Part shown: positions 1 through 64,000 of the stretch, one piece after another | How positions within the stretch are numbered: the first letter of the stretch is position 1 | Layout: each line of letters starts with the position of its first letter | The notes under the pieces: model-generated | The model's input: only the letters and a program-made list of their open reading frames with translations | What the model was told of the DNA's origin: nothing | Databases searched by the model: none | NCBI GenBank assembly: GCA_016703645.1 | Contig: JADJBR010000004.1 | Location: 124,001-188,000, forward strand | Origin: Zoogloea sp. | GTDB taxonomy: Bacteria > Pseudomonadota > Gammaproteobacteria > Burkholderiales > Rhodocyclaceae | Direction of reading: 5' to 3' | Length of the DNA: 64,000 bases | Program-made: the position numbers and the translations under genes

Positions 1-1253
1 AGAAGCTCACCCCCGATCAGGCGGTGAAGAAGGTGCTGGCCGTGGCCAGCGAGATTCCCCAGATGACCGTGCTCGGCATTGCCGGCCCCGGCGACGCTCT
101 GGCCAATCCGAAGAAGACCTTCGACACCATGCGCCAGCTCACCGAAAAGGCGCCCGACATCAAGCTGTGTCTTTCCACCAATGGTCTGGCCCTGCCGGAA
201 ATGGTCGACGAGATCTGCAAGCACAACATCGACCACGTGACCATCACCATCAACATGGTGGACCCGGAGATCGGTGCCAAGATCTACCCGTGGATCTTCT
301 GGAACCACCAGCGGGTCACCGGCGTCGAGGCTGCCCGCATCCTGCACGAACAGCAGATGAAGGGCCTGGAGATGCTCACCGCCCGCGGCGTGCTCACCAA
401 GATCAACTCGGTGCTGATCCCCGGCATCAACGATGAGCACCTGATCGAGGTGAATCGCGAGGTCAAGAAGCGCGGTGCCTTCCTGCACAACATCATGCCG
501 CTGATCAGCGAGGCCGAGCACGGCACCCACTTCGGCCTCACCGGCCAGCGTGGCCCCACCGCCCAGGAACTGAAGGCCGTGCAGGATGCCTGCATGGGCG
601 GCGCCAACCTGATGCGTCACTGCCGCCAGTGCCGCGCCGACGCGGTCGGCCTGCTCGGCGAAGACCGTAGCGAAGAATTCACCCTCGACAAGATCGAGGA
701 GATGGACATCGTCTATGACATCGATAAGCGTCGCGCCTACCAGGAGAAGGTCGAGGCCGAGCGCCAGGCCCAGCACCAGGCCAAGGTGGATGCCCTGGCC
801 GATGCCCTGGACGCCAGCCTGATCGCCGGCCAGGAAGACCTGAAGGTGCTGGTGGCCGTGGCCACCGAAGGCCAGGGCCGGGTGAACCAGCACTTCGGCC
901 ACGCCACCGAGTTCCAGATCTTCGAAGTCAGCCGCAAGGAAGCCCTGTTTGTCGGCCACCGCCGCGTGGATCTGTACTGCCAGGGTGGCTATGGCGAGGA
1001 CGAGCAACTGCCCTCCATCGTCAATGCCATCAACGACTGCCACGCCGTGCTGGTCTCCAAGATCGGCGCCTGCCCCCGTGATGAACTGAAGGCAGCCGGC
1101 ATCGAGCCGGTCGAGGAGTACGCCCACGAGTTCATCGAGAAGGCTGCGCTGAACTGGTTTGCCGACTACTGCACTCGCGTGGCCAGCGGCGCCATCGTCC
1201 ATCAGGAGCGCGGTGATGCCCGCATCCGCCAGGGCGCCGTGATGGCGGCCTGA
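1..1253 (+). CDS. nifB: Nitrogenase FeMo-cofactor biosynthesis protein NifB (5' truncated)
   Basis: NifB is the radical-SAM enzyme that builds NifB-co, the Fe-S-carbide precursor of the FeMo cofactor. The reading frame is open from the first bases of the window, so the N-terminus with the radical-SAM CxxxCxxC motif lies upstream. About 417 residues are visible. The rest of the radical-SAM barrel is present (GIAGPGD, then [15 protein letters not shown]), followed by the NifB signature [15 protein letters not shown], and a C-terminal NifX-like cofactor-binding domain from about visible residue 280 ([16 protein letters not shown]). It heads a plus-strand run of nif accessory genes. Its promoter is outside the window. 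Confidence 0.97.
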
Positions 1254-1296
1254 CCTGTTCCCCCCATTTCGTACCCACTACCGCAAGGAGACCATC

Positions 1297-1491
1297 ATGG
1301 CCTACAAAATCATCGGTTCCACCTGCTCCGGTTGCTCCGCTTGCGACCCGGAATGTCCCAACGACGCCATCCGCGAAAAGAGCGGCGTCTTCATCATCGA
1401 CCCGGCCAAGTGCACGGAATGCGAAGGTCACTTCGACACGCCCCAGTGCGTGGCGGTGTGCCCGGTCGATGGCTGCATCGTGAAGGCTTGA
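1297..1491 (+). CDS. fdxN: 2[4Fe-4S] ferredoxin, FdxN type
   Basis: Small 64-residue bacterial-type ferredoxin. Two cluster motifs are visible: [11 protein letters not shown] near the N-terminus and [18 protein letters not shown] near the C-terminus. The longer loop in the second motif is typical of the nif-associated FdxN group. A good ribosome-binding site (AAGGAGA) precedes the ATG. It sits 43 bp after nifB; in other diazotrophs FdxN supplies electrons to NifB, and that role is inferred here from position and family. Confidence 0.9.
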
Positions 1492-1493
1492 TC

Positions 1494-1877
1494 ATGCTGC
1501 CCAATGTGACTGTGAATCCGGCTGCCGAGAAATTCATGCGCCGCATGGTGCGTTTTGCGGGGCAGGGCGAGGGCGCCGGTTTCCGCCTCACCGTGAGTGC
1601 AGGCGGTTGCTCGGGCTACAGCTCCGAGTTCACCGTCGAGGGCGCGCCCCTGGCCGGCGACGAGGTGCTGTCGGTCGGTGATCTCAAGCTCTTCCTGCCG
1701 GCCGAATCGCGGCTGATGCTGGAAGGCGTGACCATCGACTTCTCCGATACGCCCACCGCCAGCGGTCTGACCTTCTTCAACCCCAACGCCGGCGCCTGTG
1801 GCTGCTCTTCCAGCAGCACCAGCGCACCGCCGCCGGGGGTGGTGAAGGTGGATATCGGCTCCATCCGGCGCAGCTGA
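1494..1877 (+). CDS. HesB/IscA-family Fe-S carrier protein, nif-associated
   Basis: 127-residue A-type Fe-S carrier. The start at 1494 is 2 bp after the ferredoxin stop, suggesting tight coupling; a longer frame upstream only overlaps fdxN. The family signature is seen as GGCSGYSSEF (first conserved cysteine) and the C-terminal ACGCSSS pair. A Ser/Pro-rich tail follows the second motif, a slight extension beyond the usual 105-110 residues. It probably hands clusters to nif proteins (IscA-nif type); this is inferred from family and location. Confidence 0.85.
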   Translation: MLPNVTVNPAAEKFMRRMVRFAGQGEGAGFRLTVSAGGCSGYSSEFTVEGAPLAGDEVLSVGDLKLFLPAESRLMLEGVTIDFSDTPTASGLTFFNPNAGACGCSSSSTSAPPPGVVKVDIGSIRRS

Positions 1878-1890
1878 GGCGGAGACGGGC

Positions 1891-2454
1891 ATGTCGACCA
1901 GCGGATCGCCCGGTGCCACCCCCGGCTTCGAGGACGCCGTCCTCGGGGCCGGGCTGACGCCAGCCGTCGAGGCGCTGATCGACAAGGCCGGACGTGCCGG
2001 CATCGGCGACGAGGGGGCGCTGGAAATGCTGCTGCGTGCTCGCGCACTCGCACCCACCCACCCCGCGCCGCTGATTGCCCATTACCGTTTTCATTTCTAT
2101 GCCAATCGCCTGCCCGAAGCCCGGGCCGTGGCGGTTGAGGCCATTGCCCTGGCGGCCAGCCAACTTGGCTTGCCCGCCGAATGGCGCCAGGTGCAGCCCC
2201 AACTCCAGTGGGGCGCCAAGCGCCTGGATGAACTGCGCGCCCACGCCGTGGCCCCGCGCTTTTACTTGTTCGCCCTGAAAGGCTACGCCTACCTCAGTCT
2301 GCGCCTCGGCGAGGCAGAGGAAGGCGCGGCTGTGCTGGCCCTGCTCGAGCAACTCGATCCGACCGACAGCCTGGGTCATCGGGTGCTTGGCGCCGTGCTG
2401 GCCCGTGCCGGGCGTGACGTGGACTACGACGAACCCGTGGAGACCGCGCCATGA
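1891..2454 (+). CDS. TPR-like protein of the nif cluster
   Basis: 187-residue soluble, alanine-rich helical protein. Helical hairpins resembling tetratricopeptide units are visible (GALEMLLRARALAPTHPAPL; LFALKGYAYLSLRLGEAEEG). No signal peptide or metal motif is evident. Its last codons overlap the start of the next gene (ATGA), so the two are translationally coupled. Function unknown; a scaffold or adaptor role in nitrogenase assembly would fit the neighbours but is a guess. Confidence 0.75.
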   Translation: MSTSGSPGATPGFEDAVLGAGLTPAVEALIDKAGRAGIGDEGALEMLLRARALAPTHPAPLIAHYRFHFYANRLPEARAVAVEAIALAASQLGLPAEWRQVQPQLQWGAKRLDELRAHAVAPRFYLFALKGYAYLSLRLGEAEEGAAVLALLEQLDPTDSLGHRVLGAVLARAGRDVDYDEPVETAP

Positions 2455-3251
2455 ACACGGCAACCCGGGAGCCCGCAACGACTTGGGTGCCCAACGAGCC
2501 CCCCAGCGTTGACTGGCTTGGGCGCAGCCTGGAGTGCGGTAGCTGTGTCAATCAGGGCTTGCTGACCGAGGGCAAGTGCCAGTTGGCCTTCTCCTGCGTC
2601 TTTGATCGCTACGCCAAGCGCATCGACCGTTTCTTCCGCTGGAATCCGGGGCTGGCCAACGACTACCTCGAACACCCGTACTTCGAGGTGCGCGCAGTGG
2701 CATCGCGGTCGGCCGACGTGTTCCGCCTGGTCGGGTTGATGCATGACCCGGATGAAACCGTGCGTCTGCATGTTGCCTTGCGCTTGCCCCAGCGCCTGCT
2801 GGCGGAGTTGCGCAACGATCCCGACCGTGAGGTGCGCATTCGGGTAGCCCAGCGTCTCGATGCCAGCATGCTGGTGGAGATGGCGGGCGATCCGGATTAC
2901 TTCGTTCGCAAGCTGGTGGCCCAGCGTCTGCCCTTGCCGCTGCTGCCGCGCATGGCGACCGATCCCGACCAGGAGGTGCGTCTGGCGGTGGCCTCGCGCC
3001 TGCAGGTGCCTGCGCTGCTGGCGCTCCGCAACGACCGCGAGGTCGCCGTGCGGCGGGTCGTGGTCGATCGCCTGCCGATCGGCCTGCTGGCCGACATGGC
3101 TGACGACCCGGCCTGGGAGGTACGGTGGGAAGTGGCCCAGCGTGCCGATCCATCCCTGGCCCGGCGTCTTCTCCACGATGACGAAGCCGAGGTCTGCGAG
3201 GCAGCCCGGCTCCGTCTGACCACCCTTGATTCGGAGGCCCGCCATGGGTGA
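2451..3251 (+). CDS. 4Fe-4S-binding leucine-rich-repeat-variant (LRV) protein
   Basis: 266 residues. The N-terminal region has a four-cysteine motif with spacing C-x2-C-x10-C-x5-C (ECGSC, then GKC, then FSC, about residues 29-48), as in the Fe-S cluster of the Azotobacter LRV protein. After it come about eight 24-residue LRV units with recurring DPD/DREVR and VAQRL cores (for example DPDREVRIRVAQRL), forming a right-handed solenoid. Such proteins are encoded in nif operons of several diazotrophs but have no settled biochemical role. The start overlaps the upstream stop by 4 bp and the end overlaps nifZ by 8 bp. Confidence 0.88.
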   Translation: MNTATREPATTWVPNEPPSVDWLGRSLECGSCVNQGLLTEGKCQLAFSCVFDRYAKRIDRFFRWNPGLANDYLEHPYFEVRAVASRSADVFRLVGLMHDPDETVRLHVALRLPQRLLAELRNDPDREVRIRVAQRLDASMLVEMAGDPDYFVRKLVAQRLPLPLLPRMATDPDQEVRLAVASRLQVPALLALRNDREVAVRRVVVDRLPIGLLADMADDPAWEVRWEVAQRADPSLARRLLHDDEAEVCEAARLRLTTLDSEARHG

Positions 3252-3585
3252 CATCTCCCGCGACAGTGACGTCATCGAGCTCGAAGGCCCACCCCAGTTC
3301 GACTTTGGCGAACGGGTGGTGAGCCGCTACAAGGTGCGCAATGACGGCACCTACCCCGGCAAGGATGTGGGTGAAGTGCTGGTGAACAAGGGCGACGTGG
3401 GTTACGTCACCTCGGTGGGCACCTTTCTGCAGCAGTTCTACATCTACGCCGTCGAGTTTGTTTCCACCGGCCACAAGGTCGGCATGCGCGCCCGCGAAAT
3501 CGTGTCCCTCGACAAGTTGCCGCCCCATGTGGCCGAAGCCCTCGGGGGCGACAAGGTGGCGCAGCTCGCCCATATCAAGGAGTAA
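3244..3585 (+). CDS. nifZ: Nitrogen fixation protein NifZ
   Basis: 113 residues, matching NifZ: FDFGERVVSRYKVRNDGTYPG, then GDVGYVTSVGTFLQQFYIYAVEF. NifZ is needed for maturation of the P-cluster in the second half of the MoFe protein. The ATG at 3244 overlaps the LRV gene by 8 bp; a start 18 bp upstream is possible but adds residues not found in NifZ. Another NifZ-like gene follows directly. Confidence 0.93.
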   Translation: MGDISRDSDVIELEGPPQFDFGERVVSRYKVRNDGTYPGKDVGEVLVNKGDVGYVTSVGTFLQQFYIYAVEFVSTGHKVGMRAREIVSLDKLPPHVAEALGGDKVAQLAHIKE

Positions 3586-3589
3586 GGCC

Positions 3590-3844
3590 ATGCTTGAACC
3601 GCGCGAACCGAAATACCAGTGGGGCCAGCAGGTCACCGCCGCCACCGATCTGTTCAACGACGGCAGCCATCCCGAGGTGCCGGAGAACGAACTCATCGTG
3701 GCCGCCGGGACGGCGGGCGAAGTGGTGCAGATCGGCCACCACGAAGAGGCCAACGTCCCGGTGTACATCGTCGAGTTCGGTGCCTCCGAAGGCCGCGGCG
3801 GGCGGGTGGTGGGCTGCCTTGAAGAGGAGCTGGCGGCGACCTGA
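3590..3844 (+). CDS. Second, short NifZ-domain protein
   Basis: 84-residue protein with the same core as NifZ: YQWGQQVTAATDLFNDGSHP, then GTAGEVVQIG and VYIVEF. It begins 4 bp after nifZ and probably arose by tandem duplication with strong divergence. It keeps the small beta-barrel fold but lacks the longer C-terminus. Whether it acts with or in place of the first NifZ cannot be read from the sequence. Confidence 0.85.
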   Translation: MLEPREPKYQWGQQVTAATDLFNDGSHPEVPENELIVAAGTAGEVVQIGHHEEANVPVYIVEFGASEGRGGRVVGCLEEELAAT

Positions 3845-3870
3845 GTGTCGCCCGCCGCGGAGGCCAGTCG

Positions 3871-4206
3871 ATGATCCGCCAAGCCAGCGTCACCGGGCCC
3901 GGGGAACTCGTCCGTCGGCGGATTCTGCGCCAGCTTGAGGGTCGCAGCCGCTATCGCTACGTGCAACCGGAAGTGGCCTGGCGTGATGAAGGTTGGCAGA
4001 TCAGCAGTCCGTGTTGCTCCCGCAATGTGGATCCCCAGGGTGGTGTGATCGACATTGCCCGCTTTGAACACCCCGAGCCCGACGTGTGGCGCCTGTATGC
4101 CCGTGATCACGTGGCCGGGCGCTGGCTGTGGCAGGCCAGCGCCGCGCGGATCGATGAGCTGCTGGCCCTGGTGGTGGACGATGCCGAGCGGATTTTCTGG
4201 CCATGA
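3871..4206 (+). CDS. DUF3024-like protein
   Basis: 111 residues. The C-terminal half (VWRLYARDHVAGRWLWQAS and the ending DDAERIFWP) resembles DUF3024 proteins, a small family of unknown function. A pair of adjacent cysteines (SPCCS) is present. It is the last gene of the nifB-side run and is followed by a repeat-filled gap, so it may end that transcript. Family assignment is by eye. Confidence 0.65.
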   Translation: MIRQASVTGPGELVRRRILRQLEGRSRYRYVQPEVAWRDEGWQISSPCCSRNVDPQGGVIDIARFEHPEPDVWRLYARDHVAGRWLWQASAARIDELLALVVDDAERIFWP

Positions 4207-4298
4207 GGAGGGGGCGATGAGGCGCGTTTTGTTTGGGATGCGTGCAGTCTTGCCTGGGTGCGCTTGTGCGATGGGGGATTTCCCGATAGCCGCGTACC

Positions 4299-4470
4299 GT
4301 TGGCCGGGACTCGCCCCGGCGGGCGACCTTCTTTCTTGCGTCGCCAAGAAAGAAGGCAAAGAAGGCGACCCGCCTCACCGGTCGGCCAGCGGCCGACTGC
4401 CCTGCGCTGCTCCCAGCAGGCGGCCGGCGCGGAACTCGCCCTTCGGGCTCAGACAGCCGCGCCGGACTTC
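4299..4470 (+). repeat. Dispersed repeat, left arm of an inverted pair
   Basis: The non-coding stretch 4207-4870 between the DUF3024 gene and nifS holds no convincing gene; short frames here have no recognisable product. Its left part starts GGCCGGGACTCGCCCCGGCG, continues into a hairpin made of CTTTCTTGCG and CGCCAAGAAAG, and later has AACTCGCCCTTCGGGCTCA. The same succession recurs on the opposite strand at 4625-4790. This looks like a family of short dispersed palindromic repeats common in high-GC betaproteobacteria. Confidence 0.7.
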
Positions 4471-4624
4471 CCCGCCTGCTGCTGCGCTGCTCGGCGGGGT
4501 CGGAACGGGCTTTTCGGATGCACCGAGCCTCTGCGGGAATCGGGTCGGATGCCGGCCGTTGGTCACCTGCATTTCCTGTCCCCTCTGACGTGCCGACTGG
4601 AGGGTGTGACGGGCGGAAGAAGGG

Positions 4625-4790
4625 CTTCGCATGTTTGAGCCCGCAGGGCGAGTTTGCGAAGACCCCGCCCGGCGCGCCCGGAAGGAGGGAAGCCCGAAGG
4701 GCCACGGCAGCGGGGTACGTTTTCTTGCCTTCTTCTTTGTCGTACAACAAAGAAGAAGGTCGCCCGCCGGGGCGAGACCCGGCCGATGTA
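4625..4790 (-). repeat. Dispersed repeat, right arm of an inverted pair
   Basis: Read on the minus strand this segment starts GGCCGGGTCTCGCCCCGGCG, forms a strong hairpin (CCTTCTTCTTTG against CAAAGAAGAAGG around 4729-4759), and has AACTCGCCCTGCGGGCTCA, mirroring the left arm at 4299-4470. The intervening 4471-4624 shows nothing recognisable. Paired opposite-facing copies could act as a bidirectional terminator or recombination site between the two nif gene runs. Confidence 0.7.
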
Positions 4791-4870
4791 ACGAAAATGA
4801 CGGGAAAGCCTGTCAGCAACCGGAACCCACGGGTGGTCACCGCGCCCCTCGGTCACAGGTAAGCCCCCCC

Positions 4871-6010
4871 ATGATCTACCTGGACAACAACGCCACCACC
4901 CGCCCTCTGCCTGAAGTCGTGGCTGCCATGCACGAGGCCCTGACCCAGAGCTGGGCCAACCCCTCGTCGAAGCATGTGGCTGGCGAGCAGGCCCGCGGCA
5001 AGGTGACCGAGGCCCGCGCTGCGGTTGCCCGGCTGCTGGGTGCCCAGCCGGCCGAGCTGGTGTTCACCGCCAGCGCCACCGAGGCCAATGCCATGGCCCT
5101 GCACGCGGCCCTGGCGGTGCCGGGCGCGCCGCGCCGGGTGGTGCTGTCGGCGGTGGAACACTCCGGTCTCGTGCATGTGGCCACGGTGCTGGCCGGGCAG
5201 GGCGTGGAGATCCTGCGGCTGCCGGTGGATGCGCATGGCGTCGTGCGCTGTGAAACCCTGCCGGCCCTGCTTGAAGGCGGCGCGGCCCTGGTGTCGGTGA
5301 TGGCGGCCAACAACGAGACCGGCGTGATTCAGCCGGTGGCCGAGGTGCTGCGGCTGGCAAGCGCCGCGGGCGTTCCGGTGCATGTGGATGCCACCCAGGC
5401 GGCCGGGCGCGTGCCGGTGGATTTTGCAGGCCTGGGCGCACGCTTCCTCACGGCTTCGGCCCACAAGCTGCATGGCCCCAAGGGGGTGGGTGTGCTGGTG
5501 GTGAAGAAGGGCGCGCCCTTTGAGTCCCTGTTGCCCGGCTACCAGGAACGCAAGCGCCGTGGCGGTACCGAAAACGTGCCGGGCATCGTGGGTTTTGGGG
5601 TTGCCGCCCGCCATGCCGAGACGGCCTTTGCCGAGGCTTCCCGTATTGCAGCCCTGCGCGACGCCCTCGAGGCGGGTCTGGGCGAAGCCCTGCCGGGGGT
5701 TCGTGTTTTTGGTGCCGGTGCGCCGCGCCTGCCGAACACTGCCTGCATGGCCTTCGGGCTGCTGGATGCGGACGTGGTGCTGCAGCGTCTGGCGCGCGCC
5801 GGCATCTGCGTGTCGAGTGGTTCGGCGTGCAGCTCGGGGGGCACCGAGCCTTCGCCGGTACTGCTGGCCATGGGCACGGAGGTGGCGGCCGCGCGCGCGG
5901 CAGTGCGCTTCTCCCTGTCTGCCGAGACCACTCCGGCCGAGATCGCCTGCGTCATCGAAACCCTGCAGGCCGCCCTGACACCGCTGCTGGCCGAAGCCTT
6001 TACCGCATGA
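4871..6010 (+). CDS. nifS: Cysteine desulfurase NifS
   Basis: 379-residue class V PLP enzyme that removes sulfur from cysteine for nitrogenase Fe-S clusters. The N-terminus IYLDNNATTRPLPEVV is typical. The PLP lysine is in SAHKLHGPKGVG and the catalytic cysteine is in SSGSACSSGGTEPS. The start at 4871 gives the normal NifS N-terminus; an upstream extension runs through repeat sequence and is rejected. No nifU lies beside it in this window. It heads a second plus-strand run of nif accessory genes. Confidence 0.95.
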   Translation: MIYLDNNATTRPLPEVVAAMHEALTQSWANPSSKHVAGEQARGKVTEARAAVARLLGAQPAELVFTASATEANAMALHAALAVPGAPRRVVLSAVEHSGLVHVATVLAGQGVEILRLPVDAHGVVRCETLPALLEGGAALVSVMAANNETGVIQPVAEVLRLASAAGVPVHVDATQAAGRVPVDFAGLGARFLTASAHKLHGPKGVGVLVVKKGAPFESLLPGYQERKRRGGTENVPGIVGFGVAARHAETAFAEASRIAALRDALEAGLGEALPGVRVFGAGAPRLPNTACMAFGLLDADVVLQRLARAGICVSSGSACSSGGTEPSPVLLAMGTEVAAARAAVRFSLSAETTPAEIACVIETLQAALTPLLAEAFTA

Positions 6011-6052
6011 CCCGTATCTGAACCGCATTATTTCAACTTCCGGAGCCTCACC

Positions 6053-6262
6053 ATGAAAGTCATGCTGCGCAACACCCCCCAGGGCCTGTCGGCCTACGTG
6101 CCCAAGAAAGACCTGGAAGAGCCCGTCGTGGCCCAGGAGAACGCCGGACTGTGGGGCGGCACCATCACCCTGGCCAATGGCTGGATCCTGGCCCTGCCTG
6201 AAATGGCTGCCGAAACCCGCCTGCCCATCACGGTCGAGGCACGCAAGGTCGGGGGTGAATGA
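6053..6262 (+). CDS. nifT: Nitrogen fixation protein NifT/FixU
   Basis: 69 residues beginning MKVMLRNTPQGLSAYVPKKD, the NifT/FixU signature, with the typical WGGTITLANGW centre. NifT is conserved in nif operons but is dispensable in tested organisms and its role is not settled. Its stop overlaps the next start (ATGA). Confidence 0.92.
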   Translation: MKVMLRNTPQGLSAYVPKKDLEEPVVAQENAGLWGGTITLANGWILALPEMAAETRLPITVEARKVGGE

Positions 6263-6525
6263 TGGCCCTCACCACCGATGACCTTAACGCGCTGGTGAGT
6301 TTGGGCAATTCGGCGCCCGACATCGCCACCCTCGCGGCCGAAGCCCGCGCCCGTTGGAGCGGACTGCGCGTCACCGTGGTGGATGCCCTCGACGTGCGGG
6401 GGGAAACCCCGGCCTTTGAGACGGCCACCGCCAATGTCTTCCTCATGGGGTGCGACGGCCATTGCTGGTCGATGACCGCCGATCCCGCCGCTGCTGCCGG
6501 TCTTGTGCTGGCGGCCAGGAGCTGA
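6259..6525 (+). CDS. Small nif-associated protein of unknown function (possibly DUF6129)
   Basis: 88 residues, soluble, acidic, with two adjacent ATG codons (6259 and 6262) as possible starts. A GGGGGTGA stretch just upstream can serve as ribosome-binding site. It resembles small proteins annotated as DUF6129 next to nifT in other betaproteobacterial nif clusters, but that naming is from memory and uncertain. Two cysteines occur in MGCDGHCWSM, a possible ligand pair. Coupling with nifT points to a nitrogenase-related role. Confidence 0.65.
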   Translation: MMALTTDDLNALVSLGNSAPDIATLAAEARARWSGLRVTVVDALDVRGETPAFETATANVFLMGCDGHCWSMTADPAAAAGLVLAARS

Positions 6526-6527
6526 TC

Positions 6528-7724
6528 ATGGATGCCCCCGTCAACCCTCCGGACGTGGATCACGACGAGGACTGGATCCTGCTGACCGACCCCGACGTCA
6601 GCGGCCGGGAATTGGAGCGGGTGATCCGGGCCCTGCGCAGCTCGCGCCTCTCTGCGGGGCCGCTGGTCGAGGACTTCGAGGCCGAGTTCGCCGCCCATCA
6701 CGGCCGTGCCTATGGCGTTGCCACCGCCAGCGGCACCATCGGCATGTGGCTGGCCCTGCGTGCTCTGGGTATCGGGCCGGGGGATGAAGTGGTGGCCTGC
6801 AGCTATGGCTGGCACCAGACCGCCCACGCCATCCTGCTTGCCGGCGCCACCCCCAATTTTGCCGAGATCGACTATTGGTCCGGGTGCATTTCGCCGTCTG
6901 CCGCAGCCGACCGCATCGGGCCAAAGACCAAGGCCATCATCGGCAACAACTGCAACGGCCACCCGGCGGCCTGGAAAGCCCTGCGCCAACTGGCCGAGTC
7001 CCGGGGCGTGGCCCTGCTGGAGGACTCCACCGAGGCCATCGGGTCGCGCTACCTGGGCAAACCGGTGGGCAGCTTCGGCGATCTGTCGGTGTTCGACTTC
7101 TCCCAGCCTGGCGCCCTGTGCTGCGGCGAGGGGGGCATGGTGCTCACCGATGATCCTCATCTGGCCACGGAGCTGCGTTACCTGCGTGCCCATCGCCTGT
7201 CCGATCGCACTTCGGTGTCCATCGGCAGTCGTGTGCCCCTGCAGGGCGGCATGAGCGACCTCACTGCTGCCCTGGGGCTGGCCCAGCTTGAGCGCATCGA
7301 CGAGATTCTGGCTCGCCGCAAGCAGGTGGAGGCCTTTTACCGGGACGAGATGCAAAGCTTCGAGGGCATCAAGCCCCCCTACCTGGGGCCGGACGTGGAT
7401 GAGGTGCACTGGATGCTCTACGTGGTGCACCTGGGGGCGCGCTTCAGTGCCAGCTCCCGCGCCCAGATCGTGGATGACCTGGAGGCCGATCTCATCGAAG
7501 CCGCACCCTTCAGTGCCCTGATGCACCAGCAATTTGCCTACCAGGCCCTGGGCGAAGCCTACAACTGCAAGCGCGGCTGCCTGAAGAACACCGAACGCAT
7601 CGGCGACCGTTCCCTGGCGCTGCCCTTCTACGGGCAGTTGGGCGCCGACGAGGTCAAGTTCCTGGTCAAGACACTCAAGGACGCCTGTACCAATGTGGGT
7701 GCCGGCGCCGCGATCTACCTGTAA
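6528..7724 (+). CDS. DegT/DnrJ/EryC1/StrS-fold protein lacking the PLP lysine
   Basis: 398 residues with the fold-type I sugar-aminotransferase layout: VATASGTIGMWLALRALGIGPGDEV, the PLP-ring aspartate in LLEDSTEAIGSRYLG, and VGSFGDLSVFDF leading to the CGEGG loop. In active members the lysine that binds PLP sits six residues before GEGG (for example FHAIKNITCAEGG); here the run is SQPGALCCGEGG and the aligned residue, Gly195 (codon 7110-7112), is not lysine. So it may be a non-transaminating PLP enzyme or a non-catalytic relative. The start at 6528 has AGGAG before it. Nif-cluster membership suggests a role linked to nitrogen fixation, unknown. Confidence 0.85.
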   Translation: MDAPVNPPDVDHDEDWILLTDPDVSGRELERVIRALRSSRLSAGPLVEDFEAEFAAHHGRAYGVATASGTIGMWLALRALGIGPGDEVVACSYGWHQTAHAILLAGATPNFAEIDYWSGCISPSAAADRIGPKTKAIIGNNCNGHPAAWKALRQLAESRGVALLEDSTEAIGSRYLGKPVGSFGDLSVFDFSQPGALCCGEGGMVLTDDPHLATELRYLRAHRLSDRTSVSIGSRVPLQGGMSDLTAALGLAQLERIDEILARRKQVEAFYRDEMQSFEGIKPPYLGPDVDEVHWMLYVVHLGARFSASSRAQIVDDLEADLIEAAPFSALMHQQFAYQALGEAYNCKRGCLKNTERIGDRSLALPFYGQLGADEVKFLVKTLKDACTNVGAGAAIYL

Positions 7725-7741
7725 GACACCCGAGGTTTCCC

Positions 7742-8620
7742 ATGACAACCACTCTTGCCACTCCCGATATCGCTCCTTCCGCCATCCTGCCCGACGGTCT
7801 TCCCGTCAGCCTGGTCGAGGCCCTGGCCGCGGGTCGCGTGGTGCCCTATCTGGGCCCTCGCGTGCTCGCCCTGGCCCCCGACTATGCGGTGCCGGCCACC
7901 CCCGAAGCGTTGGTGACCCAGCTCACCGCCAAGAGCTCCGTTCCCCACAAGATCCGCAACCGGCTTACCCAGTCGGCCCAGTACATCGAGAACTTCAAGC
8001 ACCGCAAGACGCTGGTGGGGCTGATGAACGAGGCCTTTGCTGCGCCACCCAAGCCGGCACCCCTGCATGAAAGCCTCGCCGGCTTCGGCTTTCCGCTGAT
8101 CGTCGATGCCTGGTACGACGATGCCATGGCCACGGCCCTGGCCGCCCATGCTGCCACCGGTAGTTGGGGGCAGGTCCAGGGGCTGGCCCAATCCGAGCAT
8201 TTCGGTACCTGGACGGGGTGGTATGACGCGGCGGGCAACGCCGTTCCCGACAGCAACCCGGACTGGAAGACCATCCTCTACAAGCCCATCGGTGCCCATG
8301 GCCCGGCGGGCAACTACCTGGTGTCGGATACCGATTACGTGGAAGTGCTGACCGAGATCGACATTCAGACGCCGATTCCGGTGGAGGTCCAGCGCCTGCG
8401 CACGGGCAGCAACTTCCTGTTCGTGGGTTGCCGCTTCAATGATCAGCTTCCCCGCGCCTTTGCCCGCCAGATCATGAAGCGTTCGTCGGACCGCCATTGG
8501 GCGGTGCTGCCCGACGAACCGACCCGCATGGAAGCGCGCTTCCTCGCCGAGCAGGGGATCGAGCGCATTCCCCTGTCCCTGGACGTATTCGTTCCCGCCC
8601 TTCTGGCCCGTCTGGGCTGA
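7742..8620 (+). CDS. SIR2-like domain protein of the nif cluster
   Basis: 292 residues with the outline of a SIR2_2-type Rossmann domain: VVPYLGPRVL near residue 34 (nucleotide loop), PLIVDAWYDD, then YKPIGAHGPAGNYLVSDTDY, and the FLFVGCRFNDQL strand. The place where active SIR2-like proteins carry the catalytic histidine (KLHG or YHLFG) reads YKPIG, so NAD hydrolysis is uncertain. No membrane segments. A GAGG site precedes the ATG. It is transcribed with the DegT-fold gene and a 2Fe-2S ferredoxin. An NAD- or ADP-ribose-binding role near the DraT/DraG system is an inference only. Confidence 0.75.
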   Translation: MTTTLATPDIAPSAILPDGLPVSLVEALAAGRVVPYLGPRVLALAPDYAVPATPEALVTQLTAKSSVPHKIRNRLTQSAQYIENFKHRKTLVGLMNEAFAAPPKPAPLHESLAGFGFPLIVDAWYDDAMATALAAHAATGSWGQVQGLAQSEHFGTWTGWYDAAGNAVPDSNPDWKTILYKPIGAHGPAGNYLVSDTDYVEVLTEIDIQTPIPVEVQRLRTGSNFLFVGCRFNDQLPRAFARQIMKRSSDRHWAVLPDEPTRMEARFLAEQGIERIPLSLDVFVPALLARLG

Positions 8621-8662
8621 AGGCCATTTTCGTTGTTCATCTGCAAGCAAGAAGGAATTTCC

Positions 8663-8959
8663 ATGGCTCTACTTACCATCCAGCCCTCGGGCAAGGCCGT
8701 TGAGGTCGCCGCCGGCTCCACGCTTCTCAGTGCCATCCTCGCGTCGGGAGAAAGCATCCGCCACAAGTGTGAGGGCAAGGCCGAATGTGGGAGCTGCCAC
8801 ATCTTCATCCAGGAGGGCCGCAAGACCCTTCCGCGCATCCAGAAGCTCGAGAACGAAAAGCTCGATACCCTGGTGGGCGTCAGCAGCAAGTCGCGTCTGG
8901 CTTGCCAGACCCTGATGGGCGAAGAGCCCGTCACCATTGAGTTGCTCAGCTTCGTCTGA
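8663..8959 (+). CDS. 2Fe-2S ferredoxin of the nif accessory operon
   Basis: 98 residues. Plant/adrenodoxin-type cluster motif C-x5-C-x2-C (KCEGKAECGSC) with the fourth cysteine in RLACQT. The start at 8663 follows AGAAGGA. Last gene of the nifS run; it is followed by a 120-bp repeat and a strong hairpin. It may donate electrons to nif assembly enzymes; the partner is not known. Confidence 0.9.
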   Translation: MALLTIQPSGKAVEVAAGSTLLSAILASGESIRHKCEGKAECGSCHIFIQEGRKTLPRIQKLENEKLDTLVGVSSKSRLACQTLMGEEPVTIELLSFV

Positions 8960-8963
8960 GAGA

Positions 8964-9083
8964 AGGGTGTGAATAAACCGACTGAGCGGCCCGATTTCGC
9001 CCCTGCGATGCTCACCGTACACCTTGTACGGCTGCGCTTCCGGGGGCGAACCCGAACCGCTCGCTACGATTTCTTCACACCCT
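8964..9083 (+). repeat. 120-bp dispersed repeat, copy 1
   Basis: Starts AGGGTGTGAATAAA and ends TTCTTCACACCCT, so its ends are inverted repeats. The interior CGATGCTCACCGTAC...TTGTACGGCTGCGCTTC is almost identical to copy 2 at 12651-12769 in the same orientation, with a worn third copy at 28880-28999. It encodes no recognisable protein. Size and structure suggest a MITE- or REP-like element. Confidence 0.85.
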
Positions 9084-9093
9084 CGAAGCCTTG

Positions 9094-9121
9094 CATTGGC
9101 CGGGGCTTGCCCCGGCCAATG
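9094..9121. terminator. Strong hairpin between converging transcripts
   Basis: Perfect 13-bp inverted repeat CATTGGCCGGGGC with a TT loop. It lies between the ferredoxin gene (plus) and the nifO-like gene (minus), so it may terminate both transcripts, although the T-tract is weak. The rest of 8960-9192 beyond the repeat copy shows no gene. Confidence 0.6.
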
Positions 9122-9192
9122 GCGGTTTGAACAAGGACAAAACCGGTTGAGAAGAGAAGTCCCGTGCCCTCAGGCCGGATGACCGGTTTCCC

Positions 9193-9621
9193 TTACCCCG
9201 CCGAACACTTCTTTCCCGAAATGTTGGCTGCGCATCCTTCCGTGCGCCGTCCGTCCAGTTCGGCGAGGCTTGGACTGTCCAGCCAGGCCGCCACCGCGTT
9301 GGGTTCGAACCCGACGAGCTTGTGCCCGCCGGCTTCCATCAGGGGGCGGCGGATGAGCAGGGGTTCGGCAAGCAACAGGGCCAGGGCGGTGTCCCGGTCG
9401 AGCTGTTCCGGTACGACTTCACCCGACTTGACCCGTGGTGCGGCACGGTTGAACCATTCGGCCACGGGCAGCGGGGCGAGGAAGGCGAGCAGGCTGTTCG
9501 CGGTCCAGGGCCAGGCGAGCAGGCTGCGGACGTCAAGGGTATGTCCGGCCGATTCGAGCCAGGCTTTCTGCTTGGCGTTGCCGCCACATCCGGGTTTTTC
9601 ATAGAAGACGACGTGGGTCAT
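9193..9621 (-). CDS. nifO: NifO-like nitrogenase-associated ArsC-fold protein
   Basis: 142 residues, thioredoxin-fold ArsC/Spx family. It starts THVVFYEKPGCGGNAKQKAW, with the ArsC-type cysteine followed by xxN, and has the RRPLMEAGG segment of the family. Related nitrogenase-associated (NifO) proteins affect nitrogenase or molybdenum/nitrate balance in Azotobacter. It is the last gene of the minus-strand draT-draG unit, 20 bp after draG. Arsenate reduction is unlikely in this context but cannot be excluded. Confidence 0.8.
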   Translation of the reverse strand: MTHVVFYEKPGCGGNAKQKAWLESAGHTLDVRSLLAWPWTANSLLAFLAPLPVAEWFNRAAPRVKSGEVVPEQLDRDTALALLLAEPLLIRRPLMEAGGHKLVGFEPNAVAAWLDSPSLAELDGRRTEGCAANISGKKCSAG

Positions 9622-9641
9622 GGAGGCCTCCGGGCAGGGGT

Positions 9642-10583
9642 TCAGGGCCGCGGTCTGGCGGCCAGATTCAGCAATGCGTCGGTCTGTTTGACAATGGCTG
9701 CGGCGATGGTCCGGTCGAGCCGATCAAGCCAGGCGCGGGGCAGGGCGCTGGCACCGCACTGGGCACCATGCAGCATGCCAACCAGGGCGGCGGTGGTGTC
9801 GGCGTCGTCTCCGCGATTGACGGCGCCGATGAGGGCATCTTCAAAAGTGCTCTCAGTGAAGGTGAAATGAAAGACGGTCTGCAGGGTGTCCACCACGTAG
9901 CCACTGGCTCGCCCGGGATAGGGTTGAAAGCGGAACATGGGGTGGTCGACAACGAAAGCGTCCGCGAGGGGGCGGATCTCGGATAGGCGTCCGCCAAGCA
10001 GCAGGCGGCGGAGCAGGCGTCCGCAGATCAGGGTGGCGGCGTCGGAGAGGGCGTTGTTGTGGGTGAAACGGGCCTGGGCCAGGCTGCGGGCTTCGAAGGC
10101 CGCTTCGTTGTTCAGGGTGGCCAGCACCACGGGCAGATTGCGCATCACGGCACCGTTGCCTGCGTCGCCGTCGCCCGCCGGACCGGCGAAGGAGCCATCG
10201 GTCATGTAGCGACGGATGCCACGCCGGCAGGTGTTGCCGCAATCCACGGGCTTGCTGCGCAGCCACGCCACATAGGCCTCGGCAACGGCTTTCATGCACC
10301 AGCCGTCGGCGTCGAGGATGGCCTTGCCCAGGGCCAGGCACATGGTGGTGTCGTCGGTGACCTGCCCCGGCGCCAGCTTGAGCCACCCGCCGCCGGTCAT
10401 GTGGCGATGGACGCCGTACTGGGCGGCGATCTCCCGCGGGGTCATGAACTCGGTGGTCGCCCCCAGGGCGTCACCGATGGCGAGGCCGAGATAGGCGCCC
10501 AGGGCCTTGTCACGCAGGCTGCCGGGCCTTAGGCCGGCGGGCAGTATGGACGGATGGGTGCGCAGGAGGAGTGCATCAAGCAT
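9642..10583 (-). CDS. draG: ADP-ribosyl-[dinitrogen reductase] hydrolase DraG
   Basis: 313 residues. DraG removes ADP-ribose from the NifH arginine and restores nitrogenase activity. The di-metal hydrolase motifs are visible: GDALGATTEF, VTDDTTMCLALG, GNGAVMRNLP and RGDDADTTAALVG. The start overlaps the 3' end of draT by 8 bp, so translation is coupled. In other diazotrophs DraG is held at the membrane by PII-AmtB when ammonium is present; an amt gene lies 14 kb away here. Confidence 0.96.
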   Translation of the reverse strand: MLDALLLRTHPSILPAGLRPGSLRDKALGAYLGLAIGDALGATTEFMTPREIAAQYGVHRHMTGGGWLKLAPGQVTDDTTMCLALGKAILDADGWCMKAVAEAYVAWLRSKPVDCGNTCRRGIRRYMTDGSFAGPAGDGDAGNGAVMRNLPVVLATLNNEAAFEARSLAQARFTHNNALSDAATLICGRLLRRLLLGGRLSEIRPLADAFVVDHPMFRFQPYPGRASGYVVDTLQTVFHFTFTESTFEDALIGAVNRGDDADTTAALVGMLHGAQCGASALPRAWLDRLDRTIAAAIVKQTDALLNLAARPRP

Positions 10584-11445
10584 AGCGGGCCACCACTTCG
10601 TATTCGCCGCCGATCACCAGCACCTCGCCTTCGCCGGCAAGGGGGGCGCCCGGCAGCAGGCCGGGAAAGAACAGGATCTTGACCACCGGAACGTGCGCTT
10701 CGAGGATCCAGTCGCCGAACTCGTCGGCGCGCTCGCGGGAGGTGGAAAAGGACACGATGTTGTTCAGGCGCAGGACGCAGGCCCGGTCACGCCGGTCACC
10801 GGCGACCACTCGCTGCTCCGTGAAGTCGTTGATGCCGCGCCACAGGGTGACGAAATCCCGGGCGGGCTGGCCAAAGCGCTGGATGGCCCATTGGCAGTAT
10901 TCAAACAGCAGATCGAGCTGTTGGTGGATGCAGTTGTTGTGGAAGCGGCTGCTGCCCTTTTCCTCAATGTAGGCAATCCACGCCGGCGAAGGGAAGCGTC
11001 CCAGGGGCGCCTTGTGAAAGGTGGGCACCAGGCCGAAACGGCTTTCAGCCCAGCCTTTCAGTACGGCGCCGGCTGCGGAATTGGAGTCCAGCCCCCAGCC
11101 CTGCAGCAGTTTGAGGTAGCTGGAACGATGCCGTGATCGCGGTGTGCTGCGGGTGCCGGGTTCGGGCGGCGCAATGCCGAAGACGATCTCCATGAAGTGC
11201 CGGAAGACCGCTGACGCGGCGGTCAGGTCTCCTGCACTTTCAAGGAGCCGGAACAGGCCGCGGTGGGTCTCGCGGACGCCGGAGATGGCGAATGGCTGAG
11301 GGTGGGCGTTGAAGGCCGTGGAGCCAAGGAGGCCGACAGGCAGCCCGACCAGATTGGTCGAGTACCAGCGGCCGGGATCGGTGCCCCTGCCTTCTCCGGC
11401 CCAGTCCTCAGCCACCGCCCCGCGTCGGGGCGACGGCTCGTTCAT
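10576..11445 (-). CDS. draT: NAD+-dinitrogen-reductase ADP-D-ribosyltransferase DraT
   Basis: 289 residues. DraT transfers ADP-ribose from NAD+ to a NifH arginine, shutting off nitrogenase in response to ammonium or energy loss. The R-S-E triad of the transferase family can be placed at LWRGIN, SFSTSRERADEF and the GEGEVLVIGG segment. The N-terminus WYSTNLVGLPVGLLGS is typical of DraT. It is preceded 14 bp upstream by the unknown 195-aa gene. The target arginine is present in NifH of this window. Confidence 0.96.
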   Translation of the reverse strand: MNEPSPRRGAVAEDWAGEGRGTDPGRWYSTNLVGLPVGLLGSTAFNAHPQPFAISGVRETHRGLFRLLESAGDLTAASAVFRHFMEIVFGIAPPEPGTRSTPRSRHRSSYLKLLQGWGLDSNSAAGAVLKGWAESRFGLVPTFHKAPLGRFPSPAWIAYIEEKGSSRFHNNCIHQQLDLLFEYCQWAIQRFGQPARDFVTLWRGINDFTEQRVVAGDRRDRACVLRLNNIVSFSTSRERADEFGDWILEAHVPVVKILFFPGLLPGAPLAGEGEVLVIGGEYEVVARYA

Positions 11446-11459
11446 GGGGCAGCCTGGTT

Positions 11460-12047
11460 TCAGACGGGACGGTTAGCGCCCAGATCGCGGATCGGACCCA
11501 TGATCTTGAGGCCTTCTTCGAAGGTCAGCGGGGCGTAGGTGGCCGAGAACTTGGTGGCCGCGTTGGCGACGGCGTCCAGCTTGCCGGCGGTGTCGAACTT
11601 CTTGAGGTCGTTCTTCTCGAGGTACAGCAGTTCAAGGGTTTCGTTGTACACGGTGGCCTCGTCAATGGGCAGCACGGTGTAGCTGATGTCACCCAGCTTC
11701 ACGGTGTACTTCTTGGACAGATCAATGTTGTCGCAGAAGACGATGTACTTGCCGGTGGGCGTGAAGTAGGGGCCGAGGACTTCGTGCACCAGGGCAAGGT
11801 ATTCGAAGGACAGCAGGAAGCTGGTGAAGAAGGGGATGGTGGCGCCGTCGTCGCAGACCATCATGACCTGGTCGGTGACGATTTCGGGCGGGCGCTTCTC
11901 GTCGGCGAACTGTTCGGCGAACTTCAGCGCGACGTCGCCACGGAAGCCGTAGCGGCCGGCCTTCTTGGTCTCGCCCTTGAAGACCGGGTTGAGCAGGCGG
12001 CCCTTTTCGTCCAGGTCGAGGATGGCATTAGTGAGAGTGGTAGTCAT
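11460..12047 (-). CDS. Unknown protein between hemoglobin and draT
   Basis: 195 residues, no family recognised. Soluble, no signal peptide, aromatic-rich centre (PFFTSFLLSFEYLALVHEVL; YIVFCDNIDL) and a charged C-terminal half. The start at 12047 is chosen because AAAGGAAG precedes it; an in-frame ATG at 12065 is possible. It overlaps the 3' end of the hemoglobin gene by 20 bp and ends 14 bp before draT. The tight packing suggests a role in nitrogenase switch-off or oxygen response, not demonstrated. Confidence 0.75.
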   Translation of the reverse strand: MTTTLTNAILDLDEKGRLLNPVFKGETKKAGRYGFRGDVALKFAEQFADEKRPPEIVTDQVMMVCDDGATIPFFTSFLLSFEYLALVHEVLGPYFTPTGKYIVFCDNIDLSKKYTVKLGDISYTVLPIDEATVYNETLELLYLEKNDLKKFDTAGKLDAVANAATKFSATYAPLTFEEGLKIMGPIRDLGANRPV

Positions 12048-12612
12048 GACTGCTTCCTTTGTCATTGCGGATGAAATCGGCGGTCTTGGCGAACGCGCGG
12101 GTGAGTTGATCCTTGAGATCCGGGTCGGCGACCACCTCGTCGAGGGCCTGGGTCATGCACAGCATCCAGGCGTCGCGCTCGGCCTGGCCGATGGCGAAGG
12201 GGAGATGCTTGCGGCGCAGGCGCGGGTGGCCGCGTTCGGCGGAGTAAACCTGGGGTCCGCCCGTCCACTCCGTGATGTAGCGCACCAGCACCTCCTTGAC
12301 CGGGGCCAGGTTGGGGCCATGCATGGCACGGATGGTGGCGGCTTCGGGAAGGGTGTCCATGAGGGCGTAAAAGCGGTCCACCAGTTGCTCGATGATGGTC
12401 ACGCCTCCCAGACGGGCGAAGTGGGGGTTGGTGCCGCTGGGCACCGAGGTGACCGATGGGGCAGGTGACGTGTTCGCCTCCGCGCCCTGGGGGCTGGCGT
12501 GGGTGGGTTCGCCATACACGGGAACAGCCCAGCCATCGCGCCGCAGATAGCCCACCACGACCCGGGCGGGGCAGGCTGGTGAGGTGCTGTCAGGGGTGTC
12601 CGGCTTGCTCAT
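12028..12612 (-). CDS. Group II truncated hemoglobin with N-terminal extension
   Basis: 194 residues. The C-terminal 130 match a truncated (2/2) globin of the trHb2 group: FARLGGVTIIEQLVDRFYALMD, then the helix E-F region, VYSAERGHPRLRRKHLPFAIG with the likely proximal histidine, and ERDAWMLCMTQAL. About 60 residues precede the globin, including VVVGYLRRDGWAVPVYG, an unusual added segment. The start at 12612 has CAGGAG before it; a longer frame runs into the 120-bp repeat and is rejected. Leading the draT-draG operon suggests O2 or NO handling during nitrogen fixation. Confidence 0.88.
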   Translation of the reverse strand: MSKPDTPDSTSPACPARVVVGYLRRDGWAVPVYGEPTHASPQGAEANTSPAPSVTSVPSGTNPHFARLGGVTIIEQLVDRFYALMDTLPEAATIRAMHGPNLAPVKEVLVRYITEWTGGPQVYSAERGHPRLRRKHLPFAIGQAERDAWMLCMTQALDEVVADPDLKDQLTRAFAKTADFIRNDKGSSHDYHSH

Positions 12613-12650
12613 GGTGGTGGCTCCTGGTTTGCGGCGGGTGGCGATCTGAG

Positions 12651-12769
12651 AGGGTGTGAATAAATCTACTGCGCGGCCCGATTTCGCTCCTGCGATGCTC
12701 ACCGTACTCTTGTACGGCTGCGCTTCTCCGGGCGAACTCGAACCGCTCGCTACGATTTCTTCACACCCT
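12651..12769 (+). repeat. 120-bp dispersed repeat, copy 2
   Basis: Starts AGGGTGTGAATAAA and ends TTCTTCACACCCT; with flanking bases the terminal inverted repeat is 12 bp perfect and reaches about 18 bp with one mismatch. It matches copy 1 at 8964-9083 over nearly its full length in direct orientation. It lies between the predicted minus-strand sigma-54 promoter and the hemoglobin gene, so it would be part of that 5' leader. Confidence 0.85.
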
Positions 12770-12803
12770 CTGATCTGCCGGGGCCTTCTGTCGGCCTTAT
12801 ATA

Positions 12804-12820
12804 GGCAATTGTTGTGCCGA
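12804..12820 (-). promoter_or_regulatory. Sigma-54 promoter of the hemoglobin-draT-draG unit
   Basis: On the minus strand the sequence CGGCACAACAATTGCC has GG and GC separated by exactly 10 bases (GG at 12818-12817, GC at 12806-12805), the -24/-12 pattern. Transcription would start near 12793, about 180 nt before the hemoglobin ATG. The only departure from consensus is C instead of T before the GG. Confidence 0.7.
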
Positions 12821-12922
12821 ACCGCTTCGCAAGCCCGCCTGTTTCAATAAAATCCTTTCACGTCAGTGCTTTGGGTCTCATTGTCGGGTTGTCGTCGGGT
12901 GTCGGGTGAGACGTCGGGCGTC

Positions 12923-12938
12923 TGTGCCCTTCCTGACA
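12923..12938. promoter_or_regulatory. NifA upstream activator site 1 (TGT-N10-ACA)
   Basis: TGTGCCCTTCCTGACA, a perfect TGT-N10-ACA dyad. It lies about 110 bp upstream of the nifH -24 element and a similar distance from the divergent minus-strand -24 element. Confidence 0.8.
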
Positions 12939-12951
12939 GCGCTGGGCCCTT

Positions 12952-12967
12952 TGTCGTATTCCACACA
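12952..12967. promoter_or_regulatory. NifA upstream activator site 2 (TGT-N10-ACA)
   Basis: TGTCGTATTCCACACA, a second perfect TGT-N10-ACA dyad 29 bp from the first (about three helical turns, so same face). An AT-rich stretch at 13000-13030 between this site and the nifH promoter could hold an IHF bend. Confidence 0.8.
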
Positions 12968-13046
12968 CACCCTCCAATCATTGTCCGGACCCCGGTTGAA
13001 TCTATTTTTTAATTTAAAAACAATGATTTGAAGAAATATTTCACGG

Positions 13047-13064
13047 TTGGCACGGCGATTGCTG
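13047..13064 (+). promoter_or_regulatory. Sigma-54 promoter of nifHDK
   Basis: TTGGCACGGCGATTGCTG matches the -24/-12 consensus exactly, with GG at 13049-13050 and GC at 13061-13062. The transcript would start near 13074 with a leader of about 150 nt before nifH. Confidence 0.92.
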
Positions 13065-13084
13065 AATGCTCCTCGCACCGATAA

Positions 13085-14104
<1,020 letters not shown>

Positions 14105-14107
14105 CGC

Positions 14108-14217
14108 GTCGAGAGTCGAGGGTCGAGAGTCGGGGCTGTACGTGCCGGCTCTCCTCCGGTGCCCTCGGGCACCGGCCGACATGGCCTGATCTCGACTCTC
14201 CGCTCTCTACTCTCGAC
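14108..14217 (+). promoter_or_regulatory. Large inverted-repeat structure between nifH and nifD
   Basis: Left arm GTCGAGAGTCGAGGGTCGAG begins at 14108 and the complementary right arm (CTCGACTCTCCGCTCTC...CTCGAC) runs 14191-14217; an inner perfect hairpin CCGGTGCC-ctcg-GGCACCGG lies at 14156-14175. There is no T-tract, so it is more likely an mRNA-stability or partial read-through element that raises nifH over nifDK than a full terminator. Confidence 0.7.
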
Positions 14218-14246
14218 CCACCCGACTAAATGACAGGAGCAATGAA

Positions 14247-15695
14247 ATGAGCCTGACCGTTGAAGAAAACAAGGCACTTATCGAAGAAGTGCTGAAGGCC
14301 TACCCGGAAAAGACCGCCAAGAAGCGTGCCAAGCACCTGGGCACTTTCGAGGATGGCAAGCCGGATTGCGGCGTGAAGTCCAACATCAAGTCCCTGCCGG
14401 GCGTGATGACGATCCGTGGCTGTGCCTACGCCGGTTCCAAGGGCGTGGTGTGGGGCCCGATCAAGGACATGATCCACATTTCCCACGGCCCGGTGGGCTG
14501 CGGCCAGTATTCCTGGGCCTCGCGCCGGAACTACTACATCGGTGAAACCGGCATCGACACCTTCGGCACGATGCAATTCACGTCCGACTTCCAGGAGAAG
14601 GACATCGTCTTCGGCGGCGACAAGAAGCTGGAGAAGATCATCGACGAGATCGAAGTCCTGTTCCCGCTGAACAAGGGCATCACCGTCCAGTCCGAGTGCC
14701 CGATCGGCCTGATCGGCGACGACATCGAGGCCGTTTCGAAAAAGAAGGCCAAGGAATACGAAGGCAAGACCATCGTTCCCGTGCGTTGCGAGGGCTTCCG
14801 CGGCGTCAGCCAGTCCCTCGGCCACCACATCGCCAACGATGCGGTGCGTGACTGGGTTTTCGACAAGGTGGATCCGAACAAGAACGTGTTCGAGTCCAGC
14901 CCCTACGACGTGGCCATCATCGGTGACTACAACATCGGTGGCGATGCCTGGTCCAGCCGCATCCTCCTCGAGGAGATGGGTCTGCGCGTCATCGCCCAGT
15001 GGTCCGGCGACGGCACCATCGCCGAACTGGAGAACACGCCCAAGGCCAAACTCAATGTGCTGCACTGCTACCGCTCGATGAACTACATCAGCCGCCACAT
15101 GGAAGAGAAATATGGGACCCCCTGGGTCGAGTACAACTTTTTCGGCCCGACGATGATCGAGAAGAGCCTGCGCGAGATCGCCAGCCACTTCGACGACACC
15201 ATCAAGGCCAACGCCGAGGTGGTCATCGCCAAGTACCGCAAGCTGATCGACGAGACCATTGCCAAGTACAAGCCGCGCCTGCAGGGCAAGAAGGTCATGC
15301 TCTTCGTGGGTGGTCTGCGCCCCCGTCACGTGATCGGTGCCTACGAGGATCTGGGCATGGAAGTGGTCGGCACCGGCTACGAATTCGGCCACAACGACGA
15401 CTATCAGCGCACCACCCACTACGTGAAGGACGGCACGCTGATCTACGACGACGTGACCGGCTACGAGTTCGAGAAGTTTGTCGAGAAGGTTCAGCCCGAC
15501 CTGGTCGGCTCCGGCATCAAGGAAAAGTACGTCTTCCAGAAGATGGGCGTGCCCTTCCGCCAGATGCATAGCTGGGACTACTCCGGCCCGTACCACGGCT
15601 ACGACGGTTTCGCGATCTTCGCCCGTGACATGGACATGGCGATCAACTCGCCGGTCTGGAGCCTGACCAAGGCTCCGTGGAAGAAGGCTGCCTAA
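14247..15695 (+). CDS. nifD: Nitrogenase molybdenum-iron protein alpha chain NifD
   Basis: 482 residues. Alpha subunit of dinitrogenase, binding FeMo-co and half of the P-cluster. P-cluster cysteines are seen in [18 protein letters not shown] and [11 protein letters not shown]. FeMo-co ligands are the cysteine in [11 protein letters not shown] and the histidine in QMHSWDYSG. An ACAGGAG ribosome-binding site precedes the ATG. The molybdenum type is indicated by length and the absence of vnf/anf delta-subunit genes. Confidence 0.99.
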
Positions 15696-15762
15696 CTCTT
15701 CTTCCGGGCGGGGCTGTGGCCCCGCCGCCCCCGCCCTGATTACTGATTCAAGGAGTGCTGAC

Positions 15763-17322
15763 ATGCCCCAAAATGTTGAAAAGGTCCTCGACCACGAAAA
15801 TCTGTTCCGCGAGCCGGAATACAAGGCAATGTTCGACAACAAGCGGAGCCAGTTCGAGTTCCGCGTGCCTGCCGAAGAACTGGCCAAGCAGATCGAATAC
15901 GCCAAGACCTGGGAATATCGCGAGAAGAACTTCGCCCGCGAAGCCCTGACGGTCAACCCCGCCAAGGCCTGCCAGCCGCTGGGCGCTGTTTTTGCCGCCG
16001 TCGGCTTCGAAAAGACCCTGCCCTTCGTGCATGGCTCCCAGGGTTGCGTGGCCTACTACCGTTCGCACTTCTCCCGTCACTTCAAAGAGCCGACCTCCTG
16101 CGTCAGCTCCTCGATGACCGAAGATGCGGCGGTGTTCGGTGGCCTCAACAACATGATCGACGGCCTGGCCAACACCTACAACCTGTACAAGCCGGAGATG
16201 ATCGCCGTCTCCACCACCTGCATGGCCGAAGTGATCGGTGATGACCTGGACGCCTTCATCAAGACGTCCAAGCAGAAGGGTTCCATCCCGGCCGAGTTCG
16301 ACGTGCCCTTTGCCCACACCCCGGCCTTCGTCGGCAGCCACATCACCGGCTACGACAACGCCCTGCAGGGCATCATCAAGTACTTCTGGGACGGCAAGGC
16401 CGGCCAGGGCACGGCCCTGACCCGCATCCCCAACGAGTCCATCAACTTCATCGGCGGCTTCGACGGCTTCGTCTGCGGCAACCTGCCGGAAATCCGCCGC
16501 ATGCTCGACCTGATGGGTGTCGAGCACACCATCCTGTGCGACCCGTCCGACGTGTGGAACACCCCCACCGACGGCGAGTTCCGCATGTACGACGGTGGCA
16601 CCACCAAGGCCCAGGTTGAAGCCGCGATCAACGCCAAGGCCACCATCAGCTTCCAGGGCTACTCCACCGAGAAGACCATGAAGCTGATCAAGGAGCATGG
16701 CCACGACACGACCAGCTTCCATCACCCGATGGGCGTGACCGGCACCGATGCCTTCCTGATGAAGGTTTCCGAGCTGACCGGCAAGCCGATCCCGAAGGAG
16801 CTTGAGCTCGAGCGCGGCCGTCTGGTCGATGCCATCGCCGACAGCCAGGCCCACCTGCACGGCAAGAAGTTCGCCCTCTACGGGGACCCGGACCTTATGC
16901 TGGGCATGACCGCCTTCCTGCTGGAGCTCGGTGCCGAGCCGGTCCATGTGCTCTCCACCAACGGTGACAAGGAGTGGGCCGAGAAGGTCCAGGTTTTGCT
17001 CGACGCCAGCCCCTTCGGCAAGAACTGCAAGGCCTACCCCAAGGCTGACCTGTGGCACATGCGTTCCCTGCTCTTCACGGAGAAGGTGGACTTCCTGATC
17101 GGCAACACCTACGGCAAGTACCTGGAGCGTGACTGCGGCACCCCGCTGATCCGTCTGGGCTTCCCGATCTTCGATCGCCACCACCACCATCGTTTCCCCA
17201 TCTGGGGTTACCAGGGTGCCCTGCGCGTGCTGACCATGCTGCTCGACGAGTACTTCGAGGCGCTTGATGCCAACACCATCGGCATCGGGACCACCGATTA
17301 CTCCTACGACATCATCCGCTAA
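15763..17322 (+). CDS. nifK: Nitrogenase molybdenum-iron protein beta chain NifK
   Basis: 519 residues. Beta subunit of dinitrogenase. P-cluster ligands occur in [24 protein letters not shown] and [18 protein letters not shown]. The C-terminal [11 protein letters not shown] is typical. It follows nifD by 67 bp with AAGGAG before the start. Confidence 0.99.
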
Positions 17323-17333
17323 GCACCGCGGAA

Positions 17334-17355
17334 GGGGAGGCCTCCGGGCCTCCCC
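17334..17355 (+). terminator. Hairpin after nifK
   Basis: GGGGAGGCC-tccg-GGCCTCCCC, a 9-bp GC-rich stem, followed by GTTCTT. The T-tract is poor, so partial termination or 3'-end protection of nifHDK mRNA with reduced fesII expression is plausible. Confidence 0.55.
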
Positions 17356-17386
17356 GTTCTTACTACCGGACAAAGGCAAAGCCATC

Positions 17387-17734
17387 ATGGCCAACATCAC
17401 TTTCAGCTCGCCCAAGATGAAGAAGGACGTCACGGTCTACGCGACGGCCGGCGACACCCACACCCTGCTGCTGATTGCGCAGAACAACAAGATCCCCGTC
17501 GAATTCGAGTGCGAAAACGGCGAGTGCGGTTCCTGTTGCGTCGAGGTCCAGATCCTCTCCGGCAAGACCCCCATGGGTGTTGCCCTGACCGAAAAGGAGA
17601 AGGTTGCCCTTCGCCTGGCCGGCAAGATCACCAAAGAGCAGATCGCCGACGCGGAAGAGAAGGACCTGCCGCCGCCGTATCGGCTGGCCTGTCAGTTCAT
17701 CGCCCGCAACGAGGACGTGCTGGTCAAGTTCTGA
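17387..17734 (+). CDS. Shethna-type FeSII 2Fe-2S ferredoxin (nitrogenase oxygen protection)
   Basis: 115 residues. Cluster motif FECENGECGSCCVEV with fourth cysteine in YRLACQF. The start SSPKMKKDVTVYA, the central GVALTEKEKVALRLAGKI helix and the DLPPPYRLACQ end resemble the Azotobacter FeSII (Shethna II) protein, which binds oxidised nitrogenase in a protected O2-tolerant complex. The match is from memory of that sequence. Genes of this type often lie directly after nifHDK as here. A simple electron-donor role remains possible. Confidence 0.85.
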   Translation: MANITFSSPKMKKDVTVYATAGDTHTLLLIAQNNKIPVEFECENGECGSCCVEVQILSGKTPMGVALTEKEKVALRLAGKITKEQIADAEEKDLPPPYRLACQFIARNEDVLVKF

Positions 17735-17797
17735 CCCGTCTTCACCGCCCCCGCCGGCCGGGGGCGGCATTGCCATTACCGCCTGCCGGAGCGTCCC

Positions 17798-18034
17798 ATG
17801 CCCATCTACGATTTCCACTGCCTGTCCTGTGATCGGATCTTCGAGCGCATTGCCCGCGCCGATGCCCTTCCACCCTGCCCCCATTGCGGCGCCGAGCAGG
17901 TCGAGAAACTGGTGTCCATGCCCGCCGCCCCCGGAAAGTCCGCCGGCATCATTGCCAGCGCGCGCAAGCAGGCGGCGAAGGAAGGGCATTTCAGCAACTA
18001 CAGCAAGACTGACCGGGCGCGGGTGAAGGGCTAA
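17798..18034 (+). CDS. FmdB-family zinc-ribbon protein
   Basis: 78 residues. FmdB regulatory-protein family: starts PIYDFHCLSCDRIFE with a second zinc pair in PPCPHCGAEQVEKL. The basic C-terminus is low complexity. Function of the family is unclear. It is the last gene of the nifHDK run, 63 bp after fesII and across a GC-rich hairpin near 17743-17766. Confidence 0.85.
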   Translation: MPIYDFHCLSCDRIFERIARADALPPCPHCGAEQVEKLVSMPAAPGKSAGIIASARKQAAKEGHFSNYSKTDRARVKG

Positions 18035-18067
18035 GCACCGCTCCTTCCTGGCGATCGTGGCAAACGG

Positions 18068-18088
18068 GGCAGCTTTGGCTGCCTTTTT
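18068..18088 (+). terminator. Rho-independent terminator ending the nifHDK transcript
   Basis: GGCAGC-tttg-GCTGCC followed by TTTTT. It lies 33 bp after fmdB. Confidence 0.8.
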
Positions 18089-18171
18089 GCATTGTGCGCG
18101 TCCGCATTCGTCGGGGCGGATCCGGCCATCCACCCGGCCTCCACGTGTCGAAGGGAGAATAGGCGAGGCGC

Positions 18172-18200
18172 GGGAATAAACCGCCTACGGGCGCCGTATA
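18172..18200 (+). promoter_or_regulatory. Candidate ECF-sigma promoter of the stress operon
   Basis: GGGAATAAA at 18172-18180 followed after about 15 bases by CGTATA at 18195-18200. The GAATAA/CGT pattern is known from several ECF sigma factors, and an ECF sigma gene is the second gene downstream, so autoregulation is likely. There is no normal -35/-10 pair nearby. Confidence 0.5.
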
Positions 18201-18234
18201 CCTCCGTGTACCCCTACACTTCAACGGAGGCTGT

Positions 18235-18624
18235 ATGCGCATCAAGAACACTATTCTTCCCCTCCTGCTCTCCGGTCTGCTTGCTGCGTGTGGCGGATAC
18301 GCCACCACCACGGGCGCCGCGCCGGCCCGATTGGCGGACGGTGTGCTCGTGGATGGCACGGGCATGACGCTCTACGTCTTCGACAAGGATGCGGCCCATT
18401 CGGGCAAGAGTGTCTGCAATGGCCCCTGCGCCGCAAACTGGCCGCCCTTGAGCGTCGTCGATGGAGCGGCCGGCGGAGCCGATTTCAGTGTCGTCACCCG
18501 GGATGACGGAGCACGTCAATGGGCCTTCAAGGGCAAACCCCTGTATCGCTGGGTCAAGGACCAGAAGCCCGGCGACCGGACCGGTGACGGTTTCAACTCC
18601 GTCTGGCACGTGGTCAGGCCCTGA
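18235..18624 (+). CDS. Secreted-repeat lipoprotein (COG4315 type)
   Basis: 129 residues. Lipoprotein signal peptide with lipobox LLAACGG (cysteine near residue 20). The mature part carries two copies of the secreted-repeat motif: DGTGMTLYVFDKD with CNGPCAANWPP, and FKGKPLYRWVKDQKPGD ending VWHVVRP. Such proteins often precede ECF sigma genes. GGAGG lies before the ATG. Role at the membrane unknown; the two cysteines in CNGPC may form a disulfide. Confidence 0.88.
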   Translation: MRIKNTILPLLLSGLLAACGGYATTTGAAPARLADGVLVDGTGMTLYVFDKDAAHSGKSVCNGPCAANWPPLSVVDGAAGGADFSVVTRDDGARQWAFKGKPLYRWVKDQKPGDRTGDGFNSVWHVVRP

Positions 18625-18630
18625 TTGCTG

Positions 18631-19131
18631 ATGGACAGCCAGACGCTCCTTGCCGAACTGCCGCGCCTGCGCCGCTATGCGCGGGCATTGGTGGGGGAGC
18701 GCTGCGCCGCTGACGATCTGGTGCAGGACACGCTGGAGCGGGCCTGGGCGCGCTTCGGGCAATGGCGGGCGGACGGCGATTTGCGGCCGTGGCTGTTTGC
18801 CATCATGCACAACCTGCGGATGGACCAATTGCGCAAGCCGAGGCTGGACCTTGTTCCCATCGATGACGATGTGCCTGAACTGCCGGTGCGGGCGAATCAG
18901 AGCGACCGCATTGAAGTGGCTGATCTGGCCGCTGCCCTGGCGCAGTTGCCGGAGGAGCAGCGCGCCGTGCTCTTGCTTGTGACCCTTGAGGAAATGCGCT
19001 ACGCGGACGTGGCGAGCACCCTTGGCATTGCGGTCGGGACGGTGATGTCCCGTCTGTCTCGAGGGCGCGAACACCTGCGCCAGATCCTGGCGGGCGAGGT
19101 CCCGTCTCCCCAATTGCGAGTGGTGCGATGA
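18631..19131 (+). CDS. ECF-family RNA polymerase sigma factor
   Basis: 166 residues. Region 2 is seen as CAADDLVQDTLERAW with RPWLFAIMHNLRMD, and region 4 as EMRYADVASTLGIAVGTVMSRLSRGREHL. The ATG at 18631 is chosen over a TTG two codons upstream. It lies 6 bp after the lipoprotein gene and its stop overlaps the anti-sigma start, giving a coupled sigma/anti-sigma pair. The downstream catalase suggests peroxide or singlet-oxygen stress as the signal. Confidence 0.93.
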   Translation: MDSQTLLAELPRLRRYARALVGERCAADDLVQDTLERAWARFGQWRADGDLRPWLFAIMHNLRMDQLRKPRLDLVPIDDDVPELPVRANQSDRIEVADLAAALAQLPEEQRAVLLLVTLEEMRYADVASTLGIAVGTVMSRLSRGREHLRQILAGEVPSPQLRVVR

Positions 19132-19913
19132 ACTCCAGCCCTGTCACCGATGCGGATCTCCATGCCTTTCTCGACGGCGAGCTGCCGCCCGAGCGCCACA
19201 GGGCCGTAGAGGCCTGGCTGGCCGCCCATCCCGATGCGCGCCGGCGTCTCGAGTCCTTTCGCGAACAGCAGAGAGGCCTGCGCCGGATGTTCGCCCCCGT
19301 TCTGGACGAGCCCCTTCCGGAAGCCCTGATCCAGGCCAGTCGGCCTCCGGCAGCGGCGCCCCGGGGCCGCCCGCGCCGGCCTTGGCTGCAGCTTGTCGCG
19401 GGGGTGCTGATGACCTGCACCGGTGTCGCAGGCGGCTGGATTGCACGGGGGCAGCAGGACGCGGTGGGAATGGCTGCAGTCGTACCCCTGCCGCGTCAGG
19501 CTGCGGTGGCCCATGTGGTGTTCAGTCCCGACGTGAAGCGGCCCGTGGAGATCCGCGCGGAGCATGAGGACCAGCTGATCACCTGGCTCTCGAAGCGACT
19601 CGGGACTGCGGTTCGGCCTCCCAGGTTGACGGCGCAGGGCTTCGAGCTGATTGGGGGGCGGCTGCTCCCCGGGAGCTCCGGGCCGGTGGCCCAGTTCATG
19701 TATCACGACGCCAGTGGACAGCGTCTGACCCTCTATGTCAGCACCGAGAATGCGAGCAATCGCGACACCGCCTTCCGCTTTGCCCAGGAGGGGCCGGTGA
19801 ACGTCTTTTACTGGATTGACGGCAAGTTCGGCTACGCCTTGTCGGCCGGGATTCCCAAGGACACCCTGGCAGGGGTCGCCACGGCGGTCTACGAGCAGTT
19901 GGAAAGTCGTTGA
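19128..19913 (+). CDS. Membrane anti-sigma factor
   Basis: 261 residues. A cytoplasmic N-terminal anti-sigma domain (DADLHAFLDGELPPERH and AWLAAHPDARRRL) precedes one membrane segment at about residues 85-105 (LQLVAGVLMTCTGVAGGW) and a periplasmic domain. It lacks the usual HxxxCxxC zinc motif, so it is a non-ZAS anti-sigma type. Overlaps the sigma gene by 4 bp. Confidence 0.85.
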   Translation: MNSSPVTDADLHAFLDGELPPERHRAVEAWLAAHPDARRRLESFREQQRGLRRMFAPVLDEPLPEALIQASRPPAAAPRGRPRRPWLQLVAGVLMTCTGVAGGWIARGQQDAVGMAAVVPLPRQAAVAHVVFSPDVKRPVEIRAEHEDQLITWLSKRLGTAVRPPRLTAQGFELIGGRLLPGSSGPVAQFMYHDASGQRLTLYVSTENASNRDTAFRFAQEGPVNVFYWIDGKFGYALSAGIPKDTLAGVATAVYEQLESR

Positions 19914-19994
19914 GCCGGCCGGCGCGACCTGACGGTGGCGCCGGGTTGGTGTTTTTCCCGTGATTCCCTCCATTACATCTCCCGGAGTATCTTC

Positions 19995-20996
19995 ATGCGC
20001 CTGTTTTCCGTTCGCAGTGCATTGACTGCGAGCTTTGCCCTGTCATCCCTGTCGGGGCTTGCCGCCGACGTGCCGCAGCCCGATGCACCCGAAGTCGTGG
20101 GGGCGATCGAGGGCAGTTTTGGCGTGACGCCGGGTGCCCGCCGCAATCACATCAAGGGTAGCTGTGCGTTGGGTGAGTTTGTGGGTAGCCGTGAGGCTGC
20201 CCGGTATTCCCGTTCGCCCTTGTTCTCGGGAAAGGGGGTGCCGGTGGTGGCCCGATTCTCCCTCTCGGGCGGCAACCCCAAGGCGCCGGACACGGCGCGC
20301 AGCGGGCGGGGGATGGCACTCGAATTCCGGCTGCCCAAAGGGAAGGTGCACCACATCACCATGCTCAACACGCCCGTCTTTGGCGCGGCGCAGCCCCGGA
20401 CCTTCCTTGACCTGATGCACGCCCTGCGGCCGGACCCGACCACCGGCAAGCCCGACCCGGAGAAGCTCAAGGCTTTCAAGGCAAGCCACCCGGACAGCCT
20501 GGCCCAGGCCGAGTACCTGGCCAGCCACAATCCGCCGGCAAGCTATGCCAACAGCACCTACTGGGGGATTCATACCTTCCGCTTCATCGACCGGAAGGGG
20601 CGGGTGACGCCGGTGCGCTGGCGCTTCGTGCCGCAGGACGGCGAGCTGCCCCTCGGCGACGCCGCCCTGAAAGCGGCCGGGACGGACTTCCTCGAGCAGG
20701 CCTTGATCGCGCGAACCGCGCAGGGGGCGGCCCGCTGGGACATGCTGGTGTCCGTCGGCCAGCCGGGGGATCCGGATGACGACCCGACCGTGGCCTGGCC
20801 CGCCGAACGTCCTGAGTTCCGGGCCGGTACGCTCAGCATCGTGCAGGCCATGCCCCAGACAGGCGCAGCCTGTGAGCCAATCAACTTTGATCCGCTGGTC
20901 ATGGCGGATGGCATTGCACCAAGCCAAGACCCCATCCTGCTGTTCCGTTCCCCCGCCTACGCGGTGTCCTTCGCCAAGCGCCTGAGCGGGCAGTAG
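19995..20996 (+). CDS. Periplasmic catalase-family peroxidase (SrpA-like)
   Basis: 333 residues with an N-terminal signal peptide (cleavage after GLAA). Small heme catalase-family fold: distal histidine in RRNHIKGSC, PVVARFSLSGGNP, and the proximal tyrosine in LLFRSPAYAVSFAKR. It is much shorter than housekeeping catalases (about 480 residues) and likely acts as an organic-peroxide-dependent peroxidase. It follows the sigma/anti-sigma pair by 81 bp and is a probable target of that sigma factor. Confidence 0.88.
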   Translation: MRLFSVRSALTASFALSSLSGLAADVPQPDAPEVVGAIEGSFGVTPGARRNHIKGSCALGEFVGSREAARYSRSPLFSGKGVPVVARFSLSGGNPKAPDTARSGRGMALEFRLPKGKVHHITMLNTPVFGAAQPRTFLDLMHALRPDPTTGKPDPEKLKAFKASHPDSLAQAEYLASHNPPASYANSTYWGIHTFRFIDRKGRVTPVRWRFVPQDGELPLGDAALKAAGTDFLEQALIARTAQGAARWDMLVSVGQPGDPDDDPTVAWPAERPEFRAGTLSIVQAMPQTGAACEPINFDPLVMADGIAPSQDPILLFRSPAYAVSFAKRLSGQ

Positions 20997-21006
20997 ACCG
21001 GGGCTG

Positions 21007-21225
21007 TCAGCGTGCTTGACGGCAGCCGGCGTCGCGGAAGGGCCCGCTGACCCGGGTCCAGGCGGCCCCAGGCGATGTCTGGGCGCAGACCCTGCGTGCG
21101 TCGAGCGGGCTCTCCCACCGGTACCAGGCGGCGGGGGCGGCATGGAGTGTCAAGGCGGGCAGGAGCGCAAGGACAATCGCGGCTTTGCCCCACGATGTTG
21201 TCCAGGCGATGGGGCGGGGGATCAT
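21007..21225 (-). CDS. Small secreted protein coupled to a DUF2238 membrane protein
   Basis: 72 residues. An N-terminal hydrophobic segment (AAIVLALLPALTLHAAPA) looks like a signal peptide, followed by a short mature part with two cysteines (RRVCAQT and DAGCRQ). Its ATG overlaps the upstream stop as ATGA, which supports it as a real gene. It has no recognised family. Confidence 0.6.
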   Translation of the reverse strand: MIPRPIAWTTSWGKAAIVLALLPALTLHAAPAAWYRWESPLDARRVCAQTSPGAAWTRVSGPFRDAGCRQAR

Positions 21226-21851
21226 GGGCGGGTAAGGCTCCGCAACTGCCGGTCGTGCAGGCGGCTGAAGGCGACCAGGGCCGTGATGGCTCCCAGCAAC
21301 GCGAAGAACATGTCCGACTGGGTGTCCCAGGGGTCGCCCTGGGTACCCAGGAATTCGTCGGCACCCTGGCCGAGGGCCAGGGCTGCGCCCCATTCGATGA
21401 ATTCGTAAGTGGCGCTGATGGCGAGCACCACGCACACCGTCAGGAAGGCGAGCATCTTGCGGCCCGCTACGTGATGCCCGCGCAGCAGGATCTCCCGGGT
21501 GATCAGGGCCGGCACGAAGCCCTGGGCGAAGTGGCCGATCTTGTCATAGGGGTTGCGCCCCAGGTGCAGCAGATCCTGCAGTTGGAAGCCCAGTGGTACC
21601 CGCGCGTAAGTGTAGGCCCCGCCCAGCATCAGGATCAGGGCATGGATGAAGATGCAGGCGTAAAGCAGGGATGTGAGCGGAAAACGCTGCCGTGTCGCCA
21701 CGAGGATCGGCAGGGCGATCATGATGGGTGCCACCTCCATCAGCCAGGTGGCCCGGTCGTAGGGCTGCCAGCCGGAAAGGGCCAGGAGGATGACAAGGAG
21801 CAGTCCGGTGGTGATGAGCAGGAGGTTCGGCGGTGTGGTGCTCGGGGTCAT
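21222..21851 (-). CDS. DUF2238 (YjdF-like) integral membrane protein
   Basis: 209 residues from the ATG at 21851. Five to six membrane segments are visible (LLLITTGLLLVILLALSGW; IMIALPILVAT; LLYACIFIHALILMLGG; MLAFLTVCVVLAISATYEFIEW; FFALLGAITALVAF). The motif YDKIGHFAQGFVPALITREILLR and the DPWDTQSDM end are typical of DUF2238. Function unknown. A longer N-terminus starting at 21896 is possible but less likely. Confidence 0.85.
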   Translation of the reverse strand: MTPSTTPPNLLLITTGLLLVILLALSGWQPYDRATWLMEVAPIMIALPILVATRQRFPLTSLLYACIFIHALILMLGGAYTYARVPLGFQLQDLLHLGRNPYDKIGHFAQGFVPALITREILLRGHHVAGRKMLAFLTVCVVLAISATYEFIEWGAALALGQGADEFLGTQGDPWDTQSDMFFALLGAITALVAFSRLHDRQLRSLTRP

Positions 21852-21870
21852 TCGGTTGGTAGCTGGAGGA

Positions 21871-22257
21871 TCAGACCAGCATGATCGTATCGCCATAACG
21901 CGCGACGATGGGGGCGTGAGTCATCAGGCGCATGGGTTCGACCAGGGCCTGAGCAACGAGAATCCGGTCGAATGGATCCTGGTGGTGGGGTGGGAGTGTT
22001 TCCGCTTGAACCGCATGTTCGGCGTCGATGGGTAGGAGTCGGTAACCGGAGTCTTCAAAGTAACGCAGGGCGTCGTGGCTGGAGACCGGCATGCTGCCTC
22101 GGCTGAGGGAACGCTTGATCGTAATCTCCCAGATGCTGGCGGCGCTGACCCAGACACTTGTTCTGGACGATCTGATCAGTTCGCGGGCTTGCTGGGGGAG
22201 CCGGGGGCTATCCGTGATGGCCCACAGGGCGACGTGGGTGTCGAGCAGCAGGTTCAA
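21871..22257 (-). CDS. vapC: VapC-type PIN-domain toxin
   Basis: 128 residues. PIN ribonuclease with the acidic catalytic residues in LLLDTHVALWAI, SAASIWEITIK and QDPFDRILVAQAL. Encoded just after a Phd/YefM-type antitoxin with ATGA overlap, forming a toxin-antitoxin pair. Close to the SUF/PIN group whose targets are RNA; substrate not predictable. Confidence 0.92.
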   Translation of the reverse strand: MNLLLDTHVALWAITDSPRLPQQARELIRSSRTSVWVSAASIWEITIKRSLSRGSMPVSSHDALRYFEDSGYRLLPIDAEHAVQAETLPPHHQDPFDRILVAQALVEPMRLMTHAPIVARYGDTIMLV

Positions 22258-22502
22258 GGCTGTGCCCCACCCATGAAAAGCCGGGCAACCTCATCGTTGT
22301 GGGCATCAATGTCGTCAGGCACCTCGAACACACCCTTTGCTACGCCGATCCGCTTGTCGGGGAGCACCGTGTCCATGGGCACCAGGCGTGCTGCGGGGCG
22401 GCCGTTGCGGGCAATGACGATCTCGCGTTCATGTCCCTGCTCAATGGCCTCCACCAGACGGGACAGGGACGACTTGGCCTGCAGCATATTGACGGGATCC
22501 AT
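22254..22502 (-). CDS. Phd/YefM-type antitoxin
   Basis: 82 residues. N-terminal DNA-binding domain MDPVNMLQAKSSLSRLVEAI with GREIVIARNGRPAARLVPM-like features (here EREIVIARNGRPAARLVPMD), and a C-terminal toxin-neutralising tail. The ATG at 22502 has GGGGGTGA before it; a TTG at 22514 is the alternative. It probably represses its own operon with VapC. Confidence 0.9.
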   Translation of the reverse strand: MDPVNMLQAKSSLSRLVEAIEQGHEREIVIARNGRPAARLVPMDTVLPDKRIGVAKGVFEVPDDIDAHNDEVARLFMGGAQP

Positions 22503-22573
22503 CTTCACCCCCAAGGGTTGCGAGGGTTAGTCTAGTTTGGCTAAGTAGCTCGGGCAAGGCTGCGCCTGCCTCT

Positions 22574-24670
22574 TCAATCCCACATCGCCCGCATCTTCGC
22601 TGCCAGATCCACCGCGGCCTGGCGGGTTTCATCCCGGGCAGCCGTCTGGATCTCGGCTTCGGGCCAGGTGATCTGTTGGAAGTGGGGGAGCAGACGGTTG
22701 GGGATGAAGCGGCTGCGGCTGGCATAGACGTGGCGGTCGCCGCTGCCGGACTGGCCCGAGACGTAGAAGCGCTGGGGGATCAGAAGGTCGAGGTGGTCCC
22801 GGGCGCGGGTCATGGCCACATAGAGGAGGCGCATCTCTTCCTCGATCTCCCGCTCGCTGCCGGTGGCCAGATCGGAGGGGAGGCAACCGTCCACCGTGTT
22901 GAGAATGCTCACCGCAGGCCATTCCCGGCCCTTGGCCGAGTGGATGGTGGACAGGATGAGGTAGTCCTCGTCGAGCAGGGGCTTGCCGGATTCGTCGCTG
23001 GTGGCGTCGGGCGGGTCGAGGGTGAGCTCGGTGAGGAAGCGCTCGCGGCTGGGGTAGGTGGCGGCGATGCGGGCCAGTTGCTGGATGTCGGCCTTGCGTA
23101 CCTCGTGGTCGTCATAGAGGCTCTCCATGCGGGCCTCGTACCAACTGGCGATGCGTTCGAGGGGGGCCGGCCAGGCGGTGGAGGCGGCCAGTTGCTCGAC
23201 CATGCCGGCGAACTCGATCCAGCCCGGGCGGGCCGCGTCGGGGACCGGTTGTTCGGGGAGCAGGGCACAGCCGGGGGGCGCGGCCTGGACGTTGTCGAGG
23301 ATGCGCCCCGCAATCTTCGGGCCGACGCCGGGCAGCAACTGGATGGCGCGGAAGCCGGAAACCCGGTCGCGGGGGTTCTGGGCCCAGCGCAGCACGGCCA
23401 GCAGATCCTTGACGTGGGCGGCCTCGAGAAACTTGAGCCCGCCGAACTTCACGAAGGGGATGTGACGCCGGGTCAGCTCGATCTCCAGGCGGGCACTGTG
23501 CTGCGCCGCGCGGAAAAGCACCGCCTGCTGCTTGAGTTTGAGACCTTCCTCCCGGCGGGCGAGGACGTGTTCCACCACGCAGGCGGCCTGGTCGGCCTCG
23601 TCGCGGATGCTCACCAGTCGCGGGCGGGCGGCGGAGATGCGGTCGGTCCATAGGTTCTTGCAATAGCGCTCGCGGGCCTGGTCGATGACGGCGTTGGCGG
23701 CGGCGAGGATGGGCTGGGTGGAGCGGTAGTTGCGGTCGAGGGTGACCTGCCGGGCGGGCGGGTCGAAGTGCCCGGGAAAGTCGAGGATGTTGCGGATGTC
23801 GGCGCCGCGGAAGCTGTAGATGCTCTGGGCGTCGTCTCCCACCACGGTGAGGCCGCGGCCGTCGGGCTTCATGGCCAGCAGGATGGCGGCCTGCAGGCGG
23901 TTGGTGTCCTGGTATTCATCCACCAGCACGTGGCTGAAGCGCTCGCCCACGTCCCGGGCCAGCGCAGGTTCGGACACCATCTGCGCCCAGTAGAGCAGAA
24001 GGTCGTCGTAGTCGAGCACCTGCTGGGCCTGCTTGGCCTGTACGTAGGCGCGGAACAGGGCCTTCAGGTCACTTTCCCAGCCTGCACACCAGGGAAAGCT
24101 GCCGAGGAGCACTTCCGTCAGGGACGCGCGGGTATTCACGGCAGCCGAGTAGATGGCCAGGCAGGTGCCCTTGAGGGGAAAACGCTTGCCCTTTGTCGAC
24201 AGCCCCAGTTCGTGACGAACCAGGTTCATCAGATCGGCGGAGTCTTCCCGGTCGTGGATGGTGAAGGCCGGGTCGAGGCTGATGTGCCCGGCAAATTCAC
24301 GCAGCAGGCGGGCGCCCACGCTGTGAAAGGTGCCGGCCCACGGAAAGCCACCGCTGGCCAGGCGAGCGTGGCGGGGGGAGACCTTGGCGGCGATGCGCTG
24401 CACGCGCCGGGTCATCTCGTCGGCAGCGCGCCGGGAAAAGGTGAGCAGCAGGATCCGCCCGGGGTCGGCACCCTGGGCCAGCAGGTGGGCGACCCGATGG
24501 GCGAGGGTATTGGTTTTGCCGGAGCCCGCGCCGGCGATGACCAGCAGCGGGCCGTCGTCCGCCCCGGTGCCGGTGCCATGGAGCGCGGCGGCGCGCTGGG
24601 CATCGTTGAGGGTGTCAAGGTAGGTGGGGCAGGCGGTCGGGGCCGCCGGGGGGCAGGACGAGGGGTGCAT
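22574..24670 (-). CDS. UvrD/Rep-family ATP-dependent DNA helicase
   Basis: 698 residues, superfamily 1A helicase. Motif I IAGAGSGKTNTLAHR, Ia LTFSRRAADEM, II VDEYQDTN, III VVGDDAQSIYSFRGAD, IV DRNYRS, V STIHSAKGREW, VI YVAMTRARDHL are all visible. The C-terminus is shorter than typical UvrD (720+) and ends without the tudor-like tail. A perfect LexA box overlaps its promoter region, and the RBS AAAGGAG precedes the ATG. It likely acts in SOS-related repair or recombination. Confidence 0.93.
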   Translation of the reverse strand: MHPSSCPPAAPTACPTYLDTLNDAQRAAALHGTGTGADDGPLLVIAGAGSGKTNTLAHRVAHLLAQGADPGRILLLTFSRRAADEMTRRVQRIAAKVSPRHARLASGGFPWAGTFHSVGARLLREFAGHISLDPAFTIHDREDSADLMNLVRHELGLSTKGKRFPLKGTCLAIYSAAVNTRASLTEVLLGSFPWCAGWESDLKALFRAYVQAKQAQQVLDYDDLLLYWAQMVSEPALARDVGERFSHVLVDEYQDTNRLQAAILLAMKPDGRGLTVVGDDAQSIYSFRGADIRNILDFPGHFDPPARQVTLDRNYRSTQPILAAANAVIDQARERYCKNLWTDRISAARPRLVSIRDEADQAACVVEHVLARREEGLKLKQQAVLFRAAQHSARLEIELTRRHIPFVKFGGLKFLEAAHVKDLLAVLRWAQNPRDRVSGFRAIQLLPGVGPKIAGRILDNVQAAPPGCALLPEQPVPDAARPGWIEFAGMVEQLAASTAWPAPLERIASWYEARMESLYDDHEVRKADIQQLARIAATYPSRERFLTELTLDPPDATSDESGKPLLDEDYLILSTIHSAKGREWPAVSILNTVDGCLPSDLATGSEREIEEEMRLLYVAMTRARDHLDLLIPQRFYVSGQSGSGDRHVYASRSRFIPNRLLPHFQQITWPEAEIQTAARDETRQAAVDLAAKMRAMWD

Positions 24671-24683
24671 GGATGCTCCTTTG

Positions 24684-24699
24684 CTGTTATTTTATACAG
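24684..24699. promoter_or_regulatory. LexA SOS box upstream of the helicase
   Basis: CTGTTATTTTATACAG, which fits CTGT-N8-ACAG exactly, 14 bp before the helicase ATG on the minus strand. It is nested in a longer dyad (GATGCTCCTT at 24672-24681 against AAGGAGCATC at 24702-24711), and the minus strand holds a TATAAAAT that could be the -10. Confidence 0.8.
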
Positions 24700-24759
24700 C
24701 CAAGGAGCATCGGTAAATCCATGGGAGCACAGGAGTGCCCCCAAGCGAGGCTAAGCCGC

Positions 24760-25962
24760 TTACCAGTGGGTTTCCCGATCGGGCGTGGCGGTGATCTTGT
24801 GGATGGTCAGATCGGCGCCTTCGTACTCTTCTTCCGGATCCAGGCGGATGCCGATGGTGGCACGCAGCAGTCCATAGACAAGATAGCCTCCAGCCAGGGC
24901 GACGACGATGCCGCCCAGGGTGCCGATGAGCTGGGCAGCCAGGCTGACGCCACCCATGCCACCCAGTGCCTTTGCACCGAAGATGCCTGCGGCAATGCCG
25001 CCCCAGGCGCCGCACAGGCCGTGCAAAGGCCACACACCGAGCACGTCATCGATCTTCCAGCGGTTCTGGGTGAGGGTGAATAGCTGGACGAAGAGGCCGC
25101 CCGCCACCAGGCCAGTGATCAGGGCGCCAATGGGGTGCATCAGGTCGGAGCCGGCACACACGGCCACCAGACCGGCGAGGGGGCCGTTGTGGATGAAGCC
25201 CGGGTCATTCTTGCCCAGCACCATGGCGGCCATGGTGCCGCCGACCATGGCCATCAGGGAGTTGAGGGCGACCAGACCGCTGACTTTGTCCAGGGTCTGG
25301 GCCGACATCACGTTGAAGCCAAACCAGCCCACGGTGAGGATCCAGGCGCCCAGGGCCAGGAAGGGGATGTTGGAGGGCGGATGGGCCGCCACGTTGCCGT
25401 CCTTGGTGTAGCGGCCGCGTCGGGCGCCCAGCAGCAGCACCGCGGGCAGGGCGATCCAGCCGCCGACGGCGTGCACCACCACCGAGCCGGCGAAGTCATG
25501 GAACTTGGCACCAAAGGTTGCTTCCAGCCAGGGCTGGAGGCCCAGGTTGTCGTTCCAGGCTATGCCTTCGAAGAAGGGATAGACAAAGCCCACCAGCAGG
25601 AAGGTGGCGATGCTCTGGGGGTGGAAGCGGGCGCGCTCGGCGATGCCGCCGGAGATGATGGCCGGGATCGCCGCGGCAAAGGTGAGCAGGAAGAAGAACT
25701 TCACCATCTCGTAGCCGCTCTTCTGGGACAGCACCTCGGCGCTGGAGAAGAAGTGGGCGCCGTAGGCGATGGTGTAGCCGATGAAGAAGTAGGCGAGGGC
25801 CGAGACGCCGAAATCCGTCAGGATCTTGACCAGTGCATTGACCTGGTTCTTCTTGCGGACGGTGCCGAGTTCGAGAAAGGCAAAGCCGGCGTGCATGGCC
25901 AGCACCATGATGGCGCCCAGCAGTACGAAGAGGACATTGCTGGCGTGATTTGTTTGCTCCAT
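24760..25962 (-). CDS. amt: Ammonium transporter Amt/AmtB
   Basis: 400 residues with about 11 membrane helices. Typical motifs: FAFLELGTVRKKN, YFFIGYTIAYGAHF, the first pore histidine in GSVVVHAVGGWIALP, FGFNVMSAQTL and the second histidine region LMHPIGALITG. The ATG at 25962 follows GGAG. There is no PII gene beside it, unlike the common glnK-amtB pair. Expression is predicted to be NtrC/sigma-54 dependent. It may also serve as the membrane anchor in DraG control, by analogy with Azospirillum. Confidence 0.95.
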   Translation of the reverse strand: MEQTNHASNVLFVLLGAIMVLAMHAGFAFLELGTVRKKNQVNALVKILTDFGVSALAYFFIGYTIAYGAHFFSSAEVLSQKSGYEMVKFFFLLTFAAAIPAIISGGIAERARFHPQSIATFLLVGFVYPFFEGIAWNDNLGLQPWLEATFGAKFHDFAGSVVVHAVGGWIALPAVLLLGARRGRYTKDGNVAAHPPSNIPFLALGAWILTVGWFGFNVMSAQTLDKVSGLVALNSLMAMVGGTMAAMVLGKNDPGFIHNGPLAGLVAVCAGSDLMHPIGALITGLVAGGLFVQLFTLTQNRWKIDDVLGVWPLHGLCGAWGGIAAGIFGAKALGGMGGVSLAAQLIGTLGGIVVALAGGYLVYGLLRATIGIRLDPEEEYEGADLTIHKITATPDRETHW

Positions 25963-25991
25963 TTTGGGCTCCGGAAACGAAGCGAGGCACC

Positions 25992-26009
25992 AAGCAGGTG
26001 CCATGCCAA
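25992..26009 (-). promoter_or_regulatory. Sigma-54 promoter of amt
   Basis: On the minus strand TTGGCATGGCACCTGCT has GG (26007-26006) and GC (25995-25994) separated by 10 bases, the -24/-12 pattern. The start point would be near 25982, about 20 nt before the amt ATG. Confidence 0.85.
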
Positions 26010-26070
26010 TCCTGCGTCGAAAAATTCTCTGTAAAAACAATACATTGCATAAAGCACGGCTGATATTTAC

Positions 26071-26085
26071 GCACCGTTATCGTGC
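26071..26085. promoter_or_regulatory. NtrC-binding site 2 upstream of amt
   Basis: GCACCGTTATCGTGC, GCAC-N7-GTGC, close to the NtrC consensus. It lies 30 bp (three helical turns) from site 1, about 75 bp upstream of the promoter. A perfect TGCATTTCGCAAATGCA palindrome overlaps its end at 26083-26099. Confidence 0.7.
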
Positions 26086-26100
26086 ATTTCGCAAATGCAA

Positions 26101-26115
26101 GCACCGACGTGGTGC
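26101..26115. promoter_or_regulatory. NtrC-binding site 1 upstream of amt
   Basis: GCACCGACGTGGTGC, a perfect GCACC-N5-GGTGC dyad matching the NtrC enhancer consensus. Confidence 0.8.
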
Positions 26116-26194
26116 GTAGCAAGGGTGTCATCTTGGATCGGTGAGCATCGTGTCTTCAGCGCCCCGCAAGGGCATGCCTGCCGCATTTGGGCAT

Positions 26195-26221
26195 GGCAGG
26201 TGACGCAATGCGTCACCTGCC
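26195..26221. promoter_or_regulatory. 27-bp perfect palindrome between amt and pilA
   Basis: The arms are GGCAGGTGACGCA and its exact complement around a central A. It lies about 95 bp upstream of the pilA sigma-54 promoter and 105 bp beyond the outer NtrC site. No T-tract. It could be an operator for pilin control or an unidentified regulator. Confidence 0.55.
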
Positions 26222-26312
26222 AAAGTTTGAGAGGCTTGTGTGCCGTGTCGATGGAGGCGATGTTTTGTTTCAGGTAATTGATAAATAAGGAGTTACATCT
26301 TTTTTCGTCAGC

Positions 26313-26329
26313 TTGGCACGGGGGTTGCA
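26313..26329 (+). promoter_or_regulatory. Sigma-54 promoter of the pilin gene
   Basis: TTGGCACGGGGGTTGCA matches the -24/-12 consensus with GG at 26315-26316 and GC at 26327-26328. Type IV pilin genes in Pseudomonas are sigma-54/PilR dependent, which fits. Leader about 70 nt. Confidence 0.9.
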
Positions 26330-26408
26330 ATACGTTTCGCATCGGATGCCGACATGCAGATCCGAAATGCTCCAAACCCAAATTCAGCCGTTCATAGGAG
26401 ATGTCATC

Positions 26409-26831
26409 ATGAAAAAGCAAGCTCAAGCCGGTTTTACCCTGATCGAACTGATGATCGTTGTGGCGATCATTGGCATTCTGGCGGCTGTCGCCGTGCCCCA
26501 GTATCAGGACTACGTGGCCAAGTCCAAGTGGAGCGCTGCACTGGCCGAGGTTTCCTCCGGTCAGAAGCTGATCGAAACCGAACTGTCCCGTAACTCCGCC
26601 CTGACCGATGCTGAAGCGATGACCGCTTCGGGTATGCAGGCCACTACCGGTAATTGCGGCCTTGCTGCGAAGAATGCCGCCGGTGACGCGACCTTCATCT
26701 GCACCATCAACAGCGGCCCGTCCGTTGTCAATGGTAAGAAAATTAGCTGGACCCGTACCGCCGCAGGTGTCTGGAGCTGCGCTTCCGATGCCGACAAGAA
26801 GTACACCAGCCCTGGCTGCCCGGGCAAGTGA
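26409..26831 (+). CDS. pilA: Type IV major pilin PilA
   Basis: 140 residues. Short leader MKKQAQAG followed by [20 protein letters not shown], the prepilin-peptidase site and N-terminal helix with Glu5. A C-terminal disulfide pair is visible (VWSCAS and PGCPGK). GGAGA precedes the ATG at 26409. It would build pili for motility or attachment. Confidence 0.95.
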
Positions 26832-26880
26832 CAACTGTGATCTGACCTGGGCCTGATTTCCCCGGGTTGCAGATTCGGCC

Positions 26881-26912
26881 AAAAGCCCTGCAGAGCGATC
26901 TGCAGGGCTTTT
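26881..26912 (+). terminator. Terminator after pilA
   Basis: AAAAGCCCTGCAG-agcgat-CTGCAGGGCTTTT, a 13-bp perfect stem ending in TTTTGG and further Ts. Confidence 0.85.
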
Positions 26913-26946
26913 GGCCTTTTGTGGTTATCTTCACGACCGTGTTTTC

Positions 26947-27576
26947 ATGCCGAACATGCCCGACCCACGTCTTATTCCCTCTCCTAACGCTGACGCCAGG
27001 CCCGATGGCATCTTGCCCGAGCTCATCATCATCCACGCCATCAGCCTGCCTCCCGAGCGTTTCGGTGGGCCGGGCGTCGAGCAGCTATTCACCAACCGTC
27101 TCGATCCGGCCGGGCACCCGTACTACGCGCAGATCCACACGCTCCGGGTGTCGGCCCACTACTTCGTGCGGCGTACCGGCGAGACGCTGTGCTTCGTGCC
27201 GCCCGAGCAGCGGGCCTGGCATGCGGGGGTGTCGTCCTGGCGGGGCCGCGCGCGCTGCAACGACTTCTCCATCGGCATCGAGTTGGAGGGCTGCGATACG
27301 CTGCCCTTCGAGGCCGTGCAGTACGTGGCGCTTGCCGGCCTGCTTGCCGATTTGTGCGCAAGGTTTCCGATCACGGGCATCACCGGGCATTCCGACGTCG
27401 CACCGGGGCGCAAGACGGACCCTGGCCCCTGGTTTTCGTGGATGCGTCTACGGCGTTTGCTGACCGATGCCGGGCACGGTGAAGTGGCTTGCCAGGTGGA
27501 GCCCGAAGGGCGCGCGGGGGGCGATGAGGGTGCCCTCATGCATTGGCCTTTTCCAGTCGGAGCGCGGCCTGCGTGA
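26947..27576 (+). CDS. ampD: 1,6-anhydro-N-acetylmuramyl-L-alanine amidase AmpD
   Basis: 209 residues. Cytoplasmic zinc amidase for cell-wall recycling. Zinc ligands fit IIIHAISLP (first His), GHSDVAPGRKTDPG (His and Asp), and the PNDFS-like CNDFSIGIELEG segment is typical. The start at 26947 is chosen for length; an ATG three codons on is equally possible. The last 30 residues are beyond the usual AmpD end and look like tail drift. Confidence 0.92.
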   Translation: MPNMPDPRLIPSPNADARPDGILPELIIIHAISLPPERFGGPGVEQLFTNRLDPAGHPYYAQIHTLRVSAHYFVRRTGETLCFVPPEQRAWHAGVSSWRGRARCNDFSIGIELEGCDTLPFEAVQYVALAGLLADLCARFPITGITGHSDVAPGRKTDPGPWFSWMRLRRLLTDAGHGEVACQVEPEGRAGGDEGALMHWPFPVGARPA

Positions 27577-27709
27577 GGCCTTTCGGGGCTGCTTGGAAAG
27601 CCGCCCGGAGACTGGGTTCGCGCGTCGTGGTGCTCGGAGGTCGTGAGGGCGTGCGGCATTTGGATGATGCCATTGGAATTGGCCTGAAAGGGCTTTGGGA
27701 TCCCTGGGT

Positions 27710-27738
27710 TTGACAAAACCCAGTCGAATCAATAGAAT
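27710..27738 (+). promoter_or_regulatory. Strong sigma-70 promoter
   Basis: TTGACA at 27710-27715, 17 bases, then TAGAAT at 27733-27738. It is the clearest promoter for the downstream transglycosylase. The preceding 27577-27709 shows nothing recognisable. Confidence 0.75.
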
Positions 27739-27744
27739 GCGATC

Positions 27745-28071
27745 TGTGTGCAGTGCAGCACACATAAATTTTGTTACACGTCGGTGTCGAAGCCGTCGCA
27801 TGGCCGGGCCTCTTCCCTCCGGCTACTGACCGTCCCAAGGTCTGGTTTCGATACTATTTTTTGGCACGCTGTCTGGTTGCGTCAGCGTGTTTGGATCAAC
27901 CCCTGGCGACCTGGCTTTTGATTGCCGTCGGCCGTATTTCAGGCTGATGAGTTGAACCCGACGCTGCATTTTCAGGGCTGTCGGGCGATACAAGCGGATT
28001 CTCCGTGCTCCTGTTTTCAGGGACGGGTCTGCGTGGGCACTCACGGGCCGTGGCCACAGAAAGGAGAGCCC
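27745..28071 (+). other. Long untranslated leader before the transglycosylase gene
   Basis: About 325 nt between the predicted transcription start and the start codon, without a gene I would support. Local pairings are possible but no known riboswitch fold was identified. It may be a regulatory leader or hide a small RNA. Confidence 0.4.
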
Positions 28072-28773
28072 ATGTTCGCAACTCGTATCGCGAAGTACGC
28101 ACGTCACGCGGCTTCATTCATGCTTCATTTCGCCCACGGCGGTCTTCTCGTCGCTGGCCTGATCGTTACCCTTTTCGTGGCGTCCCGTATCGCCAATCAT
28201 GGTATCCAGGGGCTTTCCCTGGGTAGTTTCACCGAAGATCCTGCCATCACCGCGATGGTGGAAGACGTTGAGCCAGAGTTGGTTCAGGTGGCCGAAACCC
28301 CGACAGCCAAGCTGAGCCCCGACCTGCAGCGGGTCAAGATCTATATCGCCAAACGCTATCAGGTCTCGGCCGTGGCCCTTGAGCCCCTGCTGGCGTCGGC
28401 CCAGCAGACCGGGCGCAATGTGGGTGTCGATCCCTTGTTGCTGGTGGCCGTGATGGCCATCGAGTCGCGCTTCAATCCCTTCGCCGAAAGCCCGATGGGC
28501 GCCCAGGGCCTGATGCAGATCATCCCCAAGTGGCACCCGGACAAGGTGGACGTCAAGTCTGATCGGGCTGCCCTGTTTGATCCCGACACCAATATCCGTG
28601 TCGGCGCTCAAGTACTCAAGGAGTACATCCAGACCACCGGGTCGGTTGAGCGTGCCCTGCAGCAATACAATGGTTCCAGTGACCCTGCGACGCCCTATGC
28701 CAACAAGGTGATGGCCGTGAAGGCTGCACTGGCCCAGGCGGCGCGCAGTAGTGGCCGGTTTGTTGGCGCCTGA
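28072..28773 (+). CDS. Membrane-anchored lytic transglycosylase (SLT domain)
   Basis: 233 residues. One N-terminal membrane segment (GGLLVAGLIVTLFVASRIA, about residues 22-42), then a linker and an SLT domain: VAVMAIESRFNPFAESPMGAQGLMQIIP with the catalytic glutamate in AIESRFN, and a C-terminal DTNIRVGAQVLKEYI and ALQQYNGS. It cleaves peptidoglycan glycan strands. AAAGGAGA before the ATG fixes the start. Confidence 0.92.
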   Translation: MFATRIAKYARHAASFMLHFAHGGLLVAGLIVTLFVASRIANHGIQGLSLGSFTEDPAITAMVEDVEPELVQVAETPTAKLSPDLQRVKIYIAKRYQVSAVALEPLLASAQQTGRNVGVDPLLLVAVMAIESRFNPFAESPMGAQGLMQIIPKWHPDKVDVKSDRAALFDPDTNIRVGAQVLKEYIQTTGSVERALQQYNGSSDPATPYANKVMAVKAALAQAARSSGRFVGA

Positions 28774-28803
28774 CGCGCGCTACAAACCGGGGGAGACAAA
28801 AGG

Positions 28804-28827
28804 CCCGCCGTGACTGGCGGGTTTTTT
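28804..28827 (+). terminator. Terminator after the transglycosylase gene
   Basis: CCCGCC-gtgact-GGCGGG followed by TTTTTT. Confidence 0.85.
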
Positions 28828-28879
28828 GCGTGCGTGTTGCGCCCGAGCGCGGATAGGAAGTGCCGATCATGCGCTGAGC

Positions 28880-28999
28880 GCTTGTGAATGAATTTGCGGT
28901 CCGCCCCGCATTCACTCCCGCGCTGCTCACCGTACTCCTTGTATGGTTGGGCTTCCCGGCCCGAACCCGAAGCGTTTGCCAGGATCTCTTCATGGGCTC
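28880..28999 (+). repeat. Degenerate third copy of the 120-bp repeat
   Basis: Keeps GTGAATGAATTTGCGG at one end, GCTGCTCACCGTACTCCTTG in the middle and GATCTCTTCATGGG at the other end, aligning with copies at 8964-9083 and 12651-12769 in the same orientation but with many substitutions. It forms the start of an open frame that reads in phase into dedA. Confidence 0.65.
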
Positions 29000-29135
29000 C
29001 GAGCCGGTGAACGAAAATCCGATGGCGAACGCCGTCGAGCATGGGCGTCCGTGGGCTGGCCGAACGGTTGTCCGTGCCAAGCCGCACCTGCCCGGCTCCG
29101 GTATCATGGCGGTCTTGTTAACTTGTGGCGTGGCA

Positions 29136-29783
29136 ATGGAACTGCTCACTCAATTCATCGACATCATCCTGCATCTGGACGTGCATCTGGCTGCCCTGAC
29201 GGCCCAGTACGGCACCTGGATCTACGTGATCCTCTTTCTGATCATCTTCTGTGAGACCGGTCTGGTGGTGTTTCCTTTCCTTCCTGGCGACTCGCTGCTG
29301 TTCGTGGCGGGAGCCCTGGCGGCCACGGGTGGAATGGACATCTATGTACTCTGTGCCGTGCTGCTCACGGCGGCGGTGCTGGGCGACAACACCAACTACT
29401 GGATCGGCCATTCCATCGGTCCCAAGGTGTTCCGCTGGGAGAACTCCCGCCTGTTCAATCGTGCAGCCTTCGACAAGACCCACGCGTACTTCGAGTCTCA
29501 CGGTGGCAAGACGATCATCATTGCCCGATTCCTGCCCCTGCTGCGTACCTTTGCGCCCTTCGTGGCCGGCGTTGCGCGGATGACCTACAGCCGCTTCGTG
29601 GCCCTTGATTTTCTGGGGGGCTGCATCTGGATCTTTTCCCTGACCTGGCTTGGTTATGGTTTCGGCAACATGCCCGTGGTCAAGAAGAATCTGTCGGTGG
29701 TGATCCTTGGCATCATCGCGATCTCGCTGATCCCGATCTTCCTGGGCTGGCTGAAGAGCCGCCGTGCCCCTGCGGCGGGTTGA
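29136..29783 (+). CDS. DedA-family membrane protein
   Basis: 215 residues. Starts MELLTQFIDIILHLDVHL as in DedA proteins, then FCETGLVVFPFLPGDSLLF, GDNTNYWIGHSIG and ARFLPLLRTFAPFVAGVARM. Several membrane helices and a re-entrant loop fit lipid scramblase/flippase-like DedA proteins acting on undecaprenyl phosphate or phospholipid. An in-frame open stretch to 28884 runs through a repeat and is rejected; GTG/ATG at 29106 is a secondary option. Confidence 0.9.
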   Translation: MELLTQFIDIILHLDVHLAALTAQYGTWIYVILFLIIFCETGLVVFPFLPGDSLLFVAGALAATGGMDIYVLCAVLLTAAVLGDNTNYWIGHSIGPKVFRWENSRLFNRAAFDKTHAYFESHGGKTIIIARFLPLLRTFAPFVAGVARMTYSRFVALDFLGGCIWIFSLTWLGYGFGNMPVVKKNLSVVILGIIAISLIPIFLGWLKSRRAPAAG

Positions 29784-29791
29784 GGTCGAGC

Positions 29792-30436
29792 ATGAAGAAC
29801 GTCGTCATTCTCATCTCCGGTCGTGGCAGTAACATGGAGGCGATTGTCCGGGCGCAGATTCCTGGTGCCCACATCGCAGCCGTCATTTCCAATCGGCCGG
29901 ATGCCGCCGGCCTCGAATTTGCTGTCCGCCATGGCATCCAGGCCCGGGTTGTTGACCACAAGGCCTATCCGAGCCGGGATGCCTTCGATGCGGCCCTGGC
30001 CGAGCTTGTTGATACCCTATCCCCTGACCTGGTGGTGCTTGCCGGTTTCATGCGGGTGCTGACCGATGGGTTCGTCAATCGCTATGCGGGCTGCTTGCTC
30101 AACATCCATCCCAGCCTGCTGCCTTCCTTTCCGGGGCTGCACACCCATCGCCGGGCCCTGGAGGCCGGTGTGCGGGTTCACGGCACGACGGTGCATTTCG
30201 TGACGCCGACCCTCGATTGCGGTCCGGTGGTGATCCAGGCTGCGGTGCCGGTGCTGGCCGATGACGACGAGGACAGCCTTGCTGCCCGCGTACTGACCCA
30301 GGAGCATCGCATCTATCCGCAAGCCGTACGCTGGTTCGTCGAGGGCCGGCTGGCCGTCACCGAAGCGGGCCGGGTAAGGGTGACGGGGGAGTCTGCAGGG
30401 CCTGATGGCTGGACGGTACCGCCGGTAGAGGCCTGA
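29792..30436 (+). CDS. purN: Phosphoribosylglycinamide formyltransferase PurN
   Basis: 214 residues. 10-formyl-THF-dependent third step of purine synthesis. VILISGRGSNMEAIV phosphate loop, LAGFMRVL, and the catalytic HPSLLPSFPGLHTHRRAL with VRVHGTTVHFVTPTLDCGPVV. The ATG at 29792 has GAGG 9 bp upstream; the dedA stop is at 29783. Confidence 0.96.
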   Translation: MKNVVILISGRGSNMEAIVRAQIPGAHIAAVISNRPDAAGLEFAVRHGIQARVVDHKAYPSRDAFDAALAELVDTLSPDLVVLAGFMRVLTDGFVNRYAGCLLNIHPSLLPSFPGLHTHRRALEAGVRVHGTTVHFVTPTLDCGPVVIQAAVPVLADDDEDSLAARVLTQEHRIYPQAVRWFVEGRLAVTEAGRVRVTGESAGPDGWTVPPVEA

Positions 30437-30443
30437 GTTGTCG

Positions 30444-31556
30444 ATGGCTGCAGCCGAGGGATACAACCGCACGCTGATCTTTGCCATCGCGGTGTCCGCC
30501 GTGGCGCATCTGCTTGCGCTTTTCGGGCCGGCCTGGGAGGTGCCCAACGAAAAGGCAAGTGTGCTCCCGCCCCTTGATGCCCGCCTCACGCCACTGCCAA
30601 AGCCTGCTCTGAAGAGCCCGGATGACAGGCGCGTGATCTTGGGTGACGCACCTCCGCCCCGGCCCAGGCCGCGGCCCCGCAAGCCGGCGAAGCCGGCCGA
30701 ACCCGAGACTTCTTCCGCCCCGATGGCCCAGCTTGCGCCCGACGGTTCAACCCTGGGCAGTGCGGGTGAAGGCCTTGAGCAGGCCTCCCCCCCGGCGCCC
30801 GTGGTCGAGGCCGAGTCCGAAGCGGCGTCCGGTAGTGGCAAGGGTGGTACGGTAGGCATGCCGGCCAAGGGGGCCGGGCCGAGCCTGGGCGAGCTCTGGG
30901 CTGCGTCCGGCAAGATCCAGTACAACGTGATTCGGGGCGAACAGAATTTCATCATCGGCCGCACCACCCATGCGTGGACCCATGACCAGGAGCACTATTC
31001 GATGGAGACGGTCATCGAGACGTCGGGCCTGGTGGGTTTGATCAAGCCGTTCCGGATGGTGCAGCGTAGTGAGGGCCGGATCGGCCCAGGCGGACTGCAG
31101 CCCGAGAAATTCACCGTCGAAAGAGATGGCCGGATGCGTGAGCGGGCTGACTTCGACTGGTCATCTGCCAAGGTGGTGTTGGTGGCGGGTGAGCGCCGGA
31201 GGGAGTTCTCGATAGCCGAAGGTGATCAGGATGTGCTTTCGTTGATGCATCACCTGTCCCTCCAGCCTGACGGTCCGCTGAAAGCGGAGTTGCTGGTCGT
31301 GACCGGGAAAAGCGCAGTACGCTCGGTGATCGAGAACCTCGGTATCGAGGAGATCGAGGTGCCGGCCGGCCGGGTTTCGGCCTACCATCTTGGTAGTACG
31401 GGCCATCGCGGCGATCTGAAGATCGACATCTGGCTGGCTCGGGATTATGCCAATCTGCCGGTGCGCCTGAAGATCACCGACAAGAGCGGTGAGGTGCTCG
31501 ATCAGGTCGCCACGGGTGTGGACCTGGGTAAGTCGGCCGCAGCCCATCAGCAGTGA
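30444..31556 (+). CDS. DUF3108 protein with proline-rich periplasmic linker
   Basis: 370 residues. N-terminal membrane segment (TLIFAIAVSAVAHLLALFG), a TonB-like linker rich in Pro/Arg/Lys (PPPRPRPRPRKPAKPAEPE), and a C-terminal DUF3108 domain (IQYNVIRGEQNFIIG to the end). The layout suggests an inner-membrane anchored protein reaching across the periplasm. Function unknown. The ATG at 30444 lies just after purN; a TTG at 30438 is an alternative. Confidence 0.85.
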   Translation: MAAAEGYNRTLIFAIAVSAVAHLLALFGPAWEVPNEKASVLPPLDARLTPLPKPALKSPDDRRVILGDAPPPRPRPRPRKPAKPAEPETSSAPMAQLAPDGSTLGSAGEGLEQASPPAPVVEAESEAASGSGKGGTVGMPAKGAGPSLGELWAASGKIQYNVIRGEQNFIIGRTTHAWTHDQEHYSMETVIETSGLVGLIKPFRMVQRSEGRIGPGGLQPEKFTVERDGRMRERADFDWSSAKVVLVAGERRREFSIAEGDQDVLSLMHHLSLQPDGPLKAELLVVTGKSAVRSVIENLGIEEIEVPAGRVSAYHLGSTGHRGDLKIDIWLARDYANLPVRLKITDKSGEVLDQVATGVDLGKSAAAHQQ

Positions 31557-31566
31557 AGTCAGTCTG

Positions 31567-31593
31567 CCGGACGCAGCAGCGTCCGGTTTTTTT
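31567..31593 (+). terminator. Terminator between DUF3108 gene and rsmB
   Basis: CCGGACGC-agca-GCGTCCGG followed by TTTTTTT. Confidence 0.85.
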
Positions 31594-31609
31594 CTCGTAT
31601 CGGATTTCC

Positions 31610-32869
31610 ATGACCATTACTCCCGCCCAGATACAGTCCGCCAGCCAGGCTCTTCGTTCAGTGCTGCGCTTCGATTATCCGGCCGACTCTGTGCTGTCCC
31701 GTTATTTCCGTGATCTCCCCGAGCTTGGTGCCCGGGATCGGGCCTTCGTGGCCGAGGCCGTGTACGGCGTGCTCCGGCGCAAGCGTACCCTTGAGCGGCT
31801 GTGCGGCCCGGAAGCCTCCACCCGGCATCTGGTGCTGGCCTGGCTGGCACGGATCGAAGGCATCACCCTGCGGCAACTTGGCGATGGCCTGCATGGCCGT
31901 GACACGGATTTCTTCGCCGAAATCAAGGGGCGTGACGGTGGCGAGCCGACCCTGGCAGAGTCGGCCGATCTCCCCGACTGGCTGGCAGAGCGCCTGCTCG
32001 CCACCCTGAGCCCCGAGCAGGTTGTGTCCCTGGCCCAGAGCCTCAATCGGCCGGCGCCCCTGGATCTGCGGGTCAATACCCTCAAGATCGACCGGGATGC
32101 ACTCATGGCGCGCCTCAAGACCGATGGGGTCGCGTGTGCCCCGGGGCGCTACTCTCCCACTGCCGTGCGCCTCGAAGGCAAGCCGGCGCTGCAGAAGCAC
32201 CCCTTGTTCCTGGATGGAAGTTTTGAGGTTCAGGATGAGGGCAGCCAGCTACTGGGCTACCTGCTGCAGCCCAAGCGCGGCGAGATGGTTGTCGACTTCT
32301 GTGCGGGTGCCGGCGGCAAGACCCTGCTGTTGGGTGCCTTGATGCGCAACAGCGGTCGCCTGTACGCCTTCGATGTGTCGGACAAGCGTCTGTCCAAGCT
32401 TAAACCGCGCATGGCTCGCTCCGGTCTGTCCAATGTTCATCCGGTGGTCATTGCCAGTGAGAACGATCCGCGGGTCAAACGTCTGGCCGGCAAGATCGAT
32501 CGCGTGCTGGTGGATGCGCCCTGCAGTGGTCTGGGCACCCTGCGCCGCAACCCGGATCTCAAGTGGCGCCAAAGCCCCGAGGCCCTGGCTGAACTCACCG
32601 TCAAGCAGGGCGCGATCCTGGCCAGTGCGGCCCGATTGGTGAAGCCGGGCGGCCGGCTGGTGTATGCCACCTGCAGCCTGCTGCCTGAAGAGAACGAAGC
32701 CATCGTCGCCGCCTTCCTCGCCGCCAATGAGGGATTCGTGCTGCTCAATGCCCAGGATGTGCTGGCCCGACAGGGCATCACGGTTGAATGTGGTGAGCAG
32801 TTGCGTCTGACCCCGCTGGCCCACGATACCGATGGATTCTTTGCGGCCGTGCTTGAGCGCAAGGCCTGA
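31610..32869 (+). CDS. rsmB: 16S rRNA m5C methyltransferase, RsmB/NOP family
   Basis: 419 residues. N-terminal NusB-like helical domain, then a SAM methyltransferase: VVDFCAGAGGKTLLLGALM, the PCS motif with cysteine in VDAPCSGLGTLRRNPDLKW and the catalytic cysteine in YATCSLLPEENEAIV. It methylates C967 in 16S rRNA in E. coli. Stop overlaps the next ATG by one base. Confidence 0.9.
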   Translation: MTITPAQIQSASQALRSVLRFDYPADSVLSRYFRDLPELGARDRAFVAEAVYGVLRRKRTLERLCGPEASTRHLVLAWLARIEGITLRQLGDGLHGRDTDFFAEIKGRDGGEPTLAESADLPDWLAERLLATLSPEQVVSLAQSLNRPAPLDLRVNTLKIDRDALMARLKTDGVACAPGRYSPTAVRLEGKPALQKHPLFLDGSFEVQDEGSQLLGYLLQPKRGEMVVDFCAGAGGKTLLLGALMRNSGRLYAFDVSDKRLSKLKPRMARSGLSNVHPVVIASENDPRVKRLAGKIDRVLVDAPCSGLGTLRRNPDLKWRQSPEALAELTVKQGAILASAARLVKPGGRLVYATCSLLPEENEAIVAAFLAANEGFVLLNAQDVLARQGITVECGEQLRLTPLAHDTDGFFAAVLERKA

Positions 32870-33498
32870 TGCGGGGGCTGAGCTGTCTGCTGGCATGCGG
32901 GGCGCTGATCCTGGGGGCACCGGCTTGGGCGCTGGCGCCGGAGCCGGCACTGAATGTGGCGGCGACGGGTACGGTGGAGGTGGTCTTTTCCCCGTGGAAT
33001 GACGGCGAAGCCGCTCTGCTCGCGGCGATTGATGAGGCGCGAGAGCAGATCCTGGTGCAGGCATATCTGTTCACCAGCAAACCACTGGCGCGTGCCCTGA
33101 TCACAGCCCACCGGCGCGGTGTGCGTGTGGAGGTCATGCTGGATGCCGAGAGCAATCGTCCGGCATCGGCAAGCATGCTCCCGGATTTCATGGCTGCGGG
33201 TGTGCCGGTGCTGGTTGAAACGCGCCACAACATTGCCCACAACAAGGTGATGTTGTTTGATCCGGGTTCTTCCAGGGCCGCGGTGGCCACCGGGTCTTAC
33301 AACTACACCCGCTCAGCGCGGCTTGCCAATGCCGAGAACCTGTTGATCCTGCGGGGCAACCCGGCGCTGGCCAGGGCCTACCTGGACAACTGGCTGCGTC
33401 ACAAGGCCGAAGCGCAGTTGCTGCAAAGTCTTGACAATCTGCCCGCAAGAAGAAGGAAAGAGGATGGAAGAGAACCAGATCGCGCAACTGCTGATTGA
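32869..33498 (+). CDS. Phospholipase-D-family secreted nuclease-like protein
   Basis: 209 residues. Signal peptide (LLACGALILGAPAWALA) and a single HKD motif: HNKVMLFDPG with GSYNYTRSA, typical of Nuc-type endonucleases that act as dimers. Likely periplasmic. The basic C-terminal tail overlaps the start of the MscS gene by 35 bp. Confidence 0.88.
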   Translation: MRGLSCLLACGALILGAPAWALAPEPALNVAATGTVEVVFSPWNDGEAALLAAIDEAREQILVQAYLFTSKPLARALITAHRRGVRVEVMLDAESNRPASASMLPDFMAAGVPVLVETRHNIAHNKVMLFDPGSSRAAVATGSYNYTRSARLANAENLLILRGNPALARAYLDNWLRHKAEAQLLQSLDNLPARRRKEDGREPDRATAD

Positions 33499-34795
33499 GG
33501 TTTGGGACGATGTCCAGAAGCCGGCAATCTTCTGGCAGATCGGTGTGCTGGCGGTGTGCCTATTGATTGCCGGGTTGATCTCCCGGCAGATCAAGGAGAT
33601 GCTCCGCCGACGGGCGAGCGCTGAGCCGGGCTCCGTGCGGGACGTCGGGGAGGAGGGGTTGCGACGGGTGGTCTTCCCACTCTCGGCGCTGTTGCTGGTG
33701 GTGCTGGCCAGGGTGACGCTCGACAAGTGGCACCACGTCAATCTGCTCAAGCTGGCCATACCCCTCTTGTTGGCCATGGCGGTGATCAGGCTGACCGTGC
33801 ATGCACTCAAGCGCGCCTTTCCCCGGGCCGGCTGGCTGGCTTCCTTCGAACGCTTCTTTGCATTTTCTGCGTGGGCTGCCGTGGCCTTGCACATCATTGG
33901 GGTGCTGCCGGCGGTCATCGACGGGCTTGAGCAGATCAGCTTTCCTGTTGGCAAGTCCAGCGTCAATCTCTGGATGCTGCTGCAGGGAGGGCTGACAGTG
34001 ATGCTGACCGTCCTCATCGCCCTGTGGCTTGCGGGTACGGTGGAGGCGCGGCTGATGCACACGGAGGGTCTCGACGCCAACCTCAAGCTGGTTTTTGCAC
34101 GTCTCTCCAAGGCCCTTCTCATCATCCTCGCCGTATCCATCGGCCTGCCCCTGGTAGGCATCGACCTGACCGCCCTGTCGGTTTTTGGCGGGGCGCTGGG
34201 GGTGGGGCTTGGCCTCGGCATGCAGAAGATCGCCGCCAACTATGTGTCCGGCTTCATATTGTTGCTGGACCGCTCGATCCGTATGGGCAACCTGATCTCG
34301 GTCGGAAACGAGCGTGGCGTGGTCAGCCAGATCACCACCCGGTACACAGTGCTCAAGGGAATGAGCGGCATCGAGTCCATCGTGCCCAATGAAACGCTTG
34401 TCGGTGCGGTGGTGCAGAACGAGACTTTCACTGATCCGAAGGTGCGTATCGCCCTGCCCGTGCAGGTGAGCTATGCGACCGATCTGGAGAAAGCCATGGG
34501 CATCCTGGTCGAAGCTGCTGGCAATCAAGCCCGTGTGATGACGGATCCGGCGCCCGGGGCCTTCGTGGAAGCCTTTGCCGATAGCGGTATCAACCTGCAG
34601 CTCGGCTTCTGGATCCGTGACCCGGCTGAAGGAACCCTGGGAATCCGTTCGGCGATCAACCTGGAGATCTGGCGGCGCTTCAAGGAGGAGGGCATCGAGA
34701 TCCCCTTTCCCCAGCGTGAGGTGCGTGTCCTCAACCCGGCCCCGTCGGTGCCGATAGAAGCACAGGGCGGCGCTGTATCGATTCAGCCACAGTAA
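33464..34795 (+). CDS. MscS-type mechanosensitive channel
   Basis: 443 residues. Four to five N-terminal membrane helices, the TM3 pore helix with GGALGVGLGLGMQKIAANYVSG, and a cytoplasmic beta domain beginning LLLDRSIRMGN. Larger than E. coli MscS (286) owing to extra N-terminal helices, so closer to YnaI/YbdG-like members. The ATG at 33464 follows AAAGAGG inside the previous gene's end. Confidence 0.92.
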   Translation: MEENQIAQLLIEVWDDVQKPAIFWQIGVLAVCLLIAGLISRQIKEMLRRRASAEPGSVRDVGEEGLRRVVFPLSALLLVVLARVTLDKWHHVNLLKLAIPLLLAMAVIRLTVHALKRAFPRAGWLASFERFFAFSAWAAVALHIIGVLPAVIDGLEQISFPVGKSSVNLWMLLQGGLTVMLTVLIALWLAGTVEARLMHTEGLDANLKLVFARLSKALLIILAVSIGLPLVGIDLTALSVFGGALGVGLGLGMQKIAANYVSGFILLLDRSIRMGNLISVGNERGVVSQITTRYTVLKGMSGIESIVPNETLVGAVVQNETFTDPKVRIALPVQVSYATDLEKAMGILVEAAGNQARVMTDPAPGAFVEAFADSGINLQLGFWIRDPAEGTLGIRSAINLEIWRRFKEEGIEIPFPQREVRVLNPAPSVPIEAQGGAVSIQPQ

Positions 34796-34839
34796 GACAG
34801 GTTTGCTGGCGCCAAGGCCCGGGTATTTGAGCACTTTCC

Positions 34840-34868
34840 TTGGTTTGGGAAGGGGGCTCGACTAGAAT
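34840..34868 (+). promoter_or_regulatory. Sigma-70 promoter of the desaturase gene
   Basis: TTGGTT at 34840-34845, 17 bases, TAGAAT at 34863-34868; 33 bp before the start codon. Confidence 0.6.
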
Positions 34869-34901
34869 TCGCGCACCACTCGAACAAGGACGTACGGCCT
34901 G

Positions 34902-36074
34902 ATGTTTTCCGGATTGCTTGACATGCCCTGGTGGGGCTATGTTGTCGCCACCCTGGCGATGACTCACGTGACCATTGCCTCGGTCACCATTTTTCTGCAT
35001 CGCCATCAGGCGCATCGGTCCCTTGATCTGCATCCGCTGCCAGCCTTGTTCTTCCGTTTCTGGCTGTGGCTCACCACCGGCATGGTGACCAAGGAGTGGG
35101 CTGCCATCCACCGCAAGCACCACGCCAAGTGCGAAACTCCCGAAGATCCCCATAGCCCCCAGATCCACGGCATCAACAAGGTCTTGTGGGCGGGGGTGTT
35201 CCTTTACGTGAAGGAAGCCCGCAACCGGGAGACCATCTCCCGTTACGGTCATGGCACGCCGGACGACTGGGCGGAGCGGAACATCCTCTCGGCCTACCCC
35301 AAGAGCGGCATCGTGATCATGCTGGCGGCCGACATCCTCCTGTTCGGCGTCTGGCCCGGCGTGCTCATCTGGGCGGTGCAGATGTTGTGGATTCCCTTCT
35401 GGGCGGCCGGTGTCATTAATGGCCTGGGGCACTATTGGGGATATCGCAATTACAACTGTGCCGATGCTTCCACCAATCTCTTTCCGTGGGGCATCCTGAT
35501 CGGTGGTGAGGAGCTGCATAACAATCATCACAGTTTCGCCACTTCGGCCAAGCTGTCGGCCCGATGGTACGAGTTCGACATCGGCTGGATGTATATCCGC
35601 ATGCTTGAAATGCTTGGTCTGGCCCGGGTCAAGAAGACCATTCCCACCCCAAAGTTCGGAATTGCCAAGGCGAGGGCCGATTTCGACACTCTGCAGGCCA
35701 TCATTACCTGTCGTTATGACGTGATGACCCGCTATGTGCAATCCCTCAAAGTCGTTGCCCAGGAAGAGTTCTCCGCGCTCAAGATCCAGCCCGGGGGCAA
35801 ACTCAGTGTGAAGGAACTGCGTCGATGGCTGGCGGCCGACGAAAGCGAGCTGGCACCCGACGAAAAGTCCCGTCTGGCCTTCCTGCTGCAGTCCAACTCC
35901 CGTCTGCAGACGGTTGTGACCATGCGTAAGGAACTGACGGCCCTGTGGGCCCGCTCCACTGCCACCCGCGAGCAGTTGCTGCAGGATCTGCAGGATTGGA
36001 TCGCCCGGGCCGAGAAGAGCGGCATCCAGCAGCTGGAAGACTTTTCCCTGCGTTTGCGCCGATACGCTGTCTGA
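34902..36074 (+). CDS. Acyl-CoA/fatty acid desaturase (OLE1-like)
   Basis: 390 residues. Membrane di-iron desaturase with three histidine boxes: HRHQAHRSLD, HRKHHAKCETPED and ELHNNHHSF. Membrane helices flank these. A helical C-terminal extension of about 120 residues, rich in Lys/Glu/Leu, follows residue 270 and is not part of the catalytic core. Probably introduces delta-9 double bonds into phospholipid acyl chains. Confidence 0.93.
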   Translation: MFSGLLDMPWWGYVVATLAMTHVTIASVTIFLHRHQAHRSLDLHPLPALFFRFWLWLTTGMVTKEWAAIHRKHHAKCETPEDPHSPQIHGINKVLWAGVFLYVKEARNRETISRYGHGTPDDWAERNILSAYPKSGIVIMLAADILLFGVWPGVLIWAVQMLWIPFWAAGVINGLGHYWGYRNYNCADASTNLFPWGILIGGEELHNNHHSFATSAKLSARWYEFDIGWMYIRMLEMLGLARVKKTIPTPKFGIAKARADFDTLQAIITCRYDVMTRYVQSLKVVAQEEFSALKIQPGGKLSVKELRRWLAADESELAPDEKSRLAFLLQSNSRLQTVVTMRKELTALWARSTATREQLLQDLQDWIARAEKSGIQQLEDFSLRLRRYAV

Positions 36075-36093
36075 GCGTGTGTTCCAAGCCCGT

Positions 36094-36126
36094 CAAGCCC
36101 GCTGTTTCGGCGGGCTTGTTGTTTTC
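36094..36126 (+). terminator. Terminator after the desaturase gene
   Basis: CAAGCCCGC-tgtttcg-GCGGGCTTG followed by TTGTTTTC. Confidence 0.8.
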
Positions 36127-36144
36127 TGAATCTGGCGAGTGGGC

Positions 36145-36789
36145 ATGCTGATTCTATTCAACAAGCCCTACGGCGTCCTGTGCCAATTCACTGGCGAGCC
36201 TGGTCGAGCGACGCTGGCCGGTTACATCCCTGTACCCGGTGTGTATGCGGCGGGGCGTCTTGACACGGATAGCGAGGGTTTGCTGGTGCTGACCGATGAC
36301 GGGGCGTTGCAGGCTCGCATCGCCGATCCTCGTCACAAGCTCGCGAAGACCTATCTGGTGCAGGTGGAGGGCGTGCCCGACGAGGCTGCCCTGGCCGCCT
36401 TGAGGGCCGGAGTCGATCTTGGAGATTTTGTGACCAGGCCCTGTCAGGTTCGCCTGGTTGCTGAGCCGGCCTGGCTGTGGCCGCGTGTTCCCCCGATCCG
36501 GGAGCGTAAGTCAATTCCTACCCGCTGGCTTGAGATTGTCCTGAAGGAGGGCAAGAACCGCCAGGTTCGGCGCATGACGGCAAAGCTTGGCTTTCCGACC
36601 TTGCGCCTTGTACGGGCGCGGGTGGGGGAGTGGTCCCTGGAAGGGATTGCGCCTGGAGAGTGGCGCGAGATCCTCGTGGAGCCTGTCGGCGTACCGACAA
36701 CTCCGGCATCAACCTTGCCGCGGCAGCCCCGGCCCTCACCCCGTCGCAATGGGGCTCCCCTACGGAGGCCTTTGCGGCGCTCGACTTGA
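36145..36789 (+). CDS. rluE: 23S rRNA pseudouridine synthase RluE-like
   Basis: 214 residues. RsuA/RluB/E/F family: [14 protein letters not shown] start, catalytic aspartate in [18 protein letters not shown], and [24 protein letters not shown]. No S4 domain, which fits RluE (U2457). ATG at 36145 is chosen; a GTG two codons before is possible. Confidence 0.92.
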
Positions 36790-36840
36790 TCTCGTTTCAT
36801 GCTAAGTTCGCGCCCATCGCTGTTCATAATCGACGCTGCC

Positions 36841-37302
36841 ATGCCGCTTTATCACTCCGCCGCCTCCTTCCTTGCGCTGGTTGTGGTTCTCCTCTCTGCC
36901 ACCCCCGCCCAGGCCCAGTCGGGCATGCCCCGTACCGAGCTTTCGGCCGGCATGTACCGCATAGAGGCCGAGGTGGCCGCCACCCAGGAGAATCGCATGA
37001 CCGGGCTGATGCAACGCCGCAGCATGCCCGCCAATCAGGGCATGCTCTTCGTCTTCACCCAGCCCCAGCGCCACTGCATGTGGATGAAGAACACCCTGTT
37101 GCCACTGTCAGTGGCCTTTCTCGATGATGAGGGACGCATCCTCAATGTCGAAGACATGCAGCCCCAGACCGAAGACAACCACTGTGCCGCCAAGCCTGCC
37201 CGCTTCGCCCTGGAAATGAACCTGGGCTGGTTCCGCCAGAAAGGCGTCAAGCCGGGACAAAAGATCGACGGTGTGCTCCGCCTGACGGATCTTGCCCGTT
37301 GA
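36841..37302 (+). CDS. DUF192 secreted protein
   Basis: 153 residues. Signal peptide (LALVVVLLSATPAQAQ) then DUF192: AATQENRMTGLMQRRSMPAN, GMLFVF, HCMWMKNTLLPLSVAFLD and a C-terminal GVKPGQKI. Widespread family of unknown function, likely periplasmic. An upstream ATG at 36799 would bury the signal peptide and is rejected. Confidence 0.9.
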   Translation: MPLYHSAASFLALVVVLLSATPAQAQSGMPRTELSAGMYRIEAEVAATQENRMTGLMQRRSMPANQGMLFVFTQPQRHCMWMKNTLLPLSVAFLDDEGRILNVEDMQPQTEDNHCAAKPARFALEMNLGWFRQKGVKPGQKIDGVLRLTDLAR

Positions 37303-37331
37303 CGCGGGTTGGCAGGCTTCCCCCAGGAAAT

Positions 37332-37363
37332 AAAAAACGCCAAGTGAAATCAATCACTTGGCG
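37332..37363 (-). terminator. Terminator of ssrA
   Basis: Stem CGCCAAGTGA with complementary TCACTTGGCG around a 6-nt loop; on the minus strand the stem is followed by TTTTTT, 7 nt after the tmRNA 3' end. Confidence 0.85.
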
Positions 37364-37369
37364 CTGAAT

Positions 37370-37734
37370 TGGTGGAGCCGGGGGGAATCGAACCCCCGTC
37401 CGCAAGTCCTCTACAGTCAGTTCTACATACTTAGCCGACCTATTTGGGTTTAACCCGGGGTTTAGCCAATCGGCAGGCCGACCACAGGCGAGTCACCTTG
37501 AGTTTCGCGTTGAACCAAGTAACCCGATTCATTGCTAGTCCCTGTAAATGACACTGCGGCGGGTTTTACCCCATCTGACCCAGGAGACCTGTCAGTGCAG
37601 TGGCTTAGGCCTTAAGCGGCCAGAGCGAAACGCTCGTCGTTGGCGTTTGTAGATTTCCAGTGGATTTACGAGGTAACTGGTCCTCGGTATGCCCTGATCT
37701 GCTTTGCAACCCACGTCGAAGCCAAGTCGGCCCC
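37370..37734 (-). ncRNA. ssrA: Transfer-messenger RNA (tmRNA)
   Basis: About 365 nt on the minus strand. The 3' end has the T-arm GGGGGTTCGATTCCCCCC and GGCTCCACCA; the 5' end GGGGCCGACTTGGCTTCGACG pairs with it to form the acceptor stem. The tag reading frame lies at 37644-37612 and encodes ANDERFALAA followed by TAA, the betaproteobacterial form. tmRNA with SmpB rescues stalled ribosomes and marks the products for proteolysis. Confidence 0.97.
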
Positions 37735-37791
37735 CTTCGTTTGTGCAATGACTGGACTTTCATCCACTCACTTGAAGATGATAGCACGCTC

Positions 37792-38448
37792 TCAGTGTTT
37801 TTCTAGAACACGGAGCAGGTCGAGTGGGTGTGCAATGATGGCGTCGGCGTCCCAGGTCGCGATGGGTGGAGAGCTCCCAAGATATCCGTACGCCGCAGCG
37901 ACTGTCCCCATGCCTGCAGCCTTGCCCGCATGGATGTCGCGGATGTCATCACCCACATAGAGACAGCCTTCCGGTTTGATACCGGTGCTGGAGCACGCGT
38001 GGAGAAGGGGGTCGGCAAAGGGTTTGGGGCGTGCCGCGGTGTCGCCGCCGACAATACATGCACAGCGGGCGGTGAGACCGAGAGCGTCGATCAGGGGGCG
38101 GGCGAAGCGCTCGGCCTTGTTGGTGACGACGCCCCAGGTGATTCCTGCATTGTCGAGGTGCGACAGAAGTTCGTCCATCCCGGCGAAAAGCCGGGTTTCG
38201 ACACACAGTGCACTGGCGTAGAAATGCAGAAAACGTTCGGCAAGTGCCGGGTACAGAGGGGCGTCCGGCGTGATTCCGAAGCCGACTCCGAGCATGCCGC
38301 GCACGCCGTTTGATACCAAGGGGCGCAATCGGATCAGCGGGCTTGGCGCCAGCCCCTGCTCCGCTTTCAGGCGGTTGAGGGCGTTCGCCAGGTCGGGGGC
38401 GGTGTCGGCGAGTGTTCCGTCAAGGTCGAAAAGGACCGCTTCAGGCAT
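37792..38448 (-). CDS. gph: Phosphoglycolate phosphatase Gph (HAD family)
   Basis: 218 residues. HAD hydrolase with nucleophile motif [14 protein letters not shown], motif II VVTNK, motif III lysine in [11 protein letters not shown] and the acidic pair in [10 protein letters not shown]. It dephosphorylates 2-phosphoglycolate in E. coli. It overlaps ubiG by 8 bp, a common betaproteobacterial pair. Confidence 0.9.
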
Positions 38449-39136
38449 TCCGTGACGTACACATCAGGTAGTTCACATCGGTGTCCTGTCCCAGCGCATA
38501 GATCTTGGTTAGCGGGTTATAGCTCATGCCGCGCAGCTCCTCGACGTTCAGCCCCGCGTCCCGGACATAGCGGGACAGCTCGGAGGGCTTGATGAATTTG
38601 GCGTACTCGTGAGTGCCCCTGGGGAGAAGGTTCAGTACATATTCCGCGCCGACCACGGCCAGGAGGTAGGCTTTCAGATTGCGGTTCAGCGTCGAGAAGA
38701 AGACCTTGCCCCCGGGTTTGACCAGGGCGGCGCATGCCCTGATGGTGCTGGCCGGGTCGGGCACATGCTCAAGCATCTCCATGCAAGTCACGACGTCAAA
38801 GCCTGCGGGTGATTCCCGGGCGATGTCTTCGGCTGAAATGTGCCGGTAGTTTACCGTCTCGCCGCTTTCGTAAAGGTGCAGGCGGGCTACGCCAAGTGCC
38901 TTCTCCGAAAGGTCGACACCTGTTACCTCGGCACCCCGGCCTGCCATGGATTCCGCCAGGATGCCCCCGCCACAACCGATGTCCACCACCTTCTTGCCGC
39001 TCAGGCTGACGGTCTTGTCGATCCAGTCGAGACGCAGGGGGTTGATCTGGTGCAGGGGCTTGAACTCGGATTCGGGGTCCCACCAGCGGTGGGCAAGGTC
39101 ACTGAATTTTTGCAGTTCGGCGGGGTCGGCGTTCAT
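38441..39136 (-). CDS. ubiG: Ubiquinone biosynthesis O-methyltransferase UbiG
   Basis: 231 residues. Class I SAM methyltransferase: [39 protein letters not shown], and [12 protein letters not shown] typical of UbiG. It catalyses both O-methylations in ubiquinone synthesis. The start [20 protein letters not shown] is at 39136. Confidence 0.95.
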
Positions 39137-39209
39137 GGTGTGATGCGTTGTCGAGCGTGAGTGATGACAGGCTGAGATTGTAGGGCGAGAGCCTGATCTG
39201 CGGAAAAAC

Positions 39210-39236
39210 AAAAAGCCCTGCAGGGCAGGGCTTTTT
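39210..39236. terminator. Bidirectional terminator after the first OmpA-like gene
   Basis: AAAAAGCCCTG-cagg-CAGGGCTTTTT-type dyad (about 11-bp stem). On the minus strand it ends the OmpA-like transcript. Confidence 0.8.
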
Positions 39237-39266
39237 GAGGACTTGCGGGAAACTCTGTTTCGGCGA

Positions 39267-39995
39267 TTACTTGGTGCCGATCACTTCGATTTCCACGCGA
39301 CGATCCGGCTGCAGGCACTCGACCAGCTTCTTGTTCTTGCCGGAATCCTTGCCGAGGCTCTTGCACTTGTCGCCGGTGACCGGCTGCTTCTCGCCCTTGC
39401 CTTCGGTGTAAACACGGTTGGCTTCGATGCCCTTGGCAACCAGGTATTCCTTGACGGCGGCAGCGCGCTTCTCGGACAGCTTCTGGTTGTAGGCGTCACC
39501 ACCGATGCGGTCGGTGTGACCAACAGCCAGGATGACTTCCAGCTTCACACTCTTGGACTTGGCGGCCAGGTCGTCAAGCTTGGCCTTGCCGGCGGGCAGC
39601 AGGACAGCCTTGTCGAATTCAAAGAGTGCATCGGCAGCCAGCTTGATCTTCTCAGCCACGGGAGCCGGGGCAGCCAGCGGAGCGGCGCGGGAGCCAGCAG
39701 CCGCCGCAGCGACAGGCTTCACGCACTTCTCTTGCGGAACGACGTCCTTGTCGCACTCACAGCCGACCGGGAATTCGCCAGCCATGGTGTTGGCGGCGGC
39801 GGCCGGAGTCCAGTAGCCAGTGCGCCAGCACAGATCGTGACCGCTGCGGGCCACAACAGCGCGGGAGTCAATCACGTAAGGCACTTCGCCTTTCGTATCG
39901 ACAACGACATCTTTGGCGAAGCTGGCGGATGCGGACAGACCGAGAGCGGCAAGTGCGGCGGCCATCAGCAGTTGTTTTTTGGCTTGTTTGATCAT
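39267..39995 (-). CDS. OmpA-family outer membrane protein, paralogue 1
   Basis: 242 residues. Signal peptide ([19 protein letters not shown]), a short N-terminal domain with [27 protein letters not shown] and CECDKDVV, an Ala/Pro linker, and a C-terminal OmpA peptidoglycan-binding domain ([40 protein letters not shown]). Long OmpA barrels are absent. GAGG precedes the start at 39995. Highly similar in plan to the protein at 41473-42198. Confidence 0.92.
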
Positions 39996-40083
39996 CGTTT
40001 TCCTCGTCGCAAGGCAAAGGGGTAGAACCGGAAGATTCATCCAGGCTGCCAAAGTACGCTATGACTCAGGCAGCATATCCAAT

Positions 40084-41403
40084 TCATTGGCGGAGCTTAT
40101 TTTGCCATAGGCGAGCGATGCTCAATAGTTCGGTGTTGGTTATTTGCAACAGTTCGCCACCCTTTACCCTTCTTTGCCCATCGACCCAGACGTCGGTAAC
40201 GCAGTGTCGGCCGAGGACGTAGAGCAGGTGGGAAACCGGATCAAACAGGGGAAGGCTGTCCGGATCGTCAATTCGAAGGGCGCAGAGGTCTGCGGCTTTG
40301 CCCGGCAGAAGGGATCCTGTCAGGTCGTCGATGCCCAGGGCGCGGGCGCCATGGAGGGTTGCCATGCGCAGTGCCTGATGGGCCGGTAAGGATGATGCGC
40401 TGCCGGTGTCGAGTTTGGCAAGGAGGCTGGCCTGAAGCATTTCGCGCCACAGGTCCAGGCGGTTGTTGCTGGCAGCTCCGTCGCTGCCAAGGCCGACTGA
40501 AAGCCCATGCTCGAGAAGTTGTGTAACCGGTGCGGCACCGCTGGCCAGTTTCATGTTTGAGATCGGGCAGTGGGCGATGGCGCAACGATGATGGCTGAGG
40601 CGCTCGATGTCGTGGCGATCCAGGTGCACTGCGTGAACGCCGATCAGGTTTGGGCCGAGCAGGCCCAGGCTCTCGAGTCGGGCAATGGGGCGTTGCCCGA
40701 AATCCCTCAGGCTGTTGGCGATTTCGTCGGCGGTTTCGTGGATGTGGATGTGGATGGGGATCTCGAGCTCTCCGGCGAGGGTGCCGATGCGCTCGAAGCT
40801 CCGGTTGCTGACGGTGTAGGGTGCGTGGGGGGCGAGGGCAAACCGGATCAGGGGGTGATCCCGCCAGGATTCGAAGCTTGCCAATCCCTTGTGGAGGTAG
40901 TCGTCCGCGTCCGAGGCGTACTGGGACGGGAAGTCGATGACCGTGATGCCCAGGACGGCACGCAGGCCGAGTCGGTCAAAGGCCTCGGCGCTGGCCTGCG
41001 GGAAGAAATACATGTCGTTGCAGGTGGTGATGCCGCCACGCAGCATCTCCGCTCCAGCGAGGAGGCTGCCGTCACGCACGAAGGCGTGGGAGACATGTTT
41101 CGTTTCGGCAGGCCAGATGGCTTCCTGCAGCCAGCGCATCAAGGGCAGGTCGTCGGCGAGGCCGCGCATCAGGGTCATCGCTGCGTGGGTGTGCAGGTTG
41201 ATGAGTCCGGGGGTGACAATGTGCTCCGGGAGGTTGACGGTTTCCGAGGCGGCGTATTGAAGACGTGCCTGATCGGACGGAATGATGTCGACGATGCGCC
41301 CGCCCCGGATGGCGACGCTGTGGTGTTCCAGCGTCGTGTTGAAGGGCTCGACGGGAATGATGTATCGAGCGTCGATGAGCAGGTCGATCGGGGTCGGCGC
41401 CAT
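40084..41403 (-). CDS. Amidohydrolase: methylthioadenosine/S-adenosylhomocysteine deaminase-like (MtaD/TRZ-ATZ family)
   Basis: 439 residues from the ATG at 41403 (an ATG at 41418 is the alternative). Metal site in TPGLINLHTHAAM, then HIHIHETADEI, HAVHLDRHDI and GLGSDGAASNN with the second metal aspartate. It probably deaminates adenosine-derived compounds in purine/methionine salvage; guanine or triazine substrates are less likely. No neighbouring pathway genes. It lies between two OmpA-like genes. Confidence 0.85.
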   Translation of the reverse strand: MAPTPIDLLIDARYIIPVEPFNTTLEHHSVAIRGGRIVDIIPSDQARLQYAASETVNLPEHIVTPGLINLHTHAAMTLMRGLADDLPLMRWLQEAIWPAETKHVSHAFVRDGSLLAGAEMLRGGITTCNDMYFFPQASAEAFDRLGLRAVLGITVIDFPSQYASDADDYLHKGLASFESWRDHPLIRFALAPHAPYTVSNRSFERIGTLAGELEIPIHIHIHETADEIANSLRDFGQRPIARLESLGLLGPNLIGVHAVHLDRHDIERLSHHRCAIAHCPISNMKLASGAAPVTQLLEHGLSVGLGSDGAASNNRLDLWREMLQASLLAKLDTGSASSLPAHQALRMATLHGARALGIDDLTGSLLPGKAADLCALRIDDPDSLPLFDPVSHLLYVLGRHCVTDVWVDGQRRVKGGELLQITNTELLSIARLWQNKLRQ

Positions 41404-41421
41404 TTTGCGGGCTTTCATGTG

Positions 41422-41447
41422 AAAAGACCCCGCCAGGGGGCGGGGTC
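41422..41447 (-). terminator. Terminator after the second OmpA-like gene
   Basis: GACCCCGCC-stem with GGCGGGGTC; on the minus strand followed by TTTT, 26 nt after the OmpA-like stop. Read-through to the amidohydrolase is possible. Confidence 0.75.
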
Positions 41448-41472
41448 TCAATATGCCAGGGCACGACAGGAA

Positions 41473-42198
41473 TTACTTGGCGGGGCCCTTGATGTCCAGG
41501 GTGACGCGGCGATTCGGCGCGAGGCACTCAATGAGCTTCTTGCGGCCCAGCTTGTCGTCGCAGCTCTGGACCGGCTGGGTCTTGCCGGCGCCCATGGTGT
41601 CGATGAGGTCAGCCTTTATGCCCTTGGCGATGAGGTAGGACTGCACCGCCTCGGCGCGCTTCTCCGACAGCTTCTGGTTGTAGGACTGGGAGCCGAGGCG
41701 ATCCGTATGGCCGGTGATGATCACGGATTTTACTTCGGCACAGGCGGCGAGCTTGGTGCTGATCATGTCGTCAAGGTTCTTCTTGGCGATGGGGCCAAGC
41801 ACGGCCTTGTTGAAGGCGAAGGTGTGATCGGTATGAAGGGTCATGCTGAAGTCGCATTTCTTCGGTGCCGGTGCTGCGGCAACGACAGGTGCCGCGGCGG
41901 CCGGGGCGGCTACCGGTGCTGCAGCGGGGGCGCATTTGTTGGCGCCGACAACGTCCTTGTCGCATTCGCAAGCGACCGGAACTTCGCCTGCCTTGGCTTC
42001 ACCGGCCGCGCCGGGTGTCCAGTAACCTGTCCGCCAGCACAGGTCCGACCCGCTCTTCACGACGACGTTGCGCTGGTCGATGGCGTAGGGTACTTCGCCC
42101 TTCGGATCGACAACGATGTCCTTGGATTGGGCCAGGGTAGGGAGGCTGGCGAGCATCAGAAGGGCGGCCGTCGTGAGACGGAAGTTTGCTGCGGTCAT
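41473..42198 (-). CDS. OmpA-family outer membrane protein, paralogue 2
   Basis: 241 residues. Signal peptide (LTTAALLMLASLPTLAQS), the same N-terminal elements as paralogue 1 ([35 protein letters not shown]), an Ala-rich linker and an OmpA domain ([39 protein letters not shown]). A GGAGGAAAC sequence lies before the ATG. Likely tethers the envelope to peptidoglycan. Confidence 0.92.
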   Translation of the reverse strand: MTAANFRLTTAALLMLASLPTLAQSKDIVVDPKGEVPYAIDQRNVVVKSGSDLCWRTGYWTPGAAGEAKAGEVPVACECDKDVVGANKCAPAAAPVAAPAAAAPVVAAAPAPKKCDFSMTLHTDHTFAFNKAVLGPIAKKNLDDMISTKLAACAEVKSVIITGHTDRLGSQSYNQKLSEKRAEAVQSYLIAKGIKADLIDTMGAGKTQPVQSCDDKLGRKKLIECLAPNRRVTLDIKGPAK

Positions 42199-42412
42199 CG
42201 GGTTTCCTCCTCAATAGGGTGAGGCGCTCGGGGCGCCTGTCTTGTGTGCTTCACGTGCTCGCGGATTAGAGCATATGAAATGCTTGGATCACAATCGGTG
42301 GCGGAGTGTTGTGTCTGGCGCATGCGCAACAGCGGGTCGGGGCGGGCTCTGCCGGCGTGATAAACTCTGTGTTTTTCGTCTTTTCGACGAATAGTCGATT
42401 CCTCGCGGTGCC

Positions 42413-44995
42413 ATGATCCCGTTCGCCAAAGAAACTCTTCCCATCAGCCTCGAAGACGAGATGCGTCATGCCTACCTGGATTACGCGATGAGCGTGATCG
42501 TCGGGCGGGCTCTCCCGGATGTGCGTGACGGCCTCAAGCCAGTCCATCGCCGCGTGCTGTTTGCCATGCACGAGCTGGGCAACGACTGGAACAAGGCTTA
42601 CAAGAAGTCGGCGCGCATCGTCGGGGATGTGATCGGTAAGTACCATCCCCACGGCGACCAGTCGGTGTATGACACCATCGTCCGCATGGCGCAGGATTTT
42701 TCCCTTCGCTACATGCTGGTGGATGGTCAGGGCAACTTTGGGTCAGTGGATGGCGACAGCGCGGCAGCGATGCGTTACACCGAGATCCGCATGGCCAAGA
42801 TCGGCCACGAGCTGCTGGCGGATATCGAGAAGGAAACGGTCGACTTCGGGCCGAACTACGACGGTTCCGAGAAGGAGCCGCTGGTGCTGCCAGCGCGTAT
42901 TCCCAACCTGCTGATCAACGGTTCCGGCGGGATCGCGGTCGGGATGGCGACCAACATTCCACCCCACAACCTGACCGAGATTGTGGATGCCTGCCTCAAG
43001 CTCCTGCAGGATCCGGAAACCACCATTGATGAGCTGATCAAGATTGTTCCTGCTCCCGACTTTCCAACGGCGGGTCTGATCTACGGGCTGGCCGGTGTGC
43101 AGGAAGGCTATCGCACGGGCCGTGGCCGCGTGGTGATGCGGGCGCGCACCCACTTCGAGGATATCGGTAAGGGGGATCGGCAGGCCATCATCGTTGACGA
43201 GCTGCCCTATCAGGTTAACAAGAAGACCCTGATCGAGAAGATCGCCGAGTTGGTCAATGAAAAGCGCATCGAGGGGATCAGCGACCTTCGCGACGAGTCC
43301 GACAAGTCCGGCATGCGAGTGGTCATTGAGCTGAAGCGCAATGAGATGGCCGACGTGGTGCTGAACAACCTGTTCAAGCAGACGCAGCTGCAGGATACCT
43401 TCGGCATGAACATGGTGGCGCTGGTGGATGGCAAGCCACGCCTGCTCAATCTGCTGCAGATGCTCGATTGCTTCCTCGCCCACCGGCGCGAGGTGGTGAC
43501 CCGTCGCACCATCTTCGAACTGCGCAAGGCCCGCGAGCGTGGTCATATCCTCGAAGGCCTGGCGGTGGCCTTGTCCAATGTGGATGAGATCATTGCCCTG
43601 ATCAAGGCGGCTCCGACGCCGCCGGAGGCCAAGAAGGCCCTGATGGCGCGGCAGTGGCGTTCGGCCCTTGTGGAGGAGATGCTGTCCCGCGCAACGGCGG
43701 ACAGTTACCGGCCCGATGGCCTCGCGCCGGAGTTCGGCCTGTCGGCCCAGGGGTATCGCCTTTCCGATGCTCAGGCCCAGGCAATCCTGGAGTTGCGTCT
43801 GCAACGTTTGACCGGTCTCGAGCAGGACAAGATTGTTGCCGAATACAAGGAGGTGATGGACAACATCGCCGACTTGCTGGACATCCTCGCGAAACCGGCG
43901 CGGATCACTGCGATCATCGTGGATGAGCTGACCCTCATCAAGCAGCAGTTTGGCGATCCCCGGCGCTCCGAAGTGGTGATGAACACCGCCGACATCAATA
44001 TAGAAGACCTGATTGCGCCTCAGGACATGGTCGTGACCTTGTCCCATACGGGCTATTTCAAGCGCCAGCCCCTTACCGATTACCGCGCCCAGAAGCGCGG
44101 CGGCCGTGGCAAACAGGCGGCAGCGGTGAAGGATGACGATTTCGTTGACCAGTTGTTTGTGGCCAATACGCATGACCACATTCTGTGCTTCTCCAGCCGC
44201 GGCCGTCTCTACTGGCTGAAGGTGTATGAGGTGCCCGAGGGCACGCGCAATTCCCGCGGCAAACCCATCGTCAATCTTTTCCCGCTGCTGGAGGGCGAGA
44301 AGATCACCGCCGTGTTGCCGGTCAAGGAGTTCGATGAAGGCCATTTCGTGTTCATGGCTACGGCCCAGGGTACGGTCAAGAAGACGCCGCTCACCGATTT
44401 CTCCAACCCCCGCAAGGCGGGAATCATCGCCGTGGGGCTGGACGAGGGGGACTATCTGGTGGGTGTGGCCATTACCGATGGTCAGCACGACGTGATGATG
44501 TTCTCCGACGCAGGCAAGGCCGTGCGCTTCAGCGAGAACGACGTTCGGCCGATGGGGCGCCAGGCCCGGGGTGTGCGCGGCATGATGCTGGAGGACGGCC
44601 AGACCGTGATTGCCATGCTGGTGGCGGGCGACGAGGAGCAGAGCGTGCTGACGGCCACCGAAAATGGCTTTGGCAAGCGTACGCCGATTGGGGAATACAC
44701 CCGCCATGGTCGTGGCACCAAGGGCATGATTGCTATCCAGACCTCGGATCGGAACGGGCGTGTGGTGGCGGCGACGCTGGTCACCGAGAAGGATCAGATC
44801 ATGTTGATCACCACGGGTGGCGTGCTGGTGCGGACGCGGGTAGCCGAGATTCGCGAGATGGGCCGGGCGACCCAGGGGGTCACGCTGATTTCCGTGGATG
44901 AGGGCAGCACGCTGTCCGGTGTGCAGAAGATTCTCGAAGGCGAAGAGGAAGAGCAGGATGTTGCGGGTGACGAAGGCACCCAACCCGACGCCTGA
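42413..44995 (+). CDS. gyrA: DNA gyrase subunit A
   Basis: 860 residues. Breakage-reunion subunit of gyrase; catalytic tyrosine in [10 protein letters not shown] (about residue 122) and six C-terminal beta-pinwheel blades including the GyrA box QAARGVRG-like QARGVRG. The quinolone region reads [14 protein letters not shown]: the position equal to E. coli Ser83 is Gln83 (codon 42659-42661) and Ala84 is Ser, while Asp87 is kept. Divergent from the upstream OmpA gene with a 214-bp gap showing no clear element. Confidence 0.97.
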
Positions 44996-45019
44996 ACCGA
45001 CTGAACAAGGATTCACACG

Positions 45020-46102
45020 ATGCGGATATTCAATTTCTCAGCGGGTCCGGCGGTCTTGCCGACGGCAGTTCTGGAGCAGGTGCGCGATGAACTGCTCGAC
45101 TGGCACGGAGCGGGCATGGGCATCATGGAGATGAGCCACCGGGGCAAGGATTTCTCCGGTGTCATCCACGAGGCCGAGGCCGACCTGAGAGCGCTGATGG
45201 GGATTCCCTCCAACTACCGGGTGCTGTTCCTGCAGGGCGGGGCAACTCAGCAGTTCGCGCAGATTCCGATGAATCTCCTGGACGGCCGCTCGGCCGATTA
45301 CGTCGTCACCGGCGCCTGGTCGAAGAAGGCATACAAGGAAGCACAGCACGTGGGCAACGTGCGTCTGGCGGGATCCACCGAGGGTGACGGGTTCAGTCGC
45401 CTCCCTGTTGCCCATGAGCTGAAACTTGACCCTCAGGCGGCCTATCTGCATGTCTGCACCAACGAAACCATTCATGGTGTCGAGATGTTCGACCTGCCCG
45501 AAGTGCCTGTCGGGGTTCCCCTGGTGGCGGACATGAGCTCCCACATCCTGTCACGGCCGATGGATGTAAGCCGCTACGGGCTGATCTATGCCGGTGCGCA
45601 GAAGAACATCGGTCCGGCCGGCCTCGTCTTGGTCATCGTGCGGGAAGATCTTCTCGGCAAGGCGTCCACGATCACGCCCAGCGTGATGAACTACACGACC
45701 ATGGCTGACAATGGTTCCATGCTCAACACGCCGCCGACCTTTGGTATCTACCTTGCCGGATTGATCTTCAAGAACCTCAAGGCCCAGGGCGGCCTTGCGG
45801 CAGTGGAGGAGGCCAATGTTGCCAAGGCGAAGCGCGTCTATGACACCATCGATGGCAGCGGCGGCTTCTATCGCAACCCGGTCGCGGTGGAATGCCGTTC
45901 CCGGATGAACGTCCCGTTCACGTTGTCCGACCCTGCCCTTGATGCGGCGTTTCTGGCAGAAGCCGCGGAGCGCAAGCTGGTGGGCCTCAAGGGGCACAAG
46001 TCGGTTGGTGGTATGCGGGCGTCGATATATAACGCCATGTCCCTTGAGGGCGTGGAGGCCCTAGTGGCGTTGATGCAGGATTTCGCCGCACGCAAGGCGT
46101 GA
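45020..46102 (+). CDS. serC: Phosphoserine aminotransferase SerC
   Basis: 360 residues. Class V PLP transaminase for serine and pyridoxal synthesis. FNFSAGPAVLPTAVLEQ start, MEMSHRGKDF, PLP lysine in YGLIYAGAQKNIGPAGL, and a C-terminal VGGMRASIYNAM. First gene of the serC-pheA-hisC-tyrA-aroA/cmk-rpsA-ihfB run, 24 bp after gyrA. Confidence 0.97.
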   Translation: MRIFNFSAGPAVLPTAVLEQVRDELLDWHGAGMGIMEMSHRGKDFSGVIHEAEADLRALMGIPSNYRVLFLQGGATQQFAQIPMNLLDGRSADYVVTGAWSKKAYKEAQHVGNVRLAGSTEGDGFSRLPVAHELKLDPQAAYLHVCTNETIHGVEMFDLPEVPVGVPLVADMSSHILSRPMDVSRYGLIYAGAQKNIGPAGLVLVIVREDLLGKASTITPSVMNYTTMADNGSMLNTPPTFGIYLAGLIFKNLKAQGGLAAVEEANVAKAKRVYDTIDGSGGFYRNPVAVECRSRMNVPFTLSDPALDAAFLAEAAERKLVGLKGHKSVGGMRASIYNAMSLEGVEALVALMQDFAARKA

Positions 46103-46132
46103 TCGGGCAGGGTTTTGGGTTCAGGAGAAGGC

Positions 46133-47224
46133 ATGAACGAAGGGATGCTGCAGGAGCTCGGCGTGGTGAGAGAGCAGATCGACGCCATTGATGCGCAGAT
46201 GCTGGCCTTGCTCAATCAGCGTGCCAGATGCGCTAAGCACGTTGGTGAGATCAAGGCCCGATATGGCGACGCGGGCTACATCTATCGACCTGAGCGTGAG
46301 GCACAGGTACTGCGCCGGATCCAGGGGCTCAACACCGGCCCCCTTCCCAACGAAAGCGTCACCTTCTTCTTTCGGGAGGTGATGTCGGCTTGCCTATCCC
46401 TGGAAACGCCGCTCGGGATCGCCTTCCTCGGACCTTTGGGTACATTCTCCGAGAGTGCTGCGGTCAAGCATTTCGGTCATGCCGCCCGTCTTGCGCCCCA
46501 GGGCACCATCGACGATGTTTTTCGTGAGGTGGAAGCGGGCCATGCCCACTATGGCGTGGCGCCGGTCGAGAACTCCACCGAAGGTGCGGTAGGCCGCACC
46601 CTTGATCTGCTCCTCGGCTCGCCCCTCAAGATTTGCGGTGAGGTAGTGTTGCGCATTCACCAGCATCTGATGACGCGTGAAGTCGAGCTTGGCCGCATTA
46701 CCAAGGTGTATTCCCATGCCCAGTCCCTGGCCCAGTGTCACGAGTGGCTGAACCGGTCGCTCCCCGGCGTGACGCGTGTTTCGGTGGGCAGCAATGCCGA
46801 GGCGGCGCGCCTTGCCTCCCAGGAGCCCGGAGCGGCGGCCATCGCCGGTGAGGCCGCCTCGGAGCGCTATGATCTGCCGCGCCTGGCGGAGAGCATTGAG
46901 GATGAGCCCAACAACACCACCCGCTTTCTGGTCCTGGGGCGTCATGATGCGGGACGGACCGGGGCGGACAAGACCTCCCTAATCATGTCCGCAACCAACC
47001 GGCCCGGGGCGGTCCATGAATTGCTGGCGCCCCTGGCCGAGGCGGGTGTGTCCATGAGCCGTCTTGAGTCCCGGCCCGCCCGCGCCGCCCTGTGGGAGTA
47101 CGTCTTCTACGTGGATATCGAGGGCCACCGGGATGATCCGGCCGTAAAGGTGGCGCTGGATGCGCTGGCCAGCCGCGCGGCTTATCTCAAGATCCTGGGA
47201 TCCTATCCCCAGGCTGTGTACTGA
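46133..47224 (+). CDS. pheA: Bifunctional chorismate mutase/prephenate dehydratase PheA
   Basis: 363 residues. N-terminal AroQ chorismate mutase (residues 1-90; [19 protein letters not shown]), prephenate dehydratase ([29 protein letters not shown]) and a C-terminal ACT domain ([23 protein letters not shown] for phenylalanine feedback). Converts chorismate to phenylpyruvate. AGGAGA before the ATG. Confidence 0.96.
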
Positions 47225-47240
47225 TCCCCTGGAGTTGTCC

Positions 47241-48338
47241 ATGAGTTTGTGTGATCTGGCGCCCGCCTATATCCGGGCGATCTCTCCCTATCAGCCCGGC
47301 AAGCCGATCTCGGAACTGGCCCGGGAGATGGGGCTAGAGGAGGCGTCCATCGTCAAGCTGGCCTCCAACGAGAACCCGCTGGGCATCGGTGAGCAGACCC
47401 GGGCGGCCATTGAGTCGGCGCTGGCAGACATCGCCCGCTACCCGGACGGAAATGGCTTTGAGCTGAAGGACGCTCTGCGCCGGCGTTACGGCGTGGCGAT
47501 GGACCAGATTGTTCTTGGCAACGGCTCCAATGACATCCTTGAGCTGGCGGCGCGGGCTTTTCTCGGTCCGGACCGAGAGGCCATCTATGCTCGCCACGCT
47601 TTCGCCGTCTACCCCCTTGCCACTCAGGCGACGGGCGCCCGTGGTGTTGAGGTGCCGGCGCAGGACTTCGGCCATGATCTGGACGCCATGCTGGCGGCAA
47701 TCACCCCTCTCACCCGGGTGATCTTCATCGCCAATCCCAACAATCCGACCGGCACCTTCCTTCCCGGCGACCGGATAGAAGCCTTCCTGGGCAAGGTTCC
47801 CGACGACGTGCTGGTGGTGCTCGACGAGGCTTACACCGAATATCTTGGGCCGGAGCAGCGTTACGACGCCATCGCCTGGCTGTCCCGCTTCCCCAACCTG
47901 CTCATCAGTCGCACCTTCTCCAAGGCCTACGGTCTGGCCGGTCTGCGGGTGGGATATGGCCTGGGCAGTGCGGCGGTCATCGATTTGCTGAATCGTGTCC
48001 GGCAACCGTTCAACGTTACCAGTGTCGGCCTTGCGGCTGCGGCCGCCGCGCTTTTTGACGACGATTTCCTCGCTCGCAGCTACGCCTTGAACCGGGCCGG
48101 GATGGCCCAGCTGACTGCCGGTTTTACCGCCCTCGGCCTGGAGTGGATTCCCTCCGCCGGCAACTTTGTCACCGTCAAGGTTGGCAACGGGGCCAAGGTC
48201 AATCAGGGCTTGCTGCGTCAGGGTGTCATCGTGCGCCCCATTGGCGGATATGGCATGCCTGAATGGTTGCGTGTGTCCATCGGCCTGGAGAGCGAGAACA
48301 CCCGCTTCCTCGAGGCTCTGCCTGTCGCCCTCGGCTGA
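47241..48338 (+). CDS. hisC: Histidinol-phosphate/aromatic aminotransferase HisC
   Basis: 365 residues. Class I/II PLP transaminase; [15 protein letters not shown], the PLP lysine in [18 protein letters not shown]. In this gene order between pheA and tyrA it likely serves aromatic amino acid transamination as well as histidine synthesis. Confidence 0.93.
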
Positions 48339-48350
48339 GTGAGGCTCGCC

Positions 48351-49244
48351 GTGCGCAAGATCGAGAAACTTGTGGTGTGCGGCGTTGGCCTGATTGGCGG
48401 GTCGGTGGCGCTGGCCCTGCGCCAGGCGAGGCTGGTTGAACGTGTGGTGGGCATCGGTCGCCGCCCCGGCCCCCTCGCCGAGGCACGGCAGCTCGGGGTG
48501 ATCGACCAGATTTCCACCGACTGGGCCGAGGCCCTCGATGGGGCGGACATGGTCTTGCTGGCCATGCCCGTCGGCCAGATGGAGGCGGTGGCGCAGGCCA
48601 TGGCGCCCCACCTGGGTCCGAACACCATCGTCACCGATGCGGGCAGCACGAAACGGGATGTGATCGAGGCGATCTATCGTCATCTGGGCGCCCATCTGGC
48701 CCAGGTCGTACCCGCGCATCCCATTGCAGGGGCCGAGAAAAGCGGGCCTTCCGCCGCCCGTGCCGATTTGTACCGCGGGCGCAAGGTGGTGGTAACGCCG
48801 TTGCCCGAGAATGCGCCCGAGGCGGTGTTGCGTGTGCGCGAGCTATGGGCCGCCTGTGGTGCGGTGCTGCACGAGATGAGTCCACAGGAACACGACCGTG
48901 TGTTTGCTGCGGTCAGTCATCTGCCCCATCTGCTGGCCTTCGGTCTGGTCCATGATCTGGCCGGCCGGGCCAATGCCGAGCAGCTTTTCAGCTACGCGGC
49001 GAGTGGTTTTCGCGACTTCACCCGAGTGGCGGGAAGTCATCCGGAGATGTGGCGCGACATCTGCGTGGCCAACCGCCATTCCCTTCTGGCCGAACTTGAT
49101 GCTTACCTGTCCGAGCTGGCCTATCTTCGAGCGCTGCTCCTGGCAGGCGACGGACCCGCGCTCGAAGCCGTCTTCGACGAGGCCAGCCGGGCCCGCAACG
49201 AATGGGCCGACAAGGCTTTCCCAGCGACGCCTTCGGGCGAGTGA
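48351..49244 (+). CDS. tyrA: Prephenate dehydrogenase TyrA
   Basis: 297 residues. NAD(P)-binding Rossmann [18 protein letters not shown], then [15 protein letters not shown] with the catalytic histidine. A GTG at 48351 with GAGG upstream is preferred; an in-frame GTG at 48339 is the alternative. Produces 4-hydroxyphenylpyruvate for tyrosine. Confidence 0.94.
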
Positions 49245-49258
49245 TACAAGGATTTTTC

Positions 49259-51220
49259 ATGGAATTCATTGATCTGCCGCCGATGCGCAAGGCCGCCGGC
49301 ACGGTACGTCTTCCCGGCTCCAAGAGCATCTCCAACCGCGTCCTGCTGCTTGCTGCCCTGGCTGAGGGCGAGACCCTGGTCGAGGATCTCCTGGACTCCG
49401 ATGACACCCGGGTGATGCGCAATGCCATCTCCGCCCTGGGCGTGAGCGTCATGGAGGAGGGGGCCGCGCTGCGCGTGGTCGGTTGCAAGGGGCGCTTTCC
49501 CCAGTTGCGAGCGGATTTGTTCGTCGGCAATTCCGGGCTGAGCATCCGTACCCTCGTTCCGGCCATTGTCGCGTCCCTCTCCGGCTGCGATGATGCCCCG
49601 GCAGAGGTGCGCCTGTCCGGCGTGCCGCGCATGCACGAGCGCCCCATCGGCGACCTCGTGGATGGTCTCAAGCAGCTTGGAGCCCGGGTCGCCTGGTTGG
49701 GGCAGGAGGGATATCCACCCCTGGCGCTGCAGCCCGCCGAGCTTGACGCCGATCGGGTCAGCGTGCGGGGCAATGTGTCCAGCCAGTTTCTCACCGGGCT
49801 GTTGCAGGCTGCGCCACTGGTGGCACGGGACAAGCCTCTTGCCATTGAAGTGGAAGGGGAGTTGATCAGTCGTCCTTACGTGGAGATCACCCTCAACCTC
49901 ATGGAGCGTTTCGGGGTGCTGGTGCAGCGGGATGGCTGGAGCCGCTTCGTCGTGCAACCGGGCCAGCGCTATGTCTCGCCGGGCCGGATCTCGGTGGAGG
50001 GGGACGCGTCCACCGCCAGCTATTTTCTTGCTGCCGGTGCGCTTGGCGGCGGTCCGGTGCGCGTCGTCGGCGCGGGGCGGCGCAGCATCCAGGGGGATGT
50101 GAAATTCGCCGACGCCCTGGCTGTCATGGGCGCGGAAATTACCTGGGGTGAAGACTGGATCGAGGCGCGTGCACCGGCATCCGGTCGCCTCAAGGCCTTT
50201 GATCTGGATCTCAACCACATTCCCGACGCGGCCATGACCCTGTCGGTGGCCGCCTTGTTTGCGGACGGCCCGTGTACGCTGCGCAATATTGGTAGCTGGC
50301 GGGTCAAGGAGACTGATCGCATCGCCGCAATGGCGGCCGAGTTGCGCAAACTGGGTGCGACCGTGGACGAATTTCCGGAAAGCCTCCGCGTCATACCGCC
50401 GGAGCGCCTTCAGTCTGCAGTCATCGACACCTATGACGACCACCGGGTTGCCATGTGTTTCTCGCTGGCGACCCTGGGCGGGCCCTACGTGCGGATCAAT
50501 GATCCCAAGTGTGTGAACAAGACTTTCCCGGAGTATTTCCAGACTTTCTCCGGCATTGCCACACCGGTTCCGGTCGTGGCCATCGACGGGCCGTCCGCAT
50601 CGGGCAAGGGAACGGTCGCCGCCCAGGTGGCCCGGGCCTTGGGCTTTGATCATCTCGACAGTGGTGCCCTCTACCGGATCGTGGCCTTGGCCGCCCGGCG
50701 CAAGGGCCTGGCCTTCGACGCTGAGGTCGAACTGGCTGCGTTGGCTGCAACGCTGCCAGCCCGTTTCCAGGACGAGCGTGTCCTGCTGGATGGGGATGAT
50801 GTCACGGACGCGATTCGCAGCGAGGCCTGTTCGGCGGGCGCCTCTCGCGTGGCCGCCCTTCCTGCGGTGCGGGACGCCCTGTTTGCCCGTCAAAGGGCCT
50901 TTCGCCGCGGGAGCGGTTTGGTTGCGGAGGGGCGGGACATGGGGTCGGTGGTGTTTCCCGACGCCGCCCTCAAGATCTTCCTGACGGCCTCGGCGGAGGC
51001 GCGTAGCGAACGCCGCTATAAGCAGTTGATCGGTAAAGGAATGACTGCTAGTATGGACGATCTCCTCAGAGACCTGCATGAACGGGATGCGCGGGATTCC
51101 CAACGCTCCGTGGCGCCTCTGAAGAGAGTCGAAGATGCCGTGCTGCTCGATACCTCCGAAATGACTGTCCAGCAGGCGGTCGATTTCGTTGTAGAACGGG
51201 CCGCAGCACTTCGCAACTAA
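49259..51220 (+). CDS. aroA: Fused EPSP synthase / cytidylate kinase (AroA-Cmk)
   Basis: 653 residues. Residues 1 to about 430 are 3-phosphoshikimate 1-carboxyvinyltransferase ([42 protein letters not shown]). From about residue 437 a CMP kinase follows, with P-loop [18 protein letters not shown] and [12 protein letters not shown]. One protein thus serves the shikimate pathway and CMP/dCMP phosphorylation. In other bacteria aroA and cmk are adjacent genes; the fusion is known in betaproteobacteria. AAGGA precedes the ATG. Confidence 0.95.
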
Positions 51221-51300
51221 GGTCTTCCTTGCCCGCCCGGGCAAGGGGGGTTTGTCAACCAGGAGCCGTCTCGCGACGGTTGTAAGGTTCTTTTTCACAT

Positions 51301-53007
51301 ATGTCCACTGCCACCCCTATTTCCTTCGAGGAAAGCTTTGCCGCCCTGTTTGAGGAGTCCCTCAATCGCCAGGAAATGCGCGCCGGTGAAGTCATCACCG
51401 CCGAAGTCGTGCGGATCGACCAGAACTTCGTGGTCGTCAACGCCGGCCTCAAGTCCGAGAGCTACATTCCCATCGAGGAATTCCGCACCGATCGCGGCGA
51501 ACTGACCACCGAAATCGGTGATTACGTTCAGGTCGCCATCGAGCAGCTCGAAGACGGCTACGGCGAAACCCGCCTGTCCCGCGACAAGGCCAAGCGCATC
51601 GCCGCCTGGAACGACCTCGACAAGGCGCTCAACGACGCGATCCTCGTCAAGGGCATGATCACTGGCAAGGTGAAGGGTGGCCTGACCGTCATGGTCAACG
51701 GCATCCGTGCGTTCCTGCCGGGTTCCCTGGTGGATATGCGTCCCGTCAAGGACACCACCCCGTTCGAAGGCAAGGAATTCGAATTCCGCGTCATCAAGCT
51801 TGACCGCAAGCGCAACAACGTCGTGGTGTCCCGCCGCGCCGTGCTCGAGGCCTCCATGGGCGAAGAGCGTCAGAAGCTCCTCGAAACCCTCAAGGAAGGC
51901 ACTGTCGTCAAGGGTATCGTCAAGAACATCACCGACTACGGCGCATTCGTGGATCTGGGCGGCATCGATGGTCTGCTGCACATCACCGACCTGGCCTGGC
52001 GTCGTGTCCGTCACCCGTCCGAAGTTCTCGCCGTGGGCGACGAACTCGAGGCCAAGGTGCTCAAGTTCGACCAGGAAAAGAACCGTGTTTCCCTGGGTCT
52101 CAAGCAACTGGGCGAAGATCCGTGGGTCGGCATCTCCCGCCGTTACCCGCAGGGCACCCGCCTGTTCGGCAAGGTGACCAACATCACCGACTACGGCGCA
52201 TTCGTCGAAGTCGAGCAGGGTATCGAAGGCCTGGTCCACGTGTCCGAAATGGACTGGACCAACAAGAACATTCACCCGACCAAGGTTGTCCAGCTGGGCG
52301 ACGAAGTCGAAGTGATGATTCTCGAAATCGACGAAGACCGTCGTCGTATCTCCTTGGGCATGAAGCAGTGCATGTCCAACCCGTGGGACGATTTCGCCAT
52401 CAACCACAAGAAGGGCGACAAGGTCCGTGGTCAGATCAAGTCCCTGACTGACTTTGGCGTGTTCATCGGCCTGGAAGGCGGTATCGACGGCCTGGTGCAC
52501 CTGTCCGACCTGTCCTGGTCCCTGACCGGCGAAGAGGCCGTCCGCCAGTACAAGAAGGGCGACGAAGTCGAGGCCGTGGTGCTGAACATCGACGTCGAGA
52601 AGGAGCGCATCTCCCTCGGCATCAAGCAGCTCGAAGGCGACCCCTTCACCAACTTCATTGCCACCCACGACAAGAACACCCTGGTGAACGGTACCGTTCG
52701 CAGCGTGGATGCCCGTGGTGCCGTGATCGGCCTGAACAACGATGTCGAGGGTTACCTGCGTGCATCCGAGTTCTCCCGTGATCGCGTCGATGATCTGTCC
52801 CTGCTGCTGAAGGTTGGCGACACTGTCGAGGCGATGATCGTCAACGTTGATCGCAAGACCCGTGGCATCAATCTGTCCATCCGTGCCAAGGATCAGGTCG
52901 AGCAAACTGAAGCAATGAGCAAGCTGGCGTCTGACAGCGCGTCTGCTGCCAGCGGCACCACCAACCTCGGTGCGCTGCTGAAGGCCAAGCTCAACGAGCA
53001 GAAGTAA
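51301..53007 (+). CDS. rpsA: 30S ribosomal protein S1
   Basis: 568 residues with six S1 repeats (for example [26 protein letters not shown] and [30 protein letters not shown]). Binds mRNA at the ribosome. The 80-bp leader holds a perfect CTTGCCCG-cc-CGGGCAAG hairpin at 51228-51245, a possible site of S1 autoregulation. Confidence 0.98.
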
Positions 53008-53018
53008 GCGGTTCGAGC

Positions 53019-53303
53019 ATGACCAAGTCGGAGCTCATCGCCCGGCTGGCGGAGCGTTTTCCCCAGCTGGTCGCGAAGGACGCCGAGTTCGCGGTTAAGA
53101 TGATTCTCGATGCGATGACCGATGCCCTGTCGCGGGGTGATCGCATCGAAATCCGCGGCTTTGGCAGCTTTGCCTTGAATTACCGTCCTCCCCGCGTCGG
53201 GCGAAATCCCAAGTCGGGGGAGAAGGTTCAGGTGCCGGAGAAGTATGTTCCGCACTTCAAGGCCGGCAAGGAGTTGCGGGAACGCGTCGACATGATGGGG
53301 TAA
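53019..53303 (+). CDS. ihfB: Integration host factor beta subunit
   Basis: 94 residues. HU/IHF fold: starts [16 protein letters not shown], the DNA arm motif [27 protein letters not shown]. Encoded 11 bp after rpsA, the conserved place for ihfB. IHF bending is commonly needed at sigma-54 promoters such as those here. Confidence 0.97.
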
Positions 53304-53350
53304 TCCCCTTGTCAGACGCTTCCGGTTCCGGAGGCCGAAGGCTCGATCCT

Positions 53351-53380
53351 GAAGGCGGCGAAAGCCGCCTTCTTTTTTTT
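53351..53380 (+). terminator. Terminator after ihfB
   Basis: GAAGGCGGC-gaaa-GCCGCCTTC followed by eight Ts. Confidence 0.9.
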
Positions 53381-53405
53381 GTCCACGTCGGGGATAATTT
53401 CGGGC

Positions 53406-53711
53406 ATGCGCGCGCTCACATGGGTCTTACGACTCTTTCTGTTTCTGTTGCTTTTCGGCTTCGCCGTCAAGAATGACGATGTCGTCGTTTTGCGTTTCTT
53501 TTTTGGAGCCCAGTGGCAGGTCCCGCTGGTTCTTGTCATTCTCCTGTTCGTGGTTGTCGGCGTGCTGATCGGTGTCACTGCAACCCTCACTGCCGTCTAT
53601 CGTCAGCGCCGCGAAATCGGGGCGCTGCGTGATCGGGATGCATCCCCGCCGGCCGACCCCCGGGCTCGGGTGCCCATCGCCCACGGTCCCGATTTGCCGG
53701 AGAGCTACTGA
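53406..53711 (+). CDS. lapA: LapA-domain membrane protein
   Basis: 101 residues. Two membrane helices (VLRLFLFLLLFGFAVKN; PLVLVILLFVVVGVLIGVTATL) around the FFFGAQWQ turn, then a charged tail, as in LapA of the LapAB lipopolysaccharide assembly pair. It lies 5 bp before lapB. Confidence 0.88.
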   Translation: MRALTWVLRLFLFLLLFGFAVKNDDVVVLRFFFGAQWQVPLVLVILLFVVVGVLIGVTATLTAVYRQRREIGALRDRDASPPADPRARVPIAHGPDLPESY

Positions 53712-53715
53712 TTCC

Positions 53716-54891
53716 ATGGAATTCGAGCTGTGGTGGCTGTTGGCGTTCCCCCTTTTCTTTGCGCTGGGTTGGCTGGCTGCCCGAATCGACATCAAGCACC
53801 TGGTCAAGGAGTCGCGGGCGTTGCCCCGTACCTATCTGACCGGTCTCAATTTCCTGCTCAACGAGCAGCCCGACAAGGCAATCGATGCCTTCATCGAAGC
53901 CGTCAAGATCGACAATCAAACAGTCGAGCTGCATTTCGCCCTGGGTAGCCTGTTCCGGCGCAGGGGAGAGACGGATCGCGCGATCCGCATGCACCAGAAC
54001 CTCATCGACCGCGACGACCTTTCGGAGGATCAGCGACTGCAGGCCTTGTCCGAACTCGGCCTCGACTTTCTGAAGGCCGGGCTCCTCGACCGGGCGGAGG
54101 CGGTGTTCCTGCAGTTGAGAGGGAGTCGCCTTAACGATTTTGCCCTCAAGAATCTCCTCGATATCTATCAACAGGAGAAGGACTGGCGCAAGGCCATCGA
54201 GACGGCCGAGGCGCTTCCCGGACACGAGAGTGCCCTGTGGGAAAAGGAGATGGCGAATTTCCATTGCGAGCTTGCATCGGCGGACATGGCCAACTCGCGC
54301 TTCGAGGAGGCGCGTCATAGCTTGATGCGAGCCTTGGAAACGAATCGGAAATGCGTGCGTGCGAGCATGCTGCTCGGCGATCTCCATGTCGCTCAAGGTG
54401 ACGACCGGGCTGCGTTGGAAGCCTGGAAGCGCGTCGAGAGCCAGAACCCCGTCTATCTGGCGCTGGTGGCCGAACGGCTGATGGATGCCTATCGCCGCCT
54501 TGGTGAGCTGGATCAGGGGATGCAGCTACTGCGCAGCTATCTGGAGCAGTATGCCTCCCTCGATTTGCTGGATGCCCTGTTCCAATGGGAGCTGCAGAAG
54601 GAAGGCCCGGTGGCTGCCTATCAGCTGGTGAGGGACGAATTGCGTCGTAATCCGACGCTCCTGGGGCTCGACAAGCTCCTTGAGGCCGCCCTGCTGACGG
54701 CGCCCCTTGAGCAGCGCACGGACATCGAGCTTGTTAAGGGGCTTGTGCATGGGCACACGCGACGCGTTGCGCGCTACCGCTGCGACGCCTGTGGATTTAA
54801 GGCACGGCAGTTTTACTGGCGGTGCCCGGCCTGCGGTGGATGGGAGACCTACCCGCCCAAGCGTACCGAGGAGTTCGATCTGACGCCCTGA
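53716..54891 (+). CDS. lapB: Lipopolysaccharide assembly protein LapB
   Basis: 391 residues. N-terminal membrane anchor (LWWLLAFPLFFALGWLAARID), about nine TPR units, and a C-terminal rubredoxin-type zinc site (YRCDACGFKARQFYWRCPACGGW). In E. coli LapB (YciM) directs LpxC for FtsH proteolysis and so limits LPS synthesis. Start MEFELWW at 53716. Confidence 0.94.
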   Translation: MEFELWWLLAFPLFFALGWLAARIDIKHLVKESRALPRTYLTGLNFLLNEQPDKAIDAFIEAVKIDNQTVELHFALGSLFRRRGETDRAIRMHQNLIDRDDLSEDQRLQALSELGLDFLKAGLLDRAEAVFLQLRGSRLNDFALKNLLDIYQQEKDWRKAIETAEALPGHESALWEKEMANFHCELASADMANSRFEEARHSLMRALETNRKCVRASMLLGDLHVAQGDDRAALEAWKRVESQNPVYLALVAERLMDAYRRLGELDQGMQLLRSYLEQYASLDLLDALFQWELQKEGPVAAYQLVRDELRRNPTLLGLDKLLEAALLTAPLEQRTDIELVKGLVHGHTRRVARYRCDACGFKARQFYWRCPACGGWETYPPKRTEEFDLTP

Positions 54892-55229
54892 GTCCATCGG
54901 GCTTACATGAATTCCGGTGCCTGTCTTGCCGGGATGGGCAACGATGTGCCCTGACTCGACGAAGCTGAAGAGTCCGGTCATCTTTGATGGGCGCAAGGTT
55001 ATTGACCTGCAACCCTCCCGCGAGGTGGGCCTCACCTGTTTGAGCATTGGTCGCCCCTGAGGCCTTCCGTGTTCGGGTATGCCGGGGCTCCGCAGGACGC
55101 CCTTTTTTATCTTGCAGGGAGTGATTGGCCCGTTCGGTTTCAGGCTGTATCGTCCATCGTCGCAACCCCCTGCGCCGGCATTCGGTATTATCTTCCCATT
55201 CTCCAATCCGACATCCGGTGGATCGAAAC
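54892..55229. other. 338-bp gap between lapB and cysM
   Basis: I see no gene, tRNA or clear terminator here; a weak -10-like TATTAT lies at 55186-55191 ahead of cysM. Nothing else can be supported. Confidence 0.5.
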
Positions 55230-56120
55230 ATGGAATTCAAGACTCTCGAAGACTACGTGGGCCAGACCCCGCTGGTCAGATTGAAGCGCATCACGGCGGG
55301 GCGCAACAACGTGATCCTGGCCAAGCTCGAAGGGAACAATCCGGCAGGTTCGGTGAAGGATCGTCCCGCCTTGTCCATGATCCTTCGCGGTGAGGCCCGG
55401 GGAGATATCCAGCCTGGCCAGACCCTGATCGAAGCTACCAGCGGCAATACCGGGATCGCCCTGGCCATGGCCGCCGCGATCCGGGGATACGGCATGATTC
55501 TCGTCATGCCCGAGAACCAGAGCATCGAGCGCCGCCAGACCATGCGAGCGTTTGGTGCAGAGCTGGTGCTCACGCCCAAGGAGGGGGGGATGGAGCTGGC
55601 GCGGGACGTGGCTGAACGTATGCGCGACGAAGGGCGGGGCATCATCCTCGATCAGTTTGCCAACCCGGACAATCCCCAGGCCCATGTGGATGGAACCGGC
55701 CCCGAGATCTGGGCGCAGACCGGTGGCACTATCACCCACTTCATCAGCAGCATGGGTACGACGGGAACCATCATGGGTGTATCCCGCTACCTGAAAGACC
55801 GGAATCCCGCCATTCGCATCATTGGCTGCCAGCCCACTGACGGTGCCCAGATTCCCGGCATCCGCAAGTGGCCGGAAGCCTATCTGCCCCGGATCTACGA
55901 CAAGGCCCGGGTTGATCAGCTGGAATACGTGGCCCAGGCCGACGCGGAAGAGATGACACGGCGTCTGGCCCGGGAGGAGGGCATCTTCGCGGGAATTTCC
56001 TCCGGGGGGGCGCTACATGTGGCCTTGCGACTGGCCGAGCAGGTCGAGAACGCGGTGATCGTATCCATCGTTTGCGACCGGGGTGATCGTTACCTGTCCA
56101 CTGGCGTGTTCCCCGCCTGA
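55230..56120 (+). CDS. cysM: Cysteine synthase B CysM
   Basis: 296 residues. PLP lyase making cysteine from O-acetylserine (and thiosulfate). PLP lysine in EGNNPAGSVKDRPALSM; phosphate loop EATSGNTGIALAMAAA; the IGCQPTDGAQIPGIRKWP segment is typical of CysM. Start ATG at 55230. Confidence 0.95.
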   Translation: MEFKTLEDYVGQTPLVRLKRITAGRNNVILAKLEGNNPAGSVKDRPALSMILRGEARGDIQPGQTLIEATSGNTGIALAMAAAIRGYGMILVMPENQSIERRQTMRAFGAELVLTPKEGGMELARDVAERMRDEGRGIILDQFANPDNPQAHVDGTGPEIWAQTGGTITHFISSMGTTGTIMGVSRYLKDRNPAIRIIGCQPTDGAQIPGIRKWPEAYLPRIYDKARVDQLEYVAQADAEEMTRRLAREEGIFAGISSGGALHVALRLAEQVENAVIVSIVCDRGDRYLSTGVFPA

Positions 56121-56128
56121 GGATGACG

Positions 56129-56932
56129 ATGGCTGCAACGCTTGTCTTTGATATCGAGACCATCCCCGATGTGCAGGGCATCCGTTCCCTGCACGGACTG
56201 CCCGAGGAGCTGAGCGGCGAGGAGGTGGCCGAGTACGCTTTTCAGTTGCGTCGTGCATCCGGTGGCTCCGACTTCCTGCCGCACCACCTCCAGCGCGTCG
56301 TCACCATCTCCTGCGTGTTGAGGGATGCGAACCAGTTTCGGGTCTTCTCCCTGTCCGAACCGGAGTGCAGTGAAGGCGAGATCATCCAGCGCTTCTTTGA
56401 CGGCATCGAACGTTTCACCCCTCAGCTGATTTCCTGGAATGGGGGGGGGTTCGATCTGCCGGTTCTTCACTACCGGGGAATGCTCCATGGGGTGTCGGCA
56501 CCGCGCTACTGGGATCTTGGTGACGGGGACTATCACGACTCCCGGGATTTCAAGTGGAACAACTACATCGGGCGCTACCATACTCGCCACCTCGATCTGA
56601 TGGACCTGCTGGCGCTGTACCAGCCCCGTGCCAATGCGCCCCTTGATGACTTGGCTAAGTTGATGGGTTTTCCCGGCAAGCTTGGAATGGATGGCTCGGC
56701 GGTATGGAAGGGCTATTGCGAAGGCCGGATTGGCGAGATACGTGATTACTGTGAAACCGACGTAGTGAACACCTATCTTGTTTACTTGCGTTTTCAGTGC
56801 ATGCGGGGCGCTCTCGACAAGGTCGCCTGCGCGGCAGAGACAGAATTTGTCCGGGAGGCCCTTGGCCGCATCGATGCCCCCCACTGGAAACGCTTTCTGG
56901 CGGCATGGCCGACCGTTGGGCCAGTAAAATAA
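56129..56932 (+). CDS. Predicted 3'-5' exonuclease related to PolB
   Basis: 267 residues. DEDDy exonuclease: Exo I FDIETIPDVQG, Exo II LISWNGGGFDLPVLHYRG and Exo III YCETDVVNTYLVYLR. This is the stand-alone PolB-like exonuclease family (COG3298). Role probably in DNA or RNA end processing. The ATG at 56129 has GAGG upstream; the ATG at 56123 is too close to it. Confidence 0.88.
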   Translation: MAATLVFDIETIPDVQGIRSLHGLPEELSGEEVAEYAFQLRRASGGSDFLPHHLQRVVTISCVLRDANQFRVFSLSEPECSEGEIIQRFFDGIERFTPQLISWNGGGFDLPVLHYRGMLHGVSAPRYWDLGDGDYHDSRDFKWNNYIGRYHTRHLDLMDLLALYQPRANAPLDDLAKLMGFPGKLGMDGSAVWKGYCEGRIGEIRDYCETDVVNTYLVYLRFQCMRGALDKVACAAETEFVREALGRIDAPHWKRFLAAWPTVGPVK

Positions 56933-56945
56933 ATCTAAGTAATCG

Positions 56946-56973
56946 TTGACAAACTATAGGGCTCGTCTATAAT
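56946..56973 (+). promoter_or_regulatory. Consensus sigma-70 promoter of tRNA-Val
   Basis: TTGACA at 56946-56951 and TATAAT at 56968-56973 with a 16-bp spacer, both hexamers perfect. Confidence 0.9.
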
Positions 56974-56984
56974 GCGGGCTTCTT

Positions 56985-57061
56985 AGGCGCGTAGCTCAGC
57001 TGGTTAGAGCACCACCTTGACATGGTGGGGGTCGTTGGTTCGAGTCCAATCGCGCCTACCA
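56985..57061 (+). tRNA. tRNA-Val (GAC)
   Basis: 77 nt with encoded CCA. Acceptor AGGCGCG/CGCGCCT, D-arm GCTC-AGCTGGTTAGA-GC, anticodon stem CCACC/GGTGG with loop TTGACAT (anticodon GAC), T-arm GTTGG-TTCGAGT-CCAAT. Promoter and terminator flank it directly. Confidence 0.97.
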
Positions 57062-57150
57062 AACACCTGAGAAGGAAAGCGAATGTCTCGAACTTGCAGC
57101 GGCCAAGACAAGCATTGACGAGTCTGCTGTAAGGCGTTTTCCAAAAAGAA

Positions 57151-57179
57151 AAAGTGCGGCTCGTCCGCACTTTTTTTTT
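57151..57179 (+). terminator. Terminator after tRNA-Val
   Basis: AAAGTGCGG-ctcgt-CCGCACTTT followed by Ts up to 57179. Confidence 0.9.
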
Positions 57180-57209
57180 GCCCAGAATTTTTCCCCCGAG
57201 CGAGTCATC

Positions 57210-59126
57210 ATGCCCAACATCACCTTGCCCGACGGTTCCGTACGCAGTTTTGAGCAGTCCGTGACGATCGCCCAGGTCGCCGCTTCCATCGGTTCCGGTC
57301 TGGCCAAGGCGGCCCTCGCCGGCAAGATTGACGGCAAGCTGGTGGACACCTCGTTCCTTATTGAAACGGATGTGGCGCTGGCCATCGTTACCGACAAGGA
57401 TCCGGAAGGTCTCGAGATCATCCGTCATTCCACGGCGCACTTGCTGGCCTATGCGGTGAAGGAGCTCTTTCCGGACGCGCAGGTGACCATCGGGCCGGTG
57501 ATCGAGAACGGCTTCTATTACGACTTCTCCTACAAGCGTCCGTTCACGCCGGAAGATCTTGAAAAGATCGAGGCGCGCATGCTTGATCTCGCCAAGCGCG
57601 ACATTCGGGTTGAGCGCAGCGTGCTGCCGCGGGATGAGGCAGTGGCCTATTTCAAGTCCATCGGCGAGCACTACAAGGCCGAGATCATCGCCTCGATCCC
57701 TGCGGACCAGGATGTCTCGCTTTATCGTGAGGGTGATTTTATCGATCTGTGTCGTGGGCCTCATGTGCCGTCCACCGGCAAGCTCAAGGTCTTCAAGCTG
57801 ATGAAGGTGGCCGGCGCCTACTGGCGTGGCGACTCGAAGAACGAGATGCTGCAGCGCATCTACGGTACCGCCTGGGCCAGGAAGGAAGAGCAGGACGCCT
57901 ATCTGCACATGCTCGAAGAGGCCGAAAAGCGTGACCATCGGCGTCTGGGCAAGCAGCTGGATCTGTTTCACTTGCAGGAGGAGGCGCCGGGCCTGGTGTT
58001 CTGGCACCCCAACGGGTGGACGGTCTGGCAGGCCGTCGAGCAATACATGCGGGCGGTCTATCGCGACAACGGCTATCAGGAGGTGCGCTGCCCCCAGATT
58101 CTGGATCGTTCTCTCTGGGAGAGGTCGGGGCACTGGGAGCATTACAAGGCCAACATGTTCACCACCGAGTCGGAAAGTCGCGACTATGCGGTGAAGCCCA
58201 TGAACTGCCCAGGCCACATCCAGATTTTCAATTCCGATCTGCGTTCCTATCGGGAGCTGCCCCTGCGCTACGGCGAGTTCGGCGCGTGTCATCGCAACGA
58301 GCCGTCAGGGGCGCTGCACGGCATCATGCGGGTGCGAGGCTTTACGCAGGATGATGGTCACATCTTCTGTACCGAGGATCAGATCGAGGCCGAGGTCACG
58401 GTCTTCAATGCCTTGGTGCGAAAGGTCTATGCAGACTTTGGTTTCAAGGATGTGGCGGTCAAGCTGGCCTTGCGTCCGGACAGCCGGGTGGGGTCGGACG
58501 AGGTCTGGGACAAGGCGGAAAATGCACTGCGCGCTGCATTGCGTGCTAGTGGCCTCGAGTGGGATGAGCTGCCCGGCGAGGGGGCCTTCTACGGCCCGAA
58601 GATCGAATTCCATATCAAGGACGCCATTGGCCGTTCCTGGCAGTGCGGCACCGTCCAGGTGGATTTCTCCATGCCGGCCCGCCTTGGTGCCGAATATGTC
58701 GGTGAGGACAACGGCCGGCATACCCCGGTGATGCTGCATCGGGCGATTCTCGGGTCTCTCGAGCGTTTCATCGGCATCCTGATCGAAAACTACTCGGGTG
58801 CGCTGCCCTTGTGGTTGGCTCCGGTGCAGGCGGTGGTGCTGAATATCTCGGAAGCCCAGGCGGATTATGTGGCCGAAGTCGTCAAGACGCTCCGCTCGCG
58901 GGGCTTCCGGGTGGAGGCCGATTTGCGCAACGAGAAGATTACTTATAAAATACGCGAACATAGCGTTCGTAAGCTGCCTTATCTGCTGGTTGTCGGCGAC
59001 AAGGAAAAGGCAGCAAATGTAGTGGCCGTCCGCGCTCGGGGTAATCAAGACCTCGGTCAAATGTCCCTCGATAAGATTGTCGAGCGTTGGCAAGACGAAG
59101 CGAATTCGTTTGCCGGCACGGCCTGA
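57210..59126 (+). CDS. thrS: Threonyl-tRNA synthetase
   Basis: 638 residues. TGS domain at the start ([13 protein letters not shown]), editing domain with [11 protein letters not shown], class II core with motif 2 [19 protein letters not shown] and zinc ligand in MNCPGHI, and a C-terminal anticodon domain. First gene of thrS-infC-rpmI-rplT-pheST-ihfA. Confidence 0.98.
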
Positions 59127-59155
59127 TATTTTTTGTTTTCATGGAGAATTGAACC

Positions 59156-59677
59156 ATCGCTCAGGATAAGAAGCTGCGCATAAACGGCGAAATCAGTGTG
59201 CCGGAAGTGCGCTTGACGGGTGAGGACGGTGAGCAGATCGGCATCGTCACTCTGCGTGCTGCATTGGAAGCGGCGGAAGAAGCTGGCGTGGATCTCGTGG
59301 AGATTGCGCCCATGGCCAAACCCCCCGTGTGCCGCCTGATGGACTTCGGTAAGTACAAGTACGAAGAAGCCAAGCGGGCCCACGAGGCCAAGCAGAAGCA
59401 AAAGCAGATTCAGGTCAAGGAAGTCAAGCTTCGTCCGGGTACGGACGAGAATGACTACCAGATCAAGCTGCGCAACCTGATCAAATTCCTGAACGAAGGT
59501 GACAAGGCGAAGGTGACCCTCCGTTTCCGTGGCCGTGAAATGGCTCACCAGGAGTTCGGCATGCGCCAGCTGGAGCGCGTCAAGGCTGACCTGGAAGAAG
59601 TCGGCCAGGTCGAGCAGATGCCGAAGATGGAAGGGCGCCAGATGATCATGGTCATCGCGCCGAAGAAAAAGCATTAA
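59156..59677 (+). CDS. infC: Translation initiation factor IF-3 (ATC start)
   Basis: 173 residues. The full-length N-terminus [19 protein letters not shown] is in frame only from an ATC at 59156, 8 bp after GGAG; no ATG/GTG gives this N-terminus because the in-frame ATG at 59141 is followed by a stop. A rare AUU/AUC/AUA start is characteristic of infC and underlies its autoregulation. The later GTG at 59198 would cut off conserved residues. Confidence 0.95.
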
Positions 59678-59810
59678 GGAAATTTCGGCGCCTCACGGTG
59701 CCGGAGCACGGCGCACAGCATAGTGCGCCGGAAACAAGTGGTGACGGGTTGTTGAAGCGTTTCCGGAAGTCGGAAGCCACCCGGGGCCATGTCATAAGCT
59801 GGAGTACTTC

Positions 59811-60008
59811 ATGCCCAAGATGAAGACCAAGAGCGGGGCCGCCAAACGGTTCAAGGTCCGCGCTAGCGGTAGCATCAAGCGTTCGCAGGCGTTCAAGCGC
59901 CACATCCTGACCAAGAAGACGACCAAGAGCAAGCGCCAGCTTCGCGGCATGACTGCCGTGCACGCTGCGGACGAAAAGTCCATCCGCGCCATGATGCCCT
60001 ACGCCTGA
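59811..60008 (+). CDS. rpmI: 50S ribosomal protein L35
   Basis: 65 residues, [20 protein letters not shown] start, basic throughout. The 133-bp gap from infC holds possible hairpins (around 59689-59740) that may form the L20 autoregulatory leader; this is inference. Confidence 0.97.
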
Positions 60009-60022
60009 TTTAGGAGAACGCA

Positions 60023-60382
60023 ATGCCCAGAGTTAAGCGCGGTGTAACCGCACGTGCCCGTCACAAGAAAGTCCTCGATCAAGCCAAGGGCTATCGTGGT
60101 CGTCGCAAGAACGTATATCGGATCGCCAAGCAGGCGGTGATGAAGGCGGGGCAATATGCCTACCGCGACCGTCGTCAACGCAAGCGTCAGTTCCGTGCCC
60201 TGTGGATCGCCCGTATCAACGCCGCCGCGCGTGAAGTCGGTCTGACCTACAGCCGCTTCATGAATGGCCTCAAGAAGGCTTCCATCGAAGTGGACCGCAA
60301 GGTGCTGGCTGATCTGGCCGTTTTCGACAAGCCCGCTTTTGCGGCGCTCGCCGAACAAGCCAAGGCCCAGCTCGCTGCGTAA
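60023..60382 (+). CDS. rplT: 50S ribosomal protein L20
   Basis: 119 residues, [19 protein letters not shown] start and the conserved [24 protein letters not shown] precedes the ATG. L20 represses its own operon in E. coli and Bacillus. Confidence 0.98.
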
Positions 60383-60399
60383 TCCGACGCAGCACGAAA

Positions 60400-60425
60400 A
60401 AAGGAGGCCTGGCCTCCTTTTTTTT
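60400..60425 (+). terminator. Terminator between rplT and pheS
   Basis: AAAGGAGG-cctgg-CCTCCTTTTTTTT. No short Phe-rich leader peptide is visible before it, so it separates rplT from pheST rather than forming an E. coli-type pheM attenuator. Confidence 0.85.
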
Positions 60426-60443
60426 GTCCTGAACCCGGGATAA

Positions 60444-61484
<1,041 letters not shown>

Positions 61485-61487
61485 GCC

Positions 61488-63866
61488 ATGCAATTCTCAG
61501 AACTCTGGTTGCGCAGTTTCGTCAGTCCGGACCTTGATTCGGACGCGCTGGGCCATCTGCTCACCATGGCAGGGCTGGAAGTGGAAGAGCAGGACGGCGT
61601 GGCCGCTGTGTTTTCCAAGGTGGTGGTTGCGCAAATCGTCGAGGCCGAAAAGCACCCCAATGCCGACAAGCTGCGTGTTTGCAAGGTGGACGCAGGGCAG
61701 GGCGAGTTGCTGCAGATTGTTTGCGGCGCACCCAACGCCGCCGCCGGTATCCGGATTCCGTGCGCCCTCGTCGGTGCAGACCTGGCGGGGTTCGGTATCA
61801 AGGCCGCCAAGCTGCGCGGCGTCGAGTCCTTCGGCATGCTGTGTTCGGCCAAGGAGTTGGGTATTTCCGAGGAGAGCAGCGGTCTGCTGATCCTGCCGGA
61901 GGATGCGCCAGTCGGTACTGATCTGCGTGAGTATCTGGCGCTCGATGACACCCTGTTCACCATCAAGCTCACGCCCAATCGTGCCGATTGCCTGAGCCTC
62001 ACCGGCATTGCCCGGGAGGTTGCTGCCCTTACCGGTAGCCCGCTGAGCCTGCCCGCCTGCGATCCAGTGGCCGCAACCCACAGTGATATCCGTGCCATTG
62101 TCCTCGATGCGCCGGACGCCTGCCCGCGTTATTCCGGCCGGATCATCCGGGGTGTGGATGCCAAGGCGCGGACGCCCGAATGGATGAAGCAGCGTCTGGC
62201 GCGGAGCGGCGTCCGCTCCATCAGTGCCCTGGTGGACGTTACCAACTACGTCATGCTGGAACTCGGCCAGCCGCTCCACGCCTTCGACGAGGCGAAGCTG
62301 AACGGGGCCATCCACGTCCGCTTTCCGGCTGCCGGCGAGCAGGTTCTGCTCCTCAACGGCCAGACCGTGACCCCCGCCGCCGATACCCTGCTGATTGCCG
62401 ACGAGTCCCGCGCCCTGGCGCTGGCGGGCGTGATGGGCGGTGAAGACAGCGGGATCACCCTCGACACCGCTGATCTGTTCCTGGAGAGCGCCTTCTTCGC
62501 ACCCGATGCGATTGCCGGGCGCGCCCGTGCCCATGGTTTCTCCTCCGACGCCTCCTACCGCTTTGAGCGCGGGGTGGACTTTGCTTTGACCACCAGGGCC
62601 ATCGAGCGTGCCACCCGTCTGATCCTCGATATTTGCGGCGGCCAGCCGGGCCCGGTGGTGGAGTCCGTGGAGCCGGGCAAACTGCCGGCCCGCGCTCCGA
62701 TCCGCCTGCGCGCAGCCCGCGTGCGCCGCGTGCTGGGGATTGCCCTGAGCGCCGATGCTGTGGCCGAGATGTTCGTGCGCCTCGATCTCGATGTGGTCAG
62801 GGATGGTGAGGACTTCATCGTCACGCCGCCTTCCTACCGGTTCGACTTGGAGATCGAGGAGGATCTCATCGAGGAAATCGCCCGTCTTCATGGCTACGAC
62901 AATATCCCGGTGCTTGCGCCCCGGGGGCCGATCAGCATGCTGCCGCGTCCGGAAGCCCGGCGTGACGCCATGTTCGTGCGGCGTCTGGTGGCGGGTCGCG
63001 AGTTCCAGGAAGTCATCAACTTTGCCTTCGTCGAAGAGGCCTGGGAGAAGGACTTCGCTGGCAACACCGATCCGGTGCGTCTCGCCAACCCGATCGCCAG
63101 CCAGATGAGCGTGATGCGCTCGACGCTGATCGGCGGCCTGGTCGCCAACCTGGCCACCAATCGCAAGCGTCAGACCAACCGGGTGCGTGTCTTCGAGATC
63201 GGGCGCTGTTTCACTCGCAGCCCGTCGGGTCAGCCCGTAGACGGTTTTCACCAGCCCATCCGCCTGGCTGCGCTGGCGGGTGGTCTCGCCCGCCCTGAGC
63301 AGTGGGGTGAGGCCGGCCGCAGTGTCGATTTCTTCGATCTGAAGGCAGACCTCGAGGCGTTGCTCTTTCCGCGGGTTGCCGAGTTTGAGCGGGCGGTTCA
63401 CCCTGCCCTGCATCCGGGCCGTTCCGCGCAGATCGTGCTCGACGGGAAGTGCATCGGTTTCATCGGCGAGTTGCATCCGGTCTGGGTGCAGCGCTACGAG
63501 TTGGGTGCTGCACCGGTGGTTTTCGAGATCGAACTCGAGGCCCTGCTTGAGACCGTGACGCCCGCCTATCGGGAGGTTTCCCGCTTCCCGGCGGTGACCC
63601 GCGATCTGGCCCTCGTGGTGGATCAGGATGCCGCAGCCGCACAGCTCCTGAAGGGGCTGCAGAGTGTTGCTCCTGCCATCGTTCAACGCATCGAACTGTT
63701 CGACCAGTACCAGGGCAAGGGTATCGAGCAAAACCGGAAAAGCCTTGCTTTTCGGGTAGTTATGCAAGAAACTCAGAGAACTCTGGAGGATGCCGAAGTG
63801 GATGCCGTGATGACCGCCCTGACCCGCCACGCTGAGGAAAACCTTGGCGCCAAGTTGAGGGCCTGA
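61488..63866 (+). CDS. pheT: Phenylalanyl-tRNA synthetase beta subunit
   Basis: 792 residues. tRNA-binding OB domain at the start ([26 protein letters not shown]), B3/B4 editing domain ([13 protein letters not shown]), and a C-terminal FDX-ACB domain ([18 protein letters not shown]). Begins 3 bp after pheS. Confidence 0.97.
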
Positions 63867-63871
63867 TCACC

Positions 63872-64000
63872 ATGAGCATGACCTTGACGAAGGCAGAGCT
63901 TGCCGACTTGCTCTTTGAGCAGGTCGGCCTCAACAAGCGTGAAGCCAAGGATATGGTGGAGTGCTTCTTTGAGGAGATCCGCATGGCTCTAGAGCGGGGC
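63872..64000 (+). CDS. ihfA: Integration host factor alpha subunit (3' truncated)
   Basis: 43 residues visible before the window end. [34 protein letters not shown] is an IHF alpha N-terminus. ATG at 63872 or 63878. It follows pheT, the standard place for ihfA. Confidence 0.93.

Follow-up and report, generated by a model that had tools for sequence, protein, structure and literature searches.

The DegT-fold gene and its neighbours in the nif operon

The window, by which we mean the whole analysed stretch of 64,000 nucleotides of Zoogloea sp. DNA, contains a nif operon with the gene order nifB, fdxN, iscA-like, TPR-like, LRV-FeS4, nifZ, nifZ, DUF3024, nifS-like, nifT, DUF6129-like, DegT, SIR2-like and ferredoxin, with nifHDK further on. 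Some of these names were taken from annotated relatives. All features described here lie on the forward strand. The nifB gene (24..1253), identified from the open reading frame list, annotated relatives and tblastn, is probably cut by the window start. Pfam searches detected an LRV Fe4S4 repeat protein (2451..3251), a NifZ-domain protein (3244..3585) and a 2Fe-2S ferredoxin (8663..8959), while a second NifZ-domain protein (3590..3844) was recognised by a sequence and domain match. The NifS-like cysteine desulfurase (4871..6010; open reading frame and Pfam search) has its own lysine and cysteine loops visible in the translation and precedes nifT (6053..6262; PF06988). The nifD gene (14247..15695) was assigned from its open reading frame and a TIGR01282 match at contig positions 138277-139680.

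The gene at the centre of this analysis (6528..7724) is an open, full-length reading frame of 398 residues, uninterrupted by a stop. The identical protein is encoded on a public Zoogloea MAG contig (L015). Its product scored 286.4 bits against Pfam family PF01041 (DegT_DnrJ_EryC1; cut-off 19.8) and has the fold-type I aminotransferase fold. Directly upstream, 2 bases before its start, lies a gene for an 88-aa DUF6129-like protein (6259..6525). This name was taken from the annotation of one relative and from two relatives scoring below the Pfam cut-off, and the window copy itself gave no Pfam match. The literature searched yielded nothing on DUF6129.

Relatives of the 6528..7724 protein were gathered by similarity alone and then aligned with 16 other DegT proteins, which were chosen from search matches and not randomly, as controls. 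The resulting clade set comprises 102 distinct intact proteins with more than 44% identity to the window protein; the lysine was no criterion for inclusion. The alignment was made without a frameshifted copy (L012) and without L005-L007, and L014 (244 aa) was dropped from the controls. The search for related loci covered the best 80 of 365 places, and more distant members come only from other similarity and genome-sample searches. Records of Azoarcus and Herbaspirillum (L028, L052, L054) are among the sources of the relatives. According to this comparison, the window protein is a member of a clade of nif-operon proteins with the DegT/StrS fold.

Loss of the Schiff-base lysine

Codon 195 (ggc; 7110..7112) encodes glycine at the column of the Schiff-base lysine, as seen in the translation, the relatives, the clade alignment and a profile alignment in which the lysine of wild-type GDP-perosamine synthase (3dr7, 3bn1) falls on residue 195. 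The placement of Gly195 proposed by the earlier note was thereby borne out. As the glycine is common to all eight Zoogloea relatives (L016-L023), it is not a sequencing error. Among the 102 clade proteins, this column holds Ser (69), Gly (18), Leu (12), Ala (2) or Gln (1) and never Lys; the 16 controls have Lys in 15 cases and His in one. The expectation that nif-linked homologues would always lack the lysine and form a conserved group that should not transaminate thus agrees with the alignment. With five different residues at this one position, a common chemistry is not indicated. The PMP-dependent dehydrases E1 and ColD carry His at the lysine position, and this residue was found in 0 of the 102 clade proteins.

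A replacement lysine elsewhere at the active site, named in the earlier note as a finding that would speak against its claim, did not emerge from the alignment. The other conserved lysines of the clade, Lys265 (92/102), Lys282 and Lys384 (102/102 each, and in 2 of the 16 controls each), are all off the canonical column; in space, Lys282 and Lys384 might still reach the pocket.

The rest of the cofactor site

The cofactor phosphate is held by a Ser and an Asn at this site. In an excerpt of a structural comparison of Pcryo_0638, PglE and DesI, Thr60, Asp156, Ser180, Lys185 and Asn239 are named as the only strictly conserved residues that contact the external aldimine (PMC8040287). We assigned these residues to columns 70, 166, 190, 195 and 239 of our alignment by spacing and by conservation in the 16 controls (Thr 15, Asp 16, Ser 14 with Ala 2, Lys 15 and Asn 14, respectively).

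Three of these five residues are gone from the clade. Aspartate occupies the Ser column in 102/102 proteins (codon 190 of the window protein; 7095..7097), and Asn is found at its column in none of the 102, where 85 proteins, including the window protein (codon 239; 7242..7244), have Gln. Ser, Lys and Asn are jointly absent from all 102 proteins. The aspartate facing the ring nitrogen (Asp156 of Pcryo_0638, Asp166 here) is retained in 102/102. Thr is present at column 70 in the window protein and in 86 of the 102, with M, R, S, L, G or N in the remaining 16; nine of the 12 proteins with Leu195 combine it with Met70. The earlier statement that all landmarks other than the lysine are kept therefore does not hold: one of the motifs it relied on, FDF, is itself an alteration, as the controls read FSF, with Ser in 14 of 16, and the cofactor-site Asn, on the loop from the partner subunit, has gone as well.

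The acid in place of the cofactor-site Ser should repel a phosphate. Structures of Lys-to-Ala mutants of this family have been solved with PLP or its adducts (entry titles of 4oca, 4ztc and 3nys), so that loss of the lysine alone is not decisive and the argument is carried by the losses of Ser and Asn. Judged from these columns, ordinary PLP or PMP binding has most likely been lost in the clade proteins. The pocket is nevertheless not variable throughout. Asp166, Glu169, Asn141, Asp190 and His333 are present in 102/102 proteins, His145 in 101 and Trp95 in 97. Asp166, Glu169, His333 and His145 also occur in 16, 9, 13 and 4 of the 16 controls, while Asp190 and Asn141 occur in none of them. The invariance of these residues indicates that the pocket is not decaying neutrally, and something may still bind there.

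These features set the clade apart from the characterised sugar aminotransferases of the DegT/DnrJ/EryC1/StrS family (3dr7/3bn1, ArnB, PseC), whose cofactor-site Lys, Ser and Asn it lacks. It differs from them further in being encoded in nif operons instead of sugar clusters and in having an extra invariant C-terminal tail. This tail (residues 389-398; 7692..7721), delimited by the alignment and the predicted model, is nearly invariant and follows the pattern N-V/I-GAG-x-x-I-Y with an optional final Leu and few variants. Gly391, Ala392, Gly393, Ile396 and Tyr397 occur in 102/102 clade proteins, none of which extends past the tail, and a comparison of the C-terminal stretch of the 16 controls revealed nothing alike. 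Residues 394-398 have pLDDT values below 50 in a model that is otherwise confident (87.4). A C-terminus that is invariant yet predicted to be loose suggests a docking peptide.

The SIR2-fold neighbour

The gene immediately downstream (7742..8620; Pfam search and motif alignment) encodes a SIR2-fold protein that lacks two residues of ThsA-type NADases, an Asn and a His. At the column of ThsA Asn112, Trp was found in 131 of 133 loci, including the window. At the column of ThsA His152, which lies in a weak second alignment segment (6.0 bits), His was found in 3 of 133 loci, and the window protein has Ile. The NADase Asn motif is present in 9 of 12 other SIR2_2 proteins used as controls, two of which are nearly alike; for the His motif, these controls gave no usable pattern. 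The neighbour thus departs from the SIR2-fold NADases of phage defence, such as KomC and ThsA, at both columns and, by its motifs, is a second putatively dead enzyme that has lost the Asn and nearly always the His.

Matches to the SIR2-fold protein with E-values up to 1e-90 were found in 16 of 16 genomes with the DegT-fold clade protein versus 8 of 62 nifD-bearing genomes without it; weaker matches (up to 1e-15) occurred in a further 22 of these 62. The SIR2-fold neighbour is therefore associated with the DegT-fold protein, but not exclusively so. An exclusive partnership with the DUF6129-like protein was ruled out, as the latter was detected (E-values up to 1e-5) in 15 of 16 genomes with the DegT-fold protein but also in 27 of 62 without it.

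Ancestry, selection and damaged copies

In a tree of 47 clade sequences and 16 others, inferred with the lysine column masked, the clade forms one side of a single branch with an SH-aLRT support of 100; the tree is of a quick kind, with SH-aLRT as its only support measure and long outgroup branches. Two changes between Lys and non-Lys are needed on this tree, which fits one for the clade and one for the His-bearing sequence. The dN/dS ratios (Nei-Gojobori) ranged from 0.027 to 0.130 between the window protein and seven Zoogloea relatives and from 0.026 to 0.204 in twelve other pairs (0.026-0.204 over all 19 pairs), and 43 positions are invariant in this set. The clade gene is thus under strong purifying selection.

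Some damaged or missing copies were also observed. On a plasmid of the nodule isolate Bradyrhizobium sp. BWA-3-5 (L012, 8960-10200), the DegT frame, with Leu at the lysine column, is split by a frameshift, for which a sequencing error is possible. Between its DUF6129-like and SIR2 genes, the nif operon of another genome (G285; L159, 5948-6300) has a short open frame of some 100 codons, which begins at the usual junction and finishes with the tail; its match to DegT is confined to the last 35 residues. A third genome (G367; L158, 6530-6760) has kept the operon order but shows no DegT match at this place. Going by the locus numbers in an excerpt of a report on P. phymatum, the genes after nifT (Bphy_7747) encode a hypothetical protein and an IS630 transposase (PMC8305402), and the DegT gene may have been lost in this organism.

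Link to nitrogen fixation

To compare the distribution of the clade with that of nifD, the DegT and nifD searches were taken to cover the same genomes on the basis of equal sample sizes and of matching labels where shown. Among 370 genomes of the class, the clade occurred in 10 of 36 with nifD versus 0 of 334 without; among 397 genomes of the phylum, in 9 of 45 versus 0 of 352. The two samples share at least three genomes (G000, G111, G219), and scoring was limited to the best few candidates per genome (at most 5 and 4, respectively), so that a weak clade member could be missed. Matches with E-values up to 1e-75 were obtained in 12 genomes of the class sample, ten lysine-less and two Lys-bearing (G126, G256), both of the latter without nifD. 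The phylum sample gave ten matched genomes, nine lysine-less and one Lys-bearing (G745) without nifD, and a sample of 101 genomes of the family (E-values up to 1e-60) gave ten, seven lysine-less and three Lys-bearing. The weakest lysine-less member in the class and phylum samples had an E-value of 2.2e-130.

At the level of individual loci, at least one of nifB, fdxN, nifZ, nifT, nifH and nifD was located beside the clade gene in 102 of 103 cases, the sole exception (L038) being a locus bounded by a contig end that lies 397 bases upstream of the gene, and nifT was present in 91 of 91 clade loci of at least 12 kb; these tallies include some duplicate places and near relatives. In the samples searched, the clade is thus present only together with nifD, and it is found among nif genes. 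As 62 of the 78 nifD-bearing genomes in the class and phylum samples do without a clade protein, it is no general requirement for nitrogenase. In a search of these 62 genomes (E-values up to 1e-35), no close relative was found among the matches listed, the best of which had an E-value of 1.6e-68.

Homologues with the normal lysine in other nif clusters, the second finding that the earlier note had named as contrary to its claim, did not emerge from the matches listed for the 62 genomes. Only one of these matches (G383; L157) lies within 12 kb of nifD when places are compared by eye; it is a normal Lys-bearing enzyme whose neighbours, also named by eye, are Gfo/Idh-like and of LPS type. Another genome (G480) has one DegT match about 40 kb from nifD. 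Several of the genomes without the clade protein are in many contigs, and linkage can therefore be missed.

A putative DegT aminotransferase of Bradyrhizobium ORS278, BRADO5411, was listed under nitrogen fixation in 2011, in a study of nod-independent bradyrhizobia (PMC3899966, Table 3). Its locus number adjoins those of ferredoxin, NifZ-domain, LRV-FeS4, TPR and SufA-like genes in the excerpt of that study, which contains nothing on the lysine of the DegT protein; we place BRADO5411 with the nif clade by gene neighbourhood only. The same excerpt describes an operon with the nearby locus numbers BRADO5414, 5416, 5418 and 5424 that also occurs in Azorhizobium, where it is upregulated in bacteroids. 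Nod-independent bradyrhizobia have retained this operon, which is absent from rhizobia that do not fix nitrogen in the free-living state (PMC3899966). Among the rows given in an excerpt on a metagenomic nif fosmid, nifB, NifZ and a class V aminotransferase appear and no DegT protein (PMC3912193). The literature searched, which left subscription journals mostly outside, yielded no statement on the missing lysine of a nif-linked DegT protein.

Proposed role

Taken from its sequence, the 6528..7724 protein is most likely a pseudoenzyme with the fold of DegT/StrS aminotransferases that is linked to nif genes and does not transaminate. The missing cofactor residues, together with strong selection in nif operons, indicate that it is probably an assembly or docking part and not an aminotransferase. 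The simplest account, which we favour with slightly better than even confidence, is that the paired pseudoenzymes form an assembly or docking module and help nitrogenase to mature by acting as scaffold or adaptor. The DegT-fold protein would lack both the ordinary binding of PLP or PMP and transaminase activity, and would take on this role as a dimer. The SIR2-fold pseudoenzyme would act together with it, and a partner would be docked via the invariant, flexible C-terminal tail. Of the two options raised by the earlier note, a new cofactor-dependent or a purely structural nif protein, the former is weakened by a PLP site that is not intact beyond the lysine, and the latter is favoured.

The main rival to a scaffold or adaptor follows from the residues of the pocket that never vary. 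Asp190, beside Asp166 and Glu169 and together with His333 and Asn141, could bind a different ligand, for instance a metal ion, the side chain of a basic residue or an organic acid needed for cofactor assembly. The protein would then be a repurposed binding protein or enzyme, which we regard as possible but clearly the less probable reading. The restriction of Asp190 and Asn141 to the clade is in line with such a repurposed pocket, while Asp166, Glu169, His333 and His145, being shared with controls, need not mean a new ligand. The variable phosphate-loop position 70 also argues against it, as does the pairing of Leu195 with Met70, which gives the impression that the site of this branch is filled by side chains. 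A non-covalently held PLP or PMP, with PMP chemistry like that of the His-type 3-dehydrases E1 and ColD, is unlikely, and we attach little weight to it. Both groups have the DegT fold without the Schiff-base lysine, the ring Asp is invariant in the clade, and the Lys-to-Ala structures indicate that the cofactor can be held without the lysine; however, no clade protein has His at that column, all have lost the Ser to Asp and the Asn, and the His-bearing DegT protein of the window genome itself (L001) retains both Ser and Asn.

In serine palmitoyltransferase, a lysine-less subunit, LCB1, pairs with LCB2. By analogy, the DegT-fold protein could be the inactive heterodimer partner of the adjacent NifS-like desulfurase, an arrangement we likewise consider improbable. 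Of the 91 loci that span 12 kb or more, 87 have a NifS-like match, and 12 of 13 relatives inspected show the lysine and cysteine loops of the NifS-like protein (the stretch of L032 does not cover the loops). On the other hand, four of the 91 loci (L082, L127, L135, L137) contain no NifS-like match, the only one of L126 is on the opposite strand and not part of the operon, and the two proteins belong to different fold-type I subfamilies. That the gene is a decaying remnant without function is already contradicted by the substitution pattern and appears extremely improbable: some copies are broken, such as the frameshifted L012 and the relic in G285, but the low dN/dS ratios, the 43 invariant positions and the 102 distinct intact sequences speak against decay.

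It may further be speculated, as a long shot, that the acidic former PLP site formed by Asp166, Glu169, Asp190, His333 and Asn141 takes up a metal ion or cofactor precursor destined for nitrogenase, which would be passed on via the GAG..IY tail and the SIR2-fold pseudoenzyme. If true, this would be a new assembly step that relies on two pseudoenzymes and is confined to some diazotrophs.

The clade represents a PLP fold that has been stripped of most of its cofactor site and is still under strong selection. Nitrogenase maturation retains accessory genes without a known role, which is relevant to moving nitrogen fixation into new hosts, and two adjoining putative pseudoenzymes tied to nif operons offer a directly testable lead.
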